Part shown: in pieces, positions 1 through 64,000 of the stretch
Layout of the letters: each line of letters begins with the position of its first letter
Position numbering within the stretch: the stretch's first letter is position 1
Assembly: GCA_009901575.1 (NCBI GenBank)
Contig: WXYP01000003.1
Span: 620,001-684,000, forward strand
DNA length: 64,000 nt
Reading direction: 5' to 3'
Source of the DNA: Flavobacteriaceae bacterium R38
Lineage (GTDB): Bacteria > Bacteroidota > Bacteroidia > Flavobacteriales > Flavobacteriaceae
Made by a program: the position numbers and the translations under genes
Notes under the pieces: generated by a model
Told to the model about the DNA's origin: nothing
Database searches by the model: none
What the model saw: the letters and a program-made list of their open reading frames with translations, nothing else

Positions 1-1257
1 TCTCCGGAAATTACCGGAGCTATTCGGGAAAAAGTTGGGCCGGTTTACGGTGTGGAAAGCTTAACTTTTGGATCTGGAGGAAACTTTGGAGGAAGCCCTG
101 TTTCAGTTTCTCTTTTAGGGAATAATATCCGGGAATTAAAGGCAGCTAAGACAGAATTTAAAGAACGGTTGGCAGAAAATCCTTTATTAAAAGATATTAC
201 AGATAACGATCCGGCGGGAATAAAAGAAATTAAAATAAAGCTTAAAGAAAATGCGTATTTGCTTGGTTTAAACTTGCAAAATGTAATGGGACAGGTACGT
301 AGTGGTTTCTTTGGCTTCCAGGCACAGCGTTTTCAAAGAGGTCAGGACGAGATTCGGGTATGGGTGCGTTATGATCGTGAAAACAGATCATCAATAAACG
401 ATTTAGATGAAATCCGAATCCTGATGCCTAACGGAGAGAGAGTGCCTTTTTCTGAAATTGCAGATTATGAAATTGAAAGAGGAGAAGTAGCAATCAACCA
501 TTTAGAAGGCTTAAGAGAAATACAGGTAAGTGCAGATTTGAAAGATCCAAATGAAAGTGCTACAGATATTCTTGCCAATATTCGTACAGAAATTATGCCT
601 GAAATTCAATCCAGATATCCTACTATACAACCTTTATACGAAGGTCAAAATAGAGAAGCGGGAAAATTAAGCAGATCGGCTTCTAAAGTAGCACCAATTA
701 TTTTATTTCTGATCTATGCTACTATTGCCTTTACCTTCAGATCTTTTAGTCAGCCATTATTCTTATTGTTAATGATTCCGTTTAGTCTTATAGGAGTAGC
801 ATGGGGACATTATTTACATGGATTTCCAATAAACGTATTGTCTTATTTGGGAATTATTGCATTGATAGGGATTATGGTGAATGATGGATTAGTATTGGTT
901 GGAAAATTTAATAGCTTCTTGAAAGAAGGCTTGAAATTTGATAAAGCGTTGTATGAAGCCGGAAGATCTCGTTTTAGAGCCATTTTCCTTACCTCTGTTA
1001 CTACAATAGCAGGTTTAGCGCCTCTATTGCTAGAAAAGAGCAGACAAGCACAGTTTTTAAAACCGATGGCGATTTCAATTGCTTATGGAATAGGAATAGC
1101 AACGATATTAACTCTTTTAATGCTCCCTCTGTTACTGTCATTTAGTAATAATATGAAAGTAGGAATGAAATGGTTGTGGACAGGTAGAAAAATAGAAAAA
1201 GAAGAAGTAGAAAGAGCGATTAAAGAATTAAATGCTGAATCTGATGGATTACATTAA
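1..1257 (+). CDS. RND-family efflux permease, 3' part only
   Basis: This is the C-terminal 418 residues of an inner-membrane resistance-nodulation-division pump (AcrB/CusA superfamily), which uses proton influx to drive export of drugs, metals or other solutes. The reading frame is open from the first base, so the true start lies outside the window; the GTG at 52 is internal. The first ~210 residues match the second periplasmic porter/docking region, followed by the last transmembrane bundle (hydrophobic stretches beginning at VAPIILFLIYATIAF, LFLLLMIPFSLIGV, NVLSYLGIIALIGIMVND, AIFLTSVTTIAGLAPLLL and IGIATILTLLMLPLLL). The tolC-like gene overlaps its 3' end by 26 bp, as expected for an RND operon with its outer-membrane channel. 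The substrate cannot be judged from this fragment. Family call is secure. Confidence 0.93.
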   Translation, partial: SPEITGAIREKVGPVYGVESLTFGSGGNFGGSPVSVSLLGNNIRELKAAKTEFKERLAENPLLKDITDNDPAGIKEIKIKLKENAYLLGLNLQNVMGQVRSGFFGFQAQRFQRGQDEIRVWVRYDRENRSSINDLDEIRILMPNGERVPFSEIADYEIERGEVAINHLEGLREIQVSADLKDPNESATDILANIRTEIMPEIQSRYPTIQPLYEGQNREAGKLSRSASKVAPIILFLIYATIAFTFRSFSQPLFLLLMIPFSLIGVAWGHYLHGFPINVLSYLGIIALIGIMVNDGLVLVGKFNSFLKEGLKFDKALYEAGRSRFRAIFLTSVTTIAGLAPLLLEKSRQAQFLKPMAISIAYGIGIATILTLLMLPLLLSFSNNMKVGMKWLWTGRKIEKEEVERAIKELNAESDGLH

Positions 1258-2599
1258 AAAGATAGGATATGCAGTTTTGTTTTTCTGCGGATGTACTACT
1301 GTGTATGCGCAAGAAACATTAAGTAAAGAAAAAGCGATTGAACAAACTTTAGAAAATAACCTTGGAATTAAAATTGCTAAAAATTCTGTAAACATAGCAG
1401 AAAATAATGCTGGGGTTTTGAATTCAGGATATCTGCCAACGGTTACAGGAAATGCAGGAGGAAATTATAGCCGACAGAATGTTGAAGCGCAACTGGCGGA
1501 GAGATTAGGTGAAGAAGGACAGATTATTCCAGAAGAAATCAGAGCATCAGATGGTGTTGAAACGAGAAGTTATAATGCTTCTGTAAATATCAATTATACG
1601 CTCTTTGATGGGTTAGGACGTTATTATAATTATAAAAGCCTTAAAGAACAATCAGATCTTTCAGAATTGGAAGCCAGAGAGACTATTGAAAATACACTGT
1701 TGCAACTGTTTTCAGTATACTACGAAGTAGCCCGGCTCACCGAAAATAACCAAAACCTGGAAGAAACATTAAGAATTTCTAAAGATCGTTTAAAAAGAGC
1801 CAAATATCAGTTTGAATATGGTCAGAATACGCGATTAGATCTTTTAAATGCAGAAGTTGATGTAAATACCGACAGTATTAATGTTTTAAATTCCAGGCAA
1901 ACTTTAAAGAATACAAAGAGGGATTTAAACTTAATATTAAACAGGGATCTTTCTATTGGTTTTGAAGTAGATACATTAGTGGAGTTTGTACCCGATTTAA
2001 TCATGGAAGACATGATTTTAAAAGCAAAAAGAAATAATGTTGTTATTCTTCAAATGGAAAAAGGATTGCGTATTAATAAATTCAATTATAAAGCGACAAA
2101 AGGCGGTTATTTACCAACTATAGGATTGACCGGTTCTTATGGGTGGAATCAAAATAATAATAATAACCCTGCGAGTTTTGCTAATCAAAATACAAATAGC
2201 GGTATTTCCGGGGGAATAAGTCTTAGCTGGAATTTATTTGATGGAGGGAGAACAATTACTTCGGTTAAAAATGCTAAACTCACGTATGAGAATCAGGAGT
2301 TGTTAAAAAAACAAACCGAACAACAGGTAGAAAGAGATATACAAAACACCTGGGAAACATATAGAAATGCATTGTTTATTCTCAGAACACAGGAAGAGAA
2401 TGTGAAAACAAATCGGAATAACTTTGAGCGAACGGAGGAGCGCTACAAATTAGGACAAACCACATCAATTGAATTTAGACAGGCGCAACTAAATTTATTG
2501 AACTCAATTGTAACCAGGAACCAGGCGAAATATACAGCCAAGCTAGCAGAATTAGAAGTGTTACAGGTAAGTGGAGAATTGCTCAATACCGATTTCTGA
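1232..2599 (+). CDS. TolC-family outer membrane efflux channel
   Basis: A 455-residue outer-membrane factor that forms the exit duct for the upstream RND pump. An N-terminal signal peptide ends near TTVYAQ. The mature part carries the duplicated helical-hairpin architecture of the OEP family, with long amphipathic helices (for example RLDLLNAEVDVNTDSINVL and the later SIEFRQAQLNLLNSI) and beta-strand segments with Gly/aromatic alternation (INYTLFDGLGRYYNYK, SLSWNLFDGG). The first ATG (1232) lies inside the permease gene; a second in-frame ATG at 1244 (MDYIKKIGY) gives a more typical signal peptide and may be the real start. Translation is probably coupled to the permease, and the following small gene begins at its stop codon. 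Confidence 0.93.
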   Translation: MLNLMDYIKKIGYAVLFFCGCTTVYAQETLSKEKAIEQTLENNLGIKIAKNSVNIAENNAGVLNSGYLPTVTGNAGGNYSRQNVEAQLAERLGEEGQIIPEEIRASDGVETRSYNASVNINYTLFDGLGRYYNYKSLKEQSDLSELEARETIENTLLQLFSVYYEVARLTENNQNLEETLRISKDRLKRAKYQFEYGQNTRLDLLNAEVDVNTDSINVLNSRQTLKNTKRDLNLILNRDLSIGFEVDTLVEFVPDLIMEDMILKAKRNNVVILQMEKGLRINKFNYKATKGGYLPTIGLTGSYGWNQNNNNNPASFANQNTNSGISGGISLSWNLFDGGRTITSVKNAKLTYENQELLKKQTEQQVERDIQNTWETYRNALFILRTQEENVKTNRNNFERTEERYKLGQTTSIEFRQAQLNLLNSIVTRNQAKYTAKLAELEVLQVSGELLNTDF

Positions 2600-2781
2600 T
2601 GCTGGAGCATTTTTTTCAATGTCCGCATTGTTGGGAAGAAATTTCTATGCTTTTAGATATGTCAGTCAAAAGACAAACATATATAGAAGATTGTGAAATA
2701 TGTTGTAATCCTATTGAAATATCTGCTATTTTTGAAGAAAACGAACTAACTGTATTCGCTGCAAATAGTATAGAGCAGTAA
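2599..2781 (+). CDS. CPXCG-motif cysteine-rich small protein
   Basis: A 60-residue protein with two Cys pairs, CPHC at residues 8-11 and CEIC (plus an adjacent Cys) at 32-36, spaced as in the small zinc-ribbon-like CPXCG family (PF14255 type). The first position after CPxC is Trp rather than Gly. The start ATG shares its A with the last base of the TolC stop (TGATG), indicating translational coupling. The biochemical role of this family is not known; metal binding is inferred from the cysteines. A 76-bp gap separates it from the next gene. Confidence 0.75.
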   Translation: MLEHFFQCPHCWEEISMLLDMSVKRQTYIEDCEICCNPIEISAIFEENELTVFAANSIEQ

Positions 2782-2857
2782 AAATTTAAGTAAATAAAAA
2801 CGGAGATGTAATTTTTAATATTCTTCATTTTTAGCCAACTATAAAATTTTTAAACCA

Positions 2858-3379
2858 ATGGGAAATTCATTAAAATTAGTCGCTGTAATCTTTTGTTTTA
2901 TATTTTCTTCTAATTTAAAAGCACAAGACAAACAACTTTCTAACGATTTATCTGAGATAAACTCAGTAATTACCAATTTATACAAGGTGATATCCGGCCC
3001 GGCAGGAAAACGGGACTGGGATTATTTTAAATCACTGTTTCAGGAAAACGGAACTATGGGTTCTATACAGATTTTAGATGATGGAACACGAAAATTCAGG
3101 TTTTTAGATTTGGATAGTTATATTAACAGTAGTGGAGCTTTTTTTGAAAAAAACGGATTCTACGAAGAAGAAATAGGAAGAGAAGTTAAAATATTTGGCG
3201 GTGTTGCCCAGGTTTTTACTGCATATCAGTTTAGATTAAATGATAATCCTGAAATAGCACAGAGAGGTATTAATTGCATTCAACTTGTCTTTGATACAGG
3301 CCGCTGGTACATTACTAATATTGTATGGGAGGGGGAGACCGATGGAAATAAAATTCCAGAAAAACTAATTAAGAATTAA
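2858..3379 (+). CDS. Secreted NTF2-like (SnoaL/DUF4440-type) protein
   Basis: A 173-residue protein with a clear signal peptide (hydrophobic VAVIFCFIFSSNLKAQ, cleavage after AQ). The mature portion has the pattern of an NTF2-like cone fold: an N-terminal helix, a KRDWDYFKSLFQENG segment typical of the SnoaL/DUF4440 entry, and late strands ending GRWYITNIVWEGE. No catalytic residue set can be named. It sits alone between the efflux operon and a glycosyltransferase, with short gaps on both sides. The fold assignment is a moderate-confidence pattern judgement; the function is unknown. Confidence 0.6.
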   Translation: MGNSLKLVAVIFCFIFSSNLKAQDKQLSNDLSEINSVITNLYKVISGPAGKRDWDYFKSLFQENGTMGSIQILDDGTRKFRFLDLDSYINSSGAFFEKNGFYEEEIGREVKIFGGVAQVFTAYQFRLNDNPEIAQRGINCIQLVFDTGRWYITNIVWEGETDGNKIPEKLIKN

Positions 3380-3404
3380 GAGCCTGTAACTTTAAGGCAT
3401 TCTT

Positions 3405-4643
3405 ATGAGTCATCTTTTAATTATAGGTTATGTATGGCCAGAACCGGCGTCTTCTGCTGCTGGGAAACGTATGATGGAATTGATTACATTATTCCAGGAA
3501 CAAGATTGGAAAATTACCTTTGCAACTCCAGCTACACGAAGCGATTTTATGGTCGATCTTAAGGCTATAAATGTAGATGAAGTAGCCATTGAATTAAACA
3601 ACTCTGATTTTGATGTTTTTATAGCTGATTTAAAACCGGATATAGTCCTGTTTGATCGTTTTATGATGGAAGAGCAATTTGGATGGCGCGTTGCTAAACA
3701 TTGTCCGGATGCATTACGTATTTTAGATACAGAAGATCTTCACTGCTTAAGAAAAGCAAGACATAATGCTTTAAAAGAAAAAAGAGCTTTTGATGAAACA
3801 GACCTATTCAATGATACTTCAAAGCGTGAAATTGCCAGTATATTTAGAAGTGACCTATCTTTAATTATTTCTAAAAACGAATTAGAATTATTAACCAAAT
3901 TTTTTAAAGTACCATCAACATTAATATACTACTTACCTTTTTTAATAGATTCACTAAAAAAAACGGATAAGAAAAATTGGTTAGGCTTTCATAAACGCCA
4001 ACATTTTATAACGATTGGTAATTTTCTTCATGAACCTAACCAGGATGCTGTTTTGTATCTCAAAACAACAATATGGCCGCTTATAAAAAAAGAATTGCCG
4101 AAAGCTGAAATGCATGTTTATGGAGCTTATGTATCGTCTAAAACCATGCAGCTTCATAACCCAAAAGAAGATTTTTATATCAAAGGAAGAGCAGAAAGTG
4201 TTGATGAAGTTATGCGTACTGCCAGGGTTTGTTTGGCACCTTTACGATTTGGTGCCGGACTTAAAGGAAAGTTTACAGATGCCATGAAAAACGGAACTCC
4301 GAGTATAACAACTGCTATAGGGGCAGAAGGAATGCATGGAGAATTACCATGGGGAGGTTTTATTGCAGATGAGGTTAATGATATTGTAAGAAAAGCAGTG
4401 AAATTGTATACTTCTGAATCCGATTGGTTAATCGCTCAACAAAACGGATTTGAAATAATTAATCAATACTACAATAAAGAAATTCTTGGAAATGAGCTTG
4501 TAATTCATCTAAAAACCCTTCAAAAAAATATAGAAAAGCATCGGCTTCATAACTTTACCGGAGCTATGCTAATGCATCATACCATGAATAGCACGAAATT
4601 CATGTCAAAATGGATTGAAGAGAAAAATAAAACGCGTTCTTAA
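3405..4643 (+). CDS. GT-B glycosyltransferase (GT4-like)
   Basis: A 412-residue cytoplasmic glycosyltransferase of the GT-B fold. The N-terminal Rossmann half starts MSHLLIIGYVWPEPASSAAG, the glycine/serine-rich loop typical of family 4 enzymes. The C-terminal half has the nucleotide-sugar site region LAPLRFGAGLKGKFTDAMKN followed by GTPSITTAIGAEGM, equivalent to the G-x-G-L-K-x-K-x-x-E(A)M-x-x-G-x-P signature of the Glyco_trans_1_4 domain. Donor and acceptor are unknown. It starts 26 bp after the NTF2-like gene and is followed by a 136-bp gap containing a dyad. Confidence 0.85.
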   Translation: MSHLLIIGYVWPEPASSAAGKRMMELITLFQEQDWKITFATPATRSDFMVDLKAINVDEVAIELNNSDFDVFIADLKPDIVLFDRFMMEEQFGWRVAKHCPDALRILDTEDLHCLRKARHNALKEKRAFDETDLFNDTSKREIASIFRSDLSLIISKNELELLTKFFKVPSTLIYYLPFLIDSLKKTDKKNWLGFHKRQHFITIGNFLHEPNQDAVLYLKTTIWPLIKKELPKAEMHVYGAYVSSKTMQLHNPKEDFYIKGRAESVDEVMRTARVCLAPLRFGAGLKGKFTDAMKNGTPSITTAIGAEGMHGELPWGGFIADEVNDIVRKAVKLYTSESDWLIAQQNGFEIINQYYNKEILGNELVIHLKTLQKNIEKHRLHNFTGAMLMHHTMNSTKFMSKWIEEKNKTRS

Positions 4644-4689
4644 ACAATTCTATCTTCTACGTGCCATTACTTTTCGTTGTTAATAATAT

Positions 4690-4712
4690 TGTGAATAGAA
4701 TTGATATTCACA
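4690..4712. promoter_or_regulatory. 8-bp-arm inverted repeat upstream of the 4780 gene
   Basis: TGTGAATA at 4690-4697 is inverted as TATTCACA at 4705-4712 with a 7-bp spacer. It lies about 70 bp before the following start codon, and a TATCTTTA element (4738-4745) resembling a Bacteroidota -7 box follows. It could be an operator or the stem of a transcript. No T-run follows, so it is not an obvious terminator. Confidence 0.35.
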
Positions 4713-4779
4713 GTTAATTCTAATAGATAATGGACGTTATCTTTAAAATGCAACTATACTAAATATTAGTTTTAATTAA

Positions 4780-5355
4780 ATGACAGGAATGTCAACACAA
4801 GGAATTACAAATTTTGCATCGGCTATTGAATGTGATCTTTATTTTAAGACACAGACTAATAAGTACTTATCTTTTATTATAAGAGAGTTGATGTTGCATA
4901 AGTCATTTGAACAAGGCAAATTATTGAATTGCGTCTGTGATGATGAGATTTTAATGAATTTTCTCAATCCTTATTTTGAAGACACGTTAACGGTTAATCT
5001 GCTTGGAGAAACAAAAAGCTGGTTTAAAACCCCTACTACTAAGTTTGCTTTTTCAAAACGCTCATTAATCATGCTTAAAAGTTTTAAAACCGGTTATTTC
5101 GATTGCATTGCTATACGACTTTCCGATAGACAGATAAGTACTGAGAATTTTAAAAATGTGATTGAAGTTTTTAAAAAAATTACCAAACACCTTATCGTAA
5201 TAGAAGACCATAGATTAACTAATAAACTTACTCCTTCTCTTATGGGAGAATATTCAAAGACTATAGCATCCTGTTTTTCATGTGTTTCCGATACAAAAAC
5301 AGGGAAGTGGCATTTTAAATGGTACAATAATGATTTCTATAAAAGCGATTTTTAG
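4780..5355 (+). CDS. Hypothetical protein, 191 aa
   Basis: I do not recognise this protein. It is soluble with no signal peptide. The segment around residues 105-150 (DCIAIRLSDRQIS, then FKNVIEVFKKITKHLIVIEDH) has the alternating hydrophobic strand/helix/strand rhythm seen late in Rossmann-like methyltransferases, but no glycine-rich SAM motif is visible and I do not assign that function. Alternative ATG at 4789. It stands alone after the glycosyltransferase, downstream of an inverted repeat, and is followed by a gene remnant. Confidence 0.55.
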   Translation: MTGMSTQGITNFASAIECDLYFKTQTNKYLSFIIRELMLHKSFEQGKLLNCVCDDEILMNFLNPYFEDTLTVNLLGETKSWFKTPTTKFAFSKRSLIMLKSFKTGYFDCIAIRLSDRQISTENFKNVIEVFKKITKHLIVIEDHRLTNKLTPSLMGEYSKTIASCFSCVSDTKTGKWHFKWYNNDFYKSDF

Positions 5356-5494
5356 AAGTTATTCTTTTAGATTGATCATTTTTTAAATCGCCATTACTCT
5401 TAATGATATTATTGGGATAATAATTAAAATTAATATAACTTACAAGGAGTTAAATAACTACCAACAAAACTTGTAATTTTTCATGTAAATAAAA

Positions 5495-5640
5495 GAAACA
5501 GCAGAAGTATACGATGTTATTATTGTGAGTGCTGGTGGAGGAGCTACAAAAATTCTTGTAGATTTAGAACTTAAATAGTTATCATAGAAGCTGGTCTTTA
5601 TGAGATGATTTATGAAAAGAAAGGTTGGTTAAATATATAG
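5495..5640 (+). pseudogene. Remnant of an FAD-dependent (GMC-type) oxidoreductase N-terminus
   Basis: From 5495 one frame reads YDVIIVSAGGGATKILVDLE up to a TAG at 5576; shifting by two bases, 5578-5637 continues VIIEAGLYEMIYEKKGWLNI before another stop. Together these match the beta-alpha-beta FAD-binding start of GMC-type oxidoreductases (YDVIIVGSGxGGGxxAKxL...LKVLxxEAG). The sequence has a frameshift, internal stops and a lost glycine, and no remaining downstream domain is recognisable. The rest of 5641-5794 holds no gene that I can see. I interpret it as a decayed fragment left by deletion. Confidence 0.6.
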
Positions 5641-5794
5641 ATCAAAGTAAGCAGATAATAATAGCCGAGTGTGATGATAAAGGTAATTTATTGACATAAA
5701 TAAGTATTATGAATTACTGTTGATCTTGAAAAGTAATGTTGAATATTCAATAATTGATTAGCCCTGTTTGACTGTGAATGATATTTACTTTAAA

Positions 5795-7495
5795 ATGAAT
5801 TTTAAAAAGTTTCTCCTCTCAATCATAATCCTGCTATTTCAATTGATATTATCAAGTGGAGTTTATGGTCAAGAAAAAGAAGCTAACGAAACTGGAGAAC
5901 TTGAAAAGCTATCACTTCTACAACTAATAGATGTATTAGATACTATAAAACTTTCTACACCTGAGGGAGAAGCAAAAATTTTCAAAGAAACCCTTCTCAA
6001 TGATGAAAAAAACTTTGTGAAAGGAAGGAAACTTATGGCTATAGGGTTCTTCTTTTTCAGAAAGAAAGAATATAAAAAATGTGTTGAATACTTAGATGAA
6101 GCTATTGAATTCTTCGAAGAACCTGAAGATAATAAACAACTATACGCTATAAATATTTTAAAAGGAAATGCTTATTTATATAAATGGCAGCATGTTGATG
6201 CACTTAATGCTTATTATAAGGCTTTAGAACTTAATCGTAGTACAATAAAAGATGATGTTAATGAAGCAAGAGCGAGTTTGAATATTGCCATAGTTCGTAG
6301 AAAAATGGGACAATTTGATCAAGCAAAAAAAGTCTATAAAAACACCTTAAAGTTTATTGAGAAAAGTGAAGTAAAGAATAGTAAAATTCATATGAACGTT
6401 CTGTCTGAGGTAAGCTTTTTGTATATTGACCTCGAAGAGTATGATTCGGTACTACAATATTCAGATAAAGGGATCAGGATAAGTGAATTATATAATTATA
6501 GAGAGTTTAAATCAAATTTTTATACAGCAAAAGGTATAGTGTTCCAATATGAAGAGGAATATGATAAAGCATTAGAATATTTATTAGAGGCTGAAGATAT
6601 TTTGTTTAAAGGGAATATTCCAGAGAAAAGATATTTGATTAACATAGCCTATTTTATAGCAAAGTGTTTCTATGAACAACAACACTATGAAAAAGCTATA
6701 AATAAGATGCACGAAGTTATAAATTTTATAGATGAAGAAGAATTTAATGCTGAAGCGATTGATCTTTATAATCTAATGGCAAAGTCTAATAAGGCTTTAG
6801 AGCATGAAAATCAAGCTATTTATTGGTATGAAAAAGCGATTCAATTAGACAAACGATCTGATAGAGAAAAAGATGTTACTGTAAATAGAATCTTTAATAA
6901 AGAAAAAGAAGATTTAAATGAAGAGATAGGGGTGTTAACAAGGACGAGGTTTAAGGTAGTCTTAGCATTGTTTTTTTCTTTCTTGATTTTAATTAGTATA
7001 TCAATTGTATACTTTAAAAAGCAAAAAACAAATAAGTTAATATTTAATGAGTTGATTGAAAAGATTAACAATTTAGAATCTGTAAAAAAAGAAACCCGGA
7101 TAACTTTAGTAGATTCCAAAACAGTTAATATTGATGATGAAAAGATTAATAAAGTCCTAAAAGGATTAGAAAGATTAGAAGATCAGGAATATTTTTTAAA
7201 TATAGATTGTAACCTTCGTTCAATAGCAAAAAAAGTAAAGACCAATACTACGTATTTATCTAAAATCATTAACGATCATAAAAAGAAGAATTTTAACAAT
7301 TATATCAATGATTTGCGAATTGACTATGTTCTTAAACGATTGAAAAATGACAAAAAATTTCGATTATTCTCTATCAAATCCATTGCTTCCGAAATAGGAT
7401 ATAAGAGTGACTATTCTTTTGCTAAACATTTCAAGGCGAAGACGGGCCTTAATCCATCTTATTATATCAGAGAAATCAATAGTTTGGAAGAATAA
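5795..7495 (+). CDS. TPR / transmembrane / AraC-type HTH regulator
   Basis: A membrane-anchored one-piece sensor-regulator of a type common in Flavobacteria. The start chosen is ATG 5795 (MNFKKFLL), which gives a clean signal sequence ending SSGVYGQ; the frame is open to a TTG at 5768. About residues 50-375 are helical TPR-like repeats (AINILKGNAYLYKWQHVDAL and similar), predicted periplasmic. One membrane helix follows (VVLALFFSFLILISISIVYF), then a short linker and a C-terminal AraC DNA-binding domain with two helix-turn-helix units (SIAKKVKTNTTYLSKIIND and SIASEIGYKSDYSFAKHF). Two RiPP-precursor-like genes lie immediately downstream, so it may control them; that is inference. A perfect 36-bp palindromic terminator follows. 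Confidence 0.9.
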   Translation: MNFKKFLLSIIILLFQLILSSGVYGQEKEANETGELEKLSLLQLIDVLDTIKLSTPEGEAKIFKETLLNDEKNFVKGRKLMAIGFFFFRKKEYKKCVEYLDEAIEFFEEPEDNKQLYAINILKGNAYLYKWQHVDALNAYYKALELNRSTIKDDVNEARASLNIAIVRRKMGQFDQAKKVYKNTLKFIEKSEVKNSKIHMNVLSEVSFLYIDLEEYDSVLQYSDKGIRISELYNYREFKSNFYTAKGIVFQYEEEYDKALEYLLEAEDILFKGNIPEKRYLINIAYFIAKCFYEQQHYEKAINKMHEVINFIDEEEFNAEAIDLYNLMAKSNKALEHENQAIYWYEKAIQLDKRSDREKDVTVNRIFNKEKEDLNEEIGVLTRTRFKVVLALFFSFLILISISIVYFKKQKTNKLIFNELIEKINNLESVKKETRITLVDSKTVNIDDEKINKVLKGLERLEDQEYFLNIDCNLRSIAKKVKTNTTYLSKIINDHKKKNFNNYINDLRIDYVLKRLKNDKKFRLFSIKSIASEIGYKSDYSFAKHFKAKTGLNPSYYIREINSLEE

Positions 7496-7504
7496 AACTT
7501 AAGA

Positions 7505-7540
7505 TTAAGAACCCTATTTTGATCAAAATAGGGTTCTTAA
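7505..7540. terminator. Perfect 16-bp-arm palindrome, probable bidirectional terminator
   Basis: Arms 7505-7520 and 7525-7540 (ttaagaaccctatttt and its exact complement) flank GATC, ten bases after the AraC-type gene's stop codon. A/T tracts on both sides suit intrinsic termination. It isolates the regulator from the peptide gene at 7604. Confidence 0.75.
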
Positions 7541-7603
7541 TTTATGATTTGTTTTTTGCTGCAAGTACATTTAGAAAAATTAATCTAAAGAAAATAAGTT
7601 ATT

Positions 7604-7792
7604 ATGAGAAAAATCGATAACAGAAAGATGCGCTTAAAGAAAATAACAATAGCAAAAATAGACCCTAAGAAAATTTATGGAGGTTTTGTAAGCCCTACTG
7701 GAATAACAGAAGATGAAGCTTGTGAAACAGTAGTTTCTGAAGATGAAACGTCAAACAAAATTTTTATTGAACCTAATGCTAATAATAATTGA
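7604..7792 (+). CDS. RiPP precursor-like peptide (class I lanthipeptide-type leader), 62 aa
   Basis: A 62-residue peptide whose leader RKMRLKKITIAKIDPKKIYG ends in Gly-Gly. It aligns without gaps to the leader of the next peptide (7989), sharing the K-[ML]-x-L-K-K-x-x-I-A-x-[IM]-[DN]-x-[KR]-x-[IV]-x-G-G pattern of Bacteroidota 'natural product precursor'/class I lanthipeptide leaders. The presumed core after GG (FVSPTGITEDEACETVVSED...) has one Cys, several Thr/Ser and an Asn-rich tail, so it is cysteine-poor for a lanthipeptide and may be a different or degenerate product. No LanB/LanC, radical-SAM or C39 peptidase gene is in the window. Monocistronic: it is bounded by terminators at 7505 and 7830. 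Confidence 0.7.
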   Translation: MRKIDNRKMRLKKITIAKIDPKKIYGGFVSPTGITEDEACETVVSEDETSNKIFIEPNANNN

Positions 7793-7829
7793 TAAGTAAT
7801 AATTTTTCCCTTCTTTTCTGGAGATATCT

Positions 7830-7859
7830 GATGCCTTATTTTAATTAAAATAGGGCATC
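7830..7859 (+). terminator. Intrinsic terminator after the 7604 peptide
   Basis: gatgcc...ggcatc arms with an AT-rich inner stem (tattttaattaaaata) are followed by ttgtttttt. It lies 38 bp after the peptide's stop codon. Confidence 0.75.
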
Positions 7860-7988
7860 TTTGTTTTTTCCCTTCTTTACCTCAACTTAATTTTAGTGTG
7901 TCGCATAGTACTATTGACACCAGAGGGAAAAACCGAAAACCTTATTAAAAAAGAGTAGGTATTTACAATCACTTAACTATTTAAGATT

Positions 7989-8207
7989 ATGAAAAAAAAG
8001 TCATTAAATTCTAAGAAATTATTATTAAAAAAATCTGCTATTGCTTCTATGAATGAAAGAACAGTAAAAGGAGGAGGAGCGCAAACAGCAACATTCCAGA
8101 CGATTTGTGGAGCTGCTTGTGGTGAAACAGAATTCTTTACAAAATGTAACGGAGCGAATCAATGCGGACTTTTTAATACACAGTTTGATGGAACTTGTGG
8201 ATTCTAA
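7989..8207 (+). CDS. RiPP precursor, cysteine-rich core (class I lanthipeptide-type), 72 aa
   Basis: A 72-residue peptide with leader KKLLLKKSAIASMNERTVKG ending at Gly-Gly-Gly and a core of about 41 residues containing five Cys (in TIC, AAC, TKC, NQC, GTC contexts), seven Thr and no Ser. Cys/Thr interspersion such as TATFQTICGAAC and the leader pattern are what is known for Bacteroidota class I lanthipeptide precursors, exported after cleavage at the double glycine by a C39-type peptidase. The modifying and export genes must be elsewhere or absent. It is transcribed alone, with a strong terminator 30 bp downstream. The predicted product is extracellular; activity is unknown. The gene is A-rich at its 5' end with no clear Shine-Dalgarno, normal for this phylum. 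Confidence 0.8.
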   Translation: MKKKSLNSKKLLLKKSAIASMNERTVKGGGAQTATFQTICGAACGETEFFTKCNGANQCGLFNTQFDGTCGF

Positions 8208-8237
8208 TAGTCAAAATTGAAAAAGAATGAATTGAAA

Positions 8238-8261
8238 ACCTGTGAAATTATTCACAGGTTT
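8238..8261 (+). terminator. Intrinsic terminator after the cysteine-rich RiPP precursor
   Basis: aacctgtgaa (8238-8247) and ttcacaggtt (8252-8261) form a 10-bp perfect stem with a 4-nt loop, followed by a run of T. Confidence 0.85.
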
Positions 8262-8362
8262 TTTTATGCCTAATGATAAGAGATAAAAATGTTATTTTTC
8301 ACTTATTACCCCTTCATTTTTATAGTTGCTTTATCTTTACAGTATAGATTATTATTATAAAA

Positions 8363-8995
8363 ATGAAATTGAAAAAAGAAATAGATCACCTTGTATATAC
8401 CGTTTTTGATCTTGATGCTACTATAAATATGATAGAACAAAAACTTGGAGTTCGCCCTGAATTCGGAGGGTATCATAAGACTCAAGGCACAAAAAATGCT
8501 TTGCTTAACCTTGGAAATAAATGTTACCTGGAATTATTAGCGATAGACGATACAAATACAGAGATTCCTCCACTCAGGTGGATGGGAATTGATTTACTAA
8601 CTTCAGATAAAATCACCCGGTTAGCTGTAAAATCAGATAAATTAGAAGAGGATAGTCGATTGCTGAAGGCAATAAACCCTGAGATGGGAATAATAAATGG
8701 AGGTTCTAGAAAAACAGGCGATGGTAGTTTGTTAACATGGGAATTGACAATGCCGTTGTCAACTCCGGAGGTAGAAATAATCCCGTTTATGATAGACTGG
8801 AAAAATGAAGATAATCACCCTACAAAAAACCTTCCGGTACTATGTAAACTAGTAAAATTATATGCGACTCATCCTATGCCGGAGTCATTAGAATCAATAC
8901 TTGGAGGATTGGGAACAGAAATAGAATTGATTAAAAGTAAAGAGATTAGTATTAAAGCGATAATAGAAGGACCTGGTGGGATTTTAGAGTTATAA
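8363..8995 (+). CDS. Glyoxalase-like (VOC) domain protein
   Basis: A 210-residue cytoplasmic protein with the N-terminal signature of the glyoxalase-like domain (PF13468 type): LKKEIDHLVYTVFDLDATIN, then GVRPEFGGYHKTQGTKNALL and NKCYLELLAID. The conserved IDH near the start and YLELLA Glu are the expected metal-ligand positions of the vicinal-oxygen-chelate fold. The second half is less conserved, with PFMIDW then LVKLYATHP. The substrate is unknown. A 33-bp gap separates it from the DinB-like gene, so the two are probably co-transcribed. Confidence 0.8.
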   Translation: MKLKKEIDHLVYTVFDLDATINMIEQKLGVRPEFGGYHKTQGTKNALLNLGNKCYLELLAIDDTNTEIPPLRWMGIDLLTSDKITRLAVKSDKLEEDSRLLKAINPEMGIINGGSRKTGDGSLLTWELTMPLSTPEVEIIPFMIDWKNEDNHPTKNLPVLCKLVKLYATHPMPESLESILGGLGTEIELIKSKEISIKAIIEGPGGILEL

Positions 8996-9028
8996 AACGC
9001 ATATTATTTAACTATTAAAAAATAAAAA

Positions 9029-9526
9029 ATGGAATTGAATAAAATTATTGCAGCTGATTTCGAAAATGAAATGACTACAACCAGACGTTTTTTTGAAGCT
9101 ATTTCAGAAGATGTTTTTGATTTTCAACCGCATGAGAAATCAATGAGTTTTAAAACGTTAGTCAACCATATTTTACCAATAGCAAGTTGGGTGCCTGGAA
9201 TTACTGGAGCATCAGAATTTGATTGGAGTACTTATGAATGGCCGGAAGCTTTGACCAATAAAGAATCCATTGTAAACACATTTGATGAATATGTAACTGC
9301 CGCTAAAGCAGCTTTAAGTGCTATTACAGATGAAGAGTTAGAAGAACCATGGACAATGAGAAATGGAGAAAAGGTGTTTTTTACGATTCCAAAACATGCA
9401 GCATTACGAAACTTAATTATCAGTCATGTAATTCATCACAGAGCACAATTAGGAGTATACTTAAGATTGAATAACCTTAAAGTACCGGCTAGTTATGTGT
9501 CGTCTGCAGATGAAAATCTGATTTAA
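9029..9526 (+). CDS. DinB-family protein
   Basis: A 165-residue four-helix DinB/YfiT-like protein. Candidate metal ligands are His in TLVNHILPIASW and the pair in IISHVIHHRAQLGVYL, the usual three-histidine set of this superfamily. The N-terminal TTTRRFFEAISEDVFDFQPH segment is typical. DinB-like proteins include thiol-dependent transferases and many of unknown function, so no reaction is assigned. It lies downstream of the VOC gene and ends before a terminator at 9541. Confidence 0.85.
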   Translation: MELNKIIAADFENEMTTTRRFFEAISEDVFDFQPHEKSMSFKTLVNHILPIASWVPGITGASEFDWSTYEWPEALTNKESIVNTFDEYVTAAKAALSAITDEELEEPWTMRNGEKVFFTIPKHAALRNLIISHVIHHRAQLGVYLRLNNLKVPASYVSSADENLI

Positions 9527-9540
9527 ATAGATAAAATATA

Positions 9541-9582
9541 AAACAACCCGAGAAGTATATTATATATATTTCCGGGTTGTTT
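9541..9582 (+). terminator. Stem-loop between DinB-like gene and def
   Basis: AAACAACCCG (9541-9550) pairs perfectly with CGGGTTGTTT (9573-9582) across an AT-rich loop. It ends the DinB-like transcript just upstream of the deformylase gene. Confidence 0.7.
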
Positions 9583-9590
9583 AAATAAAT

Positions 9591-10133
9591 ATGTTTAATA
9601 TGCATAAGCTCGATGTGATAAAAATGGGAAACCCTGGATTAAGAGGGGTTTCTAAAGAGGTAGATTCAAAAATAATTCAAAGTGAATCGTTTCAGCAATT
9701 CCTTAAGAATCTGATAGCAACAATGCGTATTGAAGATGGCGCAGGAATAGCTGCTCCTCAAGTAGCTGTTATGCAAAGAGTTTTTGTAATGGAAATGGAG
9801 AATAATACCCGATATCCGGATAAAGAATCTTTTCCGTTACTTATTGCAATTAATCCTAAGATAAGCCCTATAGGTGATGAACTGCAAGATAGTTGGGAAG
9901 GATGTTTATCAATACCTAATATAAGAGGAAAACTTAAAAGATATAATCGTATTAAACTTACTGCAACAGATGTAACAGGAAAAGAGTTTGTAACAGAACT
10001 AACGGGCTTTGCTGCGGTAGTTGCCCAACATGAATTAGATCACCTTGACGGGATACTATTTATAGACAGAATGGAATCTCTGGAAACACTGACATTTTTT
10101 GAAGAATACCAGGAATATTGGGCAGATTTATAA
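9591..10133 (+). CDS. def: Peptide deformylase
   Basis: Removes the N-terminal formyl group from nascent proteins in the cytoplasm. All three family motifs are present: GAGIAAPQV (motif 1), EGCLSIP (motif 2, Cys metal ligand) and QHELDHLDG (motif 3, HExxH metal-binding and catalytic Glu). Its 180 residues are normal for the enzyme. Start ATG 9591 or the in-frame ATG 9600 (MHKLDVIKMGNP); the latter leaves the usual family N-terminus. The 3' end overlaps the convergent small membrane protein gene by 6 bp. Confidence 0.97.
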   Translation: MFNMHKLDVIKMGNPGLRGVSKEVDSKIIQSESFQQFLKNLIATMRIEDGAGIAAPQVAVMQRVFVMEMENNTRYPDKESFPLLIAINPKISPIGDELQDSWEGCLSIPNIRGKLKRYNRIKLTATDVTGKEFVTELTGFAAVVAQHELDHLDGILFIDRMESLETLTFFEEYQEYWADL

Positions 10134-10343
10134 TTCATTTGATGAATTATCCGGCAATTTACTGGAAATAGGTTTTTTTAGATTGTCCAGGCTGAAAAAA
10201 CAAAAAATCAGGAATCCTCCACTGATAAAACCGATAAGATTACCAGAAAAAGTACCATCTACAATGGTATTGAAACCTGATGCAATAACTCCTAAAAGTC
10301 CTATGACCAGCAGTGTAAACTTTAAGACGTTAACAGTTTTCAT
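10128..10343 (-). CDS. Small two-helix membrane protein
   Basis: A 71-residue protein starting MKTVNVLKFTLLVIGLLGVI, with two predicted membrane helices (VLKFTLLVIGLLGVIASGF and IGFISGGFLIFCFFSL) and a polar tail. It is preferred over the overlapping plus-strand frame because of this membrane topology and an ATG well placed after an A/T-rich leader; the frame also opens further upstream to 10373. Convergent with def, overlapping 6 bp. Family unknown. Confidence 0.55.
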   Translation of the reverse strand: MKTVNVLKFTLLVIGLLGVIASGFNTIVDGTFSGNLIGFISGGFLIFCFFSLDNLKKPISSKLPDNSSNEL

Positions 10344-10424
10344 AATTTTGACTTTTATTCTGAATATGCACAATTAGTATGCCGTTATAGATATTTGTTA
10401 CATGTTTTTACTTGAAAACGGTTT

Positions 10425-11633
10425 CTATTTCTTTTCAATGTGGATCGTTTTTAATTTCTCTTCTTTATCTTTTAAAACAATTTCAAAACTATCAGAAGTA
10501 TCAAATATGGATGCTTTAGTAATAAAATCGCAAACCTCAATTGATTGAATATCCTTCCCATTAATTTTAATAATTTCATCTCCATGACTTATCTTGGTTT
10601 TCAATTCATTGTCCCAAACAATACCGATAACCAATTTATTATCGATAACTGTAGGAGAGAAACCTAGTAATTTTTCTTTGATATTGATAGATTTTTGAAA
10701 TGGATCAAAATAAAACTTCCTTTTTTTAAAATCTATAGTAACACTTCCGTATTCTAAAAGCTCTGCTCCTATCCTGGAATTATTATCGTCTGTTGTTTGA
10801 ATGGTTGCATTTTGGAGCAATGCATTTCCGATTTTAATTTCAGGAATTTGAATCCTGTATTGTATGGTTTCATCTGCATTACCAAAAAAACTTATGCTGG
10901 AGGTTCCTTCTCCTTCAGCTAAAACAGTATAAATATTATTTTCTTTGAAATATTTGTTATGGTGCTCTTTAGAAAGGTCGTAAAACCCGCTCATTCCCGT
11001 ATCAAATAATACTTGCTCCCGACTCTTTTGTTCTCCGTTTAGATTAACCCAGATATATGGACTTGCCTGGTTGCCTATCAGTTTAAGTTTTAGAGTATTT
11101 TTTTTATTTAAATTGAGTTTGTTTTTAGTATCAGTAATTTTGATTTTTCTCTCCTTTGGAAGAATTTGAATAATTGAATATTGCAACATATTACTTCCTA
11201 TGATCCCATCAACATTTAAGCATCCAAATAAAAGATCATTTTCTTTAATATTATGAACTAAAGTTGTAGTATTCTCAAAAACAACCCCTCCGATTTCTAT
11301 AGCAGGAATAGTCGTTATTCCTAAATCTCCTGTTTTGTTATTGGCATCTTTTATAGTGATTTCTTTAACTTCTGATGTTTTAATAATGTTTTTTAATGAA
11401 GATCGAATTAAATTCGGTGCCCCGGTATCGAGAAGAAATCGATATGTCTTACCTTCAATAGTTACGGGTATTATGATTTTATTGTTGATTAACTCATAAT
11501 CAATTTCTGTATAATAATTTTTAGACTGAACCTTGACAGTTTTAAAATTTTGACCCCATAGACTAGATGATATCAGTGATAAAATAATTATACTGTAAGT
11601 CTTTATAAGCGTTGAATTTATCAAATTGTACAT
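10425..11633 (-). CDS. Secreted retropepsin-like aspartyl protease with C-terminal PDZ
   Basis: A 402-residue exported protein with a signal peptide ending near SSSLWGQ. Two aspartyl-protease half-domains are seen: the first active-site motif FLLDTGAPNL at about residue 65 and a second VLFDTGMSGFYDL at about 207, each within a beta-rich context (PF13650-type retropepsin domains). A C-terminal PDZ-like domain contains SHGDEIIKINGKDI. Family knowledge suggests a periplasmic or surface protease; the substrate is unknown. It stands alone on the minus strand; an upstream gap of 160 bp shows no obvious operator. Confidence 0.88.
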   Translation of the reverse strand: MYNLINSTLIKTYSIIILSLISSSLWGQNFKTVKVQSKNYYTEIDYELINNKIIIPVTIEGKTYRFLLDTGAPNLIRSSLKNIIKTSEVKEITIKDANNKTGDLGITTIPAIEIGGVVFENTTTLVHNIKENDLLFGCLNVDGIIGSNMLQYSIIQILPKERKIKITDTKNKLNLNKKNTLKLKLIGNQASPYIWVNLNGEQKSREQVLFDTGMSGFYDLSKEHHNKYFKENNIYTVLAEGEGTSSISFFGNADETIQYRIQIPEIKIGNALLQNATIQTTDDNNSRIGAELLEYGSVTIDFKKRKFYFDPFQKSINIKEKLLGFSPTVIDNKLVIGIVWDNELKTKISHGDEIIKINGKDIQSIEVCDFITKASIFDTSDSFEIVLKDKEEKLKTIHIEKK

Positions 11634-11792
11634 TGTTTAGAATTAATAATACTATTTTTCAAAGGAAAAAATAAACTTTCTTTTTAAGGTCAACTTTAAT
11701 GCCATTTTAACTAAAGCAGCATAAGAAATAGAAATTTGCTGTTCCTGAATCGACTTAAAAGTCAAAAAAACTTTCGAAAACCGGAAGTTTTT

Positions 11793-13172
11793 CTAATCTA
11801 TTGGAGGATGAATACTAAATGTTTGATGAGGAATACGCCAGTTATTACTTTCTAAATCAATATTTCCATTCATTTCTTCTTTGACAACTTTATCTATTAT
11901 TAATAGTCCTTTTGCTGCCATTTTTTCGAAAGAATCTATTCCTTGAGGAAAGTTTTGCCTTGTTCTGTGTATGTTAAAAGTATTGGATAAGTTCTCACCA
12001 AATATTTTTCCGATTCCTTCTTTTCCTATGATAAACCCCAATAGCCCTCCCCATGTCGAAGTTGGATTATCAGCATCCCAACCAGCTAATGTTCCTATTT
12101 TGATAGTTTCTCTAAAATCACCTTCTCCATAAAATAGGCTTACTAAACTAGCTGCATAATTAATTCCTCCTGCGAAGCATCCATTGCAATAGAGATTCCT
12201 GGAAGTCATATCGTAACCATCTTCCTGGTTTACCTGATACTTGACATAAATAGAATCCCTGGTTTGTTCCCAGGGAATATCAGATTCATATTTCTTTTTA
12301 ACAAAATCATACATTTTTCCTGCGTAAGAAGTATTTGGTAATCGTTTTCGTGCTATATCTGCTATTGAAAATAACTGAGGTTTAATAGGGTGTTTTTTGT
12401 TAATTTTTGCTGCCAAAGCATGCATGATTATATAGAACTCAGAAATCCATGCAGCATCTTTTCTTGCTGAGGTTCTGATAGGAAGGTAAGCCATCTTAAT
12501 TGCGATATCAGGCCTGGTTGGCGCGAATAACCCAAATATTTCTGTAGTTAATTGCGCGTCAATCATCTCGAAGTGAGGATTCTTTTCAGGATGACTGGTT
12601 TGAGGAGGGAGTATTCCATCTCTCATCAAATCAAAAGCTTGTTGATTAGAGACCCATAAATAATTTTCTTCTTCGGTTTTAATGTGTTTTAACCAACCAC
12701 TCCTGATTTGTTGTGGGGTTAAAAAACTAGTTTTATTTGTATATAAGAGGTGTTGGTACATATATTCAATATCGGTATCATCATCAGCGCCCCAAACTTC
12801 ATTTTTTCCTTTCAGTACAAAATCAATTACAGGCGATAGTTCTTTATGAGCTCCTTCTCCCCATATACTGGGTTGATCTGGTTTTTTCCAATCGTTCCTG
12901 GTATAAAAATCTCCGGTTTTAATTTTTCCAATATTTCCTATTTTATCCATTTCCGTAGTTAAACCTGTCCAATTTGCTATGCATTGCCCAAGCCAAAACC
13001 CATAGAGTTTATCAGCGTATGTTTCTCTTGAAATAATGATATCAGGAAGTACAGAAATATCTTTTTTACTATTCAATTTGGTATCAGGAATTGAATTAAC
13101 CTCTGTTTTACCGCCTGTTTTTTTACATGAAAAAGTGGAGAAAATTAATAAAAACAGGAGTATTTTTTTCAT
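11793..13172 (-). CDS. ADP-ribosylglycohydrolase-family lipoprotein
   Basis: A 459-residue predicted lipoprotein (lipobox FSTFSC, Cys16), so exported to the periplasm or outer membrane. The catalytic domain matches the ADP-ribosylglycohydrolase (DraG/ARH) fold: entry YADKLYGFWLGQCIANWTGL, acidic metal motif ADDDTDIEYMYQHLL and late metal motif GWDADNPTSTWGGLLG. Both halves of the binuclear metal site are therefore present. Enzymes of this family remove ADP-ribose from proteins or act on related N-glycosides such as ADP-ribosylated or nucleoside substrates; an extracytoplasmic location makes nucleoside/N-glycoside scavenging more plausible than DraG-type regulation (inference). It overlaps the upstream MBL lipoprotein gene by 4 bp, so the two form an operon. 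Confidence 0.85.
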   Translation of the reverse strand: MKKILLFLLIFSTFSCKKTGGKTEVNSIPDTKLNSKKDISVLPDIIISRETYADKLYGFWLGQCIANWTGLTTEMDKIGNIGKIKTGDFYTRNDWKKPDQPSIWGEGAHKELSPVIDFVLKGKNEVWGADDDTDIEYMYQHLLYTNKTSFLTPQQIRSGWLKHIKTEEENYLWVSNQQAFDLMRDGILPPQTSHPEKNPHFEMIDAQLTTEIFGLFAPTRPDIAIKMAYLPIRTSARKDAAWISEFYIIMHALAAKINKKHPIKPQLFSIADIARKRLPNTSYAGKMYDFVKKKYESDIPWEQTRDSIYVKYQVNQEDGYDMTSRNLYCNGCFAGGINYAASLVSLFYGEGDFRETIKIGTLAGWDADNPTSTWGGLLGFIIGKEGIGKIFGENLSNTFNIHRTRQNFPQGIDSFEKMAAKGLLIIDKVVKEEMNGNIDLESNNWRIPHQTFSIHPPID

Positions 13173-14074
13173 TTTGTCGGATATATTATAAAACTGGGAT
13201 GAACTTCTTTTTTTGGAGTATCTCCAAGTTTTTCCAGAGCAGAATGTAATACTAGCAGATCATCTGTTGTTAAGGGTAATTTATGCTCTTCAGGCTGATA
13301 TGTTGTGCCTATGGGGTAATCTTTCCCTTCAGCAGTTGACATTTCTACATGATTGCCAAGAATATAAGCTATGTTATGTTTATTAGAAAAATTAACTAAA
13401 CGTTTAATACTTTTCTTAAAAGAAATCCAATCTTCAATATAAAGTCGTCCGGGATAAAAAGTATCCCCGGTCAATAATAACTCAGAAGAAGTATCATAAA
13501 TCGCAATAGATGATTTCTGATGCCCCGGAATCGGGATGATTTTAAAAATTCTGTTACCCAGATCAAAATCTACGATTTCTTCCGGCCAGTTTTTAATCCT
13601 GAAAAAATTAGTCACATCTTCTACCTTGAGACCAACTATTTTAGCTTTATCTTTAAATTGTATATCTCCTTTAAAATGATCGCTGTGACTATGGGTATGA
13701 GCAATCACTAATTCTATAGATTTATTATGTGTTGCTTGCCATTTATTAATAATATTGGCAACCGTTTTTTGAAGAGGGAAACTTTGAGGACTTTCTGTTG
13801 CCCCGGTATCCATTAATAAAGCTTTTTCTTCGCCTATGAATAGAAACATAAATGGAGCTTCATAGTGTGTACATTTGTTTTGCCTTAATATCCAGGTGTT
13901 GCTATTGTATTGTACAACCTGGATCAGAACATCATTATTTTGACTACAATCTTCAGATCCGTGAATCCAATCTTGTGTATTTAAGTCAGCATAATCTTTA
14001 GTTGTACGTTTACAAGCAATGGTTATTGATAATAATACACAAAAAACGAATATCTTAATCAGTCTATTCTTCAT
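13169..14074 (-). CDS. Metallo-beta-lactamase-fold lipoprotein
   Basis: A 301-residue predicted lipoprotein (lipobox ITIAC, Cys21) with an MBL-fold hydrolase domain: HTHSHSDHFKGD (HxHxDH metal motif, residues ~125-136), a later metal His in IIPIPGHQKSSIAIYD, Asp in LLLTGDTFYPG and His in YILGNHVEM. It shares 4 bp with the start of the ADP-ribosylglycohydrolase lipoprotein and is first in the pair, so the proteins are likely made together and exported to the same compartment. The substrate is unknown; the call to the fold is secure. Confidence 0.87.
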   Translation of the reverse strand: MKNRLIKIFVFCVLLSITIACKRTTKDYADLNTQDWIHGSEDCSQNNDVLIQVVQYNSNTWILRQNKCTHYEAPFMFLFIGEEKALLMDTGATESPQSFPLQKTVANIINKWQATHNKSIELVIAHTHSHSDHFKGDIQFKDKAKIVGLKVEDVTNFFRIKNWPEEIVDFDLGNRIFKIIPIPGHQKSSIAIYDTSSELLLTGDTFYPGRLYIEDWISFKKSIKRLVNFSNKHNIAYILGNHVEMSTAEGKDYPIGTTYQPEEHKLPLTTDDLLVLHSALEKLGDTPKKEVHPSFIIYPTK

Positions 14075-14202
14075 AGATTAAAGTAATGAATTTAAAAACG
14101 AAGTTATTGCCAAAATAAAGATAATATTGGATATAAACGACATCCTGTAAAATAATGTTTTTAGGAGGCAGATAAAAAATAAACCTTTAATAAATCATAG
14201 AT

Positions 14203-15096
14203 TTAATGAGATAAAACATCTTGATTTATATGCTTTTTAGGTAGAGAAATTTTTGTTTCGGGAATGATTAAGAGTGGTGTTTTAAGATCAAAGAGCTCTT
14301 TTTTGATAGAAGGTAAACGATATGATTCCTGAATAAAATTAAGAAGGCGATCCGGAACTACTATAAGATGGTGATTAGAATTATCGATTTGTTTTTCTAT
14401 GCTTGTAAAAGAATTTCCCTCAGAAGGAATTTGTATTTCAAATTTTATATTATCCAGATATTTTTTAAGCGCCTCCAGATTATATCTTTGTTGTTCAGTA
14501 AGTTTTTCACTTTTATCCTGATTACAGATAATTTCCACATTAACCTCATGCATTTTTGCTATTGTTAAAAGCATTGATAATTCTGACGGTTTGTAAAAAT
14601 GATTGAAATCTGTAATGAATGTGATTGTATTGAACATTCTAAAATCAGAGTGTTTTGGAATAATCAATAAGGGGCAGTTTTTAATCGATTTAATAATACG
14701 GATCGTGTTATTTCCCATAGATACTTCTTCTGTGTCTGACACTCCTTTGGCTCCCATGGCTATAAAATCAATATTCTCTTTTTCTATAATTTCTTTGGCT
14801 TCATCTTTTAAAAGAGAAAAAGAAGAAGTATAGCTAAAAGTATGTTTAGGATTACTCCAGTTTTCGTCTATATATTTTTTTAATTTTTTTAATTCTGTTT
14901 TAGAAATATAAGCAGCATCATTTTTAATTTGTCCATTATTCAAATTAGTTGTCATGAGCCTGTAACTGGCAATATTTGGAGTGTAAGTGTTTAGAAAATG
15001 AAAATTACAGCTATTATTATTGAATAGTTTTATAGCATACTTTAATGAATTCCAGGCGTTTTCTGAAAAATCAGTCAGGACTAATATATTTTTCAT
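14203..15096 (-). CDS. Universal stress protein, two UspA domains
   Basis: A 297-residue tandem Usp protein. The first domain begins MKNILVLTDFSENAWNSLKY and contains the ATP-binding-type loop GAKGVSDTEEVSMGNNTIRI (G-x2-G-x9-G-x-[ST/N]); the second (from about residue 155) lacks a clear nucleotide loop. Soluble and cytoplasmic. An Fnr-type box (15152-15165) and a TATTTTTA -7 element lie upstream with the same spacing seen at the cytochrome oxidase promoter, so induction under low oxygen is inferred. It is the divergent neighbour block of the Fnr-like regulator itself, but on the same strand. Confidence 0.92.
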   Translation of the reverse strand: MKNILVLTDFSENAWNSLKYAIKLFNNNSCNFHFLNTYTPNIASYRLMTTNLNNGQIKNDAAYISKTELKKLKKYIDENWSNPKHTFSYTSSFSLLKDEAKEIIEKENIDFIAMGAKGVSDTEEVSMGNNTIRIIKSIKNCPLLIIPKHSDFRMFNTITFITDFNHFYKPSELSMLLTIAKMHEVNVEIICNQDKSEKLTEQQRYNLEALKKYLDNIKFEIQIPSEGNSFTSIEKQIDNSNHHLIVVPDRLLNFIQESYRLPSIKKELFDLKTPLLIIPETKISLPKKHINQDVLSH

Positions 15097-15121
15097 AGTA
15101 TCTATTTTTAAAACAGAGTGA

Positions 15122-15165
15122 TAAAAATAGATGAAGGCAAAAACGGAAACTATGACATCTATCAG
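15122..15165 (-). promoter_or_regulatory. Fnr-type box plus -7 element upstream of the 15096 usp gene
   Basis: Read on the minus strand, CTGAT-AGAT-GTCAT (15165 to 15152) is followed by TATTTTTA (15129 to 15122). Dyad centre to -7 centre is exactly 33 bp. No TTTG occurs at the -33 position, as expected for an activator-dependent promoter. The -7 box ends 25 bp before the start codon. Confidence 0.65.
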
Positions 15166-15180
15166 GTTTCTGTAACAAGT

Positions 15181-15870
15181 TTAGAATCCTAATACTAAAT
15201 CCTGAAGCTTTTTGGCATCTTTTATGCCTATCTTTTTCCCTGAGGTTATAATTAATCCTTTTTTCTTGAATTCAGATATGATCCTGATTGCAGATTCTGT
15301 GGCTGTACCTACTACCCCGGCAATATCTTCCCTTGATAAAGTTAATGCTAAGTAGCCATCCGCATCTTCTCCAAAATGAGTTTTGAGATAGAGGAATGCT
15401 TCTGCGATACGCTGCTTGACATTTTTTTGAGAAATATTTACAATAACATCATCAGCTTCTTTTAAATCATGAGCCATATGCCTCAATACCTCAATAGTAA
15501 AATCTGGGTTTTTGTGCATGGTATTAAGGATGATATCTTTAGAAATAAAGCAAACTTCCATATCGCTAACAGCAACAGCACTTAAATTTGTAGATTCGTC
15601 TGCGATAACAGAACGTTGCCCCATTACTTCTCCTTTGGTAGCCAGCTTAACGATTTGACTTTTTCCGTTGGTACTTAATTTGGAAAGTTTTGAAATGCCA
15701 TTACGTACACAAAAAACTCCTTTGAGTTTATCACCTTCTTCAAAAATAGGTTCCCCTTTTTTTACTGTCTTGGTGGTTTTTGAATCGGATACCTCTTTCA
15801 ATTCTTCTTTGCTCATGGCACGTAATGAGTTGAATTGACGTATAATACAATTTTCACATCTACTCTCCAT
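15181..15870 (-). CDS. Crp/Fnr-family regulator, Fnr-like (low-oxygen candidate)
   Basis: A 229-residue activator: N-terminal cyclic-nucleotide-binding-type beta-roll (residues ~25-115, with KKGEPIFEEGDKLKGVF and GEVMGQRS), dimer helix, and a C-terminal HTH with LSREDIAGVVGTATESAIRI as recognition unit. Cysteines are C5 and C8 (CENC at the N-terminus), C54 and C107 (EVCFIS, the place of E. coli Fnr C122). The CxxC near the N-terminus plus a Cys in the roll is reminiscent of the Fnr [4Fe-4S] ligand set, though one of the N-terminal Fnr cysteines is not present at the usual place. It is divergent from ccoI, with an Fnr-type box in between that is 32 bp from a TAACTTTG element facing this gene, so autoregulation is likely (inference). 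Probable master of the cbb3/HemN/Usp genes here. Confidence 0.9.
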   Translation of the reverse strand: MESRCENCIIRQFNSLRAMSKEELKEVSDSKTTKTVKKGEPIFEEGDKLKGVFCVRNGISKLSKLSTNGKSQIVKLATKGEVMGQRSVIADESTNLSAVAVSDMEVCFISKDIILNTMHKNPDFTIEVLRHMAHDLKEADDVIVNISQKNVKQRIAEAFLYLKTHFGEDADGYLALTLSREDIAGVVGTATESAIRIISEFKKKGLIITSGKKIGIKDAKKLQDLVLGF

Positions 15871-15896
15871 AAATTAAATTTTAATACCTGATATTA

Positions 15897-15969
15897 CAAA
15901 GTTAGGACTCTTAAATTAATAAAACCTGATTTATGTCATATTTTTTAGAAGCGCTTCATTGCATCTTTG
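15897..15969. promoter_or_regulatory. Divergent fnr-like/ccoI promoter region with Fnr-type box
   Basis: CTGAT-TTAT-GTCAT at 15926-15939 is centred 33 bp before CATCTTTG (15962-15969, one mismatch to TANNTTTG) on the plus strand, and 32 bp before TAACTTTG on the minus strand (15904 to 15897). The plus-strand promoter supports ATG 15993 as the true ccoI start, because the farther upstream ATG at 15933 would lie within the operator. Confidence 0.65.
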
Positions 15970-15992
15970 TACTCAGGTATAAAGCAAAGGTG

Positions 15993-18368
15993 ATGGATAA
16001 AGTAAACTGTTATCATTGTGGTGACGATTGTGATTCAACAATCATTCATTTCGAAGAAAAAACATTTTGTTGTAACGGTTGTAAAACGGTTTTTGAAATA
16101 TTTTCTACAAATGATTTAAGTTGCTACTATGATTTGCAACAAGCTCCTGGCGCTACTCCAAAGGAAGTGTCAGGGAAATATAATTTTTTAGAGAATCCAA
16201 CAATTGCAGAGCGTTTGTTGGAATTTGATGATGGGAAAACTCAGGTCATTACTTTATATATTCCTCATATTCATTGCAGTTCTTGTATATGGATTCTGGA
16301 AAATCTTCATAAATTAAATCCTGCAGTTATTTCTTCGCAAGTAAATTTTGGCAAAAAAACAGCTCGCATAAGTTTTTCTTCAAAAGATTTAACGCTTAAA
16401 GATTTAGTATTGCAGTTAAATAAGATTGGATATGAGCCTTACATATCATTAGAAGATTATGCTGTTGAGAAAAAAGATGTAAACAGAACACTTATTTATA
16501 AACTGGGAGTAGCAGGTTTTGCCTTTGGAAACATCATGTTTCTTTCGTTTCCTGAATATTTTGAAGTCAATGAATATTGGTTAGACCAATATAAATATGT
16601 ATTCAGATGGCTGATGTTTACCTTTTCTTTACCTGTAGTTTTTTATTCCGGGAACGATTATTTTCTTTCGGCATATAAAGGATTACGATCAAAACTTTTA
16701 AATATAGACGTTCCTATTGCATTAGGAATATCGGTTTTATTCATAAGAAGTACTTTTGAAATTATTTTTGATTTAGGAACCGGTTTTTTTGACAGTTTAT
16801 CCGGATTGGTCTTTTTTTTATTATTAGGTAGGTTCTTTCAGCAAAAAACATATTCTTTTTTATCGTTTGAGAGGGATTACAAATCATACTTTCCTATTGC
16901 AGTTACTAAAATTCATACTGACAAGAAGGAAGAGAGTATCCAGGTTTATGATATTAAAAAAGGAGACCGGCTTTTAATCAGAAATGAAGAACTGATCCCT
17001 GTTGACGGAATTCTGATAAGTGGAAAGGCGTTTATTGATTATAGTTTTGTAACAGGAGAGTCAGACCCATCGGAAAAAGAATCCGGAGAAAAGCTTTTTG
17101 CAGGCGGAAAACAATTATCGGGGATTATTGAAATGGAGGCTTTGAAATCGGTAGAGCAAAGCTATCTTACACGTTTATGGAGTAATAGTGTCTTTGAAAA
17201 AGATAAAGCATCGACATTTAAAACACTAATCGATAGTATAAGTAAACGATTTACAATAGCTGTACTCACCATTGCGTCGTTATCTGCTTTTTTCTGGATT
17301 TTATATGATCAGAGTAAGGCCTTAAATGTGTTTACAGCAGTTCTCATCATAGCTTGTCCGTGCGCAATTGCATTGGCATCTCCTTTTACATTAGGGAACT
17401 TGCTTCGTATCCTGGGAAAGAAAAAGTTTTATCTGAAAGATGCATCAGTGATAGAACAATTATCAAAAATTGACACCATTGTTTTTGATAAGACAGGGAC
17501 GATTACTACAAGTAAAGTAAATGCTATTGAATATGAAGGAATCCCTTTTTCTGAAAAAGAAGCTGTTTTATTAAAAAGTACTTTAAGAGCATCAAATCAT
17601 CCGTTAAGCAGGCAGTTGTACAATCTTTTATCTCCTCATAATATTCTGACTTTAGATGAATATAAAGAACATTTGGGGAAGGGGTTAGAAGCGAGGATCG
17701 ATCAGCAGGAAATAAAAATCGGAGCTGCAGATTTTGTTCAAAACTCAAAAGTTAAAGAAAGCACCAGTACAGCAGTTCATGTAAGTACGAATGATAACTA
17801 TAAAGGGCAATTTATCTTCCATAATGTATATAGAGAAGGACTTTCTGATCTTTTTAAAACGCTGAATGAAGAAAATGAATTGGCAATTTTATCCGGAGAC
17901 AATGAAGGGGAAAAAGAATATCTGAAACAAGTATTGCCGGCAGATACTAGTTTTTATTTTAATAGAAAACCAGCAGATAAATTAGATTATATAAAATCAT
18001 TACAACAACAAGGAAAAAAAGTAATGATGATAGGAGATGGGCTTAATGATGCGGGAGCATTGGCACAAAGTGATGTCGGGATAGCTATTTCTGAAGATAT
18101 CAATGTTTTTTCTCCTGCTTGTGATGCAATTATGGATGCTTCAAAATTTCGTTTTTTATCACAGTACATAAATGTTTCTAAAAAAGCGATAAAAATTATT
18201 AAATGGAGTTTTCTGTTATCATTACTATATAACTTATCTGGGCTTTATTTTGCGGTAACGGGGCAACTGGAACCTGTTATTGCAGCTATATTAATGCCTC
18301 TTAGTTCCATAAGTGTAGTCGTATTTACAACTATAGCTACTAATGTTTTAGGAAGGAAGTTATCTTAA
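15993..18368 (+). CDS. ccoI: Heavy-metal P1B-type ATPase, CcoI/FixI-like
   Basis: A 791-residue copper-transporting ATPase of the FixI/CcoI group, which supplies copper for cbb3 oxidase assembly. An N-terminal metal-binding region (NCYHCGDDC, FCCNGCKTVFE; the DUF-type four-Cys motif) precedes an HMA domain with HCSSCIWIL (about residues 90-155). Then come the transmembrane domain with the ion-binding CPC motif (IIACPCAIALASP), the actuator TGES, the phosphorylation site DKTGT, and the hinge GDGLNDAGAL. Eight membrane spans are expected. It lies between its likely regulator and the oxidase operon. Start chosen at ATG 15993 from the NCYHCG N-terminus and promoter position. Confidence 0.93.
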   Translation: MDKVNCYHCGDDCDSTIIHFEEKTFCCNGCKTVFEIFSTNDLSCYYDLQQAPGATPKEVSGKYNFLENPTIAERLLEFDDGKTQVITLYIPHIHCSSCIWILENLHKLNPAVISSQVNFGKKTARISFSSKDLTLKDLVLQLNKIGYEPYISLEDYAVEKKDVNRTLIYKLGVAGFAFGNIMFLSFPEYFEVNEYWLDQYKYVFRWLMFTFSLPVVFYSGNDYFLSAYKGLRSKLLNIDVPIALGISVLFIRSTFEIIFDLGTGFFDSLSGLVFFLLLGRFFQQKTYSFLSFERDYKSYFPIAVTKIHTDKKEESIQVYDIKKGDRLLIRNEELIPVDGILISGKAFIDYSFVTGESDPSEKESGEKLFAGGKQLSGIIEMEALKSVEQSYLTRLWSNSVFEKDKASTFKTLIDSISKRFTIAVLTIASLSAFFWILYDQSKALNVFTAVLIIACPCAIALASPFTLGNLLRILGKKKFYLKDASVIEQLSKIDTIVFDKTGTITTSKVNAIEYEGIPFSEKEAVLLKSTLRASNHPLSRQLYNLLSPHNILTLDEYKEHLGKGLEARIDQQEIKIGAADFVQNSKVKESTSTAVHVSTNDNYKGQFIFHNVYREGLSDLFKTLNEENELAILSGDNEGEKEYLKQVLPADTSFYFNRKPADKLDYIKSLQQQGKKVMMIGDGLNDAGALAQSDVGIAISEDINVFSPACDAIMDASKFRFLSQYINVSKKAIKIIKWSFLLSLLYNLSGLYFAVTGQLEPVIAAILMPLSSISVVVFTTIATNVLGRKLS

Positions 18369-18410
18369 CAAAATCCGATTTTAGAGGGTTTTTTTCAAAT
18401 GTGTACTAAA

Positions 18411-18438
18411 TGTCATTCCTGCGAAAGCAGAGATGACA
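18411..18438. repeat. REP-like hairpin (TGTCATTCCTGC - GAAA - GCAG...ATGACA)
   Basis: A 12-bp stem with one mismatch and one G-T pair closes on a GAAA tetraloop (CTGCGAAAGCAG core at 18418-18429). The 5' part TGTCATTCCTGCGAAAGCAG is the form of a widespread intergenic repeat in marine Flavobacteria. A second, weaker pairing (ATTCAAC 18456-18462 with GTTGAAT 18498-18504) follows. It sits between ccoI and the ccoS promoter and may also work as a transcription end. Confidence 0.55.
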
Positions 18439-18542
18439 ACTGTTTTGAGATTATGATTCAACGATTAAATATCGACCTCGCCTCGGTTCCTTTTACTGTT
18501 GAATAACTGTAAGTTAAAGATATTTTCTTTTTATTTCAAAAC

Positions 18543-18586
18543 ATGATAATTGTCATTTTTTCTGAAATCTTTCACCAATACTTTTA
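18543..18586 (+). promoter_or_regulatory. Fnr-type box plus -7 element of the cco operon
   Basis: ATGAT-AATT-GTCAT (18543-18556) is centred exactly 33 bp upstream of TACTTTTA (18579-18586). No TTTG lies at -33. The box ends 50 bp before the ccoS ATG at 18607. It marks an independent activator-dependent promoter for ccoS-NO-Q-P-G and fixH. Confidence 0.7.
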
Positions 18587-18606
18587 CACCATTAATTCAG
18601 GTAGGT

Positions 18607-18801
18607 ATGAGTGTCATTTATGTGTTATTAACGATTAGTATTATCGTCGCTGTCGTTTTTTTTATAGCCTTTATTTTTTCGGTAAAAAGCGGGCAGTATG
18701 ATGATGCATACACCCCTTCAATACGAATGTTGTTTGAAGATGAACTCGTCAAAACAAAAAAAGATAAAATCGTTTCAAATAGTCAAGAAAAACAATCATA
18801 A
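18607..18801 (+). CDS. ccoS: cbb3 oxidase assembly protein CcoS
   Basis: A 64-residue single-span membrane protein (MSVIYVLLTISIIVAVVFF) with the CcoS-like continuation FIFSVKSGQYDDAYTPSIRML. CcoS is needed for insertion of cofactors into cbb3 oxidase. ATG 18607 is chosen over an upstream ATG at 18550 because the latter falls inside the Fnr-type box/-7 element. Two bases separate it from ccoNO, so it is the first gene of that operon. Confidence 0.9.
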   Translation: MSVIYVLLTISIIVAVVFFIAFIFSVKSGQYDDAYTPSIRMLFEDELVKTKKDKIVSNSQEKQS

Positions 18802-18803
18802 TT

Positions 18804-20999
18804 ATGGAGTTACAACAATTTTATTACGATAATAAAATCGTAAAAAAGTTTATTTACGCAACCATGTTTTGGGGAATCATAGGGATGACAGTGGGGTTGC
18901 TTTTAGCCTTTTTATTTCTGTTCCCTAATCTCACAGATGGTATTCCATGGCTGAGCTTTGGTCGTTTACGTCCGCTGCATACTAATGCAGTTATTTTTGC
19001 TTTCGTTGGAAACGCCATTTTTGCAGGGGTTTATTATTCCACACAGCGTTTGCTCAAAGCCAGGATGTATAGCGACTTTTTAAGTAAGCTGAATTTCTGG
19101 GGCTGGCAATTAATTATTGTTGGAGCAGCGATAACACTTCCTTTAGGATATACAACTTCTAAAGAATATGCAGAGCTGGAATGGCCCTTTGATATAGCAA
19201 TAGCAGTTATTTGGGTTGCTTTTGGATGGAATTTGATTGGTACTATTTTAAAAAGAAGACAACGTCATTTATATGTTGCTATCTGGTTTTATCTGGGAAC
19301 TTTTGTAACTGTAGCTGTTCTGCATATTTTTAATAGCCTGGAACTTCCGATAAGTGCTCTTAAAAGTTATTCTGTATACGCAGGAGTGCAAGACGCCCTG
19401 GTACAATGGTGGTACGGACACAATGCGGTTGCTTTTTTCTTAACAACTCCTTTTTTAGGATTAATGTACTATTTTGTACCTAAAGCAGCAGATCGCCCTG
19501 TTTACTCTTATAGATTATCTATTGTCCATTTTTGGTCTTTAATATTTATTTATATCTGGGCAGGGCCTCACCATTTATTGTATTCTGCTTTACCAGACTG
19601 GGCTCAGAATTTAGGAGTTGCTTTTTCGGTAATGCTAATAGCTCCTTCCTGGGGAGGGATGATTAACGGACTTCTAACACTAAGAGGGGCATGGGATAAA
19701 GTAAGAACAGACCCTGTATTGAAATTTATGGTTGTCGCTATTACCGGTTACGGGATGGCAACCTTTGAGGGGCCTATGCTTTCGCTTAAAAATGTAAATG
19801 CTATTGCACACTTTAGTGATTGGGTAATTGCTCACGTACACGTAGGAGCTTTAGCGTGGAATGGATTTTTAACGTTTGGAATGGCCTACTGGTTAGTTCC
19901 GAAGTTATTTAAAACCAGGCTTTGGTCTACTAAATTGGCAAATGCTCACTTCTGGATAGGAACTTTAGGAATCATCATGTATGCATTACCAATGTATGTA
20001 GCTGGTTTTGTTCAGGCATCAATGTGGAAACAATTCAATCCGGATGGAACGTTAACCTATGGAAACTTCCTGGAAACTGTAAATGAGATTATTCCTATGT
20101 ACTGGATGCGTGCTATTGGAGGAAGTATGTTTATAGTAGGAATGTTTATTATGGTTTATAATGTGGTTAAAACCATAAAATCAGGAAGTACTGTAACCGA
20201 TGAATTGGCAGAAGCTGCAGAACTTCAAAAAGTAACTAAAAGAAGAACAGCAGGAGAAGGATACCACACCTGGTTGGAAAGAAGACCTGTAAAATTAACA
20301 ATCTTTGCTACTGTAGCTATCCTGATAGGAGGAATTGTACAGATAGTGCCAACCATTATGGTGAAATCTAATATCCCGACCATTACGAGTGTTAAACCGT
20401 ATACTCCATTAGAATTGGAAGGAAGAGACATTTATATAAGGGAGAGTTGTGTGTCTTGTCATTCACAAATGATCAGGCCGTTTAGAAGTGAAGTAGAACG
20501 TTACGGAGAATATTCTAAAGCAGGAGAATATGTATATGACCATCCTTTTTTATGGGGAAGTAAACGTACAGGTCCGGATTTAATGAGAGTTGGAGGTAAA
20601 TATTCAGACAATTGGCATCTTAATCATATGTACGATCCGCAAAGTACTTCGGCAGGATCAATTATGCCGGCATACAAATGGTTGATTACAGATAAACTGG
20701 ATAAATCTCAGACAGAGGCTAAAATGAAAGCGATGGTTACTCTTGGAGTTCCGTATACTGATGATGAGATTTCAAGAGCTCAACAATGGATGGACGAGCA
20801 AGGTGCACAAATTGAGAAGAATTTATACACAGATCCGGATTTTGCAAAAACGTATGAAGCAGATAAAAAATATGCACAGGAAAACGGAGAAGATTTTATA
20901 GCAATGAAAGATAGAGAAATTGTAGCGCTTATAGCGTATTTGCAACGCTTAGGAACCGATATTAAAATAAAAGATTTAAGTATCAATAAAACCAAATAG
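18804..20999 (+). CDS. ccoNO: cbb3 cytochrome c oxidase subunits I and II fused (CcoN-CcoO)
   Basis: A 731-residue fusion of the catalytic haem-copper subunit and the monohaem cytochrome c subunit of the high-affinity terminal oxidase. Residues 1-~470 are CcoN, with ~12 spans and histidine ligands visible in LRPLHTNAV, WWYGHNAVAFFL, AGPHHLLY and SDWVIAHVHVGALAWNG. A linker then leads to a TM anchor (LTIFATVAILIGGIVQIVP) and CcoO, with one CVSCH haem site (~residue 550) and Met-containing SIMPAYKWL. The N-O fusion is known in Bacteroidota. It reduces oxygen to water and pumps protons in the inner membrane. Confidence 0.97.
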   Translation: MELQQFYYDNKIVKKFIYATMFWGIIGMTVGLLLAFLFLFPNLTDGIPWLSFGRLRPLHTNAVIFAFVGNAIFAGVYYSTQRLLKARMYSDFLSKLNFWGWQLIIVGAAITLPLGYTTSKEYAELEWPFDIAIAVIWVAFGWNLIGTILKRRQRHLYVAIWFYLGTFVTVAVLHIFNSLELPISALKSYSVYAGVQDALVQWWYGHNAVAFFLTTPFLGLMYYFVPKAADRPVYSYRLSIVHFWSLIFIYIWAGPHHLLYSALPDWAQNLGVAFSVMLIAPSWGGMINGLLTLRGAWDKVRTDPVLKFMVVAITGYGMATFEGPMLSLKNVNAIAHFSDWVIAHVHVGALAWNGFLTFGMAYWLVPKLFKTRLWSTKLANAHFWIGTLGIIMYALPMYVAGFVQASMWKQFNPDGTLTYGNFLETVNEIIPMYWMRAIGGSMFIVGMFIMVYNVVKTIKSGSTVTDELAEAAELQKVTKRRTAGEGYHTWLERRPVKLTIFATVAILIGGIVQIVPTIMVKSNIPTITSVKPYTPLELEGRDIYIRESCVSCHSQMIRPFRSEVERYGEYSKAGEYVYDHPFLWGSKRTGPDLMRVGGKYSDNWHLNHMYDPQSTSAGSIMPAYKWLITDKLDKSQTEAKMKAMVTLGVPYTDDEISRAQQWMDEQGAQIEKNLYTDPDFAKTYEADKKYAQENGEDFIAMKDREIVALIAYLQRLGTDIKIKDLSINKTK

Positions 21000-21001
21000 T
21001 C

Positions 21002-21190
21002 ATGTTGAAATTTGTAAAAAATCATATGGAGAGCATTACAGGGATAGAAATATATCCGATGATCTCACTTCTTATCTTTTTTATCTTTTTTGTTGGCCTG
21101 TTTTGGTGGGTATTTACAGCAAAGAAAGAACACATCAAAGAGGTAAGTGAAATTCCTCTAGAAAATAACCAAAATGAACAATCATTATGA
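21002..21190 (+). CDS. ccoQ: CcoQ-like small subunit of cbb3 oxidase
   Basis: A 62-residue protein with one membrane span (MISLLIFFIFFVGLFWWVF) and a short charged tail, placed between ccoNO and ccoP exactly where ccoQ lies in other cco operons. It starts 2 bp after ccoNO and overlaps ccoP by 4 bp. Sequence conservation of CcoQ is low, so the call rests on size, topology and position. Confidence 0.85.
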   Translation: MLKFVKNHMESITGIEIYPMISLLIFFIFFVGLFWWVFTAKKEHIKEVSEIPLENNQNEQSL

Positions 21191-22131
21191 AAACAGTAGC
21201 ATCTTATTTTAGAATTATTGGATTTTTATTTGTCGCATTTGTACTGATTGAATTGATTGTTGATTCCGGCGGTCAAATGGCAGTTATAAAATACCCTTTG
21301 ATTTCGGTTCTTTTCGGAATTATCTTATTGCTTTATATTGCTTTTGAAGTATGTATAGCGGCTTTAAAGAATGTATTGTTTAGAGGACTGAGTCCCGAAG
21401 CACAAGAACGGTATTTGGCTGCAGAAGAAAAACGAAAAGCAAATCAATTTGCAGGATTGAAGCGTTTTTATAAAAAAATGCTGGGAAGTAAACCTATAGA
21501 AAAAGAACATGAAATTATTCTTGATCATAATTATGACGGAATTAAAGAGTTGGACAACAACTTACCTCCGTGGTGGATTTACGGTTTCTATGCAACAATA
21601 GTATTTGCAGCTGTATACCTGGCGAGATACCATATTTTTGACGGAACAACCCAGGCAGAAGAATATGAAATAGAAGTTGCAGAAGCTCGTGCTGCAATCG
21701 AAGAGTATAAACGTACTGCAAAAGATTTAGTAGACGTGAATACTGTTGTAGTATTGACAGATGCGGCAGATATTAGTGCAGGAAAAGCAGTTTTTCAGAC
21801 AAATTGTGTGGCTTGCCATAAAACTGATGGAGGTGGAGGTATAGGTCCGAACCTAACTGACGAGTACTGGATTTTAGGGGGTGGGATTAAAAATATTTTC
21901 CGTACCATTTCTGAAGGAGGTAGAGATGGAAAGGGGATGATTTCATGGAAACAGGATTTAAAACCTGTTGAAATGGCACAGGTAGCCAGCTTTATTTTGA
22001 CATTACAGGGAACAACTCCTGCAGAACCAAAAGCTGCAGAAGGAGAGATCTGGGTAGATCCGGATGCTCCAAAAGAGGATAATCCGCAAATAGAAGAGGC
22101 AACAGATTCAATTCAAGTGACAATCAATTAA
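21187..22131 (+). CDS. ccoP: cbb3 oxidase subunit CcoP, single-haem form
   Basis: A 314-residue membrane-anchored cytochrome c. Two hydrophobic segments occur near the N-terminus (IIGFLFVAFVLIELIV; LISVLFGIILLLYIAFEVCI) and another at WWIYGFYATIVFAAVYLARY, preceded by the CcoP hallmark NNLPPWWIYGFY. Only one haem motif, NCVACH at about residue 205, is present, followed by GGIGPNLTDEYWILGGG; proteobacterial CcoP has two. The C-terminal tail is acidic. It passes electrons from soluble donors to CcoO/CcoN. It overlaps ccoQ by 4 bp. Confidence 0.93.
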   Translation: MKTVASYFRIIGFLFVAFVLIELIVDSGGQMAVIKYPLISVLFGIILLLYIAFEVCIAALKNVLFRGLSPEAQERYLAAEEKRKANQFAGLKRFYKKMLGSKPIEKEHEIILDHNYDGIKELDNNLPPWWIYGFYATIVFAAVYLARYHIFDGTTQAEEYEIEVAEARAAIEEYKRTAKDLVDVNTVVVLTDAADISAGKAVFQTNCVACHKTDGGGGIGPNLTDEYWILGGGIKNIFRTISEGGRDGKGMISWKQDLKPVEMAQVASFILTLQGTTPAEPKAAEGEIWVDPDAPKEDNPQIEEATDSIQVTIN

Positions 22132-22139
22132 AAGAAACC

Positions 22140-23561
22140 GTGGAAACACCCGAAAACGAAATATTCAGAGACTCTATTGGCACTATTAATGAAGAAGGAA
22201 AACGTGCCTGGGTTTACCCTAAAAAACCCAAAGGAGCTTATTATGATTATCGAAAATGGGTGAGTTATATATTATTGATATTTCTGTTTTCTGCACCATT
22301 TATAAAGATTAATGGGAATCAGTTTTTAATGTTTAATGTGCTAGAACGCCGATTTAACATTTTTGGATTCCCATTCTGGCCACAAGACTTTCACCTGTTT
22401 GTGATTATGATGATCATAGGAGTGGTCTTTGTAGCCTTGTTTACAGTTGCTTTTGGCCGTTTGTTTTGCGGATGGATTTGTCCTCAGACTATTTTTATGG
22501 AAATGGTTTTCAGGCGTATTGAATATTGGATAGATGGAGATAGAGGAAAACAAATTCGTTTAAATAAACAACCCTGGAATGCTGAGAAAATAAGGAAACG
22601 TGTATTGAAGTGGTTCATTTTTGCTGTGATTTCTTTTTTAATAGCGAATATCTTTTTGGCATACCTGATAGGAAGCGATCGTTTGATACGGTATATTATT
22701 GATGGGCCTTTTTCTCATCTTAGTACACTTATTTCATTACTTATTTTTACTGCAGTTTTCTATTTTATCTATGCGTGGTTTAGAGAGCAGGTATGCATTA
22801 TAGCTTGTCCGTATGGGCGTTTACAAGGTGCACTTTTAGATAACAAATCTATTGTAGTTGCTTATGACCATAAGAGAGGAGAAAAAGAAAAAGGAAGGGC
22901 GAAGTTTAAAAAAAATGAAGATAGGGCATTAAGCGGAAAAGGAGATTGTATTGATTGTTTTCAATGTGTACAAGTTTGTCCGACCGGAATTGATATTAGA
23001 AACGGAACCCAGTTGGAATGTGTGAACTGTACAGCTTGTATAGATGCTTGTGACCATATGATGGAAAGTGTAAATCTTCCTAAAGGACTGATACGTTATG
23101 CGAGTGAAGATAATATTAATAAGAAGGCAAAATTTACATTTTCACCCAGGCTAAAAGGGTACACTGCTATACTTGGAATTCTGACAGCAGTACTTATTGG
23201 GATGTTGTTCTTAAGAAATGATATAGAAGCGAATGTATTGAGATTGCCGGGACAGTTATATGAACATAAAGAAGGAAACATAATTAGTAATGTTTATACG
23301 TATAAGCTGGTCAATAAAACAAATAATGATATAGCCAATATTCATTTTAAATTATTGTCTCATAACGGAAAAATTGAAGTTGTGAGTCATAAAGAATTAA
23401 CTGTTCCTAAACGAGATTTAATAGAGGGTACTTTATTTATTGAAATAAATCAAAGTGCTTTGAGTGGAGATAAAGACCGGTTGAAGATAGGGGTTTACAG
23501 TGATGAAAAATTAATAGAGACTACTGTCACCGGGTTTTTAGGACCCAGAAGTTATAGATAG
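22140..23561 (+). CDS. ccoG: Cytochrome c oxidase accessory protein CcoG (FixG)
   Basis: A 473-residue membrane iron-sulfur protein. N-terminal spans surround FGRLFCGWICPQTIFMEMVF and a later IACPYGRLQG; a pair of [4Fe-4S] binding clusters follows (GDCIDCFQCVQVCPTGIDI, then LECVNCTACIDACDHMM); after another span comes an Ig-like C-terminal domain. CcoG reduces Cu(II) for delivery to cbb3 oxidase. The start is GTG at 22140, 8 bp after ccoP; no nearby ATG gives a full-length protein. Confidence 0.95.
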   Translation: METPENEIFRDSIGTINEEGKRAWVYPKKPKGAYYDYRKWVSYILLIFLFSAPFIKINGNQFLMFNVLERRFNIFGFPFWPQDFHLFVIMMIIGVVFVALFTVAFGRLFCGWICPQTIFMEMVFRRIEYWIDGDRGKQIRLNKQPWNAEKIRKRVLKWFIFAVISFLIANIFLAYLIGSDRLIRYIIDGPFSHLSTLISLLIFTAVFYFIYAWFREQVCIIACPYGRLQGALLDNKSIVVAYDHKRGEKEKGRAKFKKNEDRALSGKGDCIDCFQCVQVCPTGIDIRNGTQLECVNCTACIDACDHMMESVNLPKGLIRYASEDNINKKAKFTFSPRLKGYTAILGILTAVLIGMLFLRNDIEANVLRLPGQLYEHKEGNIISNVYTYKLVNKTNNDIANIHFKLLSHNGKIEVVSHKELTVPKRDLIEGTLFIEINQSALSGDKDRLKIGVYSDEKLIETTVTGFLGPRSYR

Positions 23562-23663
23562 AATTGAGATTTACAATTTATGACTTACGATTTTGAGGAT
23601 TGATATTTGAAATATGAGTTTTTAAAAAGCATTAGGGATTGAGGTAATGTGAAGCTCTTTTTA

Positions 23664-23690
23664 CTGTCATATTGAGCGCATTGAAATATA
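23664..23690. repeat. Degenerate intergenic repeat copy (GTCATATTGAGCGCA family)
   Basis: The segment containing GTCATATTGAGCGCATTGAA resembles a repeat common between genes in Flavobacteriaceae (…GTCAxATTGAGCGCAGTCGAA…). A 7-bp-stem hairpin ctctcta/tagagag (23719-23738) with an A-rich loop follows. The remainder of 23562-23767, between ccoG and fixH, shows nothing else. Repeat identity is from memory of the family and is tentative. Confidence 0.4.
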
Positions 23691-23767
23691 AGTAAAAAAG
23701 CGACTACCGAAAGCCCGACTCTCTAAAAAAAATAGAGAGGAATGCCATAACATTAAAAAATAAGAGT

Positions 23768-24214
23768 ATGAAATTTAATTGGGGAACCGGAATTTTTATT
23801 GGCTTTTTAGCTTTTATATCTTTTATCATGTATTTCGTAATTACGATGAGTACAGATAAAAAATATGCTCATGATTTAGTAACAGAAGAGTATTATAAAC
23901 AAGAATTAGGATATCAACAAGAGATTGATGCTCAAAAAAACGGAATAGCACCAGATAGAAAAATAAAAATAAGAAGGGTAGCTGGGGGGCTACAACTCGA
24001 ATTCCCGGAAATCTTGAATGTTAGTGAAGTAACGGGAAAAGTGTTCCTATACAGACCGTCTAATAAGCAATTGGATTTTAATATTCCTGTAGTATTATCC
24101 AATACACATTTGCTCATACCTGACAAGCGCTTGTTAGATGGTCGTTGGAACATTACAGTAGACTGGAGTTATGAAAATACTTCTTATTTGTATAAAGAAC
24201 AAATTAGTTATTGA
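23768..24214 (+). CDS. fixH: FixH family protein
   Basis: A 148-residue single-span membrane protein (GIFIGFLAFISFIMYFVITM) followed by the FixH-type periplasmic domain (YAHDLVTEEYYKQELGYQQE then a beta-rich region ending DGRWNITVDWSYEN). FixH/CcoH assists cbb3 oxidase assembly and stability. It lies in the same block as ccoG but after a 206-bp repeat-containing gap, and overlaps or abuts the next membrane protein gene. Confidence 0.9.
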   Translation: MKFNWGTGIFIGFLAFISFIMYFVITMSTDKKYAHDLVTEEYYKQELGYQQEIDAQKNGIAPDRKIKIRRVAGGLQLEFPEILNVSEVTGKVFLYRPSNKQLDFNIPVVLSNTHLLIPDKRLLDGRWNITVDWSYENTSYLYKEQISY

Positions 24215-24219
24215 TAATA

Positions 24220-24924
24220 ATGTTATTGTCTGCTTTTATATTAGGTTTGTTAGGAAGCTTCCATTGTATAGGGATGTGTGGACCTATTGCATTTATGTTG
24301 CCGGTAGACAGAACGAATACCTATAAAAAGTTTTCTCAAATTACGATCTATCATTTAGGCAGGGTTATGGCCTATGCAGTTATTGGGTTGTTATTTGGGT
24401 TATTAGGTAAAAGCCTGAACTTTTTTGGAGTACAACAACAATTGTCTATTGTTATTGGAGTCTTTATGATTCTGATTGTACTTGTACCATCTTCAATTAC
24501 AAACAAGTATTCTGCGACAAAACCTCTTTTTAAAATTATTACTAAGATTAAAAGTAAACTTGGAAAAGAATTAAAGAAAAAAACACCGGATACATTTATA
24601 ACTATTGGATTTTTGAACGGTTTTTTGCCATGCGGATTAGTATATATGGCAGTTTTAGGAGCTATAGCTATGGGGAATAGCTGGATGGGTAGTTTTTATA
24701 TGATACTGTTCGGGCTAGGAACTATTCCTTTAATGACTACAGCTATTTACCTGGGACGTTTTTTTAATGGAAAAGCAAGGCAGTATATAAAAAAAGCAAT
24801 TCCTCTTTTTGTAATATTTATAGGTGTTTTATTTATCGTTCGAGGATTAGGATTAGGGATTCCTTATCTATCACCTAAACCAATTGTCGATTTAGTTTCA
24901 AGTAATATTGAATGTCATAATTGA
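24220..24924 (+). CDS. TauE/SafE-like (DsbD_2/UreH-type) membrane protein, cbb3-associated
   Basis: A 234-residue six-span membrane protein beginning MLLSAFILGLLGSFHCIGMC, the characteristic GSFHCIGMCGP motif of the sulfite-exporter TauE/SafE-annotated, UreH/DsbD_2-type family. A second hallmark, FLNGFLPCGLVYMAVLGAI, follows the central loop. The paired Cys (GMCGP and LPCG) are typical of copper or thiol transport. Homologues are routinely found at the end of cco/fix operons, so a role in copper handling for cbb3 assembly is inferred. ATG 24220 is preferred to TTG 24211; it follows fixH by 5 bp. Confidence 0.85.
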   Translation: MLLSAFILGLLGSFHCIGMCGPIAFMLPVDRTNTYKKFSQITIYHLGRVMAYAVIGLLFGLLGKSLNFFGVQQQLSIVIGVFMILIVLVPSSITNKYSATKPLFKIITKIKSKLGKELKKKTPDTFITIGFLNGFLPCGLVYMAVLGAIAMGNSWMGSFYMILFGLGTIPLMTTAIYLGRFFNGKARQYIKKAIPLFVIFIGVLFIVRGLGLGIPYLSPKPIVDLVSSNIECHN

Positions 24925-25391
24925 GAGCATAAAAACGTGTGCTTCTTCATAAAAAAACCTTAGATTTTCTTATTTTACTGTTCCTTTTTACAAGGATTTT
25001 TTCCTTTTAGCCTAATAATTGCCAGTTTTGAAAAGATAAAATGTGGTACATATATAATATCGTGACTTCTTTACATAAAAACCACTTCTATTTCTTGTTT
25101 AAATAACATATTTTATACATAATTAATTGATTGTCAGAAATTTAAGTTAATTTTTTGATTATTGGGTGATCAATAATAATATATCTCGAACCGAGCGTTT
25201 TGAGCAGGAAAACTTTGTGGATTTCTTTACAAATCTGCTTTTTGCTTAAAAATTGAACCCAAAAAATTCACTTTTAAGGCTGATTCTTCCCCTTCACATG
25301 ATTTTTTTTAGTTATGAACGCTATGTACTATTTCTTTACTCTGAATTTAAAAAAGAGCGGTTTAAAAAATATTACTATTAGCATCATAAAA
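24925..25391. other. 467-bp gap between cco operon and ECF sigma gene
   Basis: No credible gene is present. Just after the TauE-like gene are weakly pairing AAAACCTT/AAGGATTTTT tracts. At about 25206-25245, gatttctttacaaatc forms a short hairpin followed by TTTTTGC, a possible terminator. A TGATTGTCA sequence (25128-25136) lacks Fnr spacing. No convincing TTTG-N20-TANNTTTG promoter was located for the sigma gene. Confidence 0.4.
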
Positions 25392-25937
25392 ATGGAAATA
25401 GATAAATTAGTTTACAAATTTCAGCAAAAAGATATAGGGGCTTTTCAAAAACTTTATGAGTTGTATGAATTAAATCTGAAAACGGTTATTTACGGAATTG
25501 TGAAAAACCAGGAAGATACAGAAGAGATTCTTCAAGATGTATTTGTTAAAGCTTGGTATAGTATTGATGATTATTCTCCTAAAAAAGGAAGGTTCTATAC
25601 ATGGATACTTACCATTTCCAGAAATATGGCTATAGACAAAGTGCGGTCAAAAAGTTTTAAAAAGAACAAGCAGAATACAGCCATAGATTTTTTAGCAGAT
25701 ATTGTAGAGTCGAGGGAGAGTTTAGAGCGCAATACAGATAGCATTGGAGTAGAGTACTTTTTAAAAGGAATGAATGACAATGACAAAAGACTCCTGGAAT
25801 TAATATATTTTCAAGGATTTACATATAAAGAAGTAAGCGAAGAAATTAATATGCCTGTTGGCACGGTTAAAACTAAAATGAGAAAATGTATTTTAAATCT
25901 TCGCCAAAGAGTAAATCAAACAGAAAACTTTGCCTAA
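25392..25937 (+). CDS. ECF-type RNA polymerase sigma factor
   Basis: A 181-residue sigma-70 family, extracytoplasmic-function protein. Region 2 includes FQKLYELYELNLKTVIYG and DTEEILQDVFVKAWYSIDDY, with YTWILTISRNMAIDKVRS as the -10 recognition/melting helices; region 4 is LLELIYFQGFTYKEVSEEIN then MPVGTVKTKMRKCILNLR. The start is ATG 25392 (MEIDKLVYKF), which fits the family N-terminus; the open frame extends to 25314. No anti-sigma gene follows (the next gene is convergent), so it is an orphan sigma factor here. Confidence 0.92.
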   Translation: MEIDKLVYKFQQKDIGAFQKLYELYELNLKTVIYGIVKNQEDTEEILQDVFVKAWYSIDDYSPKKGRFYTWILTISRNMAIDKVRSKSFKKNKQNTAIDFLADIVESRESLERNTDSIGVEYFLKGMNDNDKRLLELIYFQGFTYKEVSEEINMPVGTVKTKMRKCILNLRQRVNQTENFA

Positions 25938-26019
25938 AAATTATTGCATAGCTAAAAAAGGTATCGCTACGATAAAATTGTTTCAGTCCTTCTATTCATT
26001 TAACGATGCGAGTATTTGG

Positions 26020-26853
26020 TTAAATTTTAAAAGTCATTACAGGTATTTTAGCATGATTTGCAACATCTTCTCCTATACTACCGGCAAAGAAATGAGAGAT
26101 TCCTTTTCTTCCGTGAGTAGGAATTACAATCAGATCTACTTTTTCTTGATTTCCATAATTTAAAATTCCTCTCTCAATAGTATAATCGTTTCTTATATCT
26201 ACATCTTTTATTCGGCCTGGGTCTTCACCTGCTTTATTGAGGAAATAAGTAATTTTTGTGTTGATTTCATCTGTATTTTTGAAATCATCATAAGGCGTAT
26301 TTACATATAAAAGCTTTGTTTCAACATCCATTTTTTTGAAAAAAAGCTGTGCTTTAATAAAACCGCTTACCCCGTTTATATCAAAATCACTTGCAAAAAG
26401 TACTTTTTTAATACTAAAATCAGGAATTCGCTTCTTGATGATAAGTACTGGAATTTCTGCATGCCGAACTACTTTCTCTGCATTAGAACCAATCAAAAAC
26501 TCTTTAACCCCACTTGCACCATGAGATCCCATTACTATAAGATCTGCATCGTGTTTAATAGCAGTTTCGTTAACTTCAGAAAAAACTTTATGATATTGAA
26601 CAATATCAGTTACCTGAACTCCTTTGAGGTATTCTTTATCGAGAAATTCTTCAAACCTTTTCTTGGCCATTTTCATAAAAAAGAGGTTTTCAGAATAATC
26701 TCGAACTGCAGATGCACTCACTAGTGTATCTGATATCTCCAGCATATGCAGTGCTAATATTTCTGCGTTATATACTTTAGCAAGACTTGCTGCTACTTCC
26801 ATAGCGTAATCTGAATGTTCAGAAAAATCAACAGGTACAATGATTTTTTTCAT
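26020..26853 (-). CDS. Universal stress protein, two UspA domains, downstream of hemN
   Basis: A 277-residue tandem Usp protein. Both domains are well formed: MKKIIVPVDFSEHSDYAMEV with GSHGASGVKEFLIGSNAEKV, and the second from about residue 150 ending THGRKGISHFFAGSIGEDVA; each has the G-x2-G-x9-G-[ST] ATP-binding loop. It starts 17 bp after the hemN stop, so it shares the hemN transcript and its Fnr-type promoter. Convergent with the sigma-factor gene. It complements the Usp at 14203, which is under the same type of box. Confidence 0.93.
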   Translation of the reverse strand: MKKIIVPVDFSEHSDYAMEVAASLAKVYNAEILALHMLEISDTLVSASAVRDYSENLFFMKMAKKRFEEFLDKEYLKGVQVTDIVQYHKVFSEVNETAIKHDADLIVMGSHGASGVKEFLIGSNAEKVVRHAEIPVLIIKKRIPDFSIKKVLFASDFDINGVSGFIKAQLFFKKMDVETKLLYVNTPYDDFKNTDEINTKITYFLNKAGEDPGRIKDVDIRNDYTIERGILNYGNQEKVDLIVIPTHGRKGISHFFAGSIGEDVANHAKIPVMTFKI

Positions 26854-26870
26854 AGGATTAATTTTTTTAA

Positions 26871-28229
26871 TTAAACGGTCATAGAAAATAGTTGTGTTTC
26901 AGGCTTTTTTCGCTTTAATAACAAATCAAAAGCCATGCATATATTCCTGACAAAAGGCTTGCCTTTCTCTGTTATTTGAATAGTGTCAGATTCAATTATT
27001 AATAAATCATCGGCTTCCATTTCTTTCAATTGAATTAATACATCAGGGAGTTCCGAGAATTTTTCTGTTGTTGTGTTCCACGAAGTGGAAAAATTACACA
27101 TCAGATTTAAGATGTGCTTTCTGATGATTAAATCTTCATCGTTTAAGATATGTCCTCTATACACAGGAATAATATTGTTTTCAAGTAACGATTGATACTC
27201 TTCTATTCCTTTTACATTTTGTGCAAAACCATACCAACTATCACTAATAGAAGAAACTCCCAAGCCAACCATTAACTGTGTTTTAGAGGAGGAATACCCC
27301 ATAAAATTTCTATGAAGTTTTCCTTTTTTAGATGCTTCACATAAAGCATCGGATGAAGCCGCAAAATGATCCATTCCTATTTCGACATACCCATTTTTTT
27401 CAAAAACCTCTTTCCCTTTTTGGTACATGGCTCTTTTCAATGGAGCTTTAGGAAGATCACTTTCACTAAAACCTCTTTGTCCGTTTCCTTTAATCCACGG
27501 AACATGAGCATAACTATAAAAAGCTATCCGATCTGGTTTTAAAAGCATCGTTTTTTCTATAGTTTCCTCGATGTGATCTAAGTTTTGAAAGGGTAGTCCA
27601 AAAATAAGGTCATGTCCAACTGAGGTATAACCGATGGCTCTGGCAGTATCGGTTACATACTTTACATTCTCAAAAGATTGTACCCTGTTAATAGCTTTTT
27701 GTACAGTGGGATTATAATCCTGAACTCCAAAACTTACTCGTCTAAAGCCAAGGTCATATAAGGCTTTTAAGTGTTCTTCTGTAGTGTTGTTAGGATGACC
27801 TTCAAAACTAAACTCATGGTCTTTAGCTATATTTCCTTTTCTTAGAATACCATTAATTAGAAATTCCAGGTTTTTAGGAGAGAAAAAAGTAGGTGTCCCA
27901 CCTCCTAAATGCAACTCTTTTATATTAGGACGTCCTTCGAATAAATCACAATACAATTGCCATTCTTTTAGAACTGCTCTTATATAAGGAAGCTCCAAGT
28001 CATGTCTTTTTGTAATTCTTTTATTGCAACCACAAAAAGTACACATGTATTCACAGAAAGGAAGATGAATATATAAACTGATTCCTTCAGAATCGTTACT
28101 TTCTTCAAAATTTTTTTTAATCGATTTTTTCCATTTTATCAGTGAAAAAGTATCATTATTCCAATAAGGAACAGTGGGATAACTTGTATAACGAGGCCCT
28201 GGAACATTGTATTTCTGAACTAAACACAT
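26871..28229 (-). CDS. hemN: Oxygen-independent coproporphyrinogen III dehydrogenase
   Basis: A 452-residue radical-SAM enzyme that oxidises coproporphyrinogen III to protoporphyrinogen IX without oxygen in haem synthesis. The cluster motif CEYMCTFCGC (CxxxCxxCxC) is at about residue 55, preceded by the N-terminal RYTSYPTVPYW of true HemN, with GGGTPTFFSPKNLEFLI after it and the HemN-type C-terminal domain. It is the first gene of a two-gene unit with a Usp; its product supplies haem for the cbb3 oxidase under low oxygen. The promoter carries an Fnr-type box. Confidence 0.96.
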   Translation of the reverse strand: MCLVQKYNVPGPRYTSYPTVPYWNNDTFSLIKWKKSIKKNFEESNDSEGISLYIHLPFCEYMCTFCGCNKRITKRHDLELPYIRAVLKEWQLYCDLFEGRPNIKELHLGGGTPTFFSPKNLEFLINGILRKGNIAKDHEFSFEGHPNNTTEEHLKALYDLGFRRVSFGVQDYNPTVQKAINRVQSFENVKYVTDTARAIGYTSVGHDLIFGLPFQNLDHIEETIEKTMLLKPDRIAFYSYAHVPWIKGNGQRGFSESDLPKAPLKRAMYQKGKEVFEKNGYVEIGMDHFAASSDALCEASKKGKLHRNFMGYSSSKTQLMVGLGVSSISDSWYGFAQNVKGIEEYQSLLENNIIPVYRGHILNDEDLIIRKHILNLMCNFSTSWNTTTEKFSELPDVLIQLKEMEADDLLIIESDTIQITEKGKPFVRNICMAFDLLLKRKKPETQLFSMTV

Positions 28230-28248
28230 AAAGATTTTTGATTTGATT

Positions 28249-28292
28249 CAAAATTACCAATCAGTTCATGCTTAAAATATGACAAAAATCAT
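28249..28292 (-). promoter_or_regulatory. Fnr-type box plus -7 element of hemN-usp
   Basis: On the minus strand, ATGAT-TTTT-GTCAT (28292 to 28279) is centred exactly 33 bp upstream of TAATTTTG (28256 to 28249), a perfect TANNTTTG. The -33 TTTG is absent. The -7 element ends about 20 bp before the hemN ATG. Confidence 0.72.
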
Positions 28293-28413
28293 GTTTGTAT
28301 TTTTGCCTTTGTAAGGAAGTTTTGATAGTTAATGCATAAAAACTGCAAGAGTGTGTCCTGAAAACACCAATCAAAAATGTATTTGCTATATTTAGATTTT
28401 TTAAACACTATCC

Positions 28414-30324
28414 ATGAATTCTAACTTTTCCTACCGCCCTGATATAGATGGATTAAGGGCATTAGCAGTATTGCTTGTTATATTTTTTCATGCAGGTTTC
28501 CCATTTGCAAAAGGCGGATATATAGGAGTTGATGTCTTTTTTGTTATTTCTGGTTTTTTAATTACCCTAACGCTGGATAAAGAGATGAATAAAAAAACAT
28601 TCTCTTTTAAACAGTTTTATTTAAGGCGAATACGAAGAATTATACCGGTTTTGGTTTTTATCCTATTAATAGTAACAATTCCTGCTTCTATAATTTTGTT
28701 TTCGGCTGATTTGGAAGTGTATTCAAGGACATTAATTCATACGATTTTAAGTACTAATAATTTTTATCTATGGACTAACAGCAGGGATTATTTTGCAGAA
28801 AGCGTAGAGTTTTTGCCTTTAGTTCATACCTGGTCACTATCTGTTGAAGAACAATTTTACTTTTTATGGCCACCACTTTTATTACTTATTCATAATAAAC
28901 TCAGTTTAAAGAGAAGGCTGATTTTTATCCTTGCTTTTTTAATTTTTGGAATAGTATTGTCTGTTTATTTGACGAACAACGATCAGAATATGGCTTATTT
29001 CTTATTACCAGCCCGTATGTTTGAATTGATGATGGGAGCTGGTTTAGCTATGTTTTGGGAAAAGTTACCTAAACTCTCTAAACTTAAAAATGATATAATT
29101 TCTATACTAGCCTTAGTCATAATTCTAGTGCCTGCAGTAGTATTAAATGCATCAAGTTTATTTCCGGGAATGAATGCATTCTGGCCATGCTTAGGTGCGA
29201 TGTTACTTATTTTTACCGGGAAAAATGCTTCAGATGAAGGCTTGGTAAATAAGATATTTAAGAATCGTGTCCTGGTTTTTATAGGATTATTATCGTATTC
29301 TATGTACCTGTGGCATTGGCCATTATTTGTTTTTATAAAGTATTTAGGCTATGATCTTGAAGGAAGTATAAGATTGTTTGCTATACTTTCAATTGTTCCT
29401 CTTTCTTATTTTTCATGGCGCTTTGTAGAACAGCCTTTCAGAAAAAAATATAAATTTAATTTCAAGAAAACTATTTTGGTGGTTTTACTCCCCTCTTTAG
29501 TAACAATTGGTTTAATTTATGCTGTTTTAGATGAGAAAGATGGGTTTCCGGGACGTTTTCCGGAATTAACAGAGTTTATTCCAAAAACTAATTTTCCAAA
29601 TAAGGTTAGAAAGAATTGCTTTGGGAAAGATAAAGTAGGGAATTGTGACGAATGCTTTATAGGAGTAAAAAAAGACAGCTTAGATGGAATGTTAATAGGT
29701 GATTCGTTTGCAAATCATACAGCTGCATTCCTGGATGTACTAGCTAAAGATGCAGGACTTTATATTCATGATAGTGCAGCCGGAGGATATCCGCTTTTAA
29801 GTGATATAGATGAAGATAGCGGAGCTCCTGTAAAACCAATAAGATATTCCATTGAACGCTATGAATATGCCAAGAAATTTAAAAATGTTTTTATAGCCTC
29901 AAATTGGGAGAACTTATCTAATGAACGCCCCAGAAATCGTGAGTTGGTTTTAAATACGATTGAAGAATTGGTAAAGCTGAACAAAACTATAGTGCTTTTT
30001 GATGGGTTAAGAGCGACTACTGAAATGAATTTACACAGGTTAAAATTACTTAAAACACGACAACCGGATACTTTTTCTCAGGTTAATTCTTCTATCCCGG
30101 AAACAAAAAGGCCTGATGATTATTTTATACATGAAATCAAAAAAAGATTTCCCTCGATACTTATCATTGACTTAAACGACGTTATGTGTAAAAATGGAGA
30201 ATGTGAATTGAGAATAGGTGATACAATTATATATAGAAACAGAGATCATTTAAATACTAGCGGAGCCCGGTTAATGGGAGAGAAATATTTAAGATTAAAA
30301 GGGAACCCTTTGAAAGGGTTATAA
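28414..30324 (+). CDS. OafA/YrhL-type acyltransferase with C-terminal SGNH domain
   Basis: A 636-residue integral membrane O-acyltransferase. The acyltransferase-3 domain begins YRPDIDGLRALAVLLVIFFH (catalytic His) and KGGYIGVDVFFVISGFLI, with RRIRRIIPVL and about ten spans to residue ~375. The C-terminal SGNH hydrolase-like domain has GMLIGDSFANHTA (nucleophile Ser) and RDHLNTSGARLMG (catalytic Asp/His). Such two-domain proteins acetylate surface polysaccharide or peptidoglycan. It stands alone. A TATTTTTG at 28298-28305 could be its -7 box. Confidence 0.92.
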   Translation: MNSNFSYRPDIDGLRALAVLLVIFFHAGFPFAKGGYIGVDVFFVISGFLITLTLDKEMNKKTFSFKQFYLRRIRRIIPVLVFILLIVTIPASIILFSADLEVYSRTLIHTILSTNNFYLWTNSRDYFAESVEFLPLVHTWSLSVEEQFYFLWPPLLLLIHNKLSLKRRLIFILAFLIFGIVLSVYLTNNDQNMAYFLLPARMFELMMGAGLAMFWEKLPKLSKLKNDIISILALVIILVPAVVLNASSLFPGMNAFWPCLGAMLLIFTGKNASDEGLVNKIFKNRVLVFIGLLSYSMYLWHWPLFVFIKYLGYDLEGSIRLFAILSIVPLSYFSWRFVEQPFRKKYKFNFKKTILVVLLPSLVTIGLIYAVLDEKDGFPGRFPELTEFIPKTNFPNKVRKNCFGKDKVGNCDECFIGVKKDSLDGMLIGDSFANHTAAFLDVLAKDAGLYIHDSAAGGYPLLSDIDEDSGAPVKPIRYSIERYEYAKKFKNVFIASNWENLSNERPRNRELVLNTIEELVKLNKTIVLFDGLRATTEMNLHRLKLLKTRQPDTFSQVNSSIPETKRPDDYFIHEIKKRFPSILIIDLNDVMCKNGECELRIGDTIIYRNRDHLNTSGARLMGEKYLRLKGNPLKGL

Positions 30325-30385
30325 TTTTTTTCTACTCGTATATTTAATTCAAGTTTATCTTTGGAGGTGTATTGATTTTAAGTAC

Positions 30386-31669
30386 CTAAAACCTGTTAAG
30401 GTATTCTCTAAGGTCGGTATTTCCATTTAAGCCTAATTTCTTTTTAATCCTATACCTGGAGGCTTGCACAGATCTGGGATCTATATGGAGAATACGTGCA
30501 ATTTCTTTGGTTTGCATATGTAATTTTATAAATACGCAATGCCTTAATTCAGCTTCAGTCAGAGAAGGGTGGAGCTGATAGATTTTATCAAAGAAACCTG
30601 TATAAATAGCATTGAAATGCTTTTTGATGTTTTCCCAATCGTCATCGTGCTCCAACCGATATTCTAATCGAGAAATAATTTTTGAGAGCTTATTTTTTAT
30701 TAGTTGCAAATCACCAGAAATACTTTTTTCCAATTCAATTTTTAATTCTTTTAAATATTGCTGATTGTTAAGTGAATTAAGGGAAATACTCATCATTTCC
30801 TGATTTTTATTGCCGATTATGGTTTTTAATTCTTTGATACTTTGATTAGAACATCTCTCTTTTTTTTTAAGATAAATCCAAATGATTAGAAATATGACCA
30901 AAACTACAATTAACAAGAAGCTGATAATGTATAAAGAGATTTTTATTCCCTTTTTAGCCTGTTTAATAAAATCTAGTCTCAGGTCTTTCTCTTCTATTTC
31001 TAGTGTGTATTGTAATTCTTTGATTTTAGCACTTAACTCTATATTTTTAATACTATGCTCTTTTAAAAGAACAGGGAGAATATCCGGACTATTGGTGCCG
31101 ATTAGCTCTAAATTAAAAAGGCAATCTGATGAGGTATTTATTGCTTGATGAACTGAAACACTTAATGTATTAACTCCATAAACAAAATCTTCCGGAGATA
31201 GAATTTTGGAGAGAAATATTTTTTCATTCTTATCGAAGACTAAATTGGAAGCAGTAGTATTATAATGTATTTCTCCTTCAGGCATATTATTTCTCCAGAC
31301 CTCATGCCCATTGAGATAAATAACAATACCGTCATCTCGCTGAACTCTCAGTTCATAAACTAAATATTTAAAAGGATCCTCCAAATTAAAAGTTTTTCTG
31401 AAATACTTGCTGATATGTTTTTTGTCAGAGTTCCCTCCAAAACTGATAATTGTTTTGACAGATTCATTTCCATATCCTAAAGGAGATTTCCCTGTTTTCC
31501 AATTTTCTGAGATACTATTTGTAGTCCATTTATTTTCAGGGATGCTGTCGCTATCGAAATATGACCATTCATCTCCTTCTTTTATAATTTTTTGTTGCCC
31601 ATAAATAATAATGCTCCCATAGAAATATAGTATTATCAGTAGCAATATTGTATAAAAAGGTTTTGTCAT
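30386..31669 (-). CDS. Jelly-roll sensor / TM / LuxR-type HTH regulator
   Basis: A 427-residue one-piece transmembrane regulator. A signal sequence (FYTILLLIILYFYGSIIIYG) precedes a ~170-residue extracytoplasmic beta-sandwich with the pattern WSYFDSDSIPENKW, SPLGYGNESVKTIISFGG, YFRKTFNL, RDDGIVIYLNGHEVWRNNMP and SVHQAINTSSDC. That pattern is usually an accessory module in secreted enzymes. A coil, a membrane helix (SLYIISFLLIVVLVIFLIIWIY), a long cytoplasmic coil and a LuxR-like HTH (LTEAELRHCVFIKLHMQTKE, RILHIDPRSVQASRYRIKKK) follow. The start is ATG 31669, giving a proper signal sequence; the frame opens to 31795. No partner gene is adjacent. Confidence 0.82.
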   Translation of the reverse strand: MTKPFYTILLLIILYFYGSIIIYGQQKIIKEGDEWSYFDSDSIPENKWTTNSISENWKTGKSPLGYGNESVKTIISFGGNSDKKHISKYFRKTFNLEDPFKYLVYELRVQRDDGIVIYLNGHEVWRNNMPEGEIHYNTTASNLVFDKNEKIFLSKILSPEDFVYGVNTLSVSVHQAINTSSDCLFNLELIGTNSPDILPVLLKEHSIKNIELSAKIKELQYTLEIEEKDLRLDFIKQAKKGIKISLYIISFLLIVVLVIFLIIWIYLKKKERCSNQSIKELKTIIGNKNQEMMSISLNSLNNQQYLKELKIELEKSISGDLQLIKNKLSKIISRLEYRLEHDDDWENIKKHFNAIYTGFFDKIYQLHPSLTEAELRHCVFIKLHMQTKEIARILHIDPRSVQASRYRIKKKLGLNGNTDLREYLNRF

Positions 31670-32353
31670 TTGGTTAGGTTGTAAAAGACATGAAATGGCA
31701 AATTGCTTGTAAATATTTATATAAAAAAGCATCAATGATTGAAAAAACTTTGAAATAGTAGATTTATCATCAATATGATGAGTTTCATAGTACATTAATT
31801 GTAGGTGAAAAAAACTGTAAGATTTAGTGTTACTCTATTTTTGGGGTCAATTAGCAGAGAAGGTAAAAGCTGATTTAACCCGATAAAGTATTTATGATTA
31901 TAAATTATTTATTAACAACAAGTTTCCAATTGCTTTTGTGGAAGGTATTAATATCGGGTTAAAAATATACGAAGCTAAAAGGTGATAAAAATGGATAGTA
32001 ATTGATTTTGATTACTTACACAAATATGGGCAGTGTTTCGATATCAGTGTTATTTGGGGTAAACACCGAAACTTAAGGGTAAACTAATGGCCATTCCCCT
32101 GTCCATATTTATTTTTAGCTGAGACATTGAGTGTTTTAATCAAGGTAATTGAGGTAAGTATGCCCCCCACTTATGAAATTGCCTTGAGCACTCCACTTTA
32201 AATCATTTAACAATAAAAAGTGAGGTTTAACAGAAGAATTAAAAGCCTAAATAATTATAGTATAGTATTGTAATAAAATGATCAATATTCAGGAACAGAT
32301 ATATTGACTAAGACCTCCGGTTTGAAATAATGATTTTAATTATAAGCGCTGGT
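31670..32353. other. 684-bp intergenic region with nested hairpins
   Basis: No plausible gene. The 3' half is rich in secondary structure: GTTTCG...CGAAAC around GTGTT...AACAC at about 32034-32070, the long hairpin 32140-32187 described separately, and CACTTT/AAAGTG at about 32195-32222. This could be a small RNA locus or the leader of a neighbouring gene. It does not contain the Crp/Fnr-type dyads. Confidence 0.4.
32140..32187 (+). ncRNA. Candidate structured RNA / hairpin (strand uncertain)
   Basis: TCAAGGTAATT (32140-32150) pairs with AATTGCCTTGA (32177-32187): 11 consecutive pairs including one G-T. After a small internal loop TAAGT (32155-32159) pairs with ACTTA (32169-32173), enclosing a C-rich loop with six C's. 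No poly-T tail follows on the plus strand. The strand and function are not established. Confidence 0.3.
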
Positions 32354-33787
32354 TTATTCCCTCTCATCAAGAACAAAACGAGTAACTACTATATCGAACC
32401 GTCCGCCTGAATACGTGTTTTGTAGCGGATTTACTAATGGAAAATCTTTTGAACTCGATAACCCAGATACCGTTATAGATCCGTCAGTGCCAATAGCGGC
32501 ACCTTCAAATATTTCTGTTCCTTTTCCGCCAAATAAAGTAGAATAAATGAGTGATGTTCCACTTGGATTGAGCATGGTCATAAATGCATCAGAACGACCG
32601 CGTAACTTAGGTTGAAAACTATTTACAGTTGGAAAATCTTTTGAGGATGTTTGACCAGTGATAAATGCATTTCCCTTTTTATCAACTACTAGATTTCTAA
32701 GAGTTTCTGCATTTTTTCCACCAAGGTAAGTTGAATAAACAATGTTTCTGTCTTTTACATTCAATCTGGTTATAATGGCATCTCTTTCTCCTTTAAATTC
32801 AGGTTGAAATACACCTTGGGTTGTTGGAAAATCTGACGAAGTTGTGACTCCCATAATAAATACATCACCCAATGGCCCAAGATTGACATTGTAAATCTGG
32901 TCTGTACCTTTACCTCCTAAATAACTGGCAAATTCCAGAGAAGACCCTGTTGAATCTATCATAACGATAAATAAATCGTTTTCACCATGATTTACTTCCT
33001 GAATTGCATTGTGTACAGGAAAATCTAAAGAATTAGTTGTACCTCCAATGTAACGTCTTCCCATATCATCTAATTCGATTGAAAAACCAATATCATTTCC
33101 AGACCCTCCAAGATAAGTTGTTGCTAATACTTTTCCATCAGGATTAAGTGTAGCGACAAACACATCTATTCCTCCAGCTAATTGTGATTGCAAAGCACCA
33201 GCTATAATTGGAAAGTCTTTGGATTCGGTGCGTCCAATTACATGAATATTGCCATCTTGACCGATAACAATATTCCGGCCATCTTCATCTTGACTACCTC
33301 CAAGAAAAGTAGACCAAACTACTTTTCCTTCAACATTGAGTTTGATAACAAATGCGTCGCTTTTACCTCCGGATTTTGATTGAAATCCGTTGCTATCTAT
33401 TGGAAAATCTGAAGAATACGTAGTGCCTATAGCATAAATATTACCTTCTGTATCTGATGTTAACCCCTGGATAGCATCCCATTTTGATCCGCCAAGATGA
33501 GTTAAATAATCTACTTTTTTTCCTTTAGGATTCAATTTTACAATGAAGGCGTCCATTCCACCACCAGGTGTGTATGAATGTTTGTTGGTACCAGGCAATT
33601 CAGTCGAATTAGAATGACACCCCAAGTATATATTTCCGGCAGCGTCTACAGTAACAGCGTCGGCATCATCAATGCCAATCCCTCCATAATATGTTGAATA
33701 ATGTATTTTAGGAATTAATTCTTGACTGTGTAGTTTGTTACAAGTAAAGATGAATATAGTTATTAGGGTAATTAATAGTTGTTTCAT
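32354..33787 (-). CDS. Secreted SBBP-repeat (beta-propeller) protein
   Basis: A 477-residue exported protein with a signal peptide ending near CNKLHSQ. The mature part is about eight repeats of ~50 residues with the SBBP pattern (for example STYLGGKNAETLRNLVVDKK and GNAFITGQTSSKDFPTVN), whose recurring elements are YLGG-x-G-x-D, D-x-x-GNIY-x-x-G-x-T-x-S-x-DFP and G-x-x-DAFV-x-K-L. These build a beta-propeller in surface proteins; no enzymatic site is known. No C-terminal sorting tail is visible. It is single, with terminator-like sequence downstream of the adjacent peptidase unit. Confidence 0.9.
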   Translation of the reverse strand: MKQLLITLITIFIFTCNKLHSQELIPKIHYSTYYGGIGIDDADAVTVDAAGNIYLGCHSNSTELPGTNKHSYTPGGGMDAFIVKLNPKGKKVDYLTHLGGSKWDAIQGLTSDTEGNIYAIGTTYSSDFPIDSNGFQSKSGGKSDAFVIKLNVEGKVVWSTFLGGSQDEDGRNIVIGQDGNIHVIGRTESKDFPIIAGALQSQLAGGIDVFVATLNPDGKVLATTYLGGSGNDIGFSIELDDMGRRYIGGTTNSLDFPVHNAIQEVNHGENDLFIVMIDSTGSSLEFASYLGGKGTDQIYNVNLGPLGDVFIMGVTTSSDFPTTQGVFQPEFKGERDAIITRLNVKDRNIVYSTYLGGKNAETLRNLVVDKKGNAFITGQTSSKDFPTVNSFQPKLRGRSDAFMTMLNPSGTSLIYSTLFGGKGTEIFEGAAIGTDGSITVSGLSSSKDFPLVNPLQNTYSGGRFDIVVTRFVLDERE

Positions 33788-33925
33788 AATCTAAAACTTA
33801 TTTTGATGCCAAGATTAATTAAAAAGCAATAGCGCTAATAAGAAAAGATGATGAAACGCACAGGGTTCATGTAAATGTCATATAAAACTCAACCGAACTT
33901 TCTTGATCGTACATGTTTTAAATAA

Positions 33926-33957
33926 AAAAAGGAACCTTAATTATAAGATTCCTTTTT
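33926..33957 (-). terminator. Terminator downstream of the S41 peptidase
   Basis: aaaaaggaa and ttccttttt arms flank a 14-nt loop, 23 bp past the S41 peptidase stop on the minus strand. The A/T flanks make it possibly bidirectional. Confidence 0.65.
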
Positions 33958-33979
33958 CACACTGTACTTCACTACTGTG

Positions 33980-35314
33980 TCAGTTGGTTTTTAGGTTTTT
34001 ATCTGTACGACCATTATCGTACAACCCTTCAATAGCAGTAACTTTATTATTTTTGTTGAGGAAACGAACTCTAAAATAAGAGAGATCACCTACCATAAAT
34101 TCGTTCTCACTTATAGGGGTTAACTCATGCTTTCCTCTATTGGCTCTTTGATAGTATAATTTTCCATTTTCCATTGTGATCTTTCGCTCATCATAAGTTC
34201 CTAAATAAGATTTTAAAATAGGTTTCTTTATAGTTATAGGATTCATTAATGCCTTTTTACTGCTCAACGCCCAATTGTAACTAAATTTTAATTGAGGATC
34301 TGTAGCTTTATTTGCTAGATATTCTAAAGCTTTAAATTCGGCAATTGCTAATGCTTTACCAGCTTCTACTTTTATGTGTGGAACAACTCCGACTCTCTCC
34401 CAATTGGTGTTTGTTATTGGATTAATAGCTCTGCCAGATGGCGTCCAAACCATGAAACCTTCAGCAGCATTTATAGTTCCTCCGGGATGAGCACCACCAC
34501 CGGTAGTTTCGCCAATTAATGTAGCACGTTTCAAGTTTTTTAAATTATATGAGAATTCTTCTGCTGCCGAAAAGGTGTTACTGCTCGTAAGGACATATAT
34601 TTTTGCGTCGGGATTGCGTTTTCCGGGAACATGCGGCAATGTCCAGGTTTGTGTATTTGTATCGGTTGGTCTCCAATAAAAATTATTAAGATGCACACGC
34701 TCAGAACTGTATAAATAACTTGTGATTAACTGGATCATGCTCGGGGAGCCACCACCATTTTGACGAAGATCTATAATAATGACGTCTGTATTACTTAAAA
34801 GATTCATAGCGGCAACAGCTGTTTCACTGGCATATTGTGGATCCATGAAAGCTCTTAAGTCTAAATATCCAATATTACCATCGAGGATTTTAACCTCTTT
34901 AAAACCAAAATTTTGATGTTTCATTTGTTTAACACGACTTTCAATAAATTTAATGCTGTCTTCTGCTGTGTGTACTCTTTGTTCTGCTGCAACTCTATTG
35001 GGATTATATAAAACCCTGAGATGTTTGTCTTGACTAATAGCTTGTAAATCTTTGGTTAATCTTGAAGCAAAAACCTGCGGATCCTTAATAGTTTTATAGG
35101 CTCCTTCTTTAAGATTCTTTTTTAAATCTGAAATCATTTTATCTGCAATTTCCGGAAATACATAATTTGATTTTAGAATATGTTCGATAGAGTCAATTAC
35201 TTTGTTAGTTTGAATTTGTGTTAAATTGACAACCTGATCTTGAGCTTTTACTATTGCTGTAGACGATAGAAGTAAACAGCAGACCATGATCATTGATGAT
35301 TTAATTAGTTTCAT
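33980..35314 (-). CDS. S41-family peptidase (C-terminal-processing/tail-specific type)
   Basis: A 444-residue exported serine peptidase with a signal peptide ending STAIVKAQ. An N-terminal helical cap leads to the S41 core: IGYLDLRAFMDPQ, VIIDLRQNGGGSPSMIQLIT, and the nucleophile region YVLTSSNTFSAAEEFSYNLK with GETTGGGAHPGG after it. No clear PDZ domain is present, as in the Tricorn-core-like/IRBP-like S41 group. It lies 34 bp downstream of a marR gene on the same strand, so it is probably controlled by that regulator. Confidence 0.92.
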   Translation of the reverse strand: MKLIKSSMIMVCCLLLSSTAIVKAQDQVVNLTQIQTNKVIDSIEHILKSNYVFPEIADKMISDLKKNLKEGAYKTIKDPQVFASRLTKDLQAISQDKHLRVLYNPNRVAAEQRVHTAEDSIKFIESRVKQMKHQNFGFKEVKILDGNIGYLDLRAFMDPQYASETAVAAMNLLSNTDVIIIDLRQNGGGSPSMIQLITSYLYSSERVHLNNFYWRPTDTNTQTWTLPHVPGKRNPDAKIYVLTSSNTFSAAEEFSYNLKNLKRATLIGETTGGGAHPGGTINAAEGFMVWTPSGRAINPITNTNWERVGVVPHIKVEAGKALAIAEFKALEYLANKATDPQLKFSYNWALSSKKALMNPITIKKPILKSYLGTYDERKITMENGKLYYQRANRGKHELTPISENEFMVGDLSYFRVRFLNKNNKVTAIEGLYDNGRTDKNLKTN

Positions 35315-35348
35315 TTTTTTATATAATGATTAATGAATGATGTTCATG

Positions 35349-35783
35349 TTAAGTACAGTTTGATTTTATTTTTTTTAAAATGATTTCTAATTGTGTAATT
35401 TCTTCTTCAGATAAACCTTTGAGCGCATGTTGTCTATTATTTGCAATGACAGGAGTTAAGATTTTTAAAACCTGCTTGCCTTTAGTTGTAATTTTTATAT
35501 TGAAGCGCCTTCTGTTAGTTTCATTTATAGATCTTTTTAAATAGTTCTTCTTTTCCATTAAGTCTAACATTCGAGTCATAGAAGCACTATCTTTAAAGGC
35601 CATTGCTGCAATTTCTTTTTGAGTTTTATCCGGATATTTATTAAGAAATGCTAAAATCATTCCCTGATCAATAGTCATGTCGTTTACTTCATTAGAAAGC
35701 TTCTTTTGTGAATATTTTCGATATTCTTTTATTGTAGACTCAATGGTGTAAAAAATAGTCTCAGAAGAAATTTTTATATCCAT
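35349..35783 (-). CDS. MarR-family transcriptional regulator
   Basis: A 144-residue winged-helix regulator. The central HTH is QKEIAAMAFKDSASMTRMLD, with the wing LKRSINETNRRRFNIKITTK and the C-terminal dimer helix LEIILKKIKSN. ATG 35783 is selected because upstream in-frame codons overlap its own promoter. A 20-bp palindrome lies in the promoter spacer, so autorepression is likely. The S41 peptidase follows in the same unit. Confidence 0.9.
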   Translation of the reverse strand: MDIKISSETIFYTIESTIKEYRKYSQKKLSNEVNDMTIDQGMILAFLNKYPDKTQKEIAAMAFKDSASMTRMLDLMEKKNYLKRSINETNRRRFNIKITTKGKQVLKILTPVIANNRQHALKGLSEEEITQLEIILKKIKSNCT

Positions 35784-35800
35784 AATTTTATTAATTGATA

Positions 35801-35832
35801 CAAAAATAATTGATATATCAATTATAAACAAA
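35801..35832 (-). promoter_or_regulatory. marR promoter with palindromic operator in the spacer
   Basis: Minus strand: TTTG (35832-35829), a 20-bp spacer, TATTTTTG (35808-35801). A perfect 20-bp palindrome, ATAATTGATATATCAATTAT (35806-35825), fills the spacer; an extra half-site AATTGATA is at 35793-35800. This layout fits repression by the MarR protein encoded downstream. Confidence 0.65.
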
Positions 35833-35931
35833 TAATTCTTTTTTCAAACTTACATCAATGGGAATTAAAGAGTGTCAGTAGTATTTAAACTTATTTTTCG
35901 TATACCTATTAACTCTAAAATAAAGGTATTA

Positions 35932-36345
35932 TTAATGTGGTAATTTGTCTTTTAGTAACCCGTATACATAGGTTCCTAAAATTGATGCTAAAATTACGAT
36001 GAGAATAGGCATGAAACCTGCTCCAAAAAGCACAAACATTGGCCCGGGACATGCCCCTGCTAATGCCCAACCTAAACCAAAGATGATTCCTCCAAAAATG
36101 TATTGTTTAAAACCTTCATTTTTAGGAGTAATCTTAATTTCTTCACCAAATATAGACTTGACTTTTCTTCTTTTTATAACCTTTATGGTTAAGATTCCTA
36201 ATGCAACGGCAGAACCAATGATACCATACATATGAAAAGATCCAAATTGAAACATTTCATAAATTCGGAACCAAGAAGCTGCTTCAGATTTAAATAAGAC
36301 TATTCCAAAAATTACTCCGATGAGTACATAAATAATTGATTTCAT
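35932..36345 (-). CDS. YeeE/YedE (DUF6691-type) half-transporter, second subunit
   Basis: A 137-residue membrane protein with four spans, homologous to half of the sulfur-compound transporter YeeE/YedE. The conserved motif GWALAGACPGPMFVLFG includes the functional Cys that binds thiosulfate in YeeE. It is encoded 4 bp after the other half, so the two probably form a heteromeric channel for thiosulfate or a related sulfur compound. Last gene of the sulfur operon. Confidence 0.85.
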   Translation of the reverse strand: MKSIIYVLIGVIFGIVLFKSEAASWFRIYEMFQFGSFHMYGIIGSAVALGILTIKVIKRRKVKSIFGEEIKITPKNEGFKQYIFGGIIFGLGWALAGACPGPMFVLFGAGFMPILIVILASILGTYVYGLLKDKLPH

Positions 36346-36349
36346 ATTT

Positions 36350-36907
36350 TTAAAAAATTAGTGGAAATATTAGATGTACCATAATTAGACCCCCTGTAAA
36401 AAATCCAATTACAGCAATTAATGATGGTTTTTGTAAATTACTTAAACCAGATATGGCATGACCAGAAGTACACCCTCCGGCATACCTGGCTCCAAAGCCT
36501 ACTAAAAAACCTCCGATAATTAATAGTAGGAGCGACTTATAATCTCTGAATGCATGATTTTCAAATAGTTGAGCAGGCATATAGTTGTTTCCTGCATCTG
36601 CAAAACCCATAGCATTAAGTTTGGAGACGACACTTGGATTTAACTTTACAGAGGTATCATTTGAAAGAAAATTAAGAGCAATATAGCCACCTATCACTAT
36701 GCCAAAAATAACCAATAAATTCCATCTTTGTGATTTCCAATCAAATTGAAAAAATTTTGAAGTTTTTCCTGCACCGCAAATAGTACAGATCGTTCTGAGA
36801 TTTGAAGACATTCCAAATCTTTTACCTACTATCAATAATAAAAACATAATAAAGGTAATCATAGGACCTGAAATATACCAAGGCCAAGGTTCATAAATGA
36901 AATTCAT
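36350..36907 (-). CDS. YeeE/YedE-family half-transporter, first subunit
   Basis: A 185-residue membrane protein with about five spans. The hallmark GARYAGGCTSGHAISGL contains the conserved Cys of the YeeE/YedE family. An additional loop with CTICGAG (residues ~40-47) has two cysteines. It lies 6 bp downstream of the MBL-rhodanese gene and 4 bp before its partner. It presumably imports or exports thiosulfate or persulfide-derived sulfur in the inner membrane (family-based inference). Confidence 0.87.
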   Translation of the reverse strand: MNFIYEPWPWYISGPMITFIMFLLLIVGKRFGMSSNLRTICTICGAGKTSKFFQFDWKSQRWNLLVIFGIVIGGYIALNFLSNDTSVKLNPSVVSKLNAMGFADAGNNYMPAQLFENHAFRDYKSLLLLIIGGFLVGFGARYAGGCTSGHAISGLSNLQKPSLIAVIGFFTGGLIMVHLIFPLIF

Positions 36908-36913
36908 ATTTTT

Positions 36914-38329
36914 TTAATTTAATTTTGTTGGACAACTATAATCTGTTGTCTTTATGCCAAGTGTTTTCATAGCTGCGTATCCTCCCTGGATATCTACAAG
37001 GTTATGAATTCCTCTACTTTTTAGAATAGAAGCAGCAATCATACTTCTATATCCACCTGCACAGTGAACATAAAAAAAATCTTTATCCGGAAACTCAGAA
37101 AAATGATCATTTATAAAATCTAAAGGCGTACTATGAGCTCCTTTCATATGTTCAGCAGAGTATTCTCCTGGTTTTCTAACATCAAACACTATCTTATTTG
37201 GCTCTAAATCTAATACTTTTTTAAATTGAGATGCAGGTATAGAATTTACAATATCATATTCCCTGGCTGATTTTTTCCAGGCTTCAAATCCGCCTTTTAA
37301 GTATCCAATAGTTTGATCAAAACCTACTCGTGACAACCTGGTAATTGTTTCCTCTTCACGCCCTTCCGGAGCGACTATAAGAATATTTTGCTTCACATCA
37401 CCCACAAGGGCTCCCACCCATGGCGCGAAACTTCCATCGAGTCCTATAAAAATAGAACGAGGAATATGACCTTTAGCAAAATCGCTTTGATGTCTCACAT
37501 CGAGTACCAACGCATCTGTTTCATTGGCTGCAACTTCAAATTCTTCTGTTGAGAATGCATGCGTGCCTCGTTTTATAACTTCCTGTACATCTTCATAACC
37601 TTCCTTATTCATTTTGACGTTTAAAGGGAAATACTGCGGTGGGGGTAATAACCCATCTGTCACTTCTTTGACAAACTCTTCCTTGCTCATATCGGCACGA
37701 AGGGCATAATTGTTTTGCTTTTGACCTCCAATAGTGCCTACTGTTTCTTTACTAAGATTTTTACCACAAGCTGAGCCGGCACCGTGAGCTGGATACACGA
37801 TAACATTGTCTGCGAGTGTCATTATTTTTAAACGTAAACTATCATATAAAATACCTGCTAGTTCTTCCTGAGTCATTGCAGCGGCTTTCTGGGCAAGATC
37901 GGGCCTTCCAACATCTCCGAGAAATAATGTATCTCCACTAAAGATAGCGTGATCTTCTCCATTTTCGTCTCTTAGTAAATATGTAGTGCTTTCCATCGTA
38001 TGTCCGGGAGTATGCAACACGACAATAGTAATATCTCCTAATTTAAATTCTTGACCATCTTTTGCAACAATAGCATCAAATAAGGTTTCTGCATTAGGGC
38101 CATATACAATAGACGCCCCTGTTTTATTAGAAAGCGTGACATGCCCACTTACAAAATCTGCATGAAAGTGTGTTTCAAATATATATTTAATATTAGCATT
38201 ATCTGCTTTTGCTTTGTCAATGTATGGCTGTACTTCCCTTAACGGATCAATAATTGCTGCTTCACCATTACTCTCAATATAATAAGCACCTTGCGCTAAG
38301 CATCCGGTATAAATTTGTTCAATATTCAT
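36914..38329 (-). CDS. MBL-fold / double rhodanese protein (persulfide dioxygenase-like)
   Basis: A 471-residue cytoplasmic fusion. Residues 1-~250 are an ETHE1-type metallo-beta-lactamase domain with THFHADFVSGH (metal HxHxD), VLHTPGHTMES and AIFSGDTLFLGDVGRPDL. Two rhodanese domains follow. The first (VLDVRHQSDFAKGHIP...LIVAPEGREEE) has no Cys in its active loop; the second (FDVRKPGEYSAEHMKGAHS...FYVHCAGGYRSMIA) has the active Cys. Known relatives oxidise glutathione persulfide to sulfite and transfer sulfane sulfur. The start is ATG 38329 (MNIEQIYTGCLAQGAYY); the frame extends to 38359. First gene of the YeeE operon, under a GTAAC-N4-GTTAC box. Confidence 0.92.
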   Translation of the reverse strand: MNIEQIYTGCLAQGAYYIESNGEAAIIDPLREVQPYIDKAKADNANIKYIFETHFHADFVSGHVTLSNKTGASIVYGPNAETLFDAIVAKDGQEFKLGDITIVVLHTPGHTMESTTYLLRDENGEDHAIFSGDTLFLGDVGRPDLAQKAAAMTQEELAGILYDSLRLKIMTLADNVIVYPAHGAGSACGKNLSKETVGTIGGQKQNNYALRADMSKEEFVKEVTDGLLPPPQYFPLNVKMNKEGYEDVQEVIKRGTHAFSTEEFEVAANETDALVLDVRHQSDFAKGHIPRSIFIGLDGSFAPWVGALVGDVKQNILIVAPEGREEETITRLSRVGFDQTIGYLKGGFEAWKKSAREYDIVNSIPASQFKKVLDLEPNKIVFDVRKPGEYSAEHMKGAHSTPLDFINDHFSEFPDKDFFYVHCAGGYRSMIAASILKSRGIHNLVDIQGGYAAMKTLGIKTTDYSCPTKLN

Positions 38330-38378
38330 AATTTGTTTTTTAACATATAAATTTCTCAAAAGATTTAAAACTGTAAGG

Positions 38379-38422
38379 CTAAATTAAGACAGTATAATAT
38401 CATAGGCTGTAACACTAGTTAC
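38379..38422 (-). promoter_or_regulatory. GTAAC-N4-GTTAC box plus -7 element of the persulfide operon
   Basis: GTAAC-ACTA-GTTAC (38409-38422; one more T/A pair extends it) is centred exactly 33 bp from TAATTTAG (minus strand, 38386-38379; one mismatch to TANNTTTG). The start codon lies about 50 bp further on. Confidence 0.65.
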
Positions 38423-38432
38423 ATATCATTGA

Positions 38433-39257
38433 TTATTTCCCTGCTAAAAATTCCATGTAAAAAATGAAACCAGACATTACGAAAATAAAATAACCAAACC
38501 CTTTTTTTAATTTGTCCCCGTTTATAAAATTACTGAGATAAATTCCAATAACTATTCCTAATAATGATAGCCCTGTAAATCGGATAAGAAATCCCCAGTC
38601 AATAGATACTGTTAATGCGTCACCTAAGAAAAAACCGAGTAATGATTTAAATGAAATGATCACAAGGGAAGTTCCTACTGCAACTTTCATCTTTACATTT
38701 GCCAAAATGACTAGTGCTGGAATAATTAAAAACCCACCACCTGCACCTACCAAACCTGTTACACCTCCTACAATTAACCCTTCTATGAGGATAAGTGTAT
38801 AGTTGTATTTTACTTGTTGTATACTGGTACTAGCCATTTTCTCTTTCTTTTCTCTAAGCATAGAAAAAGCAGCCGGAAGCATTAAAATAGCAAACAGGCC
38901 AAACATTGCCATTCTTCGGGTGAATTCAAAATCGTTAATTGTAAATAAAATATTGGGCAAGGCTGGTACTACATAATGCCTCACAACAGATACCCCTATG
39001 ATAGCCGGAATACCAAATACGATAGCTGTTCTCCAATCTACATAACCTCTAAAATGCTGCCTAAGACCACCTATTAGAGCACTTATCCCTACTATAAATA
39101 GCGAATAAGCTGTAGCAATTTTTTCATCGATAGCAAATAAATAGGCAAGGACTGGGACGGCAAGAATTGAGCCTCCTCCTCCAATAAGACCTAATGATAT
39201 TCCTATTAAGAGTGCACCGCCGTATCCAATTATTTGTAGGGAATCCATATAAGACAC
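38433..39257 (-). CDS. TSUP-family transporter (TauE/SafE type)
   Basis: A 274-residue inner-membrane protein with about eight spans of the sulfite/organosulfonate exporter family. Inverted halves each carry the GxxGGGG(S/F) signature: GLIGGGGSILAVPVLAYLF near the N-terminus and GLVGAGGGFLIIPALVIL in the second half. In this setting it likely exports sulfite produced by the persulfide dioxygenase (inference). It has its own GTAAC-N4-GTTAC promoter and short leader. Confidence 0.9.
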   Translation of the reverse strand: MSYMDSLQIIGYGGALLIGISLGLIGGGGSILAVPVLAYLFAIDEKIATAYSLFIVGISALIGGLRQHFRGYVDWRTAIVFGIPAIIGVSVVRHYVVPALPNILFTINDFEFTRRMAMFGLFAILMLPAAFSMLREKKEKMASTSIQQVKYNYTLILIEGLIVGGVTGLVGAGGGFLIIPALVILANVKMKVAVGTSLVIISFKSLLGFFLGDALTVSIDWGFLIRFTGLSLLGIVIGIYLSNFINGDKLKKGFGYFIFVMSGFIFYMEFLAGK

Positions 39258-39272
39258 GTTAAATTATAGCGA

Positions 39273-39316
39273 CAAATTTAAAGGGAGGCCTTAAGGTATA
39301 CAGTAACAATAGTTAC
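39273..39316 (-). promoter_or_regulatory. GTAAC-N4-GTTAC box plus -7 element of the TSUP gene
   Basis: GTAAC-AATA-GTTAC (39303-39316), overlapping the last codons of the upstream regulator gene, is centred exactly 33 bp from TAAATTTG (minus strand, 39280-39273; perfect TANNTTTG). The -7 element ends 15 bp before the start codon, so the leader is short. Confidence 0.7.
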
Positions 39317-39945
39317 AGATCAATAACTTTAATACTATTTCTGTTTAGTTGAACAATGCCTCTATTCTCCAATGTTTTGAGTAATCGAGAAATAACCACT
39401 CGGGAAGTATGTAATTCATAAGCAATTTCCTGATGTGTACTGTTAATAATATCATCTCCGTTAACTTTGGCTTTATCTCTTAAATATTCCAATAAGCGTT
39501 CGTCCATCTTCATAAAAGCAATTTTATCGACAGTCTCTAATAGCTCTTTTAATCGAGTATGATAACTTTCAAATACAAAATCACGCCAAGATTTATATTT
39601 AGCGGTCCAGGTTTCCATTTTTTCAATGGGAATCATTATGAGTTTAGTATGTGTTTCGGCAATGGCACGTATCTCACTAAGAGTTTCACCCATACAACAG
39701 GTAAGTGTCATTGCACAGGTATCTCCGGTCTCTAAAAAATAAAGTAATAGTTCGTCTCCATCTTTATCCTCTCTTAATATTTTAATTACCCCTGTGAGTA
39801 AAAGAGGCATGGACCTTACTATTTGACCTATTTCTATTAATTTGAAATTCTCCGGAACTTCTTTAACAACTCCAACACGTGCAATTTCATCTAAAAGATC
39901 AGGTTCAAAAACATGACCGTAATTATTTTCAAGCTCCTGAATCAT
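39313..39945 (-). CDS. Crp/Fnr-family regulator of the sulfur genes (candidate)
   Basis: A 210-residue Crp/Fnr-type protein: effector beta-roll (residues ~25-120), dimer helix, and HTH STHQEIAYELHTSRVVISRL. The only cysteines are C77, C83 and C84 (CAMTLTCC) in the beta-roll; a thiol/persulfide sensor is therefore a reasonable hypothesis. It lacks the N-terminal CxxC of the Fnr-like protein at 15181. Its gene overlaps DUF983 by 17 bp, and three identical-type dyads surround it at the promoters of DUF983-crp, TSUP and the persulfide operon. Assignment of those dyads to this protein is inference. Confidence 0.9.
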   Translation of the reverse strand: MIQELENNYGHVFEPDLLDEIARVGVVKEVPENFKLIEIGQIVRSMPLLLTGVIKILREDKDGDELLLYFLETGDTCAMTLTCCMGETLSEIRAIAETHTKLIMIPIEKMETWTAKYKSWRDFVFESYHTRLKELLETVDKIAFMKMDERLLEYLRDKAKVNGDDIINSTHQEIAYELHTSRVVISRLLKTLENRGIVQLNRNSIKVIDL

Positions 39946-40339
39946 TGGATTTTGATTTGTGTTTTTGTACTAGTGATTTATCATACTTTAAAAAAAAATG
40001 CGCCCAAATAGATTTTGAAACAGCTCCAATATAAGGTGTTAGTATAAATAAAGTAATTGTAATGCTTATGAGAATAGCTGTAGGTCCTAATTTAAGGTTC
40101 ATTATCAACGTTAAAACGTATACTGTTACAGCGATTGCTACACCAACAGCGTAAGAAACGTACATTGATCCTGTAAAAAAACTAGGTTCAATAGCATACT
40201 TGAGATTGCATTGAGAACATTTTTGTTTAACCTTATTAAAATTGGATAAATGATATGGATGTCTCTCTAATAAATTACCTTCTCTACATCTTGGACATTT
40301 TAAAAATAGGACACTATATAAGTATGAGTTTCTAAACAT
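39929..40339 (-). CDS. DUF983-family zinc-ribbon membrane protein
   Basis: A 136-residue protein with an N-terminal double CxxC zinc-ribbon (KCPRCREGNLL and KCSQCNLKY) and two membrane helices (YVSYAVGVAIAVTVYVLTLI; LGPTAILISITITLFILTPY). The function of DUF983 is unknown. It overlaps the regulator gene by 17 bp and is driven by a GTAAC-N4-GTTAC promoter whose -7 box lies only 5 bp before the ATG, so the transcript may be nearly leaderless. Cotranscribed with the sulfur regulator. Confidence 0.87.
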   Translation of the reverse strand: MFRNSYLYSVLFLKCPRCREGNLLERHPYHLSNFNKVKQKCSQCNLKYAIEPSFFTGSMYVSYAVGVAIAVTVYVLTLIMNLKLGPTAILISITITLFILTPYIGAVSKSIWAHFFLKYDKSLVQKHKSKSNDSGA

Positions 40340-40343
40340 GGTA

Positions 40344-40387
40344 CAAAAATAATTAAGGGGTCTAAATTATTTAGTAACATATGTTAC
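40344..40387 (-). promoter_or_regulatory. GTAAC-N4-GTTAC box plus -7 element of DUF983-crp
   Basis: GTAAC-ATAT-GTTAC (40374-40387) is centred exactly 33 bp from TATTTTTG (minus strand, 40351-40344). No -7 element is present at the matching place on the plus strand, so the divergent 40433 gene is probably not controlled by this box. Confidence 0.7.
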
Positions 40388-40432
40388 CTACAAGAAGATG
40401 ATTTTGTTTTTTCTTATTTCAAGGGCATCAAT

Positions 40433-40771
40433 ATGGAAGGTCAGAAACTGGTAGCTAGAAGAATTAATACGGTTACGCGAAATTTGAATCACCGCTTAGA
40501 AATAGTAACAGAAGGTTTAGAGATTGAGAAAAAAATATTAGATGGAAAAATAGAAGTAACAGATTATGATAAACGATTCTACACACATGAAATAAGGGAA
40601 TTTGAAAGATATAAAAATTTAGGCTTTGAAAATGATCATTTTTCTAATATTCCAGATGAAGTGTGGGATAATGCCCATGCAGCTACTTTAGAAGATTATA
40701 AAATATTTGAAAAAATAACACTCAATGATAAAAGTGTATATTCACTATATCATCCAGAAGTACAATTTTAA
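40433..40771 (+). CDS. Polymorphic-toxin C-terminal-like small protein (orphan module)
   Basis: A 112-residue protein with no signal peptide. Its second half has the arrangement seen at the extreme C-terminus of many polymorphic toxins: a helix FYTHEIREFERYKNLGFEND, then DEVWDNAHAATLEDYKIFEK and a terminal SLYHPEVQ. It lacks any Rhs, PAAR or other delivery domain. The three following small genes could be immunity or partner genes. It may therefore be an orphan toxin cassette or a displaced fragment; catalytic type is unknown. The frame is open further upstream without an ATG. Confidence 0.5.
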   Translation: MEGQKLVARRINTVTRNLNHRLEIVTEGLEIEKKILDGKIEVTDYDKRFYTHEIREFERYKNLGFENDHFSNIPDEVWDNAHAATLEDYKIFEKITLNDKSVYSLYHPEVQF

Positions 40772-40779
40772 AAAATACA

Positions 40780-41016
40780 ATGATGAATTACGAAATAGAG
40801 TTATTAAAATTAATTAAAAATGATCAACCTATAGGTAGGTCGAAACTTGATAGAGCTTTTTATGATTTAAGAGAATCTGATCCTAAAATTGATAATGATG
40901 AAATATTTAGTACTAGTTGGGTTTCAATCCTTTCTAGTCTAAAAGAACAAGGATTAGTGGTTCAAAGTAATCAAGGATATATTTTAACAGAAAAAGGATT
41001 ATCATTTCTCAAATAG
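40780..41016 (+). CDS. Small winged-helix-like protein
   Basis: A 78-residue protein whose C-terminal half, TSWVSILSSLKEQGLVVQSN then GYILTEKGLSFL, reads like a winged helix (recognition helix, hairpin wing). The role is unknown; within a toxin-like cassette it could be an immunity protein or a repressor. It begins 8 bp after the toxin-like gene, and its stop codon abuts the next start, so the genes form one transcript. ATG 40780 is followed directly by a second ATG at 40783. Confidence 0.55.
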   Translation: MMNYEIELLKLIKNDQPIGRSKLDRAFYDLRESDPKIDNDEIFSTSWVSILSSLKEQGLVVQSNQGYILTEKGLSFLK

Positions 41017-41343
41017 ATGAATTTTACTGAAGAATACGCTTTACAAATAGGCAAAAAAGTGTTAAAGGATACAGAACTTTGGGATACTGATGTTGGAGCT
41101 CCAAGTGTTAGATTTGATGATGGTAAATATTTACATATAGGTGAAAATACTTGGCTAGTAAGTTTTCCGTACGGTGCTGAGGATTTTGGCAGAGATGATA
41201 ATGGTAAAAGTAGAGCAAGTATGCATGTTACCATTTTTGATGATGATGGTATAGCTACTAGTGTATCTTATCGAAATGGTAATGTTAGATTAGATTATGA
41301 TAAAGAAAATGATAAATATTCTATAAAAGAACAAAGGCCATAA
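41017..41343 (+). CDS. Hypothetical immunity-like protein, 108 aa
   Basis: A beta-rich, acidic 108-residue soluble protein (GAPSVRFDDGKYLHIGENTW, then ASMHVTIFDDDGIATSVSYR). I do not recognise a named family; the small acidic character and position directly behind a toxin-like gene resemble immunity proteins. Its start follows the previous stop with no gap. Its 3' end is nearly duplicated downstream at 41717-41750. Confidence 0.5.
   Translation: MNFTEEYALQIGKKVLKDTELWDTDVGAPSVRFDDGKYLHIGENTWLVSFPYGAEDFGRDDNGKSRASMHVTIFDDDGIATSVSYRNGNVRLDYDKENDKYSIKEQRP
41295..41328 (+). repeat. 34-bp direct repeat, copy 1 (inside the 41017 gene)
   Basis: Starts ttatgataaagaaaatgata; matches copy 2 at 41717-41750 at 33 of 34 positions. 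It encodes part of the C-terminus of the 108-residue protein. Confidence 0.85.
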
Positions 41344-41374
41344 GAATTTAAAATACTTTTAAAAGTTAGAAATC

Positions 41375-41716
41375 GTGAATTCAGCTAAAATTAATTTAAT
41401 GATACCCATGTTTTATTTGTATGATATTGAATCATTAGATGAAGCTCTTTTTACAGATGAATCATCAGAGTATTTGAAAAACACATATGACTTAAAGAGT
41501 AGATTAGATATATACAGTAACCTTGAATGGGCAGAGTTAAACCCGAATTTCCCTTTTGAAAGCATTATGGATAATGCTCCTGTTGTTGGGAAATTGAAAT
41601 TTTCTAATGAAGAAGTACATCAATATTTAATGAGTTTTAAGGCTTTTATGGAGAATGAAGATTTCAAATTGTTAACTGATGATAGAGAACCAAGAAATCT
41701 GGAAGATTTTATTTAG
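41375..41716 (+). CDS. Hypothetical immunity-like protein, 113 aa
   Basis: An acidic, soluble protein beginning at GTG 41375 or ATG 41399 (MIPMFYLYDI), with helical segments YDIESLDEALFTDESSEYLK and KFSNEEVHQYLMSFKAFMEN. No named family is recognised. It lies in the same small-gene array and its TAG directly abuts copy 2 of the 34-bp repeat. A role as a second immunity protein is an inference from context only. Confidence 0.5.
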   Translation: MNSAKINLMIPMFYLYDIESLDEALFTDESSEYLKNTYDLKSRLDIYSNLEWAELNPNFPFESIMDNAPVVGKLKFSNEEVHQYLMSFKAFMENEDFKLLTDDREPRNLEDFI

Positions 41717-41750
41717 TTATGATAAAGAAAATGATAAATGTTCTATAAAA
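41717..41750 (+). repeat. 34-bp direct repeat, copy 2 (scar of a duplicated gene end)
   Basis: Near-identical (33/34) to the 3' end of the 41017 gene but not in a gene here. It suggests that the 41375 cassette was inserted between, or left after loss of, tandem copies of the immunity-like gene. Confidence 0.8.
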
Positions 41751-41755
41751 TAAAA

Positions 41756-41781
41756 AAGCCTCTCAATTTCTTGAAAGGCTT
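41756..41781 (+). terminator. Terminator of the toxin/immunity-like array
   Basis: AAGCCTcTCAA (41756-41766) pairs with TTGAaAGGCTT (41771-41781) except for one mismatch, then a T-run. It separates this array from the convergent tRNA. Confidence 0.75.
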
Positions 41782-41792
41782 AATTTTTCTAG

Positions 41793-41865
<73 letters not shown>

Positions 41866-42002
41866 ATGTTTAATCTAAATTAATCTACTTGGTTTTTAAC
41901 TTTCGGTTCATAATGCCGACAGATTTATTTAGGACTGCAAAGATACACTCCTTTTTAAATATTACAAGGATTTTATGCAATTTTTACTTCTGTTAAAAAA
42001 GA

Positions 42003-42035
42003 AAACTCCCTACTATATTAATAGTGAGGGAGTTT
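42003..42035 (-). terminator. Terminator of the NTF2-like gene
   Basis: AAACTCCCT (42003-42011) and AGGGAGTTT (42027-42035) form a perfect 9-bp stem, 18 bp after the stop codon on the minus strand, followed by A/T-rich sequence (T-rich on the minus strand). Confidence 0.75.
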
Positions 42036-42052
42036 CATAAGTAAAAAACATT

Positions 42053-42424
42053 TTAAGCGTGGTAGTAACGCTCATTTACAATTTTTCCATCTTTCCACTG
42101 CGTTCTTACAGCTTGCTCAAAACGGTGTTTTGTACCGTCATTAGTATCAAATTCCATTACAGCTTCGTAAAAAGTAGTATCTCCGCTTACAGCAGGTCCG
42201 CTAGTTACGTTATATCCGTGAAAAGCAGTAACAGTAGATAAAAGCTTTTCTTCTTCTGCGATACAAAATGCTTTTCCTTCTTTTGCAGGATTGTTCCCTT
42301 CAAATAATTTAACGTCATCTGCTAAATAAGTCTCCATAGCATTGATAAACTGACCCTCAGCTAAAAGTGCTACTACTTCATTTGCTTTTTCTAATAACTC
42401 TTGTTCTTGTGTTGTTACGCTCAT
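42053..42424 (-). CDS. SnoaL-like (NTF2-fold) cytoplasmic protein
   Basis: A 123-residue protein without a signal peptide. The layout is typical of SnoaL-like proteins: helix with FINAMETYLADDVKLFEGNN, helix KAFCIAEEEKLLSTVTAFHG, and strands ending VRTQWKDGKIVNERYYHA. The substrate or role is unknown. A TACTTTTG -7 element is seen on the minus strand at 42479-42472. Monocistronic, bounded by a terminator. Confidence 0.8.
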   Translation of the reverse strand: MSVTTQEQELLEKANEVVALLAEGQFINAMETYLADDVKLFEGNNPAKEGKAFCIAEEEKLLSTVTAFHGYNVTSGPAVSGDTTFYEAVMEFDTNDGTKHRFEQAVRTQWKDGKIVNERYYHA

Positions 42425-42471
42425 AATCGATTTTTTTATATTATTTATACGATAATTTTCTTTTACTTCAA

Positions 42472-42479
42472 CAAAAGTA
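42472..42479 (-). promoter_or_regulatory. -7 element (TACTTTTG) of the SnoaL-like gene
   Basis: A perfect match to TANNTTTG about 48 bp before the start codon; no TTTG at the -33 position was located. Tentative. Confidence 0.4.
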
Positions 42480-42648
42480 TATCAATTCAAATGCTCTGGA
42501 ATTATATATTTTTCCCTAATCTTATGATATATTTCCTTTTTTTCATTTTATTAATGTTTTTAACATGATATTTTGAATTTATATGTTGAATGATTAATTA
42601 TTCTCTTCTTTATTTCTCCAAGAAGTACGAATTAGTTACATTCGGATT

Positions 42649-44016
42649 ATGGAAAAAATGATCAACGATTTTATTCAAAATTTACTGCCTTATACAGAGT
42701 GGCCAATGTTTCTCTTATTGATTGGCGGAGGCTTGTTTTTAGTGTTTTATTCCAGATTTGCACCTTTTCGGTTTTTTGGACATGCCATAGCCATAACGGC
42801 AGGGAAATATGATGATGTAAATGCAAAGGGAGAAGTAAGTTCTTTCCAGGCACTATCTGCAGCTGTCGCAGCTACTGTAGGTTTGGGAAACATTTCGGGA
42901 GTAGCGATTGCAATTCATGACGGAGGGCCTGGTGTTGTGTTTTGGATATGGGTTACTGCACTTTTAGGAATGGGGATTAAATTTTATTCCTGTAGTCTGT
43001 CTATTATGTTCCGGGGAACCGATTCTAATGGGAAATTACAAGGCGGACCTATGTATTACATTACTCAGGGGTTAGGAAAGAAAGGAAAACCTTTGGCTGT
43101 CTTTTTCTGTATTTGTGGCTTATTCGGATTTTTAGGAGTTTTTACTGCTAATCAATTCACCGAAACTTTTATGAGTGTAATACAACCTTCGGAAACGATA
43201 TTCGCAATGGAAGAAGAGAGTTGGAAATGGACTATCGGATTTACCTTGGCAATTATTACATCCATTGTCATTTTTGGAGGTTTAACCAAAATCGTTAAAG
43301 TAACTTCTGCTATTGTCCCCTTTATGGTGTTTGTATATCTGGTAGCAGTTATCGTGGTAATGATTCTAAACGCAGGACAAGTGTTACCCTCTTTAAAATT
43401 AATTTTTACTGAAGCGTGGAATTTTAAAACGGTTGTTACCGGAGGATTTTGGGGCTTGGTCATTATTGGAATACGAAGAGCAATGTTTTCTAATGAAGCT
43501 GGTTTAGGGAGTGCACCTATGTATCATGGTCAATCTAAAACAGAAAACCCTATAAAAGAAGGTTTAGTGGCGATGTTAGGGCCATTTATAGATACTATTT
43601 TAGTATGTACATTTACAGCAGTGGTTATTATATTAAGCGGAGCTTACCTGGAGGATATGAGCGGAATTGTTATGACACTGGAGGCTTTTGAACGCACCTT
43701 ATTTGGTTTTGGAGACGATCTTTTAATGCTTATTGTGACCGCCTTTGCGTTATCTACTTTATTTACATATTCTTATTATGGAGTAAAAAGCTTGTCTTTT
43801 TTAACCAATGCCCGAATTGGTAAACTTTACAACGTGTATTATGTCATTATGATTATTTTTGCAGCTGTAGCATCTTTGAGTTTAGTCAAAAACCTGATTG
43901 ATCTTTCATATGCATTGATGGTGATTCCAAATATGATTGCTGTATTGTTATTGGCACCCAAAGTAAATGCTGTAGCAAAAGAATATTTTAAAAAATTAAA
44001 GAATGCAAAAACATAA
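42649..44016 (+). CDS. Alanine/sodium symporter (AGCS family)
   Basis: A 455-residue integral membrane transporter with about eleven spans. The AGCS signature is seen as AAVAATVGLGNISGVAIAI and LQGGPMYYI in the first half, then FSNEAGLGSAPMYH. These proteins import alanine or glycine with Na+. Start at ATG 42649 or ATG 42658 (MINDFIQ). It overlaps the start of era by 14 bp, an unusual coupling of a transporter with a ribosome-assembly GTPase gene. Confidence 0.93.
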   Translation: MEKMINDFIQNLLPYTEWPMFLLLIGGGLFLVFYSRFAPFRFFGHAIAITAGKYDDVNAKGEVSSFQALSAAVAATVGLGNISGVAIAIHDGGPGVVFWIWVTALLGMGIKFYSCSLSIMFRGTDSNGKLQGGPMYYITQGLGKKGKPLAVFFCICGLFGFLGVFTANQFTETFMSVIQPSETIFAMEEESWKWTIGFTLAIITSIVIFGGLTKIVKVTSAIVPFMVFVYLVAVIVVMILNAGQVLPSLKLIFTEAWNFKTVVTGGFWGLVIIGIRRAMFSNEAGLGSAPMYHGQSKTENPIKEGLVAMLGPFIDTILVCTFTAVVIILSGAYLEDMSGIVMTLEAFERTLFGFGDDLLMLIVTAFALSTLFTYSYYGVKSLSFLTNARIGKLYNVYYVIMIIFAAVASLSLVKNLIDLSYALMVIPNMIAVLLLAPKVNAVAKEYFKKLKNAKT

Positions 44017-44890
44017 AGCCGGTTTTGTAAATATTATAGGAAATCCTAATGTTGGGAAATCGACGTTAATGAATGCTTTTGTGGGCGAGAAGTTATCTAT
44101 TATTACTTCTAAAGCACAAACTACGCGTCATCGTATTTTGGGAATTGTAAATGGAGATGATTTTCAAATGGTATTGTCAGATACTCCCGGTATTATAAAA
44201 CCTGCTTATGAATTACAGGCATCGATGATGGATTTTGTAAAATCTGCATTTGAAGATGCAGATCTTCTTATTTATATGGTCGAAATAGGAGAGAAAGAAT
44301 TAAAAGATGAAGCATTTTTTAATAAGATTAAAAATGCTAAGGTTCCTGTACTTTTATTATTAAACAAAATAGATACCTCTTCCCAGGAAGTACTGGAAGA
44401 GCAAATTCAGTTGTGGTCTGCAAAGCTTCCGGAAGTAGAAATTTATCCTATCTCTGCTTTGCAAAATTTTAATGTTAAAGAAGTTTTTAATCGTATTATT
44501 GAATTGTTACCAGAATCCCCTGCTTTTTATCCTAAAGATCAATTAACCGATAAACCGGAACGGTTTTTTGTAAATGAGACTATCAGGGAAAAAATCTTAC
44601 TCAATTATAAAAAAGAGATTCCGTATGCTGTTGAGGTAGAAACCGAAGAGTTTTTTGAAGAAGAAAAAATTATTCGCATTCGTTCGGTAATTATGGTAGA
44701 ACGCGAAACCCAAAAAGGAATTATTATCGGGCATAAAGGAGCTCCTTTAAAGAAGGTCGGTATGCAATCCAGAGAAGACCTGGAAAAGTTTTTTGGCAAG
44801 CAAATTCATATTGAATTGTATGTGAAAGTCAATAAAAACTGGCGTAGTAATACCAATCAATTGAAACGATTTGGGTACAATCAAAAATAA
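44003..44890 (+). CDS. era: GTPase Era
   Basis: A 295-residue GTPase needed for 30S subunit (16S rRNA) maturation. G1 is GNPNVGKST, G3 is DTPG, and G4 is NKID, followed by a C-terminal KH domain with VIMVERETQKGIIIGHKGAP and EKFFGKQIHIELYVKVN. It is of full length. It overlaps the symporter's 3' end by 14 bp. Confidence 0.97.
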   Translation: MQKHKAGFVNIIGNPNVGKSTLMNAFVGEKLSIITSKAQTTRHRILGIVNGDDFQMVLSDTPGIIKPAYELQASMMDFVKSAFEDADLLIYMVEIGEKELKDEAFFNKIKNAKVPVLLLLNKIDTSSQEVLEEQIQLWSAKLPEVEIYPISALQNFNVKEVFNRIIELLPESPAFYPKDQLTDKPERFFVNETIREKILLNYKKEIPYAVEVETEEFFEEEKIIRIRSVIMVERETQKGIIIGHKGAPLKKVGMQSREDLEKFFGKQIHIELYVKVNKNWRSNTNQLKRFGYNQK

Positions 44891-45003
44891 ATTTTCATTT
44901 TCATAACACACGTAAAGATATCCTAATCTTAATTTGTATTTGAGTTAACTGTTTGTTTACGATAGGCGGTCATCTTTGTCAAAATTTAAAAATTGAGACC
45001 AAA

Positions 45004-46551
45004 ATGACAACCAGATTAAAATTAAAATATTCTGTACTTTTTTTCCTTTTATTTCTTATAGCCTGTTCTGATGACGATGATAACAACACACCAGATCCAG
45101 GTTCAGGCCCGGTAAATACTGAAGTAGATTTTCAGTTTGCTAATACAATCGATGTGGGAGGAGAAGCTTCTGCCGAAATTACGGCTTTTGATCCGTCTAC
45201 CAATAAGATATTTATTGTAAATAATGATGATAATTTAGGGTTGAGTGAAATCTCTGTATATGATATATCAGATATTAACACCCCTGTTAAAGGAGTATCT
45301 ATAGATATAAGCGCAACGGGAGCACCAAATAGTGTAGCAGTGAGTAATGGGGTGTTAGCAGTTGCTGTAGAAGCACCAATTAAACAAAACCAGGGAAGTG
45401 TTTTAGTGTATAATACAGATTCTCAGGTATTACAGGCTACTTACACTGTTGGAGCCTTACCGGATATGGTGACTTTTACACCGGACGGAACTTCTATTTT
45501 GGTAGCAAATGAAGGAGAGCCTAATGATGAATATACAATAGATCCAAAAGGTTCGATAAGTATTATTGATGTTGCATCAGGAAATGTAACTACTTTAGAA
45601 TTTGATGCATTTAATAACCAGGAAGCTGCTTTAGAAGCAGAAGGATTTAGAGTTTTTGGGCCTGGAGCTACTTTGGCGGAAGATGTAGAGCCGGAATTCA
45701 TCACCGTTTCAGATGATTCGCAAACAGCTTATGTGGTACTTCAGGAAAATAACGGGATAGCAGTAGTCGATTTGACTTCAAATCAGATTACAGAAATACT
45801 ACCCCTTGGATTAAAAGATTATTCTCTTTTGGGAAATGAAATAGATCCTAGCGATAGAGATGACCTCAAAGAACTAAGGAGTGTTCCTGCATTTGGAATA
45901 TTTCAGCCAGATGCAATTGCTTTTACATCTATTAGTGGTACAGATTATGTAATTACCGCTAATGAAGGAGATGCAAGAGATTATGATGGTTTTAGTGAAG
46001 AAGAAAGAGTAGAAGACCTTACGTTAGATCCAACTGTTTTTCCAAATGCTGCTACTTTACAGGAGGTAACCAATCTTGGGAGATTAGAAGTAACTAATGT
46101 CAACGGAGATACAGATAATGATAACGATTTTGATCAGATTGTTTCTTTTGGAGCACGTTCATTTACTATTTGGGATACTTCAGGGAATATAATTTATGAT
46201 AGTGGAAATGAGATTGCATCAAGAACTTTGTCATTAACTCCGGATCGTTTTAATGATGATGATGGACGAAGTGACGCTAAAGGAGCAGAGCCAGAAGCAG
46301 TTACTGTGTTAAATTTAGGAAATGAACGTTATATCTTATTTGTAGGTCTTGAAAGAAATGATCAGGTATTGGTTTACGATATTACAAACCCTGCATCTCC
46401 ACAATTTTTACAAATATTATCAAGAGCCGATGATGAAGCACCAGAAGGGTTGTTAGTAATTCCTGCTGCAGATAGTCCTTCGGGAAAAGATTTGCTATTG
46501 GTTTCAAATGAAGATAGTGGAACTGTAACTATTTTTGAAAATAATAATTAA
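45004..46551 (+). CDS. Choice-of-anchor I family lipoprotein (beta-propeller)
   Basis: A 515-residue lipoprotein (lipobox LFLIAC, followed by an acidic SDDDDN tether). The mature part has the repeats of the choice-of-anchor I/mesenchyme-specific surface glycoprotein group (ASAEITAFDPSTNKIFIVN, NDGVL-like strands, YVITANEGDARDYDGFSEEE, ILFVGLERNDQVLVYDI). Related proteins are predicted propellers on the surface; no enzyme activity is established. ATG 45004 gives the lipoprotein signal; an upstream GTG/ATG at 44953 does not. Confidence 0.9.
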   Translation: MTTRLKLKYSVLFFLLFLIACSDDDDNNTPDPGSGPVNTEVDFQFANTIDVGGEASAEITAFDPSTNKIFIVNNDDNLGLSEISVYDISDINTPVKGVSIDISATGAPNSVAVSNGVLAVAVEAPIKQNQGSVLVYNTDSQVLQATYTVGALPDMVTFTPDGTSILVANEGEPNDEYTIDPKGSISIIDVASGNVTTLEFDAFNNQEAALEAEGFRVFGPGATLAEDVEPEFITVSDDSQTAYVVLQENNGIAVVDLTSNQITEILPLGLKDYSLLGNEIDPSDRDDLKELRSVPAFGIFQPDAIAFTSISGTDYVITANEGDARDYDGFSEEERVEDLTLDPTVFPNAATLQEVTNLGRLEVTNVNGDTDNDNDFDQIVSFGARSFTIWDTSGNIIYDSGNEIASRTLSLTPDRFNDDDGRSDAKGAEPEAVTVLNLGNERYILFVGLERNDQVLVYDITNPASPQFLQILSRADDEAPEGLLVIPAADSPSGKDLLLVSNEDSGTVTIFENNN

Positions 46552-46572
46552 ATAATACTTGAGATCATAAAT

Positions 46573-46597
46573 AAGGGGTTGATTTTTTCAGCCCCTT
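46573..46597. terminator. Shared terminator between 45004 and 46588 genes
   Basis: AAGGGGTTGA (46573-46582) pairs with TCAGCCCCTT (46588-46597), one G-T pair and a 5-nt loop. The stop codon of the minus-strand gene is within the stem, so it serves both convergent genes. Confidence 0.8.
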
Positions 46598-47100
46598 TTA
46601 TTTTCTCCGGCTTTTTCTAAAACATCTTTCATAAGCTGATACAGCTGATGCATTTGTGGTTTTCCTTTTTGTTTTCCTATTCTTCCAAGAAAATATAATG
46701 TAAACCAGATGATAATTAAAAATAGCATTGCCGCTACCTGTAAAACAAAATCTTCTTTTAATGACCAGTTGGAATAAGCCCATATTCCGAAAGCAACAAA
46801 TAAAGTGGCCAATCCAAAGTGTAGAAACATGAAAAAGGTCCATAATGAAGGACTAGGACCAAAAAGACCATATAGTTTACTGTTACTATCATCTTTTTCA
46901 TTGATCTCAAGGTGGAGTTGAGGTGACCAGAAATGCACCTGCTCTTGATTGAATTTTATAAAAACGTGATCGTCTATTCGTTTTAATATAAAGGGAATAC
47001 GTTCTGTTTCTTCAAATAAAGACAAGAGATGTTCTTTGGGATAATGAATCTCCAATTGAAATCTGGGCCTTAAAACAATATCATTTGGTAAAGTTTTCAC
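46588..47100 (-). CDS. Hypothetical two-span membrane protein, 170 aa
   Basis: I recognise no family. An N-terminal soluble part (LRPRFQLEIHYPKEHLLSLF, then VFIKFNQEQVHFWSPQLHLE) precedes two membrane helices (LWTFFMFLHFGLATLFVAFG and VLQVAAMLFLIIIWFTLYFL) and a basic tail. It is convergent with the choice-of-anchor I gene and divergent from der. Confidence 0.65.
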   Translation of the reverse strand: MKTLPNDIVLRPRFQLEIHYPKEHLLSLFEETERIPFILKRIDDHVFIKFNQEQVHFWSPQLHLEINEKDDSNSKLYGLFGPSPSLWTFFMFLHFGLATLFVAFGIWAYSNWSLKEDFVLQVAAMLFLIIIWFTLYFLGRIGKQKGKPQMHQLYQLMKDVLEKAGENKRG

Positions 47101-47153
47101 ATTAAGAAGGAATTAGGGAATTAAGGTAGTGTTTTTTCTTCAGATATAAATAG

Positions 47154-47161
47154 TACCTTTG
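47154..47161 (+). promoter_or_regulatory. Candidate -7 element of der (TACCTTTG)
   Basis: A perfect TANNTTTG about 20 bp before the der ATG. The -33 TTTG at the usual distance was not found. Tentative. Confidence 0.4.
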
Positions 47162-47180
47162 CGGCATCAAAAAAATAAGT

Positions 47181-48485
47181 ATGAGTGCCATTGTAGCTAT
47201 TGTAGGAAGGCCTAACGTTGGAAAATCAACGCTTTTTAATCGTTTGATTCAGCGTAGAGAAGCTATTGTAGATGCTGTTAGTGGAGTGACTCGTGACAGG
47301 CATTATGGGAAAAGCGACTGGAACGGAAAAGATTTTTCTCTGATAGATACAGGAGGATATGTGGTTGGGAGTGATGATATTTTTGAGCAGGAAATAGACA
47401 AGCAGGTAGAATTGGCTATTGATGAGGCAGATGTGATTGTCTTTGTAGTAGATGTTGAAACAGGCTTGACCGGAATGGATGAAGATGTAGCCAGGTTATT
47501 AAGACAATCAGATAAACCAACCTTATTAGCCGTGAATAAGGTTGATAATCCGCAAAGAGAAGCAGATGCAGTAGAATTTTATGCATTAGGTTTAGATCAA
47601 TACTATACAATTTCCAGTATCAATGGTAGTGGTACAGGAGAATTGCTGGATGCTCTTGTTGAAGTATTGCCTGAAAAAACTGAAGAAATAGATAAAACCT
47701 TGCCACGTTTTGCTGTCGTAGGTAGGCCAAATGCGGGGAAATCGTCTTTTATTAATGCCTTAATAGGAGAAGATCGAAATATTGTAACAGATATTGCCGG
47801 AACTACAAGGGATAGTATAGATACAAAATACAATCGTTTTGGTTTTGAATTCAATCTTGTAGATACAGCAGGAATAAGAAGGAAAGCTAAGGTAAAAGAA
47901 GATTTGGAATTTTACTCTGTGATGCGATCTGTAAGAGCAATAGAACATAGTGATGTTTGTTTGTTGATTCTGGATGCAACAAGAGGGTTTGAAGGACAGG
48001 ATTTAAATATTTTCTGGCTGGCAGAGCGTAATAAAAAAGGAATAGTAATTCTGGTTAATAAGTGGGACCTGGTTGAGAAAGAAACAAACACTACTAAAGA
48101 ATTTGAAGCCTTTATTCGCAAACAAATAGAACCATTTACAGATGTACCTGTTATTTTTATTTCTGCGCTTACAAAACAGCGGGTTTTTAAAGCGATTGAG
48201 ACTGCTGTTGAGGTGTTTAATAACAGGTCTGCTCGTGTTCCTACATCTAAATTAAATGATGTAATGCTACCTATTATTGAGCATACGCCTCCACCTTCTA
48301 TGAAAGGAAAATATGTGAAAATTAAATTCTGTACACAATTACCAACTCCTACACCGCAATTTGCTTTTTTTGCAAATCTACCTCAATATGTAAAAGATCC
48401 GTACAGGCGATTTGTAGAGAATAAATTAAGACAGAACTTTGACTTTGAAGGAGTGCCAATCCAGATTTATTTCAGGAAAAAGTAA
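47181..48485 (+). CDS. der: GTPase Der (EngA)
   Basis: A 434-residue double-GTPase for 50S subunit assembly. The first domain has [13 protein letters not shown] and NKVD; the second has [13 protein letters not shown] and NKWD. A KH-like domain follows ([20 protein letters not shown]). Full length. Confidence 0.97.
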
Positions 48486-48491
48486 TTTCAG

Positions 48492-49637
48492 TTACTGACT
48501 ATCGGACGCATATTGTTTTTTAATTGTTTCCAGTGCTTTTTTTTCTTGAGGTGAATAAGAATGTTTTCCGCCATTACCCGAATGATACCATTTCCAGATA
48601 AAACCACCTTGAAACCAGAGTTCATTCCAGAAAGTCTGATAAATCCCTTTGTATAAGAGATTCTGATTTTCAAAATCGACTTTGTCATTTTGAGCATTAT
48701 TTTCCCAGGGTTTTATACCAGCTGCCGCAACACTTCTATATCCATATTCTGTAAATAATACTGGTTTATCAAATTTTATTGAAATGTTTTTTATTTCGTT
48801 ATGATGAGACTTCCAACCTTTAAGAATAGCCTCAAAAGTTGGTGAATTTCCCCTGGTGATTGGAAAGTATGCGCTAATACCTATATAATCAAGCTCATTC
48901 CAGAAAGAGATATTTTTATAATTATCCCAATTAGCCCCATAAGTCAATGGGCCATCATAGATTTTTTTTACTTTTTTGATCAGGCTTTTCCAGAAATCAG
49001 ATCTTTTGACAGCCGATTTACTAAGCTTTGTGCCAATACAAAATAATTCAACCGCATTAGCATCTGCAATCTTAGCACATTCGAGGATGAATTTTTCATA
49101 TTCTTTTTCCCATGTATTCCAATCTTCCTCATTTATGGGTTCAAAAGCTCTTCCTCCTCCTTTTGTTAGTTTTTTTTGAGTACTTATATAAGCGGCTCGA
49201 CTTTCTAAATACTTTTTAATATCTTCTTTGTTTTGAAAATCAATATCTTCTGGTTCTTCCCATCCGGATAGATCGTGAGAAAGTTGTATATGAGGCTTCA
49301 TCATTACTTTTAAGTTATTTTTTTTAGCATGTTTAATAGTAATAAGAGCTCCTTCCATAGATTCTCCATACCACTGCCCCTTATTAAGGAAAGATTTTAC
49401 ATTCAGCGTATTAACATAAGTGATTGCCTCAGGAATCACAGCAACCCATTCGGCATTAGATTTTTTTATATCCTGAACCATTTTTTCTGTAATCGGAGGA
49501 TCTCCCGGGCCATCAAAAACAACCCCATTAATTTTAGGAGTACCTGATTTGAGGTTTTTATTTTTTATAGGGAAATAAGAGGATGCCAGAATTATTGCTA
49601 TAGATAAAGTCAGTATTAAGAATACTATTTTTTTCAT
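48492..49637 (-). CDS. GH113-like glycoside hydrolase, acid/base Glu replaced by Lys
   Basis: A 381-residue exported (N-terminal anchor, LTLSIAIILASSYF) TIM-barrel protein that resembles the GH113 mannanase group. VFDGPGDPPITEKMVQDIKK, LKVMMKPHIQL and PVLFTEYGYRSVAAAG (nucleophile Glu in TEYGYRS) are typical. In the acid/base motif, usually [F/V]CIGTE, this gene reads LFCIGTKLSK (codon AAG instead of GAG). If the alignment is right the enzyme is probably inactive or altered. Convergent with der and 6 bp from its stop. Confidence 0.8.
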   Translation of the reverse strand: MKKIVFLILTLSIAIILASSYFPIKNKNLKSGTPKINGVVFDGPGDPPITEKMVQDIKKSNAEWVAVIPEAITYVNTLNVKSFLNKGQWYGESMEGALITIKHAKKNNLKVMMKPHIQLSHDLSGWEEPEDIDFQNKEDIKKYLESRAAYISTQKKLTKGGGRAFEPINEEDWNTWEKEYEKFILECAKIADANAVELFCIGTKLSKSAVKRSDFWKSLIKKVKKIYDGPLTYGANWDNYKNISFWNELDYIGISAYFPITRGNSPTFEAILKGWKSHHNEIKNISIKFDKPVLFTEYGYRSVAAAGIKPWENNAQNDKVDFENQNLLYKGIYQTFWNELWFQGGFIWKWYHSGNGGKHSYSPQEKKALETIKKQYASDSQ

Positions 49638-49900
49638 AAAAAAGAGATAAAGCTAAATTTAAAAAATATAAAATAGCATTTTGTTAATCCTATATTAAAA
49701 GGATTGATTTTCTTTTTATGTTAAAGATTTATTTAAAAAAAATAGTCACTTTTTTACTTGTAAATTCCTAAAGGTCTTATTGTATTAATAATGATTTCAG
49801 GCTAATCTTTTTTATTTAAGATGTCATATAAAAGATATTTTTTTGAGACAAAGTATTAACGACTTAGTTAATTACTATGTACAATTAATATCTTTTTACG

Positions 49901-52666
49901 ATGAAATCAATCTTATTTATCTTCTTTTTTTCAATCTGTAGCTATTCGTTCTCTCAATATAAAGTCAGCGGGAAAGTAATAGAACAGAAAACAAAAAAGG
50001 GTATTGAAGCAGCCACTATTTATGCAGAACCTATAGAAGGTAATGATTTGATCGCTTATACAATTACCAATCAGGATGGAGTTTTTGAATTTGATATCGA
50101 CACAAAACTTAAAAAAATAAACCTGATTATTTCTTCCAACGGATATCAGACTTATAAAAAACTTCTCGACCTTAATAAAAAAGAATTTGATCTTAGTGTT
50201 GTGGAAATGAAAGAGAAAGTAGTCGAATTATCAAGCGTGGATGTAATTGGAGAACGTCCTCCTATCAGTATAAAAAAAGATACCCTGGAATTTAATGCAG
50301 ATTCGTTTAAAACACGCCCGGATGCTAATATAGAAGAATTACTGAAGAAGCTTCCGGGAGTAGAAATTGATAATGACGGACGTATTACGGTTAATGGGAA
50401 AGAAGTCAATCAGATTTTGGTTAACGGGAAGCCTTTTTTTAGTAATGATCCTAAGATCGCGACAAAGAATTTACCAAAGGAAATTATAGACAAAATTCAG
50501 GTGACAGATACCAAAACTGAAACAGAAAAATTTACCGGGAAAAATTCAAATTCAGAAGAAAAAACCATTAATCTGACGATTAAAAAAGATAAAAATAAAG
50601 GACTTTTTGGCCGGGTGACAGCCGGTTACGGTACAGATGAACGTTATGAACTAAGTGGAATTGTCAATTACTTTAATGACGATGAACGATTTAGTATTTT
50701 ATCGAGTTCTAACAATATTAACAGTCCGGGATTTTCATTTGATGAAATTTTTGATGCAGTAGGAAGGCAGGCTGCAAGTATTTCTGTGTCCAGAGGAGGA
50801 GCTTTTAGTATAGGGAACCTGTCTTTTGGTGGCGGACAAGGGATAACGACTTCAACTACTGCAGGAGGAAACTATGCAAATGATTTTGCAAATGATAAAG
50901 TTAAAACCAACGGAGATTATTTTTATGCCAATAGTAACTCGTTTAATGATACACGTACGTTTAGAGAGAATATTCTGCCGGATAATCGTTTTTTTACTAA
51001 CAGTACAGCCAATTCTGATGCCAATAGCAATTCACATCGGATAAGTTCAAAGTTTCAATTTGAAATTGACTCTACACTTAGAGTTGTTTTTAATCCGACA
51101 CTTAATATTTTGGATGTAAATTCCAACAATATAGAAAGTACGATTTCAGAAGATGAAAATGGGAATACGATTAATAGGAGTAATACTGAAAACAGGAGCA
51201 ATACAAATCAATACAATTTTGGAAATGAACTAAGTGTGATTAAGAAATTTGGTAAAAAAGGAAACTATATCAAATTAGGATTAGATACCAGGTTGATTAA
51301 TAATACAGGAGAAACATTTTTTAATTCTTCGAATGAGATTTTTGGGACTAACCCTTCGGTAATTGCTGTAGAACAATTTACCGATACTGATAATGAAACG
51401 ACAAATTGGGAAGCAGATATAGAATACAGGCAGCCTTTAAAAGATAAACTGTTCCTGGATATTGGATATGCTTTTAATATAAATGAAGAAGATAATGAGC
51501 GGTTGGTGTTTGATTTTGATAATACAACCAATGATTTTACGCTTTTTAATGATCAATTAAGTTCTGATTTTCAATTTACTACCACACAACAACGCCCGTC
51601 TCTTCAGTTAAATTACGAAGGAAAAAAGTTGAACTTAGGGGTCAAAGGAAGTTTTATCCATACCGAGTTAGATAATGAAGATGCGATTCAAAATGTGGCT
51701 TTTAATCGAGATTTTAATGATGTATTATTTGGAGTAAATCTGAGATATCAGCCTAAAAGAGGTACAACAATAAGAGTTAATTATGATGCATCTGTCGTAA
51801 TTCCGGAGGTTAGTCAGTTACAGCCTGTAGAGAATATTACAAATCCTTTAAATATTATTACAGGGAACCCGGATCTTGAACCTACAATAAATCATAGGAT
51901 CGATTTGAGTTTAAATAATTTTGACTGGAAGAAACGAACCGGGATTTTTACTTTCGGATCAATTACATTACAGGAAGACAGGGTCGTTGCAAACACGATT
52001 ACAGATGAAAATTTGTTAAGACGCACAACATACGATAATATTAATGGGAATTATAATATTTTCTTAACTGCAAACTACAGTAAACGTATAAAAAAAGATA
52101 GCCTGTATACACTAAATGTCAGGTATGGTATCACCAATAGGTTCAATAATATTGTCAATTTTAATAATGGAGTGGAATTAACTACAAAACAGTTATCTAT
52201 CAGGCCTAACGTTCGCCTGACATATAATTATAAGGAAAAGCTTGAAATAGCACCTTCTTATACATTGGCGTTTAATAATACGACATACAGTCTGGATACT
52301 TTTGATGATATTGATTTTATTGAACACGATTTACAACTTAAAACCACAACGTACTGGCCTAAAAATCTGGTCTGGGGAAATGATGTTATTTATACATTTA
52401 ACGGAAGTATCGATGCAAGTTTTCAGCGTAGTGCAGTTTTCTGGAATATGAGCCTGGGACTCAAAATGATGAAAGAAAAAGGTCTGTTGAAAGTACTGGC
52501 TTATGATTTATTAAATCAAAACATTAATACACGACGAACTACAAGTCAGGATTTTATCCAGGATACTCAGGGAACAGTACTGCAACGTTATTTTTTATTG
52601 AGCTTTACTTATAAGTTTGATAAATTTGGAACTAAGAATAAAAGAGGAAGCGGGATTAGTTTTTAA
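49901..52666 (+). CDS. Outer-membrane beta-barrel receptor with carboxypeptidase-D-like N-domain
   Basis: A 921-residue TonB-receptor-like outer-membrane protein. A signal peptide (IFFFSICSYSFSQ) precedes a carboxypeptidase-regulatory-like domain (YKVSGKVIEQKTKKGIEAAT, residues ~20-100) and a plug-like region (DVIGERPPISIKKDTLEFNA, then EELLKKLPGVEIDNDGRITV and ILVNGKPFFSNDP). The barrel (about 230-921) ends in a C-terminal aromatic/hydrophobic strand YFLLSFTYKFDKF. The substrate is unknown; no SusD partner is next to it. Confidence 0.92.
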   Translation: MKSILFIFFFSICSYSFSQYKVSGKVIEQKTKKGIEAATIYAEPIEGNDLIAYTITNQDGVFEFDIDTKLKKINLIISSNGYQTYKKLLDLNKKEFDLSVVEMKEKVVELSSVDVIGERPPISIKKDTLEFNADSFKTRPDANIEELLKKLPGVEIDNDGRITVNGKEVNQILVNGKPFFSNDPKIATKNLPKEIIDKIQVTDTKTETEKFTGKNSNSEEKTINLTIKKDKNKGLFGRVTAGYGTDERYELSGIVNYFNDDERFSILSSSNNINSPGFSFDEIFDAVGRQAASISVSRGGAFSIGNLSFGGGQGITTSTTAGGNYANDFANDKVKTNGDYFYANSNSFNDTRTFRENILPDNRFFTNSTANSDANSNSHRISSKFQFEIDSTLRVVFNPTLNILDVNSNNIESTISEDENGNTINRSNTENRSNTNQYNFGNELSVIKKFGKKGNYIKLGLDTRLINNTGETFFNSSNEIFGTNPSVIAVEQFTDTDNETTNWEADIEYRQPLKDKLFLDIGYAFNINEEDNERLVFDFDNTTNDFTLFNDQLSSDFQFTTTQQRPSLQLNYEGKKLNLGVKGSFIHTELDNEDAIQNVAFNRDFNDVLFGVNLRYQPKRGTTIRVNYDASVVIPEVSQLQPVENITNPLNIITGNPDLEPTINHRIDLSLNNFDWKKRTGIFTFGSITLQEDRVVANTITDENLLRRTTYDNINGNYNIFLTANYSKRIKKDSLYTLNVRYGITNRFNNIVNFNNGVELTTKQLSIRPNVRLTYNYKEKLEIAPSYTLAFNNTTYSLDTFDDIDFIEHDLQLKTTTYWPKNLVWGNDVIYTFNGSIDASFQRSAVFWNMSLGLKMMKEKGLLKVLAYDLLNQNINTRRTTSQDFIQDTQGTVLQRYFLLSFTYKFDKFGTKNKRGSGISF

Positions 52667-52719
52667 ATGAATTAAGATAATATAAAAAAAGGATTCATAA
52701 TTTTCTACAGCCTACAGCC

Positions 52720-53049
52720 TTATAACTGATCTTTAATCTTAAGCAATTCGACTTTTATTCCCTCTAATTTGCTAATGATTTCAAAATTGTTCAGTGTCTT
52801 CTTTTTTTCTTCTTTAAGGTGGATTTTCGCCCCTTCCAGTTTAAATCCACGTTCTTTTACAAGATGATAAATAAGTTTTAAGTTTTTAATGTCTTCTTGT
52901 GTGAATTTTCGGGTGCCTTTAGCATTTTTTTTAGGCTTTAAAACATCAAACTCTTTTTCCCAGAAGCGTATCAGGGAAGTGTTTACTTTAAAAGCTTTTG
53001 CAACTTCGCCTATACTGTAATATCTTTTTTCGGGGAGTTCTACATGCAT
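52720..53049 (-). CDS. MerR-family regulator
   Basis: A 109-residue MerR-type protein: HTH YYSIGEVAKAFKVNTSLIRF, wing WEKEFDVLKPKKNAKGTRKF and a dimer coil. It is the short form, without an effector domain. Its start codon overlaps the M23 peptidase stop by 1 bp (ATG/TAA), so the two genes are coupled. Confidence 0.9.
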   Translation of the reverse strand: MHVELPEKRYYSIGEVAKAFKVNTSLIRFWEKEFDVLKPKKNAKGTRKFTQEDIKNLKLIYHLVKERGFKLEGAKIHLKEEKKKTLNNFEIISKLEGIKVELLKIKDQL

Positions 53050-54026
53050 TAATCTAATGATTGATTTTCTTGTGTAGCTATTTGTAACATAGCTTTAAAC
53101 TCATCTGGAGTTAAACTGCCATAGTAGTAATTAATGGGATTCACTTTTTGCCCATCTTTAAAAACCTCATAATGAAGGTGAGGAGCTTCAGATCTCCCTG
53201 TACTTCCAACAAAACCTATTAAGTCTCCGCGTTTTACTTTTTGACCTTTTTTGACATTGTATTTGCTCAAATGTGCGTACAAAGTTACATATCCGTAGCC
53301 ATGGTCTATCCTGATATGCTTTCCATAACCAGTAGATCTATTGTCTGCTCTTTTTACAACTCCATCCCCGGAAGCATAAATGGGAGTACCGCGAGGAGCA
53401 GTAAAATCCATTCCCCAATGCATTTTCCTGGCTTTAGTAAACGGATCGCTTCTCCATCCGAAACCTGAGGCCATTCTTGTTAAGTCTTCATTGTTTAAAG
53501 GTTGAATAGCAGGAATAGCAGTTAATAAATCCTCTTTTTCAGCACCAAGTCTGGTAATTTCGTCAAGAGACTTAGATTGTATGACTAACCTTTTTTGAAT
53601 CTCTTCTAATTTTTTTGTGGTCGCTATGACCATATCAGAATTGTTGTATCCCTCTAAAGCTTTGTATCGGTTAACTCCACCAAAACCAGCTTTTCTTTGT
53701 TCTTCAGGAATTGGATTAGCTTCAAAATATACCCTGTAGATATTATTATCCCTGTCTTCGATATTAACCAGAACTTCAGACATTTGATCCATTTTCTTGT
53801 TCAATAACTCGAACTGAAATTCATAATTCTTTAATTCCCTTTGTTGTGATAGTTCTTTTGGCGTAGTGATAAAATTAAAACTCATCAATAGAAAGGTAAA
53901 GGTAATTCCAAACAAAGCAGCAGCAGTTAGAAATAAAGTAATATTTCTGATTTTTCTACCTTTTTTAGGCTCTATCTTTCTATAAGAAAGCGTTTCAGAA
54001 TCGTAATAATATTTTACCTTCGACAT
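53049..54026 (-). CDS. M23-family metallopeptidase, membrane anchored
   Basis: A 325-residue protein with an N-terminal span (ITLFLTAAALFGITFTFLLM), a coiled region (residues ~55-165) and an M23 domain: HWGMDFTAPRGTPIYASGDG (HxxxD), GYGKHIRIDHGYGYVTLYAH, and LHYEVFKDG (HxH in APHLHYEV). The LytM-type zinc site is complete, suggesting peptidoglycan DD- or DL-endopeptidase activity. First of a two-gene unit with MerR and divergent from alaS. Confidence 0.92.
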   Translation of the reverse strand: MSKVKYYYDSETLSYRKIEPKKGRKIRNITLFLTAAALFGITFTFLLMSFNFITTPKELSQQRELKNYEFQFELLNKKMDQMSEVLVNIEDRDNNIYRVYFEANPIPEEQRKAGFGGVNRYKALEGYNNSDMVIATTKKLEEIQKRLVIQSKSLDEITRLGAEKEDLLTAIPAIQPLNNEDLTRMASGFGWRSDPFTKARKMHWGMDFTAPRGTPIYASGDGVVKRADNRSTGYGKHIRIDHGYGYVTLYAHLSKYNVKKGQKVKRGDLIGFVGSTGRSEAPHLHYEVFKDGQKVNPINYYYGSLTPDEFKAMLQIATQENQSLD

Positions 54027-54071
54027 AACTTAAAAATATCTATTTTTGCAGACTTAAACAAGGTTCAAGAC

Positions 54072-54105
54072 TACCTACTAGGTATTTAGGGAACGAACAA
54101 ATATA
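54072..54105 (-). promoter_or_regulatory. M23-merR promoter candidate and small palindrome
   Basis: TATATTTG on the minus strand (54105-54098) matches TANNTTTG. Downstream of it, TACCTA-C-TAGGTA (54072-54084) is a perfect 13-bp palindrome in the leader. It lies between the M23 gene and alaS. Confidence 0.4.
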
Positions 54106-54156
54106 GAAATTGTTTTTTAGTTTCTGTGTTTTTTTGAAAACGATAAGTATTTATTT

Positions 54157-56772
54157 ATGAGATCCAGTGAGATAAGAACGCATTTTTTAAATTTTTTTAA
54201 GAGTAAAGAACATGAAATTGTTCCTTCAGCACCTATGGTGATGAAGAATGATCCGACTTTGATGTTTACAAATGCGGGGATGAATCAATTTAAAGAGTTT
54301 TTTCTTGGAAACAGCATTCCAAAAAGCAATAGAGTTACAGATACTCAAAAGTGTTTAAGGGTTTCTGGAAAACATAATGATCTGGAAGAAGTAGGTAAGG
54401 ATACTTATCATCATACCATGTTTGAAATGCTGGGGAACTGGAGCTTTGGGGACTACTTTAAAAAAGAAGCCATCTCGTGGGCCTGGGAGTTGTTAACAGA
54501 AATCTATAAAATTGATAAAGATATTTTATATGTAAGTGTTTTTGAAGGAAGTAATGATGAAGATAACCTTCCGATGGATGAAGAAGCTTTTAATCTCTGG
54601 AAAGAAATTGTTCCCGAAGATCGTATCATCATGGGAAACAAGAAAGATAATTTCTGGGAAATGGGAAGCCAGGGGCCGTGCGGACCATGTTCAGAAATTC
54701 ATGTAGACATACGTTCTGAAGAAGAGAAAAAGAAAATTCCTGGTAAAGATCTCGTAAATAAGGATCATCCTGAGGTTGTAGAGATCTGGAATCTCGTTTT
54801 TATGCAATACAACCGTAAAGCTGATAAATCCCTTGAAAACCTTCCGGCTAAACATATTGATACCGGGATGGGGTTTGAAAGACTTTGTATGGTTTTACAA
54901 AATGTGAAGAGTAATTACGATACAGATGTATTTACCCCTATCATACGAGAAATTGAGACGATAACGCGTTCAAAATATGGTAATAATGAAGAAACCGATA
55001 TTGCTATTCGTGTAATAGCAGACCACCTTCGTGCTGTTTCTTTTGCCATAGCAGATGGTCAATTGCCGAGTAATAATGCTGCTGGTTATGTGATCCGTCG
55101 AATTTTAAGAAGAGCAATTCGATACGGATTCACATTTTTGAATCAGAAAGAACCTTTTATTTACAGGTTGGTAGATGTATTGGATGAAAAAATGGGAGAC
55201 GCATTCCCCGAAATCAAAGAGCAGAAGCAACTTATTCAAAATGTAATTAAAGAGGAAGAACATTCTTTTTTGAGAACTTTAGAGCAAGGACTTATCTTGT
55301 TGGACAGGCTGGTTGAAAAATCAAGCGATAAGAAAATTTCGGGAGCAAAAGTTTTTGAATTAAAAGATACCTATGGTTTTCCTGAAGATTTAACAGGCTT
55401 AATTTTAAGTGAGCGCGGATTGTCTTATGATGAAAAAGAATTTGAGAAGTGTTTACAGATACAAAAGGATAGCGGAAGAGCTGCTACAGCTATTCAGGCA
55501 GACGATTGGGTTGTTCTGTTAGAAGATGAAGAGGAAGAGTTTGTAGGATATGATACCCTGGAAATTGATGTGAAGCTTACGCGTTACCGAAAAATTGAAA
55601 CAAAAAAAGATGGTCTGCAATACCAATTGGTTTTTAATGTAACTCCTTTTTATCCTGAAGGTGGAGGACAGGTAGGTGATAAAGGATACCTGGAAGTGCC
55701 TAATGGAGACGTAGTTTATATCCTGGATACCAAAAAAGAAAATAACCTGATTATTCATATCGCTAAAAACCTTCCAAAACACCTTAATGAAACATTAAGA
55801 GCTGTAGTCGATAAAAAACAACGTCATAGAACCGCAGCCAATCATACTGCAACACATTTGTTACATCAGGCACTCAGAGAAATTCTGGGAACACATGTTG
55901 AACAAAAAGGTTCTGCGGTACACTCTAAATATTTACGCTTTGATTTTTCTCATTTTTCAAAAATGACAGTAGAAGAATTAAGAGATGTAGAGAATTTTGT
56001 CAATGCAAGAATAGAAGGAAAATTACCATTACAGGAAAAAAGAAATATACCTGTTAATGAAGCTTTGGCAGATGGAGCCTTGGCATTATTCGGAGAAAAA
56101 TACGGAGATACTGTGCGTAGTATTCGTTTTGGGAATTCGATAGAATTATGCGGAGGAACTCATGTGCAAAACACAGCAGATATCTGGCATTTCAAAATAA
56201 AGTCAGAAGGAGCAGTAGCATCTGGTATTCGTAGAATAGAAGCGATTACAGCAGATGCCACTAAAGAGTTCTATTTTGAAAACAATCGTGTTTTTTATGA
56301 GATAAAAGACGTACTTAAAAATCCGAAAGACCCTGTAAAAGCTATTCAGTCGTTACAAGAAGAAAATGATGCTTTGCGAAAGCAAATGGAAAAACTGCTT
56401 AAAGAAAAGGCTAAGAATTTAAAAGGAACACTCAAAAACGAGCTGGAAGAGATTAATGGAGTCAATTTTCTGGCTACAAAAGTGAGTTTGAATGCTGCAG
56501 GAATCAAAGATCTCGCTTTTGAACTGGCTAATGAAATTGAAAATCTGTTTATTGTGTTTGCTTCAGAAGATAAAGGGAAAGCAATGTTAGCCTGTTATAT
56601 CTCTAAAGGATTGGTAGCAGAACGTGATTACAATGCAGGAACCGTTGTTCGTGAATTAGGAAAGTTGATTCAAGGCGGCGGCGGCGGACAAGCTTTCTTC
56701 GCGACTGCAGGAGGTAAAAATCCTGAAGGAATTCCGGAAGCTTTGACAAAAGCAAAAGCGTATATTTTATAA
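54157..56772 (+). CDS. alaS: Alanyl-tRNA synthetase
   Basis: An 871-residue class II aminoacyl-tRNA synthetase of full length. Motif 1 region [16 protein letters not shown], motif 2 [20 protein letters not shown], and the motif 3 region [20 protein letters not shown] are present. The editing domain has [16 protein letters not shown] and [10 protein letters not shown], and the C-terminal oligomer domain ends [14 protein letters not shown]. Catalyses Ala attachment and hydrolyses misacylated Ser/Gly-tRNA(Ala). Confidence 0.98.
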
Positions 56773-56784
56773 TTAACATCGATT

Positions 56785-56810
56785 TAACTATCTGATAGTT
56801 AGTATTTTTG
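56785..56810 (+). promoter_or_regulatory. Palindrome plus -7 element ahead of the 56863 gene
   Basis: TAACTATC-T-GATAGTTA (56785-56801) is a perfect 17-bp palindrome, 13 bp after alaS. TATTTTTG (56803-56810) directly follows. The palindrome occupies the spacer of a possible promoter, as in marR, or ends the alaS transcript (no T-run). Confidence 0.4.
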
Positions 56811-56862
56811 TAATTTAAGAACACTTTTGAGACAATTAATGTAGTAACTTAAAGAAGTGTTT

Positions 56863-57189
56863 ATGAAAATAAAATACGCTCTAGTTTTAATTCAGTTTTT
56901 CTTTTTAAATGTGATGTTCTCTCAGCAAAATAATATTGAAGATGAGAATGTAACAAATAGCAATCTGATTTCTTTTGTAAATGCATTTCCAAATCCTTCA
57001 GAAGATTTTATAAAGATTAATGTAGATGCAAATTTTCGGGAAGTAACCTTAAAGGCTAAAACTAATGAACTGTTTAAACTGCCTGTCGACAACAAGATAG
57101 TCGATATAACTACATTGCCAAAAGGAATCTATACAATTCGGATAGATACCGTAGACAGGATTTATTTCTCTAAACTTTTTAAGAAATAA
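56863..57189 (+). CDS. Small secreted protein resembling a stand-alone T9SS sorting domain
   Basis: A 108-residue protein with a signal peptide (LVLIQFFFLNVMFSQ). The mature ~85 residues have the layout of a type-A Por secretion C-terminal domain: FPNPSEDFIKINV, a short central beta region, TLPKGIYTIRIDTV and a terminal YFSKLFKK. In T9SS cargo this region is usually attached to a large secreted protein. Here it is almost alone. Start ATG 56863 is preferred over GTG 56857. Confidence 0.65.
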   Translation: MKIKYALVLIQFFFLNVMFSQQNNIEDENVTNSNLISFVNAFPNPSEDFIKINVDANFREVTLKAKTNELFKLPVDNKIVDITTLPKGIYTIRIDTVDRIYFSKLFKK

Positions 57190-57214
57190 GCTAAAAATTC
57201 ATCATTTTTGTTTT

Positions 57215-58189
57215 ATGATGAATTTTAATACTACTATTCCTTTACAGGCAGAGAATAATCAGATTGACTACAATTCGCAATTATTTCTTTTAGGATCTTG
57301 TTTTTCTGAGCATATAGGGAATAAACTTCAGTATTATAAATTCAGAACGGTCCAAAATCCGTTCGGAATCATTTTTCATCCCAGAGCCATTGAAAAATTG
57401 ATATTAAAAGCTGTAAATGATGAAAGGTATACAGCAGAAGATATTTTTGAATTAAATGGAGGATGGCATTGCTTTGATGCACATTCGAGGTTGAGTACGA
57501 TCGCTAAAGACAAGCTGCTTCAGCAGTTAAACGATGCTCTTCAGGTGACTAATCAGCAAATTCACAATGCAACTCATATAATAATTACTTTAGGGACCGC
57601 CTGGGTTTATCGGTATATAGAAACAGACAATTTGGTAGCTAATTGCCATAAAGTTCCGCAGAAAAAATTCTTGAAAGAATTACTTTCTATTGATGAAATT
57701 GTTGAAAGTTTGGAAGCTATACTGGCAATTGTGAAGTCTGTCAACTCTGATGCGACTTTTATTTTTACAGTATCTCCTGTACGTCATTTAAAAGATGGAT
57801 TTATAGAGAATCAGCTAAGTAAATCACATTTAATAGCTGCAATACATCAAATTGTAGATGCTCAGCTGTCATCTCGAGCACAGTTGAGAGGAAAAGCAGT
57901 TTATTTTCCCTCTTATGAAATTATGATGGATGAACTTAGAGATTATCGTTTTTATAAAGAAGATTTGATTCATCCTAACAGCACTGCAATTGATTACATC
58001 TGGGAAAAATTTCAATTTAGCTGGATTGACGATGCAGTTGCTGATACTTTGCTTGAAGTAGGGAAGATTCAAAAGGGATTACAACACAGGCCGTTTAATC
58101 CTGAATCTGAGCAGCATGTTCAGTTTTTAAATAAATTGGAAGTGATGAAATCCAAGGTGATGGAAAAATATCCTCATATTAAATTTTAA
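57215..58189 (+). CDS. GSCFA-domain protein
   Basis: A 324-residue member of the GSCFA family (PF08885 type). The signature LFLLGSCFSEHIGNKL is followed by NPFGIIFHP and THIIITLGTAWVYRYIETD, then FIFTVSPVRHLKDGF and DLIHPNSTAIDYIWEKF. The function is not established; the fold is probably SGNH-like with the Ser in GSCFS and a His in LIHPN. Cytoplasmic or weakly exported. It starts 25 bp after the T9SS-like gene. Confidence 0.92.
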   Translation: MMNFNTTIPLQAENNQIDYNSQLFLLGSCFSEHIGNKLQYYKFRTVQNPFGIIFHPRAIEKLILKAVNDERYTAEDIFELNGGWHCFDAHSRLSTIAKDKLLQQLNDALQVTNQQIHNATHIIITLGTAWVYRYIETDNLVANCHKVPQKKFLKELLSIDEIVESLEAILAIVKSVNSDATFIFTVSPVRHLKDGFIENQLSKSHLIAAIHQIVDAQLSSRAQLRGKAVYFPSYEIMMDELRDYRFYKEDLIHPNSTAIDYIWEKFQFSWIDDAVADTLLEVGKIQKGLQHRPFNPESEQHVQFLNKLEVMKSKVMEKYPHIKF

Positions 58190-58217
58190 CCCAGATTTTC
58201 TAATGCATAATTGGGAT

Positions 58218-58616
58218 TCAATTATCTCCGGCTCCAAAAAAGAGATTGGAACTACTGTAAGATTCTCCAAAATTACTGGCACCCAGGTACACTTGAGAAA
58301 TTGCATCAATGAACATTTTTTTAGTGAGCTCCTCCAGGTAATGTGTATAGACAGACCAAACACGTTCATCATAAATAGCATATTTAATATCCAAGGCTTT
58401 ATGAAAATGCGCTTGCATGGCCTCAGTTAACTGATTTTCTTTTAAATCTTTAACATCTATGATTGGAGATATTATTCGCATACGATTTGATTTTTCGTCA
58501 GTAATAATATGCAGTTGATAGTTGTCCAGTAAGATAACCCAATACCCCGGATGATTATCTACTAATTGGATGTTATTTAATTTGGCGAGTACAGCTTCTA
58601 TTTTATGGTTGTTCAT
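58218..58616 (-). CDS. Hypothetical cytoplasmic protein, 132 aa
   Basis: I do not recognise a named family. Strand/helix alternation (HPGYWVILLDNYQLHIITDE, RMRIISPIIDVKDL) then a helix region FHKALDIKYAIYDERVWSVY and a Gly/Ser-rich tail resembles the small YbjN/chaperone-like fold, but this is only a visual resemblance. Convergent with the GSCFA gene and divergent from DUF4230. Confidence 0.65.
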   Translation of the reverse strand: MNNHKIEAVLAKLNNIQLVDNHPGYWVILLDNYQLHIITDEKSNRMRIISPIIDVKDLKENQLTEAMQAHFHKALDIKYAIYDERVWSVYTHYLEELTKKMFIDAISQVYLGASNFGESYSSSNLFFGAGDN

Positions 58617-58691
58617 TGTTTAAACTTTGGGGGTCAACACACAATTGATGATATGTTCAAAAATTAGTAACTTTCAAATAAAGTTTTTAGT

Positions 58692-59312
58692 ATGCGAAAA
58701 GTACTTTTTGGTGTTATTATTACCCTATTTCTTTTATTGATTTTCCAATATTGGTCAAATAGAAGAGAAAAACATAAAACTACTTTTGAGAGTACACAAT
58801 TAATTCAGGAGCAAATAAAAAATGTCGGACAGCTCATAGTTACAGAAGGACACTTTTCTGAAGTTTATAATTATAAAGATCAACAAAACTACCTGGGAGA
58901 TTATTTGAGTTTTGAGAAGGAAGCATTGGTTGTTATCAATGCAGAAGTGACTATTTCGTATAATTTAGATGAAATTGAATATGAGATAGATGAAAAGAAC
59001 AAAACATTACGAATTGTAAATATTCCTGAAGAAATCATTAGAATTAATCCGATTCTCAATTTTTATGATATTGATCAGAGTTTGTTTAACCCGTTTACAG
59101 GAGAAGACTATAATAAAATTCAGGACAAAGTAAGGGAGAAGCTTTTAGATAAAATAAAAGCATCAACGCTAAAATCGAATGCAAAAAACAGATTGTTGAG
59201 TGAACTCTCTAAATTTTATATTCTAACTAATTCTTTTGGATGGACCTTGGAATTAAATGCTAAACCGATATTTGAAATGAACGAAATATTTAAAAATAAC
59301 CTCAGGGATTAA
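58692..59312 (+). CDS. DUF4230-family membrane-anchored protein
   Basis: A 206-residue protein with an N-terminal span (VLFGVIITLFLLLIFQYWS) and a periplasmic region with the DUF4230 sequence (QIKNVGQLIVTEGHFSEVYN, AEVTISYNLDEIEYEIDE, then IIRINPILNFYDIDQSLFNP). The function is unknown. Its stop overlaps the convergent phenylalanine hydroxylase gene by 4 bp. Confidence 0.87.
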   Translation: MRKVLFGVIITLFLLLIFQYWSNRREKHKTTFESTQLIQEQIKNVGQLIVTEGHFSEVYNYKDQQNYLGDYLSFEKEALVVINAEVTISYNLDEIEYEIDEKNKTLRIVNIPEEIIRINPILNFYDIDQSLFNPFTGEDYNKIQDKVREKLLDKIKASTLKSNAKNRLLSELSKFYILTNSFGWTLELNAKPIFEMNEIFKNNLRD

Positions 59313-61078
59313 TTTTTAATTAAATCGTGATCTAAAATAGAAACTCCGTCTTTAATTAAATGCGCTACTTTAGGCCTTCTTATTTTTACATCTTCTAAAT
59401 GATCTATCACAGCTACTTTCAAAGCAGGATCAAGATCGTTATTGTGAAGTAATTCAAGAATCTCTACAGATAAAAGCCAATCGTTAGGATGATTGCTTTT
59501 AAGCGTTGAGAAAATTTTATTTAAAGCGTCTCTAGAAATCGATTTTTCTTCGCGAATATCCCTGATATTTTGGTATAGGCTTTCCAGTTCTATCTGCCCG
59601 GAATCTTTTTCTACTTTAATGGTTTTAGTAGAAGATACATGGTTGACAAGATCAAAAGAAGTATAATCGGCAGCACCAGAGAAAGCTGAAACAATTTCTT
59701 TCCCTACGGCCATATCAAAAGTACCCCATTCCGGTTTGAATAAAAATTCATCTTTGTATTTGACGGTACAATCTACAAACTGAATGATCATCAATTCCCC
59801 CGAAATACTCCTCATTCCGGTCACGTTTAAACCTTCTACGGTAATTCCGCTTTCAAATTCAAATTCAATGCGCTTTCCGTCATAGAAATTATAAGCTTTT
59901 AAATCTCGTGGCCCCATATTTTCGATAGCAAGATTAATGCCTTTTAATTTTCCAATGGGAGAACTAAAGCCGTCCTGATGCGCCTGAATTCCATGCCCGA
60001 TAATTTCTTTTTCCCTAAAAGAAAGCGCGGTAGGGCCTTTAGTCTGAAAAAAGATAACCTCATTATCTTCATTTTTTATCATCCTGGAAAAAACTCCTGA
60101 TATCTGCAGCCCGGTACTTAGTTCTATTGTTCCTAAATTCTCAGACTCTATGAGTTTTGCCAGTCCTTTATGACCACCTTTTCTTAAAGCCATTGTATTA
60201 GCAAATTCTTCCAGAACCTGACTTAAATAAGCAAAATCCGGAGTCACATATAATTGAGGTTGAGGTTTTGTAATATCAAAATCTTTAAATGCAGTATCTG
60301 CAGAATAAGGAAGTTTTTCAACTTCATCGGTCATACACCATTTACTTTCGCCTATAGATGATAACAATCCTGCTCCGTATATTTTTGGATTTTCCGGAGT
60401 GCCAATCAAGCCATATTCAACAGTCCACCAATGTAAATTTCGGATTTGAGCCATTTCAGACAGTTCTCCTCCAATTTGTTGTAATTCTTCTACTTTTCTC
60501 TCAGCTTCGTCAATTTTCTCTTGCGGTGTTCCCGGTGCTTCTTTTAAGATAGATAATAACCTGATGGCCTCATACATATCGTAATCCTTCTTAGAAGAAA
60601 TAGCTTTACAGCCAATTTTGCCAAAACGCCTTAAATATTCAGCATAATCAGGATTGGCAATAATAGGAGCGTGTCCTGCCCCTTCATGAATAATATCTGG
60701 TGCAGGAGTATATTCTATATTTTCAAGTTGTCTGATATCTGAAGCAATAACCAGAACATTATAGGCTTGAAACTCCATGAACGCATTGGGAGGAATGAAT
60801 CCGTCAACTGCAACTGCGGCCCAGCCAATTTCTTTGAGAATACGGTTCATCCCGTACATACTTGGAATAGCATCAATAGAAATTCCTGTTCTCTTTAAAC
60901 CATTTAAGTATGATGAATGTGCTACTTCGCTAAGATACGTGATGTTTTTACGCATTACATACCTCCATACTGCATGATTAATCGAAGTATATTCGTCATA
61001 ATTCTGAGGTTTTATAAACTGACGTAAATGAGCTGGTAACTTGTCCAGTAATTCATTTGATTCTATTTCTTGGGCCAT
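59309..61078 (-). CDS. Phenylalanine 4-monooxygenase (aromatic amino acid hydroxylase)
   Basis: A 589-residue enzyme, longer than the ~270-residue proteobacterial form. The catalytic half (residues 1-~340) has PDIIHEGAGHAPIIANPDYA (HExxxH iron site), a downstream Glu in WWTVEYGLIG and ENPKIYGAGLLSSIGESKW. The C-terminal part (residues ~345-589) has beta-rich segments seen in the Bacteroidota version; it has no clear named domain. Converts phenylalanine to tyrosine using tetrahydropterin. Divergent from the paa TetR/paaE unit with a shared 135-bp region containing a dyad. Confidence 0.92.
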   Translation of the reverse strand: MAQEIESNELLDKLPAHLRQFIKPQNYDEYTSINHAVWRYVMRKNITYLSEVAHSSYLNGLKRTGISIDAIPSMYGMNRILKEIGWAAVAVDGFIPPNAFMEFQAYNVLVIASDIRQLENIEYTPAPDIIHEGAGHAPIIANPDYAEYLRRFGKIGCKAISSKKDYDMYEAIRLLSILKEAPGTPQEKIDEAERKVEELQQIGGELSEMAQIRNLHWWTVEYGLIGTPENPKIYGAGLLSSIGESKWCMTDEVEKLPYSADTAFKDFDITKPQPQLYVTPDFAYLSQVLEEFANTMALRKGGHKGLAKLIESENLGTIELSTGLQISGVFSRMIKNEDNEVIFFQTKGPTALSFREKEIIGHGIQAHQDGFSSPIGKLKGINLAIENMGPRDLKAYNFYDGKRIEFEFESGITVEGLNVTGMRSISGELMIIQFVDCTVKYKDEFLFKPEWGTFDMAVGKEIVSAFSGAADYTSFDLVNHVSSTKTIKVEKDSGQIELESLYQNIRDIREEKSISRDALNKIFSTLKSNHPNDWLLSVEILELLHNNDLDPALKVAVIDHLEDVKIRRPKVAHLIKDGVSILDHDLIKN

Positions 61079-61093
61079 TCAATGAATTTTTAA

Positions 61094-61187
61094 CAAAAGT
61101 ATAAAAATATTACAGCTATAAGTAGTAGAATAAATCGATAAAAACTATCGAATTATATCTTTTTTATTATATTAAAAATTATTTTTG
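61094..61187. promoter_or_regulatory. Divergent PAH / tetR promoter region with a TCGATA dyad
   Basis: TCGATA-AAAAC-TATCGA (61135-61151) is a perfect inverted repeat of 6-bp arms. TACTTTTG on the minus strand (61101-61094) and TATTTTTG on the plus strand (61180-61187) match TANNTTTG and face PAH and tetR, respectively. The dyad centre is about 45 bp from the first and 40 bp from the second. Activator or repressor function is undetermined. Confidence 0.5.
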
Positions 61188-61213
61188 ACTTCTTAAAGAG
61201 CAGAATAGGGCAA

Positions 61214-61798
61214 ATGAAAATAAAAATTGAAAACAGGAAAGAAGAAATTGTAACTACATCTTCCAAATTATTTAAAGAAAAAGGATTTAGTGCAGTTTCT
61301 ATGAGAGATATTGCTCAATCTCTAGGAATTAAAGCCGCTAGTCTTTATAATCATATCACCTCAAAACAGGAAATACTTTCTATAATTATAATAGGAGTTG
61401 CAGAGAAATTCACCAGCGGTATGGATCGGATAGTAAATTCAGACGATGATACCATAAGTAAACTGGAGCAGATTATAGAATTGCATGTGAATGTTACCGT
61501 GAATAATGCAGATGCTTTAGGGTCGCTTAATAATGATTGGATGCATTTACTGGAACCTGAATTGTCGTATTTCTTAAAACTGAGGAGTCAATACGAAGAA
61601 AGTTTCAGACAAATTATCAAATTAGGAGTAAAACAGGGAGAATTAGAACCCCTTAATGTAGAGGTAATGTTATTTTCTGTATTGTCAACACTTAGAACGC
61701 TTTATTTGTGGTATGCTAAGAAGGAAGGAGTTGATACAAAAGAATTAGTAGTGCAAATGAAAAAAGTGCTTTTGAGAGGAATTGTATTAAAACCTTAA
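61214..61798 (+). CDS. TetR/AcrR-family regulator (PaaR candidate)
   Basis: A 194-residue TetR-type protein. The N-terminal HTH domain reads IVTTSSKLFKEKGFSAVSMR, DIAQSLGIKAASLYNHITSK; the C-terminal all-helical part is a ligand domain. It lies immediately upstream of paaE. A perfect 20-bp palindrome over the paaE promoter is its likely operator. Related proteins respond to phenylacetyl-CoA; that ligand is an inference. Confidence 0.9.
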   Translation: MKIKIENRKEEIVTTSSKLFKEKGFSAVSMRDIAQSLGIKAASLYNHITSKQEILSIIIIGVAEKFTSGMDRIVNSDDDTISKLEQIIELHVNVTVNNADALGSLNNDWMHLLEPELSYFLKLRSQYEESFRQIIKLGVKQGELEPLNVEVMLFSVLSTLRTLYLWYAKKEGVDTKELVVQMKKVLLRGIVLKP

Positions 61799-61818
61799 AT
61801 AAAAATTAAGAGTATTTT

Positions 61819-61850
61819 TTTGGATTGTAAACTAACGATTGTTAGTTTTG
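61819..61850 (+). promoter_or_regulatory. paaE promoter with TetR-type palindromic operator
   Basis: TTTG (61819-61822), 20-bp spacer, TAGTTTTG (61843-61850). The palindrome AAACTAACGATTGTTAGTTT (61829-61848, 8-bp perfect arms) overlaps the -7 element, the classical layout of a repressor. The core matches the CNAACGNNCGTTNG style of known PaaR operators at 13 of 14 positions (recalled). Confidence 0.7.
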
Positions 61851-61883
61851 TGTGTTTGCTAATTATATTACTTAAGTATAAAC

Positions 61884-62957
61884 ATGTCGAGATTTCACGA
61901 AATAAAAGTTTCAGAAGTTTATAAAGAAACTGAAGATTGTAGTGTATTAACTTTTGATATTCCACAAGATTTAAAAGCATCTTTTAATTATAAACAAGGT
62001 CAATATCTCACTCTTAAAACCGAAATTGACGGGGAAGAAGTAAGACGTTCGTATTCGTTGTGTTCAAGTCCGGTAGATGATGAATGGAAGGTCGCTGTAA
62101 AGAAGATTCCGGGAGGGCTTTTTTCTACGTTTGCAAATGAGGTACTTAAAAAAGGAGATACATTAGATGTAATGGAACCTAATGGGAGCTTCTTTACCGA
62201 AGTAGTGACCGAAAAGGCAAAAAACTATGTTGTTTTTGCAGCGGGTAGTGGTATTACTCCGATTTTGTCGATAATCAAGACACATTTAGCTTTGGAGCCG
62301 GAAAGCACTTTTAAATTGTTCTATTTGAATCGCACGGCAAAATCAATTATCTTTAAGGAAGAAATAGAAGGACTTAGAAATACCTATTTTGGACGATTCG
62401 AGATTTTTTATTTCCTGACAAAAGAGCATAGGGATATCCCATTATTGAACGGACGGTTTACTTCAGAAAAACTTAAGGAGTTGACTTCAAAAGTAATTGA
62501 CGTCAAATCTGTAGACGAATGTTTTATATGCGGTCCAGAAGAAATGATATTTCTTATTCGAGATGAAATGCAAGCTGCAGGTTTGGATGAAAATAATGTT
62601 CATTTCGAATTGTTTAATACAGGAAGTAGTAAAGAAGATAAAAAACGTATAGCAACAGTATTAGAACATCAGGCAGCTAATACAGAAGTGACTATTATAG
62701 ATGGAGGGAAGGAGTTTCATTTCCCTATGGAAGACCATTATGATAATATCTTAGATGGTGCTTTAGCCGCGGGAGCAGATTTACCTTTTGCTTGTAAAGG
62801 AGGAGTATGTAGTACTTGTAAGTGTAAAATTGTAGAAGGAGATGTAGAGATGAAAGTAAATTATGCATTAGAAAAAGATGAAGTAGCTAATGGATTTGTA
62901 CTTTCATGCCAGGCGGTTCCTACCAGTGAAAAGGTTGTAGTCGATTTTGACGTATAA
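61884..62957 (+). CDS. paaE: Phenylacetyl-CoA epoxidase reductase subunit
   Basis: A 357-residue oxidoreductase of the PaaE type that passes electrons from NAD(P)H to the PaaABCDE monooxygenase. The FAD domain has YKQGQYLTLKTEIDGEEVRR and RRSYSLCSSP, the NAD domain GSGITPILSIIKTHL and FICGPEEMIFLIRDEM, and a C-terminal plant-type [2Fe-2S] domain FACKGGVCSTCKCKIVEG with its later Cys in FVLSCQAV. It begins the paa catabolic operon, ahead of paaA, and is controlled by the TetR-type operator. Confidence 0.94.
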   Translation: MSRFHEIKVSEVYKETEDCSVLTFDIPQDLKASFNYKQGQYLTLKTEIDGEEVRRSYSLCSSPVDDEWKVAVKKIPGGLFSTFANEVLKKGDTLDVMEPNGSFFTEVVTEKAKNYVVFAAGSGITPILSIIKTHLALEPESTFKLFYLNRTAKSIIFKEEIEGLRNTYFGRFEIFYFLTKEHRDIPLLNGRFTSEKLKELTSKVIDVKSVDECFICGPEEMIFLIRDEMQAAGLDENNVHFELFNTGSSKEDKKRIATVLEHQAANTEVTIIDGGKEFHFPMEDHYDNILDGALAAGADLPFACKGGVCSTCKCKIVEGDVEMKVNYALEKDEVANGFVLSCQAVPTSEKVVVDFDV

Positions 62958-63068
62958 GAAATATAAAATAAAAAACAGAGAAATATAAAAGTTTAAAAAG
63001 AAAGCATATTTTTTAGTAATCCCTTTGAACTTTTATATTTAGAGTTTGTCATTTAAAATTTAATTGAT

Positions 63069-64000
63069 ATGAGTGAAGCGCAGATCAAGAATTTAGAAGA
63101 AATGTTCGAGCAACGCATTGCCAATGATGAAAAAATCGAACCAAAAGACTGGATGCCTGAAAAATACAGAAAAACACATATCAGGCAAATATCACAGCAC
63201 GCGCATTCAGAAATAATAGGGATGCTTCCCGAAGGAAACTGGATTTCACGTGCTCCTTCATTAAGACGAAAAGTAGCATTGTTAGCGAAGGTTCAGGATG
63301 AAGCAGGGCATGGATTGTATTTATACAGTGCTTGTGAAACTTTAGGAATTTCAAGAGATGAATTGTATGAACAATTGCATTCAGGAAAGGCAAAATATTC
63401 TAGTATTTTTAATTATCCGACAATCACCTGGGCAGATATAGGAGCTATTGGCTGGTTGGTAGACGGTGCAGCTATTATTAATCAGGTGCCGCTTTGTAAT
63501 ACTTCATACGGGCCTTATGCCAGGGCTATGATTCGGGTATGTAAAGAAGAAAGCTTTCATCAGCGTCAAGGTTATGAAATTATGATGACCTTGGCTAAAG
63601 GGACACCAGAGCAAAAAGAAATGGCACAAGATGCATTAAATCGTTGGTGGTGGCCTTCTATGATGATGTTTGGACCAACAGACGATATGTCTACACATAC
63701 CGAACAGTCTATGAAATGGAAACTTAAACGTAAAACAAACGATGAATTGCGTCAGCAATTTGTAGACCAAACTGTTCCTCAAGCCGATTTATTAGGATTG
63801 AAGATGCCGGACTCAGATTTGAAATGGAATGAAGAAAAAGGTCGTTACGATTTCGGTGAGATTGATTGGGATGAATTCTGGCAGGTAGTTAAAGGTCACG
63901 GTCCTTGTAATAAAGAAAGAATGGCAGCACGAGTTAATGCATGGGAAGAAGGAGAATGGGTTCGTGATGCAGCAATGGAATATGCCAAAAAGCAAGAAGC
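63069..64000 (+). CDS. paaA: Phenylacetyl-CoA epoxidase catalytic subunit, 5' part
   Basis: The first 310 residues of the di-iron catalytic subunit that forms the ring epoxide of phenylacetyl-CoA. Typical landmarks are the [17 protein letters not shown] start, [20 protein letters not shown], the di-iron ligand helices ([18 protein letters not shown] and [15 protein letters not shown]) and the later [15 protein letters not shown]. The end of the gene is outside the window. It follows paaE by 111 bp. Confidence 0.95.

Follow-up and report, generated by a model that had tools for sequence, protein, structure and literature searches.

In cyanobacteria, the prochlorosins and synechococsins are made by one tolerant enzyme (ProcM, SyncM) from tens of precursors that share a leader and differ in their cores, many of them encoded far from the enzyme; 29 and 79 precursors are named in the relevant passages of PMC10783134 and PMC7268733. 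These are class II systems, with a LanM synthetase and a Nif11 leader. In Bacteroidota, class I lanthipeptides (Walker et al. 2020) and the pinensins have been described with an LxLxKx5L...GG leader, a C39 protease, and a split LanB, the last being known from pinensin and thiopeptides (PMC7268733). As that survey covered seven genes on either side of lanC, dispersed precursors were beyond its reach, and its main text does not contain the words AraC, tetratricopeptide, or TPR. TPR-type genes have been reported in two RiPP clusters of Bacteroidales, in an article that also recalls pheromone-binding TPR regulators elsewhere; the clusters in its relevant sections contain radical-SAM or LanM enzymes and lack LanB, and no sensor-precursor pairing is described there (PMC10352776). 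In pneumococcus, TprA2/PhrA2 and TprA/PhrA are RRNPP-type TPR regulators with an adjacent cognate gene for a separate short signal peptide, and they control class II lanthipeptide genes (PMC5436883). The leader type with its GG, split LanB, and C39 in Bacteroidetes, dispersed class II prochlorosins, TPR genes in RiPP clusters, and a TPR regulator plus peptide controlling lanthipeptides are thus already on record in the parts of these papers cited. We found neither dispersed class I precursors nor pairs of a TPR-AraC sensor and a lanthipeptide precursor described in the open-access literature that was searched.

The window analyzed here is the whole stretch of 64,000 nucleotides at C5:620001-684000 of the 11-contig, 3.94-Mb genome of Flavobacteriaceae bacterium R38 (label G000). 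It contains two small peptide genes behind a gene for a TPR-AraC sensor, with the following features.

5768-7495, + strand: TPR-AraC membrane sensor; in order, a hydrophobic stretch at the N terminus, a TPR superhelix, a single transmembrane helix, a K/R-rich segment, and a C-terminal AraC-type HTH
7504-7541, no strand: perfect palindrome of 38 bp, its centre at about -81 relative to the ORF1 start
7604-7792, + strand: ORF1, 62 aa, precursor of the sensor-paired kind ("R-type"); 35-aa core behind a leader whose GG is at residues 26-27
7830-7859, + strand: terminator-like hairpin after ORF1, with a core that matches the upstream palindrome over most of its length (TATTTTnATnAAAATAGGG)
7989-8207, + strand: ORF2, 72 aa, precursor of the class I lanthipeptide type, Cys rich ("S-type"); 43-aa core behind a leader whose GG is at residues 28-29
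8235-8262, + strand: likely ORF2 terminator, made up of a 12-bp inverted repeat and a T-run after it

Both peptides start with a K-rich leader that ends in GG and carries an LxLxKx5L-type motif (LLLKK-SAIAS-M in ORF2; MRLKK-ITIAK-I in ORF1, with conservative changes at the L positions), and both cores contain Cys plus Ser/Thr. An earlier reading of the sequence alone had described them as two precursors with the same leader and very different cores, the second with five Cys and many Thr and the first with a single Cys. The counts agree (five Cys and seven Thr in the ORF2 core; one Cys, four Thr, and three Ser in that of ORF1), and the common leader was recovered by two leader profiles from which both genes were left out, one of 19 sensor-paired leaders and another of 41 other leaders. 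ORF1 and ORF2 were the top two among the 384 ORFs of the window with these profiles: the sensor-paired model gave ORF1 21.0 bits, ORF2 10.4, and the third-best ORF 5.6, while the other model gave ORF2 28.2 bits, ORF1 17.5, and the third-best ORF 5.8. The best of 10,000 leader-shuffled copies reached 12.1 and 12.2 bits, so that each gene exceeded all shuffles with the model of its own kind, and ORF2 (10.4 bits) did not do so with the sensor-paired model. As independent profiles rank both genes at the top and above the shuffles, their leader likeness is not due to chance. A genome-wide profile search, again leaving both out, recovered ORF2 at an E value of 4.6e-5 and ORF1 at 0.0018; neither passes the NCBIfam model NF038153 (cut-off of 22 bits), with 15.8 bits for ORF2 and no match for ORF1. 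The cores are unlike because the two genes belong to different kinds, sensor paired and Cys rich, and ORF2 has core relatives at C6:274716 (CGxTxxFTxCNGxxQCxL in common, z of 6.6) and C6:277924 (z of 5.4).

The window itself codes for no modifying enzyme, as had been noted from the sequence, and the genome has a single set of them, located on contig C3 together with one precursor.

C3:33878-36088: C39-ABC exporter
C3:36089-37411: HlyD
C3:37554-37805: precursor with the same leader, beside lanB
C3:38018-38917: elimination protein, matching TIGR03891
C3:38919-41159: LanB, matching the solved dehydratases 5ehk and 9g04
C3:41198-42418: LanC, 406 aa

LanB is thus split into two proteins, a dehydratase and an elimination protein. 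The latter contains the motifs RYGDP..HLR, ERYG, and HMLMNR, and LanC contains WCYG and CHG, which we take to be the active-site motifs of both enzymes. The whole genome has one Lant_dehydr_N protein (LanB), one LANC_like protein (LanC), and one C39 peptidase above the cut-off, a second C39 match (E value of 0.0097) falling below it. The lanB locus carries no TPR-AraC sensor. The sequence-only reading, which had proposed a trans-acting machinery elsewhere, staked itself on the genome encoding a lanthionine synthase or another RiPP enzyme. LanB, LanC, and C39 are present at one locus, in the same genome and not in the same cluster, and would act in trans on the window genes, for which the term "orphan" is no longer appropriate. 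Among other enzyme types, radical-SAM (SPASM) modification was discarded, as no SPASM protein was found in the genome at an E value of ≤10, and so were LanM, LanL, and LanKC, as the LANC_like search yields one protein only, beside a separate lanB.

A genome search for further KKLxLxK-type leaders, suggested in the same reading, showed that the two genes belong to a much larger collection. NF038153, the class I leader model L1a, gives 37 matches at an E value of ≤10, eight of them above its cut-off. Profile A1, built from 39 leaders that do not include ORF1 and ORF2, finds 58 peptide genes at E values of <0.002 on eight contigs, with the next match at 0.66; about two-thirds of the 58 had served to train the profile, and the rest are new. 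All 58 read as a leader plus a short core in an open frame with a start codon (one GTG, at C4:286517, and one doubtful, at C7:2980, which has a long odd N terminus; the ORF1 start was set at 627604 instead of the automatic 627628). One more precursor, at C8:182960, lies behind a sensor and was found by the sensor-paired profile A2, bringing the total to about 59. In the 56 peptides used for core counts (two of the 58, lacking a clear GG cut, were left out), the cores contain 11.7% Cys and 14.0% Thr, versus 0.6% and 5.5% in background ORFs, although the peptides had been selected by leader only. Leaders were more similar than cores in 1,535 of 1,540 pairs (mean identity of 0.46 versus 0.20). 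Thus, as in the prochlorosins and synechococsins, there are tens of precursors with one leader and diverse cores, many of them far from one synthetase set; unlike there, the enzymes are class I (LanB plus LanC), the leader is of the KKLxLxK type and not Nif11, there is no class II LanM, part of the genes are paired with a sensor, and the host belongs to the Bacteroidota. Genome mining restricted to the surroundings of lanC would recover just one of these genes.

The sensor upstream of ORF1 has Pfam TPR and HTH_18 matches, and its start is likelier the ATG at 5795 than the TTG at 5768. It is one of 22 full-length members in the genome (E values of <1e-20), with the next matches, at >1e-12, covering the HTH part only. 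Mean identity between sensors is 25% for the TPR parts and 50% for the HTH parts. Hydropathy profiles of 28 sensors show in every case a strongly hydrophobic segment in the middle of the protein with basic residues after it, in the expected range in 27 and at residue 323 in one shorter protein. The N-terminal hydrophobic segment is above threshold in 16 of the 28 and appears weaker by eye in the remainder. This layout should place the TPR part in the periplasm and the HTH in the cytoplasm. An AlphaFold model of the window sensor, built from two sequences (pLDDT of 76.5), predicts helical repeats at residues 82 to 360 and a long helix at 371 to 434. The TPR domain and the adjacent peptide gene are as in RRNPP systems, while the receptor is not the soluble cytoplasmic kind: unlike TprA, it is predicted to be anchored in the membrane and ends in an AraC HTH, and the lanthipeptide-type leader is found on the paired peptide itself. 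Another TPR protein, with a LuxR-type (GerE) HTH, is encoded at C6:296858-298756 (locus L043), just upstream of the precursor at C6:299044, and is perhaps a second sensor type.

The proximity of the sensor gene, pointed out from the sequence alone, turned out to be a recurrent arrangement. ORF1 starts 109 bp behind the sensor stop, and 15 of the 22 sensors have a peptide gene on the same strand 83 to 131 bp after the stop; C4:160391 has one at 335 bp. Counting A1-defined peptides only, 15 of 22 have one 50 to 350 bp downstream on the same strand, while random placing of the peptide clusters gave a mean of 0.05 paired sensors and a maximum of 3 in 20,000 permutations. Similarly, 21 of 22 have a leader gene no more than 3 kb away (random mean of 1.3, maximum of 11 in 5,000). 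Six sensors have no peptide of the ORF1/ORF2 leader type within 350 bp. Three of these (C4:54428, C8:175327, and C8:179433) precede other sensors, no peptide was found behind C5:401294 and C7:110822, and C4:52598 is accompanied by two GG peptides of another leader (MLKDILKLKGVTELEKKQQ..GG; C4:51500-52597, L040), for the first of which NCBIfam gives nothing. A dispersed repeat-like sequence (..GCGAGCGTAGCGCGGCAATC..) is found at C5:399600-401293 and upstream of C7:110822, beside the two sensors for which the search for a peptide found none.

At the level of sequence, the analysis establishes the genes, a single enzyme set, a common leader family, and the pairing, which is conserved in other genera (below). 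From these, we consider it rather probable that the peptides are dispersed class I lanthipeptide-type precursors served in trans and that a paired sensor and its peptide form a functional unit. The single enzyme set (split LanB, LanC, C39-ABC exporter, and HlyD) would recognize the common KKLxLxK...GG leader; LanB would dehydrate the variable cores in trans, LanC would close rings where Cys allows, and C39 would cut at the GG and export the peptide. The mature ORF1 core, periplasmic or outside, would most likely act on the periplasmic TPR domain of the neighboring sensor, and the cytoplasmic AraC domain would then switch peptide genes in the neighborhood, ORF1 and ORF2 among them. On this ligand step taken by itself, that the mature ORF1 peptide acts on its sensor, we are almost evenly divided, leaning slightly against it. 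More tentative, and to our judgment rather doubtful, is an extension in which the sensors are a family of membrane receptors, each paired with a small pheromone of its own that LanB has modified (dehydrated or ringed), forming about 15 private channels that share one enzyme set and drive the genome-wide Cys-rich lanthipeptide library through related palindromic operators. If the proposal of trans-served precursors is true, the prochlorosin way of life, in which a tolerant enzyme set serves precursors dispersed in large numbers, has also arisen in a LanB system of class I, and the genome is a natural test bed for LanB tolerance. About a quarter of its precursor genes lie right behind a gene for what is presumed to be their own sensor, which would also give a starting point for asking what purpose a peptide library serves.

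A serious alternative, which we place somewhat on the doubtful side, is that modification in trans is real and the sensor reads another cue, the pairing reflecting simple local gene control and not peptide sensing. Regulators often adjoin what they control. In Mantel tests over 25 sensor-peptide pairs, distances between TPR parts did not correlate with those between cores (rho of 0.04, P = 0.30; HTH-core, -0.02, P = 0.58), an absence of coevolution signal that counts against the neighboring TPR domain reading the peptide; correlations with the leader were 0.16 for TPR and 0.17 for HTH (P = 0.04 for both). The 19 pairs of the genus gave 0.06 for TPR-core (P = 0.26) and 0.35 for HTH-leader (P = 0.001). 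The predicted TPR superhelix resembles that of Rap and NprR, with a different topology and HTH type, and LGN (Z of 26.3, root mean square deviation [RMSD] of 5.1, 313 residues aligned) ranks above RapI (24.6, 4.1, 273) and NprR (23.4, 5.6, 323), so that the likeness seems that of a generic fold and we gave the structure no functional weight. What local control explains less well is the specificity and persistence of the pairs. By profile scores, sensor-paired peptides have their own leader subtype, and a peptidase gene follows in six units. Pairing at 80 to 131 bp recurs in seven genus labels (g1, g11, g27, g46, g51, g85, and g102), in five of them inside LanB clusters. The order LanB, elimination protein, sensor, and peptide is found in G011, G046, G051, G085, and G027, with the peptide 80 to 122 bp behind (the paired peptides of G051 and G027 are known as profile matches only); G121 has a sensor plus peptide beside its LanB cluster, and pairs distant from LanB exist in G102 and G027. 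In the fetched stretches of G001, four of six sensors are paired, and the other two precede a paired one. Overall, a sensor occurs in the fetched stretch of 8 of 13 LanB loci (12 genomes). A separate contig scan found one in 1 of 14 LanB loci (Aquimarina, L111, peptide 157 bp behind), with several of the others being short contigs or having other gene orders.

Several dyads lie around ORF1. Near-identical palindromic cores (the TATTTTnATnAAAATAGGG sequence) flank ORF1 at 7512-7533 and 7834-7855, with four matches on both strands versus 0.11 expected. The first belongs to the palindrome at 7504-7541, which also scores as a terminator and may be operator-like and/or the terminator of the sensor gene. 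The second is within the hairpin after ORF1, which, with the inverted repeat and T-run after ORF2 (absent from the terminator scan), accords with the earlier suggestion that each gene has its own terminator. Palindromes appear at about -70 to -110 upstream of several sensor-paired peptides, that of ORF1 being the most perfect. A dyad seen by eye, GTGTCGCATAGTACTATTGACAC, is located at 7898-7920 of the window, some 70 to 90 bp before ORF2, where other peptide genes have palindromes. The palindrome TTYATRAA was found in 13 of 19 sensor-paired upstream regions (random expectation of 2.1), in 14 of 43 others (4.4), and in 16 of 244 control genes (21.9), with P values that are too favorable because the motif was spotted by eye and then counted on the same sequences; for 2 of the 13, the sole match is in the sensor coding end or at -26. 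It is absent upstream of ORF1 and ORF2, and a stricter form searched over the whole genome gave 9 sites versus 10 for the reversed control, hence no excess. Four of these nine are followed by a peptide gene within 130 bp, and the sole perfect one (C6:530739) is near no known peptide gene. Dyad symmetry was higher in the paired upstream regions than in controls (mean of 9.1 versus 7.5, P = 3e-5, with ORF1 having the top score) in a stretch chosen after looking, and in the other 43 it did not differ from that in controls (P = 0.11). One gene without upstream DNA, C5:318748, was dropped from both counts (43 of 44 used). We regard a common operator of the peptide genes as a lead that these counts provide.

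It is also quite possible, although the balance tilts the other way, that ORF1 and the other sensor-paired peptides undergo dehydration by LanB and cleavage by a protease without forming lanthionine rings, with only the Cys-rich kind (e.g., ORF2) being lanthipeptides. LanC was found in the fetched stretch of only one of eight sensor-bearing LanB loci (G121), not in the other seven nor in L111, versus four of five loci without a sensor (G019, G136 twice, and G155; not G102), which makes rings on sensor-paired peptides doubtful. The six paired cores read from other genera are short, with zero to two Cys, like ORF1. Peptidases of the S8 or S9 families occur by the pair or the cluster in G027, G046, G051, G085, G102, G001, G121, G177, and L111. 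In L111, G121, and G177, this is an S9 oligopeptidase by the cluster, and in six units, a subtilase (S8) or a relative follows the paired peptide, as listed here.

G001, C1:1332230-1333918: subtilase or relative, behind one of its pairs
G102, C1:1585365-1587059: subtilase or relative, behind the dispersed pair
G046, C8:1344432-1346114: subtilase or relative
G051, C2:82599-84233: subtilase or relative
G085, C4:21161-22801: subtilase or relative
G027, C6:3601-4509: subtilase or relative

This arrangement fits a unit for making a mature peptide, and the gene content suggests that in the clusters of other genera, the paired peptide is probably dehydrated and protease cut, with rings not a given. 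However, the only LanB of the R38 genome adjoins LanC, many of its paired cores hold several Cys, and the LanC count covers fetched stretches only, in G102 LanC being ca. 280 kb from its LanB. No relative of the S8/S9 peptidases was found near the sensors in the fetched stretches of R38. Judging from its gene content, the single LanB, with LanC, must serve both peptide kinds in this genome. As the pair elsewhere usually comes with a peptidase and without a nearby LanC, the ORF1 product may be dehydrated and not ringed, so a ringed lanthipeptide is, from these comparisons, less sure for ORF1 than for ORF2.

That the leaders belong to a LanB system at all was assessed in 198 genomes (R38 included), of which 17 have LanB. 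A1 leaders (E value of ≤0.001) occur in 10 genomes, 9 of them with LanB, and paired-type leaders (profile A2, E value of ≤0.01) occur in 13, 12 of them with LanB. Either kind is present in 14 of 17 LanB genomes versus 2 of 181 others (Fisher P = 8e-17, or 8e-15 when both members of the genus are excluded, values to be read knowing that related genomes are not independent). The two exceptions are G144 and G054; the match in G054 is in a 306-aa frame and looks false, and it was kept in the tests. No leader match was found in three LanB genomes (G040, G147, and G163). In G144, where LanB was not found, a peptide with a KTLKLSKLSLKK..GG leader is encoded at C25:5151-5318 (L159). The association bears on another reading, in which these are double-glycine microcin-like peptides, cut and exported by C39 and mostly left without LanB modification, with disulfides instead. 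Many Cys-rich cores would suit disulfides, and GG peptides of another leader do lie behind the sensor C4:52598. Nevertheless, we find this unlikely, since the leaders track LanB over the 198 genomes, adjoin lanB in several genomes, and fit the LxLxKx5L motif given for class I LanAs of Bacteroidetes in the corresponding part of PMC7268733.

Large precursor numbers are confined to one genus among the 198 genomes, the others having one to five matches per profile; multigenome searches undercount (42 matches for R38 versus 58 in the single-genome search). The only relative listed as the same genus, Leptobacterium flavescens KCTC 22160 (G001), has one LanB and 18 leader matches at E values of <0.002, with the 19th at 0.05. 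That most dispersed copies are decaying duplicates, with only the lanB-side precursor and a few others being made, would agree with this restriction to one genus and with some near-identical tandem copies (C9:98493 and 99102), yet it is very improbable, as all 58 genes keep open frames with a start codon, the cores keep their Cys and Thr, and L. flavescens has its own 18 matches. Within the collection, C8:196250 and C4:286517 (L131 and L045) combine unlike leader types with a near-identical C-terminal core (SDPYTDETAGCSNQCPTTGPG..IEILY), which suggests recombination between leaders and cores. Internal tandem repeats are also seen in the cores of C5:182962 and C3:811574 (NTCANTCANTC... and CGTNNCGTNDCGT...) and are a possible route of core growth.
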